Source: a virus. Taken from it: 23,671 nt of DNA. The position numbers and the translations under genes are program-made. The DNA lies in the IMG/VR virus record IMGVR_UViG_3300032050_000828, positions 1 through 23,671 of that record, one strand, 5' to 3'. Below are positions 1 to 23,671 of the stretch, in pieces. Position 1 is the stretch's first letter, and every line of letters begins with the position of its first letter. The notes beneath the pieces are model-generated. The model was not told the DNA's origin. It was given only the letters and a program-made list of their open reading frames with translations, and did not search any database.

Positions 1-1292
1 TCATAATAACCAGATTCATTTGCTGGTAAATTATATGCTGTACCATCATCCCCTTCATAATACCACTCATTAAATTTATTATCAAATTTTATTTTTCTAT
101 TTTGACCACTTAAATCTTGATATACATAATTTGGATCATTATAGTTAATTCCATCTGCAGCTTTAGGTAAAGATCCACCATTCACATATTTTGCAAAATC
201 ATTTACACTACCAAATTTACCTTTCTTCTTTTTCTTAGGATTGTGATCCATACCACCTTCTTTTAAAATTTGATATAACTCATCAATATTAGATTGACCA
301 CCCATCTCAAACATAAAGTTAGGTGTAGTTTCACCTGCTCTATCATATGGTAAATATGTTTGAGCTTGAGGAAATGCTTCTCCACCTGCTTTCATTGCAC
401 CCAATGCACCTTGCATTTGCACTTGCAAATTTGCAGGTAATTGATTTATAGGAATTTGCCCATTCATAGCTTGTTGCATAAGCATACCTTCTTTATCAGA
501 TTTACCATACAAATCTGAATACATTGGATTATTTATTGGATTACCCATTCCCATCATAGAATCACCCATGTTTCCAAAACCACCAAGGAAATTGCCTAAA
601 TTACCTAGACCAGCTTTAGGCAAAGATTGCCCACCTGCTTCATATAAGTCATCCATCATATAAGCAGTACCACCATTAGCTTTATAATACCAATTAAGAT
701 TTTGAGCTTGTGGTGATGGATTATAATTGTCAAAACAATCAATGCAAGGTTGGCCACCCATCTCGGCCATCCCCATTTGCTCTTGATCTTGTTGCATCAT
801 ATCTTGTTCATCTTCTTGAGATACTTGTTCTTCTTGAGATGCTTGTAATTCTTTAGCAACAGCTGTCACTAATCCTTGGGCCTGTTCAACTGACATTCCC
901 ATTTTTACAAGTTCTTGCATAATTTGTTTGGGATCAGCACCTTGCTGAAGCCCTTGAGCAACCATACTGATTATTTTTTGTTGTTGATCAGAAGATGCTC
1001 CACCTTCTTGAGCGTATTGCATTGTATTCATTTTATCTGAGTTTGAATAATTAAATGTACCTAATGAGTTAGCAGGTATTTCAACTGCCATGTTTCCTGG
1101 AACCACTACATTCTCTTGACCAGGTTGAGCAAATATAACATCTCCTGTTGGACTTAGTATGTAAGTGTGATCTATTTGATTCTTAAAAGTAAGAGGAGTA
1201 TATCCATCTCTGCCTTTAATGATTGCACCATTTGTAGGATCTACATCTAGTCCTTGCTGGTCTGTTCTAAAGTGTATTGGTTTTCTATCCAT
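1..1292 (-). CDS. Virion-associated protein with repeated GGSLPKA headers (3' end cut by window edge)
   Basis: The frame is open from an ATG at 1292 to the window edge, giving 430 residues (start MDRKPIHFRT) with no stop, so the C-terminus is missing. Only 8 bases separate it from the stop of the upstream polyprotein gene. Residues 1-95 look like a small beta-rich domain. Residues 96-180 are rich in Gln, Glu and Met and probably helical, followed by a CxxC at 183-186 (CIDC). Residues 230-310 are rich in Gly, Met and Asn. The protein carries the header seen in its neighbour: GGQSLPKAGLG at 220-230, GGEAFPQAQ at 303-311 and GGSLPKAADG at 372-381. A lysine run lies at 353-357. I recognise no enzyme domain in the visible part. 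Position and shared header suggest a packaged cargo or internal virion protein; this is inference. Confidence 0.75.
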   Translation of the reverse strand, partial: MDRKPIHFRTDQQGLDVDPTNGAIIKGRDGYTPLTFKNQIDHTYILSPTGDVIFAQPGQENVVVPGNMAVEIPANSLGTFNYSNSDKMNTMQYAQEGGASSDQQQKIISMVAQGLQQGADPKQIMQELVKMGMSVEQAQGLVTAVAKELQASQEEQVSQEDEQDMMQQDQEQMGMAEMGGQPCIDCFDNYNPSPQAQNLNWYYKANGGTAYMMDDLYEAGGQSLPKAGLGNLGNFLGGFGNMGDSMMGMGNPINNPMYSDLYGKSDKEGMLMQQAMNGQIPINQLPANLQVQMQGALGAMKAGGEAFPQAQTYLPYDRAGETTPNFMFEMGGQSNIDELYQILKEGGMDHNPKKKKKGKFGSVNDFAKYVNGGSLPKAADGINYNDPNYVYQDLSGQNRKIKFDNKFNEWYYEGDDGTAYNLPANESGYY

Positions 1293-1300
1293 TTTATTTA

Positions 1301-4300
1301 TTATTTATAGCCTCTTGCTTTTAAGGCATTTATTATTGTATTATACATTTGATCATCTATATCTGCTTTTGCATCCACTTTAGTTTTTTTATCGTTTGGA
1401 TCATTAATTATTAGCTTACCATCTTTGTCTTTTTTACCTTCATAATATTTCATATAACCATCTCTAATTTCTTTATGAGTTATAATATCTTTTAGCTTTA
1501 AGTTATATGTATCTAATAGTTCACTAATAGCTTCTACAGTAGATTCTAATTGATTAGGTGTAAGAGGTGGTGCATAACCACCACTATCATTTCCTGGATT
1601 TTGAAGTTCTATACCATATGAAAAATCATTTACATTATCTCTATTTTCATATCTAGAGTGACCTGCGTGAGCTGTTACTTGTTCTGGTGAAGCATAAACT
1701 CTTCTTGTACCATTTGCTAATACTGCAAGATGTGCATCATTTTCACCAGGTCTCATAAATTGATTATGTAAATCTATATCAGATTGTGTCCAATCACCTT
1801 TTGCATCAGGTTTAAATGCAGTCCAATGTAATACAATTTTTTTCATTTCATTTTTTAAAGCATGTCCTTTTTTATAACTTTCATCTTTTTCAGTTCTAAT
1901 ATTAGGACTTTGATAGTATTCTACTTTGTGTCTGCTAGGGGTTGTGCCTGTACCTGCAATATACAATACATTACCTGCTACACCACCTGAATTTAATGCA
2001 TCATATTCTTTTAGTCTATCAGAGGTAAAAGTTTTATCTTTAAATGAAAGTCCTTTTGAATAAGTTCCATTATCTGTTGCATAAACAGTAACATATTTTG
2101 AATTACCTTTTATCTTCTTAAATTCATTTTTAATATGTTTAAGACTACCCATTACAAAGTATGTCTTTTTAGTATCAGGGTTTTGCATAATAAATTTACC
2201 ACCTTCTACAGAACCAAAATAATCTTCATCACCATTAGTTCTTGTCATGATATTGATACTACCTTTTTTTTCAGTCTTCTCATCATCTGATAACATATTA
2301 GTAATAGGTATTTGATAATTATTATTACCATGATCTAAATCAGGTTTTGTTCTAGATTTACCATCTATTTCATCAAACGATACCACCTTGTTAGAAAATG
2401 TTTGTGAAATTAATACATCCTTTCTGTTTTTAAAATCTTTGAATGTACCAGCTACAAAATTTCCATTTGCATCAACTCCAAAGTATGTGCTATTATCAGA
2501 TGCTGCCTTATACTCACTTGGAGCAAGGAATGGTCTAAATGCAGTTATTATTGCACCATCTGATTGGAAAGGTGTATAGTCTCCTCTATTTCTAACTTTA
2601 AATTTCATATTAGCTAAATTTATATTACCTGCTAATAAAGTTTGACCTGTTTTGTTTGTTACATTTGGTATTTCAACTTCTTTTAATTGAACTTTATTTT
2701 TGTTAAGTTTGTTATAATATTCAATTGTTCCTAGTGGTTTAGGTGTTTGCTTTTCACTAAAATCTATTTTAACTGCATCAGGATCATCTCCACTATACAT
2801 TTTATATTTTCTAGTTAATCCATTTATTGCAAGATTTTTATAGTAGTTAGCTACGTCAGCTGCTTCATTATAAGTATTTTTAATATCTCCAACTACAGTT
2901 GCTAAATAATCTTCTGTTCCACCAACAAGAGTTGATAATTCATTTTGAATGTTTTCAGTCAATGAAGGTTTTTGTTTAACTACTTTTGAACTAGAATTAC
3001 CTTTTACATAACCATTAAAAGGATCAATGTTTATTTTAGGTGATGCAACTGATCCACTTGACCAAAGATATTGTAATGAAGGTTCTTGTTTTTTAGGAGT
3101 AGGATTATATCTTTGTTGATAGTTATATTGATTAGATTTTAACAATCCTAAAATATCTTTTTCTTCATTGCTATAACCCATCATTTGATATGTGTTATCC
3201 AAAAACCCATATAAGTTTTTCTTAGCAATATCATTATCTGAAATATCTAGCCAATTATCTTTTCCTTTATCTGTCATATAAACCTTATCACCCTGTATCA
3301 AATAATCTGCTCTAGGTGAATAATTATTGATAACCATGTTTTTATGATAGACAGGTTTAATATCAGCTAACTTTAAAGGTCGATCATACTTCATTGGTGT
3401 TTGAAGTATTTTATCATTGGGAATACCAGTTTGTGCTTTGGGTAATGATCCACCTTGAGCATATGTTTTATAACCTATTCTACCATCTACTGCTTGTGAG
3501 TTTAATTTATTATACTCATGAGCACCTATACTATGCCATTCATTTAATTGATTAGGACTTGAAAAAGCAGCAGAAGGACTATTCCAATTTTTAAACTGTT
3601 GGTTGCTTAAAGGAAAATCACCTCTTTGTTGTACATAGTATTTATCTCCTTCTTGTTTAGTTTCAAAGTATCTATTAGGTTTACCATGCACCATGCTAAA
3701 AATAGACATATCATTAGGATCTGTTCCATAAATAGATTTACCAAATCGTGCCTTAGATAATAAACCTCCTTGAGCTTTAGGTAAAAACTCACCACCTCTT
3801 TCTTTATAAGTTGATGGATCTACCATATCAAGGTTAATTCCAAAATCCTTTAAAAAGAACTCTACTGTTCCTTTATTTCTTTCACGATTTGGAGCTTTCT
3901 TAGTACCTCTAGCATATTGTTTTGCAATAATATTTCTATATTTTAATCTATCAGCATCTGACTTTGCTTGATTATAATCAACAATTGCATCAAGAAACTT
4001 AGGAAAAGCTTTTGAATATTTTTCAGTATCTTTTTGAAAAAAGTCTGGCCCTAGATTATACACATAATCTTCTATAAGTAATTGTTGATTATAAGGTAAT
4101 GTATCAAATGTTAGATTTCTATCTTTAAATCTTTTATTATATCCTTGTACAGATTGATCATAATGAGAATTAAAATCATCTTTCATTAATTTAATAGCTT
4201 GATCATCTGTAATTCCTTTTGCAAATCTTTTAGTTTTTACATCTTCAGGTGTTAACTTATGACCATAACCTATTGTAGGAAGCCCACCTTCATGAGATTT

Positions 4301-7300
4301 ATAAGGCATCCATACATTTAATTTAGAATCCCAACCCTTTTTTACACCATTCTCTTGATATTTTAACCAATCATAATAATCATTAAGCTGTCTAGTTTTT
4401 AATTTTTCTTTATCTACAGTGGATTGGTTGGTTTGAGGAGAATCTGAATCATTAACTAAATTATTCCAAAGAGACTTACCAGCAAGCTTGAGAAAATCAA
4501 TGTTTCCAAAAAGAACAGGGTTGGTCATAATAGCTGAACCAATTGTACCAAGATCACCTATAAATGAGTTTCCTCCATCTTGTTTTTTAGCAGGATAAAA
4601 CTTTTTATTAGAAGTGTTGGTAACATCTGCATCTGTTAAACGAACATACTGATCACTAGCATGTTGTCTACCATACCATGTATTTCCATAAGCTGGACTT
4701 AATGATCCATCAGGACCTCTATGATACCAATAACCTGTTGCTTTATCATAAACAGATCCTTGTTTTTGATCTTGAGATCTAGACCAATATGTTACACCAG
4801 GTGTATCTGCTGTATATGTATTTTTATAATAAAAATCTCTACCATTATTTAGCAACACTCTTCTCTCTTGTTCTGAAAGTTTATAAATATCTTTTTTATA
4901 TTTATTCCATTCATTATCTAAATTTTGTTGTAAGGTAGGTGTCCAAGCATCTGTTTTAATATCTACATTATATGAACCTCTATTTGGTAATCCTGATTGC
5001 CCTATGCTTTTTAAATATTGATCAAGCATGTATACTCTAGGATCTCTTCCTGCATTATACATAAAATCTCCAGCAGATGCTTTTTCCATTGCTGTAGGAA
5101 ATGCTCCAAGTTGAGGATAATATTTATCCATGTACCAATTTACAGCATCATCTTTACTAGCACCAACTGGTAATGCAGGATTACCAAAGTTAGATAAACC
5201 ATAACCACTAGCACTACCTCTATTATCTTCCCATGTCATTGAGTTGTATCCCATGTTCTGCACACTATCTCTTGGAGATACTTGTCCATACTTCCATTGA
5301 TATTTATCTAATGATCCACCTTCTCCAAAAAACTTATTTTGCAACATTTTAAATTCCATATCACTTAATATGGCGGCAGCATCTCTTACTTTAGCTCCTT
5401 TAGTTCCTATAATAGGAGTGATTAAATTAGGACCTACTCTTAAAGTTTTATCTTCAAACAAAACACCAGATGGAATTTGATTTATATCAAAATCAGGAAA
5501 ATATCTACTGTAATTTTTTCTGAGTCTTGATGTATTTCTTAATTGGTTTACTTGGTTATTTAAACCTATTGGCATAGGATCTGCAAAAACTTTGACATAG
5601 TAAGGATTATTACCACCATATCTTTCTCCTATCCATGTAGGGTCTTCAGCAAAATAAAGAATGTCTTTATTTGATCCTTGTAATAATTGATCATGCCCAC
5701 CACTTCTTCTACCTCTGTTAATAACATTTTCAGGAGCTGTGCTTGTTCCCATTATTTCTGCAACATCATAAGGGTTATCTGGATTTTTTCCTAAGCTCGC
5801 CATCCTCTTTCTAAATAAAGGATCATTTATAATTTCAGGACTTACATCCACAACTCTGTATAAAGGTCTTTGATTATACTGCGTTTGTAACCAACTTTCA
5901 AAACCTTCTGGAGATTCTGGCAAATATTTAATTAATCCTTCCTTTTGATAACTTTTAGCTAAGTTATAAGCACTTAATACATCTTGAGAAATTGGTGTTG
6001 ATTTTTTAAATAACTCACTAAATGATTTTGGAAATATTCCCATTTGAGGATTGACTCCAAAAGCCATCCTACCTGCATTATCAAATGCATTAACAAATCT
6101 TTTAGTACCTTTTAAACCTGTTCCAACAAAAGGAAGCACATCAGCTGCATCCCATCCAAAGTTTGCAAAATCTTTATCACCTCTAATAGGTCTATCACCC
6201 ATAAATGTATTTGAAAGATTAATTGCAGATTGAGCAGGTGCTCCTACAAACATATCATAAACCCATTTACCAGCAGGATTCACAAAAGGATTACCATATG
6301 CATTTTCTATTGCTTCATTAGTAGTATTAAGAACATTTTGAAAAGTTGCTCTAGTAGATCCTTCAGGTGCTAATTTAGTATCATCTCTAAATTCACCTTG
6401 TGCAGGATTATAATATTCATAATTACCGTAACCAGGTTTATTAGTATATATTTTAGATTCTTTTTGAGCAGCTTGTGATTTCTTAAAAGCTTTTGCTTGT
6501 TCTGCTTTTTCAATGCTACCATATGTTGCAATATCTTTAGCCACAGATTGTGCAGCTACATTTTTTGGAGCAACAGTTACAGTACTCCTTACATTAGCTG
6601 GATTAGTTTGCCCTAATGCTTGATTAATTAATTGAGCACTTACAGATCCTGTAAGTTGATGTTTAGGAAGTGAGCCTCCTTGTTTAGCATATTGAATATT
6701 ATCAAGCATTTGATTTTGATCAGGCTCATTTCTAGATATGGTATTTAACATATCTATAATTTGATCATCTGTATAAACACCTCTAAGTTGTTCTAATGCA
6801 TCATAACTACTATCAGTTAAAGGTTTATAAGAGCCAAACATATCTATAGTAGCCTTTTCTGTAAAAGGATTATAAATACCTTGATTTTTCATTTCAAACC
6901 TTAATGCATTTAATCTAGCTCTTGTTTCAGTAGGACTAGCTACATAATAATTAAATTCATCCATGCCTACCATTTTAGGATAATGACCAAACATATTAGG
7001 TTTTTGTCTTTTACGAGCAGTATTGTATGCATATTTCCCCATCAAATTTATATCTGAAATAGGAATTAACGGACCACCAAAATCACTTGCATGACTTATT
7101 TCATGAACATCAGTATCTAAAAGATTATCTTTTGAAAATGGTGTATTGGTTATTCTAGAGATAGGAGAATTTCTAATTTTAGAATCATCAGTTGGATAAT
7201 AACCCAATGCATTATAAGCATTTGATCCTTCGTATCCAATAACCTCCATATTATCTGATGTTCCATAACTATCAAGATAATTTCCACTTGTGTCATACCA

Positions 7301-8665
7301 ATCCCGAAGATCATGTTTCCAATATTTTTGCTTTAATTTGGGATTTATATTTCTTGCAAAATTCCAATATGATGAAGGATACTTATCCAATTCAGTTCTA
7401 CTAAATCCAGATACACCTTTATCTTCAGGATATTTTTCATCTATCTCCTTACGTGAAAATTTAACATCTATATTATTAATATTTTCTAATCTTTTATCTC
7501 TTATTTGTTGCCAAAATGGATCTGTAGAGTAAAATGAATATGTGTCAGTATCAAATGACAAAGGTCTATGATTAGTAAAAAACTGTTCCCATCCAGTTGG
7601 ATTATCTTTTTGAACAGATCTTTGTAACATTTGTTGAGCCATTGGAGAATTTGTCCAATCTCTCATAAAGTCTCTTCCTTGTTCTACTAACTGATCATAA
7701 TAGTTAACTTCTACACCTTTCATCATACAAGTTTGAAATTCTTCATTCCATACTTGACCTTCAGGACATTCTCCTTTATTTCCAGATTGAGCTCTACGCA
7801 ATGAGCCCCCTTGTCTATATCCATAATCTTGAGCATATGGACTAGGCCCTTGAAATTGCTTTTCAAAGTTTCTAGCTTCTCCTTCTAAAGTCCAAGGAGT
7901 ATCATACATTGCAGGGTTAACATATCTATTATAAACTACTTCAGGAGAAGCAAAATTGAATGATGGATTGTTAGATAAAAATTCATCAGTAATATATTTT
8001 TGATCTAATGCTCTTCTATTCCAATATTGCATTGCTGCATCATTCCCTGAAGGAATAGTTGGTTCTTTTAAAGGACCAGGATAAAATTCTGAATAACCAG
8101 AGTCTCCATTTATGTCTTGCCAGTAATGAAACATTTCATGAGGAACAACTCCTGGTATATGTTTATCTGCATCTGATAAATGTATAGTCTTAGTTAAAGG
8201 CTCATAAAAGCTATTACCTTGATTTGTAGTATCAAAGTATACACCACCTTGACCACCTGTTTGACGAACACCCTCTTTCATTGAATCTAAAAACAAACTT
8301 TTTGGAGATGCAGGATCTGCAGAATGCTGTCTCATAAGTTTATAAACTATATCATACTGAAGTCTTTCTGCAGGAGTTAACTGATTTGTAACATATAAGT
8401 ATGTATCTAAATTCTCTGGATTCCTATCTGCTTCTGGATTTACCTTAGGCATATTTGAAGTATCTCTTATACACTTTTTTGTAACAGGATCTTTAATCCA
8501 TCCTGTAGGACAACCACCTGTTTGTGTTTCTTTCTTTACAGGTTTTTTTGGTGTATTAAAATAATAGTCTACCATACCTTGCTGAGCTTTAGGTAATGGC
8601 AATGCACCACCTGAGCGCATTACTCTCTTTTGTTGGATAAGGTGAAGAAGCTTGTCAGTTTTCAT
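1301..8665 (-). CDS. Giant multi-enzyme virion polyprotein with seven header-delimited modules
   Basis: This 2454-residue protein starts at the ATG overlapping the upstream stop by 4 bases (ATGA), which supports translational coupling and this start. Variants of the header GG-S-L-P-K-A-Q-x-G divide it into modules: 1-283 with HEMFH at 176-180; 284-660 with HEISH at 521-525; 661-1113 with an ADP-ribosyltransferase-like region at about 925-1100; 1114-1360 muramidase-like; 1361-1621 lysozyme-like with TIGYGHKL at 1464-1471; 1622-1735 unrecognised; 1736-2454, a long unrecognised region ending in an Amidase_2 domain from about 2265. There is no signal peptide and no obvious long membrane helix. 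It lies directly downstream of the muzzle gene, where related crAss-like phages encode ejected cargo proteins. The likely role is wall degradation and host-directed activity from the virion. Module reading is by eye; the amidase and lysozyme calls are firmest, the transferase weakest. Confidence 0.85.
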   Translation of the reverse strand: MKTDKLLHLIQQKRVMRSGGALPLPKAQQGMVDYYFNTPKKPVKKETQTGGCPTGWIKDPVTKKCIRDTSNMPKVNPEADRNPENLDTYLYVTNQLTPAERLQYDIVYKLMRQHSADPASPKSLFLDSMKEGVRQTGGQGGVYFDTTNQGNSFYEPLTKTIHLSDADKHIPGVVPHEMFHYWQDINGDSGYSEFYPGPLKEPTIPSGNDAAMQYWNRRALDQKYITDEFLSNNPSFNFASPEVVYNRYVNPAMYDTPWTLEGEARNFEKQFQGPSPYAQDYGYRQGGSLRRAQSGNKGECPEGQVWNEEFQTCMMKGVEVNYYDQLVEQGRDFMRDWTNSPMAQQMLQRSVQKDNPTGWEQFFTNHRPLSFDTDTYSFYSTDPFWQQIRDKRLENINNIDVKFSRKEIDEKYPEDKGVSGFSRTELDKYPSSYWNFARNINPKLKQKYWKHDLRDWYDTSGNYLDSYGTSDNMEVIGYEGSNAYNALGYYPTDDSKIRNSPISRITNTPFSKDNLLDTDVHEISHASDFGGPLIPISDINLMGKYAYNTARKRQKPNMFGHYPKMVGMDEFNYYVASPTETRARLNALRFEMKNQGIYNPFTEKATIDMFGSYKPLTDSSYDALEQLRGVYTDDQIIDMLNTISRNEPDQNQMLDNIQYAKQGGSLPKHQLTGSVSAQLINQALGQTNPANVRSTVTVAPKNVAAQSVAKDIATYGSIEKAEQAKAFKKSQAAQKESKIYTNKPGYGNYEYYNPAQGEFRDDTKLAPEGSTRATFQNVLNTTNEAIENAYGNPFVNPAGKWVYDMFVGAPAQSAINLSNTFMGDRPIRGDKDFANFGWDAADVLPFVGTGLKGTKRFVNAFDNAGRMAFGVNPQMGIFPKSFSELFKKSTPISQDVLSAYNLAKSYQKEGLIKYLPESPEGFESWLQTQYNQRPLYRVVDVSPEIINDPLFRKRMASLGKNPDNPYDVAEIMGTSTAPENVINRGRRSGGHDQLLQGSNKDILYFAEDPTWIGERYGGNNPYYVKVFADPMPIGLNNQVNQLRNTSRLRKNYSRYFPDFDINQIPSGVLFEDKTLRVGPNLITPIIGTKGAKVRDAAAILSDMEFKMLQNKFFGEGGSLDKYQWKYGQVSPRDSVQNMGYNSMTWEDNRGSASGYGLSNFGNPALPVGASKDDAVNWYMDKYYPQLGAFPTAMEKASAGDFMYNAGRDPRVYMLDQYLKSIGQSGLPNRGSYNVDIKTDAWTPTLQQNLDNEWNKYKKDIYKLSEQERRVLLNNGRDFYYKNTYTADTPGVTYWSRSQDQKQGSVYDKATGYWYHRGPDGSLSPAYGNTWYGRQHASDQYVRLTDADVTNTSNKKFYPAKKQDGGNSFIGDLGTIGSAIMTNPVLFGNIDFLKLAGKSLWNNLVNDSDSPQTNQSTVDKEKLKTRQLNDYYDWLKYQENGVKKGWDSKLNVWMPYKSHEGGLPTIGYGHKLTPEDVKTKRFAKGITDDQAIKLMKDDFNSHYDQSVQGYNKRFKDRNLTFDTLPYNQQLLIEDYVYNLGPDFFQKDTEKYSKAFPKFLDAIVDYNQAKSDADRLKYRNIIAKQYARGTKKAPNRERNKGTVEFFLKDFGINLDMVDPSTYKERGGEFLPKAQGGLLSKARFGKSIYGTDPNDMSIFSMVHGKPNRYFETKQEGDKYYVQQRGDFPLSNQQFKNWNSPSAAFSSPNQLNEWHSIGAHEYNKLNSQAVDGRIGYKTYAQGGSLPKAQTGIPNDKILQTPMKYDRPLKLADIKPVYHKNMVINNYSPRADYLIQGDKVYMTDKGKDNWLDISDNDIAKKNLYGFLDNTYQMMGYSNEEKDILGLLKSNQYNYQQRYNPTPKKQEPSLQYLWSSGSVASPKINIDPFNGYVKGNSSSKVVKQKPSLTENIQNELSTLVGGTEDYLATVVGDIKNTYNEAADVANYYKNLAINGLTRKYKMYSGDDPDAVKIDFSEKQTPKPLGTIEYYNKLNKNKVQLKEVEIPNVTNKTGQTLLAGNINLANMKFKVRNRGDYTPFQSDGAIITAFRPFLAPSEYKAASDNSTYFGVDANGNFVAGTFKDFKNRKDVLISQTFSNKVVSFDEIDGKSRTKPDLDHGNNNYQIPITNMLSDDEKTEKKGSINIMTRTNGDEDYFGSVEGGKFIMQNPDTKKTYFVMGSLKHIKNEFKKIKGNSKYVTVYATDNGTYSKGLSFKDKTFTSDRLKEYDALNSGGVAGNVLYIAGTGTTPSRHKVEYYQSPNIRTEKDESYKKGHALKNEMKKIVLHWTAFKPDAKGDWTQSDIDLHNQFMRPGENDAHLAVLANGTRRVYASPEQVTAHAGHSRYENRDNVNDFSYGIELQNPGNDSGGYAPPLTPNQLESTVEAISELLDTYNLKLKDIITHKEIRDGYMKYYEGKKDKDGKLIINDPNDKKTKVDAKADIDDQMYNTIINALKARGYK
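1304..1873 (-). other. Polyprotein C-terminal N-acetylmuramoyl-L-alanine amidase (Amidase_2/PGRP-like)
   Basis: Residues 2265-2454, the last part of module 7. The amidase pattern is well kept: zinc-binding His2280 in IVLHWTA, HLAV at 2312-2315, AHAGHS at 2332-2337, GIELQNPG at 2351-2358, His2397 in ITHKEI, and a K-x-D pair (Lys2429, Asp2431) in place of the usual K-x-D-P-G. These give three plausible zinc ligands (His2280, His2397, Asp2431). It would cut the bond between MurNAc and the stem peptide. Its catalytic positions all look intact, making it the most secure enzyme call in the polyprotein. Confidence 0.8.
3803..4585 (-). other. Polyprotein module 5: phage lysozyme-like domain
   Basis: Residues 1361-1621, preceded by a degenerate header (KQDGGNSFIG at 1361-1370) and a hydrophobic, possibly amphipathic stretch at 1368-1402. 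The lysozyme signature is clear: Glu1438 in KYQENG, then HEGGLPTIGYGHKL at 1458-1471, and YNLGPDFF at 1536-1543 in place of the usual N-x-G helix. Compared with T4-type enzymes there are about 11 extra residues between the catalytic Glu and the Thr of TIGYGH, and the usual Asp position is His1458/Glu1459. I expect peptidoglycan cleavage at entry. Confidence 0.7.
4586..5326 (-). other. Polyprotein module 4: muramidase-like domain
   Basis: Residues 1114-1360, header GEGGSLDKYQ at 1114-1123. Residues 1144-1162 (TWEDNRGSASGYGLSNFGN) resemble the catalytic Glu and following beta-hairpin of lysozyme-fold enzymes, with Glu1146 the candidate acid. GDFMYNAGRDP at 1199-1209 resembles the helix after the active site in phage lysozymes (usual form: D-x-x-x-N-x-G). 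It ends with aromatic residues at 1310-1345. It is more diverged than module 5, so activity is uncertain. Confidence 0.45.
5327..6685 (-). other. Polyprotein module 3: possible ADP-ribosyltransferase-like domain
   Basis: Residues 661-1113, header GGSLPKHQLTG at 663-673. Residues 690-800 are low-complexity and helical. A stretch at 836-860 (AADVLPFVGTGLKG and following) resembles the linkers that precede toxin domains in polymorphic toxins. Residues 925-1100 have the order expected of an ART fold: Arg937 in LYRVVD, a Ser-Thr element at 974-976 (TST), ILYFAEDPTWIGERYGG at 1002-1018, which resembles the usual strand-helix with a trailing Tyr-Gly, and Glu1071 in VLFEDKTLR. The match is by pattern only; another nucleotide-binding or toxin fold is possible. 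Confidence 0.4.
6686..7816 (-). other. Polyprotein module 2: second HExxH metallopeptidase-like
   Basis: Residues 284-660. It repeats the plan of module 1: a header (GGSLRRAQSG at 286-295), a two-cysteine element (CPEG at 300-303, Cys313), then HExxH (HEISH at 521-525). A downstream Glu in SPTETRARLN (577-586) could be the third zinc ligand. It is longer than module 1, with about 200 Tyr- and Asp-rich residues before the motif. Likely an old duplication of module 1, though sequences away from the motifs have diverged strongly. Confidence 0.6.
7817..8665 (-). other. Polyprotein module 1: HExxH metallopeptidase-like
   Basis: Residues 1-283. The header is at 18-30 (GGALPLPKAQQG from 19). A small two-cysteine element follows, CPTG at 52-55 with Cys65. 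The HExxH motif is HEMFH at 176-180, followed by YWQD. A possible third zinc ligand lies in the ELxGEAR-like stretch at 261-265 (EGEAR), which fits a gluzincin arrangement of HExxH plus a downstream Glu. I cannot name the peptidase family. Target unknown: host envelope proteins or the polyprotein itself are both possible. Confidence 0.6.
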
Positions 8666-11600
8666 CGTGGACTTAGAGTTTCTTTTGTTGTTACTACTTT
8701 TAAATTCATTTTTTCAGATCCTGATTGCAATCTTCTTAAGATAACTCTATTTCCATAGTGTCTAAACTTCTTCCTTTGCAAAGGTGACTTAGCATAATTA
8801 ACAGCTTGAGGATTTAGATTCTTCCTATAGCCATTACATTCTGTGATAAAGTTAGTAATTTGTAAGCCATTAAACTCACCTCTATCTCTTGTAGCATCCC
8901 AGAATTGATTAAATCTGTATTTATTCTCTTCTTTAGCCACATGAATATCTATACTATCTAAATTTATCTTAGGGTAATTTAACAAAGCTACAGGATTATT
9001 TTTAGGTTTAATATGTAAATTTAATAAACCTGAGGTTTGTTCTGTATTATAAATAAGAGCTTGATCAAAGTTTCCATCCAACACATGATATCTATCTACA
9101 CATCCTGTGTTGTATTTGAATACTTCTAAGTAATACTCCACACTTTTTATTGTAGTAACCGAAGCACCTGTGTTTACAGGAAACTCTATCTCCCATCCAT
9201 AGTTTACACCATAGTAATTATTATAGCTATTACATAATACATTGTGTTTCCAAAAGTCATTACCTTTTATAGTGTAGAAATGATCATTTGTAGAGAACTC
9301 TAAGTTAGGATGCCAGTCATGAAAACTTATCCACATCTTAGTTTTAGGATCATAACTAATAGTCCAAGAGCAATCTTCAAAGTAGTTAGTATCGCTAGGA
9401 TCAATTAAAGTTTTATTAGATGTGTTAATAGGAATTAAAGTAACTACAAATTTATTAATAAGATTTAATTGAATATTGGCAGGTACTTTAGAATCAATCA
9501 GTGTAATATTAATTTTAAAACTACCATCTGAAATATAAGGAAATGCTTTTTTAATATTTGGTGCTTTTTCTATTTCAGTGGCCACACAATTTACAAATGA
9601 TTCAATACCTGCATTTGTAGGAACTGTTGCAGTGTAAGTACATGTTGCAAGATCATATCCATTTATATTTCCAGATATCTGATAGCCATCTTGTAATTGA
9701 GTTGTACTTGATCCATAAGTAACTTTGAAATTATATGAGTATGATGTTACTCGGAAGTTTTTAGTGTCAGGCATATACTCTATATCTGTCCCTACTTCTA
9801 TTCCAGGCAATAACTTATAATCCTTTTTAGAGAAATATACAATCTCATATTGATTATCATATGTTGTTTGACATCCAATTCCTTTTACAGGATTATCTGT
9901 TAAATCGTAATTTGGAAAAGATTTTGTCAAACTGTATATCAGATTTTCTGCAAACCAATATCTCATACCATTCATAGAAATATCAACTATCTGATTACCA
10001 GCTAACTGCATAATCTTTCCATTTCTTTGACTCATGTAGAAAATACCATATGTAGTATTAATTACACTTCTTGTAGATTGACAAGAACCATATTCTAATT
10101 CAAGATCTGCATTTACAAGAGCTTGAAATGGTTGGTTAAATAAACCACCATCACCAATTGTAATTCTATTACCTGTAGATGTTTGTAATTCATCTACCCC
10201 ATTAATAGTTGTAGGTGTTGCATCATCAAAGAAAATAGCAGAACCTGTTCTATTAATTGGCTTTACATTAGTAATTACATTTTCAAAATCTTTGTAGTTG
10301 TTGTTTAAGTATATTCTCCAGTTATCTCTAGATTGTTCATACTGCTGCTGCAAACTATAAACCATTCTAGCAGGATAATATTCAAAACAAGATGCAGGAA
10401 TATCTGGATCATATGATCTAGGCAAAACACTTGACCAACTTGTATTATTTATTGAAGCTTTTGATACAGATAAACTATAATCATATTTAAAGAACTCTGG
10501 CACTTTTATAATGTCTGTTCTAAATAACTCATATAGATTAGTGTTGCCATATGGATTATAGAATTGCTCAGAAGGTAGAGCACCATAATCTCTACTTGCT
10601 AAATTAATCTCAGACTCACAATAAAAATCCTTAACCCCATTTACAAAAAGATAGAAGTATCCATTCTTAATATAGAATGTCTTCTTTAACATATCCTGAA
10701 TTCTTAATCTATATGAATTTGGATCTCTATCTAAATGATATAATTTACTTGGGCCAAGTACCCAACTAGTAATTGTACCAACTGGATTAGTTACTAATTT
10801 TGCAAACTTGCGAGCAAAATCTCTAATAAATCTTAAAGGATTTAAACTAAGTCTAGGAAATGCACTTGTGTTAATTGAAATATCATTAAAGTCTATTCCT
10901 TCAAATGTAGACCAATATCTAGGATACGCAACATTAGCATATAGCTTATAATCAAAGTCAGTTCCATCAGGCATGTTAAATAGCCATTGATTAAATAATG
11001 GAAATGTATTTTTCTCAGTATATCTATTAATGTAGACATCTCCTCTAAAATAAACAGAAGAAGTGTGAGGATAGTTTTTTGTATATACAATCTTCTCTAC
11101 ACAAGTTGATACAGGAATCTGAGTTATAGATGATAATTGACCATATGCACCTTTTAAATCTAACTTTAATCCTACATAATAAGAAGAAATGTTTAAAGTA
11201 AAATTATTATTTGTTGTTGTCCAAGCTTTTAATTGATTTACAGTTCTTCTACTTTGATCAATTGTTGAAGGATTTACTAATGTTCCAATTGTATTTATTA
11301 TTGCAGTATTTGGTCTAAATAAATTATTCACGGTATATGTTCCATCAAATACTTGAACACCTGACTCAACATATCTAGCTGCTTTAATTTGTCTTCTGTA
11401 GTTTTGATTTTGAGGATTCTTTTTTGAACTATAAAATCCATGGCTATTATATTGTAATGCATATTGTCTCCAAGGCAAAAGTTCCATTACAAGCTTCATA
11501 GCATTACCAAATCCTTGAGCTAACATGAATCCACCAATGCTAAATATTAAATTCATCTGAGTAATAAAACTCATTATGTCAGGAAGTATTCCAGGTTTTT

Positions 11601-13905
11601 TAGTAGAAGGATTTAAAGTAGTAAGTTCATTTCCTTCAGAGTTCATTGTTGGAGCTCCTACCCAAGATCCTGAACCAGCAGGACCTAAAAAACCTCCTGC
11701 AAAAGTACCACCCAATGCTGCAGCATATGCTAATGCTGCTTTTCCACCAGCACCACCTGCAACTCCAACAGCAGTTGTTAAAGGAATTGAAGTAGGGTCT
11801 TTTGCAGTGTTACCTTTCACTGTTGTCTTTTTTCCAACTAAAGCTAAAATAGCAGAACCAAGTCCTAATAGTAGACATCCTATAAATGCACCTTGTGATG
11901 GAATTTTATGTTTAGGATGACCATAAGGTGGTGTAAAAGTTCCTATAGAATTACCATAGTATTCTGAATAAACTCTTACCTCATTTGGATTTAAATAAGT
12001 TCCTCTAAAATTAAAATCAGGAGTATGAAATGTAAAGTAATCTTTTCTATATAGTGTTATAGGATTCTTAGTGTCATCATGCTCTTGTGGTCCTGGAGGA
12101 TTATACCATGTGTTTTTGTATAAATAATAATCAGGATCTAAACAATTGTATGGATAGTTCTGATATAGTGCTTTTGCATTAGGTTGATTAGGTATGTCAT
12201 ACTCAAACATATTATTAATCAAACCTTTTGCAATAACTGTTTTATTACCAGTTCTTGATCCTCTTAATATTTCATATCCAACAATTGATTTAATAACATC
12301 TCCATTCTCATCAAGAGGTGGTTTTATATTTTCAAATTGTATACCTAATAATTGAATTGATTTATTCGCATTATCATAAATTGGAGAAACTATGTCATCT
12401 GGAAATTTATGATGCCTAATGTATTGTCCACACAAATCATAGTCACTAATTTGTGAATTAGGATAAGGGGTTGTAGTAATAGTACTCCAAGTATATTCAC
12501 TAGGATTCCAAATTCTAGGTTTGTTGGGATATCTATTTTCAGATTCCCAATAAGCCATATATCCTTTGTTTCTAATTTTTGCACCATCTGCTGTTGAGCC
12601 AGATCCTCCAAGTGAAATCCCTGTGTTATAGACTCTCCACTTTTCAGCTGATGTAGCTCCATTATTATCATAAGGAAGAACATCAGGACCACTAACTGTT
12701 ATGTTATCCCAGCCTGGTCTAATAGGTCTTCCTGGAATATGATAAGATGCAGATTTATCACCTGTCTTATAAGCCCATCTAATAAAGAAAGAATATATCT
12801 CATCTCTCATATATCCTGTTTCATTATTACCTTTTACATAATAATCTGCAGGATATTCTACTTGTACCCATTTTGTAACAATTTGATTTGCAAGAGGCTG
12901 ATAATTAAAATCAGCTTTGCTTTTCATTCCAGTTCTTAATAGATAAAAGTTTAATAAAAACATCTTGTCAGATGTTTCATATATTGTCTGATTAATTGGA
13001 ATATCTTCAAGTGGTACTTGAACTAATGTATCATTGTTATTATCAATGTGTACTTTAGTTTGAGAAGTATTAAAAAAACCAACACGCTTTGCATTAGTTA
13101 CAGAATTAATAGTGCTTATTAGTACAACTTCATATTCCTCAAAGTTTGTATCTATTTGAGTAAATGTTAAATCTATTGATCCACCATTATTCTCATGATC
13201 CCAAATACTTACAATATTACTCGGCATAAAGTAATTACTCACTCTTAAACCATTGATGCTATAAGCAACTACTACTTGATATGATCCATTAAATAATGTA
13301 CCTGAACTATTAGATCTTACAATGGAGAAACAAGGTAGATCTATTAGATAGTGTAATCTTGTTTTATCACAATCTAAAACAGGAGGATCATAATAAATTG
13401 GCTCAGGACAATCAGGATTAGTTGTATCATATTGTTTAATCAACCAAGGAATTTTATCAAGATTAATAGCTCTATCTGGATTTAATCCATCTGCAAAATA
13501 AAATGTGTAAGTACAATCAAAATTAGATTGAGTAACTCCTGTAATTAAATTTGATCTTTTAAATCCTAAACAACTAGATGAAATATATCTAGTATACTCA
13601 CAACTATTTTCATCAAATATTCCAATCTCACTTGTTATGTCATTTGTAGAACAAACAAACCAAGTTGTCGCATCTCTGCGAACAATTCCAATAACATCAA
13701 AATTAGTAGATGTGCAATATTGAGTAGATGGCTCATTTCCAATAGTACCCCCATCTCCTAAGTTAGAACTTGTCATAGCATTAATTGCATTAGTCCAAAC
13801 TCCCTCAGGAACATAGCTATCATTAAAATCTTTGTAAAGTCCTTTAGTATAAGTATTAGACTTTGCATCAATTAAATTTTGAGTGTTATCTTGCTGTTTA
13901 GCCAT
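8662..13905 (-). CDS. Muzzle/stabilization-type giant tail protein
   Basis: This 1747-residue protein fits the large conserved tail protein of crAss-like phages, called the stabilization protein in genome papers and the muzzle in the phi-crAss001 virion structure. The N-terminus has the family look: LIDAKSNTYTKGLYKDF, then a Trp-Asn-Ala-x-N element and GNEPSTQYC. The C-terminus has the family's basic stretch (PLQRKKFRHYGNRVILRRLQ, then SGSEKM). Much of the middle is beta-rich. Residues 673-691 (up to VGKK) form a membrane-helix-like segment, 712-746 are very rich in Gly and Ala, and 777-797 are again hydrophobic. The start overlaps the upstream peptidase-like gene by 8 bases and the stop overlaps the polyprotein start (ATGA). 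It would form the distal tail assembly through which cargo and DNA leave. Confident on family, less so on the exact structural equivalent. Confidence 0.8.
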   Translation of the reverse strand: MAKQQDNTQNLIDAKSNTYTKGLYKDFNDSYVPEGVWTNAINAMTSSNLGDGGTIGNEPSTQYCTSTNFDVIGIVRRDATTWFVCSTNDITSEIGIFDENSCEYTRYISSSCLGFKRSNLITGVTQSNFDCTYTFYFADGLNPDRAINLDKIPWLIKQYDTTNPDCPEPIYYDPPVLDCDKTRLHYLIDLPCFSIVRSNSSGTLFNGSYQVVVAYSINGLRVSNYFMPSNIVSIWDHENNGGSIDLTFTQIDTNFEEYEVVLISTINSVTNAKRVGFFNTSQTKVHIDNNNDTLVQVPLEDIPINQTIYETSDKMFLLNFYLLRTGMKSKADFNYQPLANQIVTKWVQVEYPADYYVKGNNETGYMRDEIYSFFIRWAYKTGDKSASYHIPGRPIRPGWDNITVSGPDVLPYDNNGATSAEKWRVYNTGISLGGSGSTADGAKIRNKGYMAYWESENRYPNKPRIWNPSEYTWSTITTTPYPNSQISDYDLCGQYIRHHKFPDDIVSPIYDNANKSIQLLGIQFENIKPPLDENGDVIKSIVGYEILRGSRTGNKTVIAKGLINNMFEYDIPNQPNAKALYQNYPYNCLDPDYYLYKNTWYNPPGPQEHDDTKNPITLYRKDYFTFHTPDFNFRGTYLNPNEVRVYSEYYGNSIGTFTPPYGHPKHKIPSQGAFIGCLLLGLGSAILALVGKKTTVKGNTAKDPTSIPLTTAVGVAGGAGGKAALAYAAALGGTFAGGFLGPAGSGSWVGAPTMNSEGNELTTLNPSTKKPGILPDIMSFITQMNLIFSIGGFMLAQGFGNAMKLVMELLPWRQYALQYNSHGFYSSKKNPQNQNYRRQIKAARYVESGVQVFDGTYTVNNLFRPNTAIINTIGTLVNPSTIDQSRRTVNQLKAWTTTNNNFTLNISSYYVGLKLDLKGAYGQLSSITQIPVSTCVEKIVYTKNYPHTSSVYFRGDVYINRYTEKNTFPLFNQWLFNMPDGTDFDYKLYANVAYPRYWSTFEGIDFNDISINTSAFPRLSLNPLRFIRDFARKFAKLVTNPVGTITSWVLGPSKLYHLDRDPNSYRLRIQDMLKKTFYIKNGYFYLFVNGVKDFYCESEINLASRDYGALPSEQFYNPYGNTNLYELFRTDIIKVPEFFKYDYSLSVSKASINNTSWSSVLPRSYDPDIPASCFEYYPARMVYSLQQQYEQSRDNWRIYLNNNYKDFENVITNVKPINRTGSAIFFDDATPTTINGVDELQTSTGNRITIGDGGLFNQPFQALVNADLELEYGSCQSTRSVINTTYGIFYMSQRNGKIMQLAGNQIVDISMNGMRYWFAENLIYSLTKSFPNYDLTDNPVKGIGCQTTYDNQYEIVYFSKKDYKLLPGIEVGTDIEYMPDTKNFRVTSYSYNFKVTYGSSTTQLQDGYQISGNINGYDLATCTYTATVPTNAGIESFVNCVATEIEKAPNIKKAFPYISDGSFKINITLIDSKVPANIQLNLINKFVVTLIPINTSNKTLIDPSDTNYFEDCSWTISYDPKTKMWISFHDWHPNLEFSTNDHFYTIKGNDFWKHNVLCNSYNNYYGVNYGWEIEFPVNTGASVTTIKSVEYYLEVFKYNTGCVDRYHVLDGNFDQALIYNTEQTSGLLNLHIKPKNNPVALLNYPKINLDSIDIHVAKEENKYRFNQFWDATRDRGEFNGLQITNFITECNGYRKNLNPQAVNYAKSPLQRKKFRHYGNRVILRRLQSGSEKMNLKVVTTKETLSPR

Positions 13906-14290
13906 TTTGATTATCTACTTTTTCAAATTCTTTTTTGACTTTTTCACTGCCTATAAATTTATAGAATTCTTCACACAGAAACCCCATCAACCAAGCACAT
14001 GTTTCTTCATCTGTAATATCTCTATCTTCTGCTATTCTTTTTGCAGCATGAAATAACTCATGACCTATTGTGTTATGATTAAGAAACTTAGCATCTATCA
14101 TTACAATGTATAAGCCACCATCTACAGTAATAGTAATACCTTCTGCTTCTTCAGCTGCAGTACCAGGAACTAATGTTCCCTTTGCATATTTCTTTTGTAA
14201 ATACTTTTCTGACTTTCCCATCTCATTTGTTATTACAAATAAGATAGAACAATTGAATGTATTTACTCTTACTTTTTTAGTAATTCTCAT
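13898..14290 (-). CDS. Small HExxH putative metallopeptidase
   Basis: A 130-residue protein with HELFH at 77-81 in a TIGHELFHAAKRI context, followed by DEETCAWLMGFL at 94-105, where Glu95 or Glu96 could be the third zinc ligand. This HExxH plus DEE pattern is typical of small zinc peptidase-like phage proteins. It has no signal peptide; residues 14-21 are a short hydrophobic strand. The start overlaps the end of the ring-protein gene by 14 bases and is preceded by a good Shine-Dalgarno-like sequence. It lies between tail-ring and muzzle genes, so it may process or fold virion proteins, including the polyprotein two genes downstream. That role is inference, and enzymatic activity is not shown. 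Confidence 0.7.
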   Translation of the reverse strand: MRITKKVRVNTFNCSILFVITNEMGKSEKYLQKKYAKGTLVPGTAAEEAEGITITVDGGLYIVMIDAKFLNHNTIGHELFHAAKRIAEDRDITDEETCAWLMGFLCEEFYKFIGSEKVKKEFEKVDNQNG

Positions 14291-15389
14291 AAGGTCCCCT
14301 TACAGTTTTAAACCCACCATACCACGCATAGCTATTAAACATATTATAATACTTAGCATACATTGCTTTTCTATTTTTCTCCCACATTCTCTTTAGTTCA
14401 CCAAAGTCAGGAGTATTAATAAAGCTAAGAGCATTTGTTCTTGCAGGTCTAAGCTTAGCTTGTATAAGCTGTAACTTTTGACTAGTATTCTCACCATTTA
14501 AAAATAAGTTCTCAAGTATTCTTTCTTTAAGAGCATATTCATAATAGTCATTAACTACTGGATGATCAAGCACTAATAAATTACCTTCATCATCTTCCAT
14601 TACAGATTCATAGTTAATATATACTCTACCTTCTTTAAAATTAATAGTATGAATAAATCCATCTCTAATTTTAAGTCTATAATTATAAGAACCTACATTT
14701 CTTAAGTTACACTCTGGTTCCCCATAGTTATATGGTAAAATCTCAATAGGAACTGGTCTAGGAAATTCTCTAATTAACCCTGGTCTTGTCTCTGTAATCT
14801 TACAACCATCTGGACAATTGTCCACAGAAATAGAACAATTGGCTACAATGTTAGCAGCAGCAATAATGTTAATTCTTGCACCTGCGTAGTGTTCAAATAC
14901 TTTAATCTTTACTTGATCAGGATTGATAATTACATATTCAAAGTTTACATAATCTTTACTTGAATTTTGAACAGTAAGTACAATATTAGTTGAAGCTAAA
15001 TTATGAGTTACAATGTTATCTCCAACAGATAAATCAGCCACTTGAATCAATGGTCTTGCATTTGTAATCTCTGCAAGTTTTAACATTTGATCATACATTG
15101 TCTGAATCTGTGATGATACACAACTTGTATATGTATCATTACCAACCCCACACAACATTGCAAAATTCATTACATAAAAATCAGCAGGAAGTTTAGCTCT
15201 GCCATCTTTTACATCAATCATTTTACCCCTTGATTGATTAATCTTTAAACCAAGTTCATAATTGATCTTAATTGCAATCTTTAATAATTCTTGAGGATTG
15301 ATAAAGTTATCCTGATCATAAGTGTAGAAATCACTTCTGACAGAATTCATTAAATCATCAAAGTTTCTATATTGGAGTTCTGTCTTCAT
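14277..15389 (-). CDS. crAss-like ring-type tail protein with inserted beta-sandwich domain
   Basis: A 370-residue protein whose N-terminus (QYRNFDDLMNSVRSD, then KINYELGLKI at 41-50 and KLPADFYVMNFA at 67-78) matches my recollection of a conserved crAss-like structural protein, one of the proteins that stack as rings below the portal. Residues 125-178 (NIVTHNL onward, TNIVLTVQ) look like a beta-sandwich module common in phage tail fibres, apparently inserted. CSISVDNCPDGC at 185-196 is a Cys cluster shared with the family, followed by RPGLIREFPRPVP. The start shares one base with the upstream stop (TAATG). It would form part of the tail barrel between portal and muzzle. Which numbered ring it is cannot be told here. 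Confidence 0.75.
   Translation of the reverse strand: MKTELQYRNFDDLMNSVRSDFYTYDQDNFINPQELLKIAIKINYELGLKINQSRGKMIDVKDGRAKLPADFYVMNFAMLCGVGNDTYTSCVSSQIQTMYDQMLKLAEITNARPLIQVADLSVGDNIVTHNLASTNIVLTVQNSSKDYVNFEYVIINPDQVKIKVFEHYAGARINIIAAANIVANCSISVDNCPDGCKITETRPGLIREFPRPVPIEILPYNYGEPECNLRNVGSYNYRLKIRDGFIHTINFKEGRVYINYESVMEDDEGNLLVLDHPVVNDYYEYALKERILENLFLNGENTSQKLQLIQAKLRPARTNALSFINTPDFGELKRMWEKNRKAMYAKYYNMFNSYAWYGGFKTVRGPYENY
14295..14301 (-). promoter_or_regulatory. Shine-Dalgarno-like ribosome binding site
   Basis: On the coding strand AAGGGGA ends 4 bases before the ATG at 14290. The neighbouring starts I checked (13905, 15389, 16063, 8665) lack a comparable purine run and instead sit on stop-start overlaps. 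It supports the 14290 start and may let the small peptidase-like gene be translated independently of the ring-protein gene it overlaps. Confidence 0.5.
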
Positions 15390-16063
15390 TACTTAGTGTT
15401 GCTTAAGAAGTCTTGATTAATATCTTGAGGAACTTGTAAACTTGTAGTTAAATCTTTCATTACACTTTGTTCCATTTCTCCATATAAGTACATAGGTACT
15501 GAGAATGGCTCATCTTGTCTATAAATACAATCATGGTCTGTATCACAATTGTATTGACCAATACCAGATCTAAATAATCCTTCCACTCTAATTGCTGGCC
15601 AATCTACACTAGGTACATAGATATAGTCATTTACAATGTAGTAGTAAGGAGTCTTGTTATATCTAAATGTCTTCTGCTTAATCATAGCTTGATAAGTAGA
15701 AGGAAAAGTTAAAGTAAGTGGAGTAGTTCCATCTATACTTGTAATAGATCTAATGATAGGACCATAACTACCCTCATACGCAGGGGGAATTTTATCCTTG
15801 CTTCTCTTAATAGTACAGCCTGATTCTATGCAAAAACAACCAGTGTCTGCTTTATCTACATCTATTAAACAGAAATAGTCTAAGGTGTGAAATATATTGT
15901 TGTACTTTCTAAGTACACCTTTATCATCCTCTCTTTTAATGAGCCATGATACGTGTTTGAGAATTAAAGAAAAGATATATCTATCTGTAACAAAGGCATC
16001 TATGTTTACAGATTTAATCTGATTCCTAATTCTACTAATTGCTTCTGATACTGTTGCTACCAT
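15389..16063 (-). CDS. crAss-like ring/tail-tubular-type protein
   Basis: A 224-residue protein beginning VSEAISRIRNQIKSVNIDAF, an amphipathic helical opening I associate with a conserved crAss-like head-tail ring protein (called tail tubular or P22 gp4-like in some annotations). It has several paired cysteines (GCFCIESGC at about 75-83; YNCDTDHDC near 172-180), a KTFRYNKTPYYY and YIYVPSVDW beta-hairpin region, and a helical end (YGEMEQSVMKDL). The start forms TAATG with the endolysin stop, and its own stop forms TAATG with the next gene, so the three genes are likely translationally coupled. It would sit at the portal-tail joint or in the tail tube. Family assignment is from pattern memory. 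Confidence 0.7.
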   Translation of the reverse strand: MVATVSEAISRIRNQIKSVNIDAFVTDRYIFSLILKHVSWLIKREDDKGVLRKYNNIFHTLDYFCLIDVDKADTGCFCIESGCTIKRSKDKIPPAYEGSYGPIIRSITSIDGTTPLTLTFPSTYQAMIKQKTFRYNKTPYYYIVNDYIYVPSVDWPAIRVEGLFRSGIGQYNCDTDHDCIYRQDEPFSVPMYLYGEMEQSVMKDLTTSLQVPQDINQDFLSNTK

Positions 16064-16605
16064 TATTTACAAGTTTTACCAAAGTAATAATCTGCTTCGT
16101 CTTTTCTTCTTTTGACTAATCCAGCAAGTGTTTTGCCATCAGCTTTAATCCACTTATTAAATTCATTTCTAATTGTTTCATCTTCAGGATCTGCATTTAC
16201 TTTTTTAAGTAATGTACTTTTCTTAAGATTACCAATTCCTACATTGTATGTAAAGCTAACTAATGCATCAAACTGACAATCATTTAACTCTACTCTAACT
16301 ACATCTGATACCATACCAGCAAACTGATTTAGTACATCTGAGAATAGTTTTTCAGCTTCTGCTTTAGTAATAGTCTCTCCAGGTTTAACAGGAGTGCCAT
16401 CAGCATAGAATGTATTACCATAGCCAATAGTCCATACACCTCCTGCATCAGGATATGCTTTAGACATATAGCCTTCAAACTTCTTTATCTTTTGAGTCAT
16501 CTCATCTGATACACTATATACACCAGTAAGCTGCTCAGTTTCTTCTTTAATTTCTGTTACACCTTTAATAAGGCCTCTCAAGAAAGTTAATAATGCTTTC
16601 ATCAT
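16063..16605 (-). CDS. Endolysin, GH24 (T4-type) lysozyme
   Basis: A 180-residue muramidase cutting the beta-1,4 bond between MurNAc and GlcNAc in peptidoglycan. The catalytic triad keeps exact T4 lysozyme spacing: Glu44 in KKFEGY, Asp53 in YPDAGG and Thr59 in VWTIGYGN (E-8-D-5-T). Further family signals are AEKLFSDVL at 84-92, FDALVSFTYNVG at 112-123 and the C-terminal GLVKRRKDEADYY at 162-174. Residues 1-30 are an extra N-terminal segment with an amphipathic start (MKALLTFLRGLIKGV), not a clear cleavable signal peptide, so export probably needs a holin, or the segment acts as a membrane-associated anchor. The start overlaps the upstream stop by 4 bases (ATGA). No holin is recognisable in the window. 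Confidence 0.93.
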   Translation of the reverse strand: MMKALLTFLRGLIKGVTEIKEETEQLTGVYSVSDEMTQKIKKFEGYMSKAYPDAGGVWTIGYGNTFYADGTPVKPGETITKAEAEKLFSDVLNQFAGMVSDVVRVELNDCQFDALVSFTYNVGIGNLKKSTLLKKVNADPEDETIRNEFNKWIKADGKTLAGLVKRRKDEADYYFGKTCK

Positions 16606-17180
16606 AGTTCTAATGGATTATAATTTTCTAATCTATATTCATCTAATTCTTTTCTTTCATCTTGATACATAGCACTTCTGTACAAGCTTGCAATCTTTAA
16701 AGTATGATCAACTTGAATGTATTTCTTCCAGTTTTCAGGATACTTTCTGCCAACCTCTTTTGTAAAGTTTCTACAGGCTTTAAATCCCCACAACTCATTA
16801 AATTTAAATTTGTATTTAGTTTCATAATTACTGTAAAAGATTTTAGCTAAGTAGTTATCACTTTCCCAATTTCTATGTTGTATTACTTTTAAATAATGAT
16901 CTGTTGTTTTAAAGTCTACATTCTTTCTAACTTTTGGTTGACAAGTTCCAAGAAACATATAACCTAATTGCTCAGGTAACTCTATACCATCTCTTGTGTC
17001 AATTATTTCTTTTGCAATCAATTCATTAGCAGCAATGATAATCTTCTTTATACTCTTTTGGTCTTTGACTAGGCACTCCTTAGACTTATAGATATCAGAT
17101 ACCCATTCATCTGATAATGTGTTCAATCTAGGTGCTTTATACCTCGGACCCTTTCTGTTTAATTTCACTGCACTATTCAT
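16602..17180 (-). CDS. Conserved crAss-like phage protein of unknown function
   Basis: A 192-residue, basic, mostly soluble-looking protein. I recognise its style from crAss-like phage late regions, especially ELPEQLGYMFLGTCQ at 67-81, VDFKTTDHYLKVIQHRNWES at 88-107 and KYPENWKKYIQVDHTLKI at 146-163, but know no function for it. The N-terminus is rich in Lys and Arg (NRKGPRYKAPRLN), which could bind nucleic acid. There are no membrane segments and no catalytic motif I can name. It opens the overlapping block that continues into the endolysin (ATGA overlap) and follows the metallophosphoesterase after a 42-base AT-rich gap. A structural or assembly role is plausible from position only. Confidence 0.65.
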   Translation of the reverse strand: MNSAVKLNRKGPRYKAPRLNTLSDEWVSDIYKSKECLVKDQKSIKKIIIAANELIAKEIIDTRDGIELPEQLGYMFLGTCQPKVRKNVDFKTTDHYLKVIQHRNWESDNYLAKIFYSNYETKYKFKFNELWGFKACRNFTKEVGRKYPENWKKYIQVDHTLKIASLYRSAMYQDERKELDEYRLENYNPLEL

Positions 17181-17222
17181 ATATAATTTACAAAATTTTT
17201 TTGATTTTTAAAAGATAAATTT
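17181..17222 (-). other. AT-rich intergenic leader
   Basis: The 42 bases between the phosphoesterase stop and the next ATG are almost all A and T. I see no hairpin with a T-run and no convincing promoter; a TTTTG lies about 10 bases before the ATG, but a matching upstream box is not clear. It is the only non-overlapping junction between 17223 and 13898. Confidence 0.4.
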
Positions 17223-18527
17223 TTAAAGTTTATAATTGTAGTTAAACTCTGCAACTTTGCCATTTACAGGATTGTACAACTCAAGTACAGCAGCTCTTTT
17301 ATTGCCAGTGAACTTATTATGATAATGCCAGTAATCTGTTGCTGAAAGTGAAGGTAACACTTTTATTGTAAATCCATGTATTTCATTATCAGTTACAAAC
17401 TCAGTTGTCTTTTTAGTGTGCAAGTGACCTGTAAATAAAGTTCTATAACTAGTTTGGCCCCACTCATATGGATGCTCAGTTGCGTATACTAATGGAGTCA
17501 TCTTTTTAGATATATCACCATGTTCAAAGCAAAACATATTCTCTCCATACACAAGCACCTTTCTTTCAGCATATTGGCTAGAGAAAGTAAAACCATCTGC
17601 ATCTCCAAATGACTGAGATAATGCATGTACTAAGTGAAATGAACTAAGTCTATCGTGATTCCCTGGTATAAACATTACATGCACATTGTTAGCATAGTTT
17701 CTAACTAATGACAAAAGTAGATATAATCCTTCAAAGGCTTGAATGTAAGCATCTTGTGCAGACATACTTGCTTCTACAGGTGTACCCTTAGTTGTAGTGT
17801 TGTTGAATGTATCTACTTGTAGAGTATCTCCTCCTAATACAATCACAACCTTTTCTAGATCATAGCTATCACGACATTTATCTAAAAGATTATTCACTGT
17901 GTTTATAGCTATGCTAGACATTGACTCATTACCAGGCTTTCCAAAATGAAGATCTTGTAAACTAAGAATACCACACACACCTTCTAAAAGATCTGACTTT
18001 TTAGTTTTAAAGGTAGTTTCTACTTTAGGAAACTTGTAGTCAGAAAGCATACCATAAAAATTAAGGAGGTCAGTTTCCTCCTTATGTATCTGTGTCACTA
18101 ATGCTGAGATTAACCAACCTGTTCCTTTTTGTTTGTTCCAGTATTGAGATAATCTCCACTTAGTTGTATCTATGTTTAGTATTTCTATAATCTCTTCTGG
18201 AGTCTTTGGTTCTTTAGAAGAGTAAGCTTCTAAAGTCATTTTACCAGAATCCATATCACTATGAGATTTTATCACCCCTCCTTTTTCTTCAATTGTTTTG
18301 TAAATACCAAGCTCTATTTTAGTAGGGCAGACTTCTCCTATAATTGATTTTTCTATTGCATCTTGTATTGCTTCATCTACTGTTTCTCTATAGTGCAACA
18401 TCTTTTTATACACTAACCTTTTAAGAGAAACGTATTCATCTAAAGGCATTCCTATTCTATTTGCAGAATACTCATCTGACTTTTTCCATTTGACAATGGA
18501 GCTATATACTTCTTTTATCTTATTCAT
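17223..18527 (-). CDS. Calcineurin-like metallophosphoesterase
   Basis: A 434-residue protein with all signature motifs of the calcineurin-like phosphoesterase superfamily in order: DLHFGK at 192-197, GGDTLQVD at 232-239, GNHDR at 289-293, EHGD at 335-338 and GHLHT at 367-371. These bind two metal ions and hydrolyse phosphoester bonds, in phages often in nucleic acids. The first 180 residues are a separate helical region (SANRIGMPLDEYVSLKRLVY at 21-40 has a helix-turn-helix feel, and WRLSQYWNKQKGTGW at 124-138 is a phage-type motif), perhaps for substrate or partner binding. It is the first gene after a hairpin-bearing gap. An exonuclease or nucleotide phosphatase role is possible; the sequence does not choose between them. 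Confidence 0.85.
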   Translation of the reverse strand: MNKIKEVYSSIVKWKKSDEYSANRIGMPLDEYVSLKRLVYKKMLHYRETVDEAIQDAIEKSIIGEVCPTKIELGIYKTIEEKGGVIKSHSDMDSGKMTLEAYSSKEPKTPEEIIEILNIDTTKWRLSQYWNKQKGTGWLISALVTQIHKEETDLLNFYGMLSDYKFPKVETTFKTKKSDLLEGVCGILSLQDLHFGKPGNESMSSIAINTVNNLLDKCRDSYDLEKVVIVLGGDTLQVDTFNNTTTKGTPVEASMSAQDAYIQAFEGLYLLLSLVRNYANNVHVMFIPGNHDRLSSFHLVHALSQSFGDADGFTFSSQYAERKVLVYGENMFCFEHGDISKKMTPLVYATEHPYEWGQTSYRTLFTGHLHTKKTTEFVTDNEIHGFTIKVLPSLSATDYWHYHNKFTGNKRAAVLELYNPVNGKVAEFNYNYKL

Positions 18528-18541
18528 CTTTTATATTTTAG

Positions 18542-18574
18542 GGTGAACCCCCTTATTGCTAAGGGGATGTCACC
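18542..18574 (-). other. Two-tier intergenic RNA hairpin with GCAA tetraloop
   Basis: Within the 74-base gap between the fibronectin-like gene and the phosphoesterase, the transcript would fold as GGUGA / CAU bulge / CCCCUUA / GCAA loop / UAAGGGG / GU bulge / UCACC: a perfect 7-bp stem (18549-18555 with 18560-18566) capped by a GNRA-type loop, on a 5-bp outer stem (18542-18546 with 18570-18574). No T-run follows, so it is not a standard intrinsic terminator. It may attenuate transcription, be an RNA-processing or stability element, or bind a protein. Confidence 0.65.
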
Positions 18575-18601
18575 TGCTCAGGGCTACCAACAACCTGAAT
18601 A

Positions 18602-19579
18602 TTAAATGCATGGAAGACAAGGTTGACCATCTAGTGTGGGTGGACTTGTTGATGTATCATAATTATATTGACTAGGATCACAAGGTCCTATGTCTGTAGC
18701 ATGTGCTCCATTTGTTACTACACCTGATGAATTAAATCTAGGAGGCAACAATACACCACCACCTCCACAAAAATAAGTATTGGGCTTACCTATAGAACAA
18801 ATACTAAATGGAGTTCCTATTCCATTAACTGTTGGAGGATGTGGAATAGCATTACCACAAGATAGTTGATTACCATCGCAATCTGTCCATTCTATATACC
18901 ATTCATCTCCTGTATCAATTCTATACATGCTACATGTAGGTGTAACCACTGATTTAGAAGGACAATTTATAGTTGTTTCAGTACCAGTTGAAGTTGTTAT
19001 AATTACATTTACAGTAATATAATATGTAGTAGCAAATGCAATACCTCCTGGTATATTATTTTGATCTAAGATATAAATATAAGGAGAAGGTAAATTTGCT
19101 ATTGCATCTACTTGATCTAAAATATATGTAGCTAGTGGTGGTTGTGTTAAATCATCATATACTATTATTTCATATCCAACAACACTTGTTGAAGAAGAGA
19201 AAGGATATATTGTAACAGGGATATAATAACCACCGCCATTTAAATTCCATACCCAACTTCTTATACTGACATCAGCACATTGAAATGAATAGTAATCTCC
19301 ATCAATAGGACTAAATGTTTCAGTGACACCATCTTGACATACTTGCCTCATTCTAAATTGATAAGTTGTATTACTTAAGAAATCAGGAGGATTACCTATG
19401 TTACCTTGAACTCCTGTTAGAGTTCCTGTAAGAGGTGTAATATATCCATTGATATTTCCAATGCTATTAGTAGCAGTAACCCAAGGACTAAATGTTCCAT
19501 CAAAGTTTACTTTTCTATACTCTAAGTATCCACCTAAAGCAGTTGGGTCAAATGTGTAAGTTAAATCAAATGTTATCAT
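18602..19579 (-). CDS. Fibronectin type III-like tail adhesin or fibre partner
   Basis: A 325-residue beta-rich protein. Residues 1-100 read as a fibronectin type III-like domain (DLTYTFDP, then YLEYRKVNFDGTFSPW and TTYQFRMRQVC before TFSPIDGDYYSF), and 105-215 as a second one (VVGYEIIVYDD, TTYYITVNVII). The C-terminal third has several cysteines and glycines (YFCGGGGVLLPP; ends QPCLPCI). There is no signal peptide or membrane segment. Its ATG shares one base with the stop of the large fibre gene (TAATG), so the two are coupled and probably act together in host binding or as a virion surface decoration. It is the last gene before the hairpin gap. Exact role unknown. Confidence 0.6.
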   Translation of the reverse strand: MITFDLTYTFDPTALGGYLEYRKVNFDGTFSPWVTATNSIGNINGYITPLTGTLTGVQGNIGNPPDFLSNTTYQFRMRQVCQDGVTETFSPIDGDYYSFQCADVSIRSWVWNLNGGGYYIPVTIYPFSSSTSVVGYEIIVYDDLTQPPLATYILDQVDAIANLPSPYIYILDQNNIPGGIAFATTYYITVNVIITTSTGTETTINCPSKSVVTPTCSMYRIDTGDEWYIEWTDCDGNQLSCGNAIPHPPTVNGIGTPFSICSIGKPNTYFCGGGGVLLPPRFNSSGVVTNGAHATDIGPCDPSQYNYDTSTSPPTLDGQPCLPCI

Positions 19580-22500
19580 TAGAAGTTTATAGTTACTGAG
19601 TTAATAAATGGACAACTAGGGTTTTGTGGATTATCAAATGTAAACAGAAGTACATCTCCATTACTTAAGTTAACACTATCTGCTTTAATTACAAATGCTA
19701 ACATTGAGTTTAGTGTATTGTAAGTAGGGAATGTTGCTAAGTTAGTATAACTTGGAACATCATAGATAGTACTTGTTGTAGTGTTCTCAACAGACAATAA
19801 AGTGTTAGATGTACTAAACATTGTAAACTCTATAATCTCATTTGCATTTACTGTAATGTTAGATCCACCAGGAATACTTGCCCAAGTAGTATCAGTGTTT
19901 ACTTTCCATTGACCAAATGTATCAGAAAGATTACTAAATGAGTAAAGATCATATGTATCAGTTGCACTAGTTAAACCATCACTTGATGTAATGTTTAGAT
20001 AATCGTGCGTATCATCTTGATAAGTTCTGTTACCAAGATCTAATCTAAACCATAATCTAGTGGGAGTATCTGTAAGAGCATATGCACTAAAATAAGGAAC
20101 ACCATATGCATTTTCTAATGTAAATACAGTACTTAATTTATTATAAGGATTTGTCATTCTGTTAAATGAACTACTTCTAACTAAGCTATTAGTTATTGTA
20201 CTAAATACATAAACAGGTTCTGTAGGGTTATTAGAGTACAAATAAATTTCATCTGTATCTTCAGAGTATTGGAATCTTCCACCAAAACTATCAGGATTTC
20301 CCCAAATATCTAATAAACCATTTATAAATGATAAATCAATTGTTGCTATTGTTGCTAATGTAGCATCATCTAATACTTTAATTACATAGTTGCCACTAAG
20401 AGAAACTGAACCATCGCTAACATATGTACCTGGAGATGCTCCTGTATAAGATATCTCAAATCCAGTAGGATCTGCTGCTATAATAGGCACTCTAGTTAAA
20501 TTAAATGTTGAAGGAATTATCCCACTAATGCTAATAACTTTTCCAACTGCAAAACTGTTAGGTATATCATATCTAATAGTTTGAGCAATAGGATTATATG
20601 TAACACCTGTAATTCCAGAAATAGTACAAGATGGATTTTTGCTACCCATTACCCAATAAGTATTTTGAGTAGGAACATGAAGTAAAAATGCATTACTTAA
20701 TTGTCCATGACCTCTGCCTACAGATGGTGTTCCCAAACCACGAAATAATTGATCAGGTGTAGCAACACATGGTGAACTTGTAATTCCTGTTGTATATACT
20801 TTAGGATTTTCTCTCTGTGTAAATAAATCATCTGATTCATACTTTAATACAAATGTAGTTCCTGCATTATTGTATCCTGTTATACCATTACCTGCACCAG
20901 TTCCTGTAAGAATAATACTTCCTTTATTATCTATTGCCATGCTTCCAAAATTACTTGCTGTATAAATACTAGCCCATACTGCATCTATTACAGTACCACC
21001 ACTTGTATATGTAGCAGTTGCATTATAGTCATTAGCAATAGTAAATGTAGTTGGAGTTACTGAAAGAATAGTTGCATAAGTAGTTGAACTAGTATTGCTA
21101 TTTGGAAAGTTTAATTCATCTACTGGAGAACTTACAATTCCTGATATTTTAACAACTTCCCCCACTGCATAATGATGAGGAAATATTCCATTATACCCAG
21201 CATTAATAGCATTAGGTCTTACACTATATGTAATTGTATTAAGAACATTATCTATAGATACATCATATACAGTTGTTTGTTTTCCACTTAAATATGTACT
21301 TACAGCTAGTCCTCCTATATTTGATGCAACATTATATTTACCAGTAATACCATTATCATTTACACCATATGAACCAACTAAGTTATTGGGATTAATTACA
21401 TAAAATTGAGCACTTACATTACTTTGAGTTATAGGAATTGTAATAACTCTTTCATTAAAAGAATCATAAGCTATATAAGAAAATTGACTATATGCATCTA
21501 AAATTGTTCTTTTAGATTGAACTAATGAACCATTAGATTGAATATTCCATATCCTAATTAACTTACTAGCAGGACAATCTCCTGCAGCTCCTGTACCCCA
21601 TATTTGAGCAACACCAGATTCAGTGTGTGATTCTGACATATAGATTTGATCAGAAACAGCTTTTTTCCAAAATATTCTACCATTAGAATCTACTTTAATT
21701 CCTAATCCACCATAGCAATAATCAGTGTTATAATCATTTATTCCAAAAAATTCACCATGATAATTAAGATTATAAGAAGTGGCTGCTCCAGAATAAGAAC
21801 TAACACCTGTACCTACTAATGCTTGATCTACAGTATTAGTTGCATAATCGTACACAAATAAGTTTGCTACATCATAAACATATTTAAGTTCTGTACTAAA
21901 TGTTTGTTGTAAGTAATTCATTACAACAAACTTTCCTCCACCTATATGAGTTGCTCCTTGTATTCTTTCTATGCCACCCTGCAATCTAGATAAAGGTGAA
22001 GCAGGACCATATTCATATCCATCAAATTTTTCATATACAGAAGGAACAACTTCAACATTCCATGCTTCTGTAACAACATTGTATTGATAAAAATTTCTTG
22101 TGTACTTTCCAGTAAAGTATAAGAAATCAGAATCCATTGATATCTGACCACAAATGTTTTCATCCCATAATCCAGAGCCTGCTATAACACCTACTTGAGC
22201 TGTTTGATTAAATACATAAATATTCATATCATCAACATCAGATCTTGCATCTCTAGCAATACCATATACTAAATTTGAATTAGGATCTGCCACCATTTGT
22301 AATGATCCATCTACCTGAGTAGTAGTACCAGGAAAATCTTTATACAGTTGAATAGTAATTATAGGAGAACCTGAACTAGGAATTACTTGAACCACTCCAC
22401 CATCAAGGGACACAAATACTTTATTATTATTTGTATTATAACAAGTACCACCATCTTTTATTTCATAAAGTAAGTACTCACTTGTATCATCTAATCCCTG

Positions 22501-23671
22501 AAGAAAGTTAATTTGTTTGTCTATCCTATTGCTATTTACATATAAACGTCTGCCATAGCTATCAGGAACAACATAAGTTGGATTTAGAACTGGAGTAGCA
22601 ATAAATCCATTGGATCCTCCATTTCTTCCATTCTCAATTAAATACCTAGCAGTATTTTCCCAACTTCTAGAAGTAAAGTTTTCATTATAATCAACTATAA
22701 GATAACTACTAAATAGTCCATAACTATCTCCTGATAAAGAAGCAAATGTAGAATATGTAACATTTGTTGCTGTTAAAGTACTATCAATTGCTGCTGATAT
22801 TGCAATAGTATCTCCTGATATTCCTCGTAAATTATAATAAGGATCTCCTGCATCATAATATGTTTTAAATCCTAATTGTTGTGTATCAAAATTATATACC
22901 TTAAAAAATCCTGTATCATATGAATTGCCTACAGGCCAATTTTTTGTACTATCTTGAAATAACTCTGATCTAACACCATCATTGCGCCCTACTACCCAAT
23001 TAGGTACTCCCGTAGGACATGGTGGAGCAACAGGGCCACCAGCAATACAAGCACAAGGCATTGTAGAACAAAGTATAGGTTGTTCAGGAGGTGCACTTGT
23101 AATAGTACCCATTGCTGCAGTTGGTCCAGTTGTTATATTATTCCAAGCTGTAATATTACCTCTTTTTAAATAATTAGTTTGAGCATAAGTACCTACATGA
23201 CCCACACTCCAAGTCCCCACTAATGGATTTAATACAATACGAAAGTTGTTAGATGAACCATCAGTAAATACATACAAGTAATTATCTGTAGTATTATACT
23301 CCATTAATCTTATAGGAGTTGTAGGACCATTAAATAGAAGAGAAAGATCTTGACTATCTACAAAAGTAGTTCCATTATACACTGATACTGTAGTGTTATC
23401 TGCAACATAAATATATCCTGTATTAGAATTAGTTGCAATGTTTAAAGAGTAGTCTCCACCACTAACAATATGATCTAAAGAATATACAGTAGTAGGTGGT
23501 GCTTGTTCAACTAATGCCATTGTCCAAATAGGTATATCAATATCGTGACCATAACTAGTTGGAGGATCTACAAGATTAACATCTGATGCTATAATTTCTG
23601 CAGTAGTTGATGTATAATATGATGCATATAAAAAGTCATTATAACTTACAGAAGAAGAAGTTGCATATGCA
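19579..23671 (-). CDS. Large beta-propeller-like tail fibre or receptor-binding protein (5' end beyond window)
   Basis: The frame is open from the stop at 19579 to the right window edge, about 1363 visible residues. An ATG at 23520 begins MALVEQAPPTT, but the 50 codons upstream are in frame, stop-free and protein-like (ending YGHDIDIPIWT), and that ATG has no ribosome binding site, so the true start is probably outside the window. Most of the chain is short beta repeats of propeller type (such as GYIYVADNTTVSVYN, NYLYVFTDGSSN, LVYGIARDA), typical of phage adhesins. A Pro-Cys-rich loop lies near 22990-23100. Two related domains of about 90 residues lie near 20975-21275 and 20370-20622, sharing the motif AVG-x-V-x-x-I-S-G-I. 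Probably a host-recognition fibre, coupled to the next gene by TAATG overlap. Confidence 0.75.
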   Translation of the reverse strand, partial: AYATSSSVSYNDFLYASYYTSTTAEIIASDVNLVDPPTSYGHDIDIPIWTMALVEQAPPTTVYSLDHIVSGGDYSLNIATNSNTGYIYVADNTTVSVYNGTTFVDSQDLSLLFNGPTTPIRLMEYNTTDNYLYVFTDGSSNNFRIVLNPLVGTWSVGHVGTYAQTNYLKRGNITAWNNITTGPTAAMGTITSAPPEQPILCSTMPCACIAGGPVAPPCPTGVPNWVVGRNDGVRSELFQDSTKNWPVGNSYDTGFFKVYNFDTQQLGFKTYYDAGDPYYNLRGISGDTIAISAAIDSTLTATNVTYSTFASLSGDSYGLFSSYLIVDYNENFTSRSWENTARYLIENGRNGGSNGFIATPVLNPTYVVPDSYGRRLYVNSNRIDKQINFLQGLDDTSEYLLYEIKDGGTCYNTNNNKVFVSLDGGVVQVIPSSGSPIITIQLYKDFPGTTTQVDGSLQMVADPNSNLVYGIARDARSDVDDMNIYVFNQTAQVGVIAGSGLWDENICGQISMDSDFLYFTGKYTRNFYQYNVVTEAWNVEVVPSVYEKFDGYEYGPASPLSRLQGGIERIQGATHIGGGKFVVMNYLQQTFSTELKYVYDVANLFVYDYATNTVDQALVGTGVSSYSGAATSYNLNYHGEFFGINDYNTDYCYGGLGIKVDSNGRIFWKKAVSDQIYMSESHTESGVAQIWGTGAAGDCPASKLIRIWNIQSNGSLVQSKRTILDAYSQFSYIAYDSFNERVITIPITQSNVSAQFYVINPNNLVGSYGVNDNGITGKYNVASNIGGLAVSTYLSGKQTTVYDVSIDNVLNTITYSVRPNAINAGYNGIFPHHYAVGEVVKISGIVSSPVDELNFPNSNTSSTTYATILSVTPTTFTIANDYNATATYTSGGTVIDAVWASIYTASNFGSMAIDNKGSIILTGTGAGNGITGYNNAGTTFVLKYESDDLFTQRENPKVYTTGITSSPCVATPDQLFRGLGTPSVGRGHGQLSNAFLLHVPTQNTYWVMGSKNPSCTISGITGVTYNPIAQTIRYDIPNSFAVGKVISISGIIPSTFNLTRVPIIAADPTGFEISYTGASPGTYVSDGSVSLSGNYVIKVLDDATLATIATIDLSFINGLLDIWGNPDSFGGRFQYSEDTDEIYLYSNNPTEPVYVFSTITNSLVRSSSFNRMTNPYNKLSTVFTLENAYGVPYFSAYALTDTPTRLWFRLDLGNRTYQDDTHDYLNITSSDGLTSATDTYDLYSFSNLSDTFGQWKVNTDTTWASIPGGSNITVNANEIIEFTMFSTSNTLLSVENTTTSTIYDVPSYTNLATFPTYNTLNSMLAFVIKADSVNLSNGDVLLFTFDNPQNPSCPFINSVTINF

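Follow-up and report, generated by a model that had tools for sequence, protein, structure and literature searches.

A short LPKAQ-type peptide at module seams of probable cargo proteins in crAss-like phages

The window analysed here is the whole of a 23,671-nt stretch of IMG/VR record IMGVR_UViG_3300032050_000828. It belongs to a crAss-like phage, as its tail gene block encodes ring proteins 1 and 2 as well as a muzzle. The genes considered lie as follows:

3..1292, minus strand: gene A, first 430 of 922 aa of a muzzle-proximal cargo-slot protein without known domain
1301..8665, minus strand: gene B, modular cargo-slot protein of 2,454 aa
8662..13905, minus strand: gene C, muzzle homologue (phrog_37948, E 9.5e-70, and phi4:1 virion protein gp042), without the header described below
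13898-14290: gene D, HExxH protein of 130 aa, directly before the muzzle
14277..15389, minus strand: gene E, crAss ring protein 1 (CrAss_Ring_1, E 6.3e-9), without header
15389..16063, minus strand: gene F, crAss ring protein 2 (CrAss_Ring_2, E 9.3e-17), without header

Transcription proceeds from the muzzle gene C to B and then A, which runs off the left edge of the window and is present at its full 922 aa in the sister contig G002. Downstream of the complete A, the sister contigs encode a 1,088-aa protein in the cargo-1 slot, a 967-aa protein, and giants of 1,555, 5,242 and 2,267 aa; the 5,242-aa ORF, which lacks the header, lies within the polymerase slots of loci L013-L014 (G002 8864-24592). 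For crAss001, the available text of the paper on its structure places cargo 1, cargo 2 and the RNA-polymerase subunits at the matching positions (PMC10172136). In phi4:1, nearly all of the matching slots are annotated from virion MS/MS. Judging from gene position and this MS/MS annotation, A and B are probably particle proteins.

The first-pass annotation had reported that A and its neighbour B share a short peptide, here termed the header, whose consensus is [FYK]-[KQR]-x-G-G-[SE]-L-P-K-A-Q-x-G with a core of roughly GG-x-LPKAQ-x-G. We scanned the window with a 16-column profile built from 204 training instances, the window's own phage being left out:

603..635, minus strand: header in A, GGQSLPKAGLG (residues 220-230), 16.1 bits
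360..386, minus strand: header in A, GGEAFPQAQ (residues 303-311), the weakest copy, 11.7 bits
150..179, minus strand: header in A, GGSLPKAADG (residues 372-381), 26.3 bits
8576..8611, minus strand: N-terminal header in B, GGALPLPKAQQG (residues 19-30), with a two-residue insertion
7781..7810, minus strand: header in B, GGSLRRAQSG (residues 286-295), 20.2 bits
6647..6679, minus strand: header in B, GGSLPKHQLTG (residues 663-673), 19.3 bits
5285..5320, minus strand: header in B, GGSLDKYQWKYG (residues 1116-1127), 16.3 bits
3764..3796, minus strand: header in B, GGEFLPKAQGG (residues 1624-1634), 23.0 bits
3740..3769, minus strand: second header in B overlapping the previous one, GGLLSKARFG (residues 1633-1642), 14.8 bits
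3425..3454, minus strand: header in B, GGSLPKAQTG (residues 1738-1747), full consensus, 33.8 bits

All three peptides claimed for A are present (11.7-26.3 bits), although only the middle one had been placed exactly; the other two had been drawn two residues (to 641) and one residue (to 182) too far. The weakness of the middle copy, GGEAFPQAQTYL, reflects the substitutions L to F and K to Q as well as the absence of the closing G. The claimed recurrence in B is borne out by six profile sites (14.8-33.8 bits) or, with the N-terminal copy, seven; the latter reached 9.8 bits in the first profile only and falls below 8 when this phage is left out. None of the window's other nine genes contains a header (best score 0.2 bits), and the reversed window proteins yield nothing above 8 bits with the same leave-out profile. 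The cargo-1-slot protein of the sister contigs carries one further header, GGTLRRAQDGE. As had also been proposed, A and B have no domain in common: the top BLASTP match between them is the header itself (E 0.11), and nothing is significant. In G002, 99.99% identical elsewhere, two stretches of approximately 200 bp are absent from gene B (window 3286-3489 and 6135-6334), one of which holds the full-consensus header, and B is split there. The similar lengths of these gaps suggest an assembly fault, a real variant also being possible.

The header is far from unique to this phage. A DNA pattern for GGxLPKAQxG retrieved at least 119 stretches from IMG/VR, whereas reversing the peptide left 2 and scrambling it left 5, and 142 in-frame instances occur among the matches listed. 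The muzzle family is present in 43 of 50 header contigs. Across 21 related contigs (697,138 aa), 77 matches retain at least 6 of the 8 fixed positions, while neither the reversed motif nor shuffled proteins produce any. When genes are numbered from the muzzle in the 19 near-complete relatives in which it could be located, the four cargo slots that follow (+1 to +4) hold 69 of 75 matches in just 12.7% of the protein (80,839 aa); because the contigs were picked for carrying the motif, these numbers show where the header is located and not how frequent it is among crAss-like phages. The RNA-polymerase slots (+5 to +8; 129,565 aa) and the muzzle proteins (37,549 aa) contain none, the 25 genes upstream of the muzzle contain five in 143,135 aa, and the remaining genes contain a single match in 245,638 aa. 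Thus, the proposed enrichment is evident among probable virion proteins, and the header, rather than being equally frequent in non-virion genes, is nearly absent outside probable virion cargo. The original observation is borne out, and more strongly than could be seen from the window by itself.

All five upstream matches fall in small basic Lys/Gly-rich proteins near the capsid genes, which could possibly be DNA-binding head proteins. Small Lys/Gly-rich proteins combining LPKAQ-type headers with K-x-GG repeats are found at L207 (13545-16245) and also in G005 and G008. Most headers are internal; 12 lie within 60 residues of the N-terminus versus 4 at the C-terminus, with the N-terminal distances being approximate, since the gene calls of the relatives are simple ATG ORFs. 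A cultured handle is provided by Leptolyngbya phage Lbo-JY46, recorded from a cyanobacterium, which encodes a crAss-type muzzle and whose cargo-1-slot protein starts MKIRIIGLPKAQIG, a header at the very N-terminus. Our literature search returned nothing relevant on either LPKAQ or Lbo-JY46. We dropped the idea that hosts use the motif as well: 257 Gb of bacterial genomes, both strands, gave 62 pattern matches against approximately 60 expected by chance (calculated for a pattern with 15 fixed and 3 two-fold bases), with one clear case of a long in-frame ORF. This 1,139-aa header ORF lies on an AT-rich contig filed in a Pseudomonadales MAG (L295), which looks like a misbinned phage contig.

The header is a real short linear motif. 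Third-position identity of its codons is 0.53 compared to 0.49 expected from the background of the same genes, and synonymous codon use at background level indicates that selection acts upon the peptide and not upon the DNA. On these grounds, we rejected a DNA-level recombination site.

Within B, the headers are interspersed with several recognizable modules:

7772..8215, minus strand: first HExxH (zincin-like) module of B, approximately residues 151-298, motif HEMFH
6686..7156, minus strand: second HExxH (zincin-like) module of B, approximately residues 504-660, motif HEISH, with homologues in a dozen loci
4028..4306, minus strand: lysozyme-like module of B (residues 1454-1546), narrowly missing the curated cut-off for Phage_lysozyme (E 4.2e-4)
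1466..1852, minus strand: amidase module of B (residues 2272-2400), Amidase_2, E 3.8e-12

Header proteins in general include LysM, YkuD, SLT, Amidase_2, lysozyme-like, NlpC/P60 and SET modules; the SET domains, found in three header proteins, are unusual in phage cargo. The header marks seams at which such modules are swapped, both between phages and between the genes of one cluster. A clear example is the cargo-1 gene of locus L038, in which a header connects a cargo-1-type domain (65% identical) with a downstream homologue of B's first HExxH module (38% identical, E 4.5e-26). In a set of 128 non-redundant header proteins, local homology has its interior ends at headers 2.7 and 3.2 times as often as expected and, with the headers masked, 147 homology boundaries fall near headers versus a permutation mean of 85 and maximum of 115 (300 permutations); both tests carry a bias, as unmasked alignments can run into the header and masked ones can end at the mask. 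Direct comparison of flanks gives a clearer picture: 25 pairs share only one flank and 6 are alike on both. Consistent with a linker location, an AlphaFold2 model of residues 1-300 of the cargo-1-slot protein (24 sequences) has pLDDT of about 90 or more over residues 41-190 and below 50 over the header stretch 194-228, right beside the well-folded domain. For a segment of B, modelling gave a mean pLDDT of just 50, which is poor; its headers lie in low-confidence parts, and the model adds little.

Given such mobility, one could imagine the header to be a mere flexible linker, spread by descent along with the modules it borders and read by nothing. That header-bounded modules move between proteins, and that the header is both Gly-rich and disordered, would be in keeping with such an origin. 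However, phages that have diverged widely retain a near-exact LPKAQ although its codons and flanks vary freely, a degree of constraint that a linker does not need, and copies also occur in the small basic proteins near the capsid genes. We therefore regard a passive seam as quite improbable. The occurrence of a near-exact header in otherwise unrelated proteins instead suggests recognition by one common partner, and the header is probably read in trans, as it recurs in unrelated cargo, resides in linkers, is often present several times per protein, and is sometimes N-terminal. The first-pass annotation had likewise favored a signal read in trans over common ancestry of a domain. Its sharing by domain-unrelated proteins, the peptide-level selection, and its concentration in cargo all support this view, except that headers also move with modules between genes, as in L038, so shuffling contributes to their spread besides any such signal.

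As for the reader, a shared protease, chaperone or packaging factor had been put forward. A processing site would imply that a peptidase of phage or host origin cleaves the header, either after GG or after Q, so that a polyprotein releases its modules within the maturing particle or, once ejected, in the periplasm. Headers sit in linkers where modules meet, do so in several proteins, and have some eight residues under constraint, all of which would suit such a role. There is also precedent: the available text on polyvalent phage proteins states that these are thought to be cut by zincin domains and that P1 DdrB is cut prior to packaging (PMC5512222). HExxH motifs are in fact enriched in the cargo slots (2.1 vs 0.83 per 10,000 aa), with two residing in B. 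Nevertheless, 8 of the 19 genomes have headers and no HExxH in these slots (the other 11 have it), and cargo zincins were accordingly rejected as an obligate reader. Gene D was likewise rejected, as a search of 50 records found this small zincin family in the present phage only. Indeed, no obligate peptidase or chaperone was found among the header-bearing genomes, and no peptidase is common to all of them. Furthermore, N-terminal headers separate nothing, and the available portion of the crAss001 structure paper mentions neither cleavage nor a protease (PMC10172136). A T4-type prohead-protease site finds no match either, with the peptide missing from the major capsid protein and all upstream matches lying in small basic proteins. 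Two further proteins are each found in 13 of 21 genomes: a DUF2201 metallopeptidase/VWA-like protein (L238 16694-17857) and an AAA-type ATPase (L254 12240-13499). Processing by the host or by an unrecognised peptidase is a serious rival, if on balance an unlikely explanation.

A general packaging factor does not fit readily. The cargo-2 and RNA-polymerase slots are devoid of headers, though their counterparts are present in phi4:1 and crAss001 virions. Accordingly, the header is at most a signal for one class of cargo, perhaps the class that acts first at the envelope. It is also conceivable that the header aids the unfolding of cargo and its passage through portal and tail, or that it sets the order of ejection. 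The available text on crAss001 describes its cargo gp45 as modelled as one chain through the tail, with constrictions below 50 angstroms (PMC10172136), and header proteins carry entry enzymes and not the polymerase. On the other hand, gp45 has no header by profile. Its ordered segments 214-245 and 425-552 (L317 16988-19516) start near GG at 209 and 427, a proximity that may be due to chance with 21 GG positions listed; as candidate headers, both sites fall under the profile's threshold. We consider a role in threading highly improbable.

Our first choice is a loading or docking tag, ahead of a processing site and, in turn, a passive seam. We prefer it because no obligate peptidase accompanies the header and because N-terminal copies separate no modules. 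We envision that the header, sitting in the linkers of modular cargo proteins encoded directly after the muzzle, would be recognized in trans by an inner surface of the particle, most likely the portal, the tail lumen or the capsid, and would thereby load or dock its module. The modules that meet at the seams, among which wall-degrading enzymes and HExxH domains are frequent, are exchanged with the header as their border, and a newly gained module would become cargo simply by gaining a header. We would assign this reading a probability of roughly 0.4. Besides the header-free cargo-2 and polymerase slots, two observations weigh against it: just half of the cargo-slot genes (38 of 75 in the 19 relatives) carry a header, and the internal copies would also suit a processing site. 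The broader proposition, that crAss-like phages employ one exchangeable peptide code, recognized by a single inner surface of portal, tail or capsid, to turn enzyme modules into particle cargo, is more tentative still and perhaps doubtful. We know of no plug-in system for injected entry enzymes described in tailed phages. If the header does predict one cargo class, cargo lists for hundreds of uncultured phages could be drawn up from sequence, while the header would both indicate which protein reads it and reveal the exchange of entry enzymes between phages. How crassviruses take in, retain and release protein in such quantity is the question this bears upon, one that the header makes testable in a cultured relative.

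Among known systems, the nearest by position is the crassvirus cargo pair gp45/gp46, which, like the A/B region, lies between the muzzle and RNA polymerase in the available description (PMC10172136); unlike header cargo, gp45 has no LPKAQ headers. We tried and rejected an identification of the 1,088-aa cargo-1-slot protein as gp45, since it has no match to crAss_CARG1 (PF25725), which gp45 itself matches at 2.3e-66. A direct hhalign comparison of the two gave E 0.13, and the 1,088-aa protein has no Foldseek/PDB match; it is related to phi17:2 gp41 (E 8e-5). Encapsulin cargo-loading peptides are short, disordered, Gly/Leu-containing sequences, mostly at the end of the cargo, that are recognized by one shell. 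As in that case, unrelated header proteins share only a short peptide that is enriched in cargo, whereas the header is mostly internal, repeated and located at seams, and no encapsulin system is present here. The T4 capsid targeting sequence is an N-terminal peptide of otherwise unrelated internal head proteins that is removed by the prohead protease. Like it, the header is a short peptide that unrelated, probably internal virion proteins share and that is probably read in trans, but most headers lie within the chain, and we found no protease of that kind. In polymorphic toxins, a conserved pre-toxin peptide forms the border at which variable modules are exchanged. The header appears analogous in this regard, differing in that the toxin motif forms one border before the C-terminal toxin and headers occur many times per protein and in several proteins. 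Lastly, polyvalent phage proteins are very large, multidomain and of the injected type, combining zincin domains with mixed enzymes (Iyer et al. 2017, PMC5512222). The available text of that study describes no shared seam peptide and B's modules are mainly wall-directed, but B resembles these proteins in uniting Amidase_2, lysozyme-like and two HExxH modules within one polypeptide.
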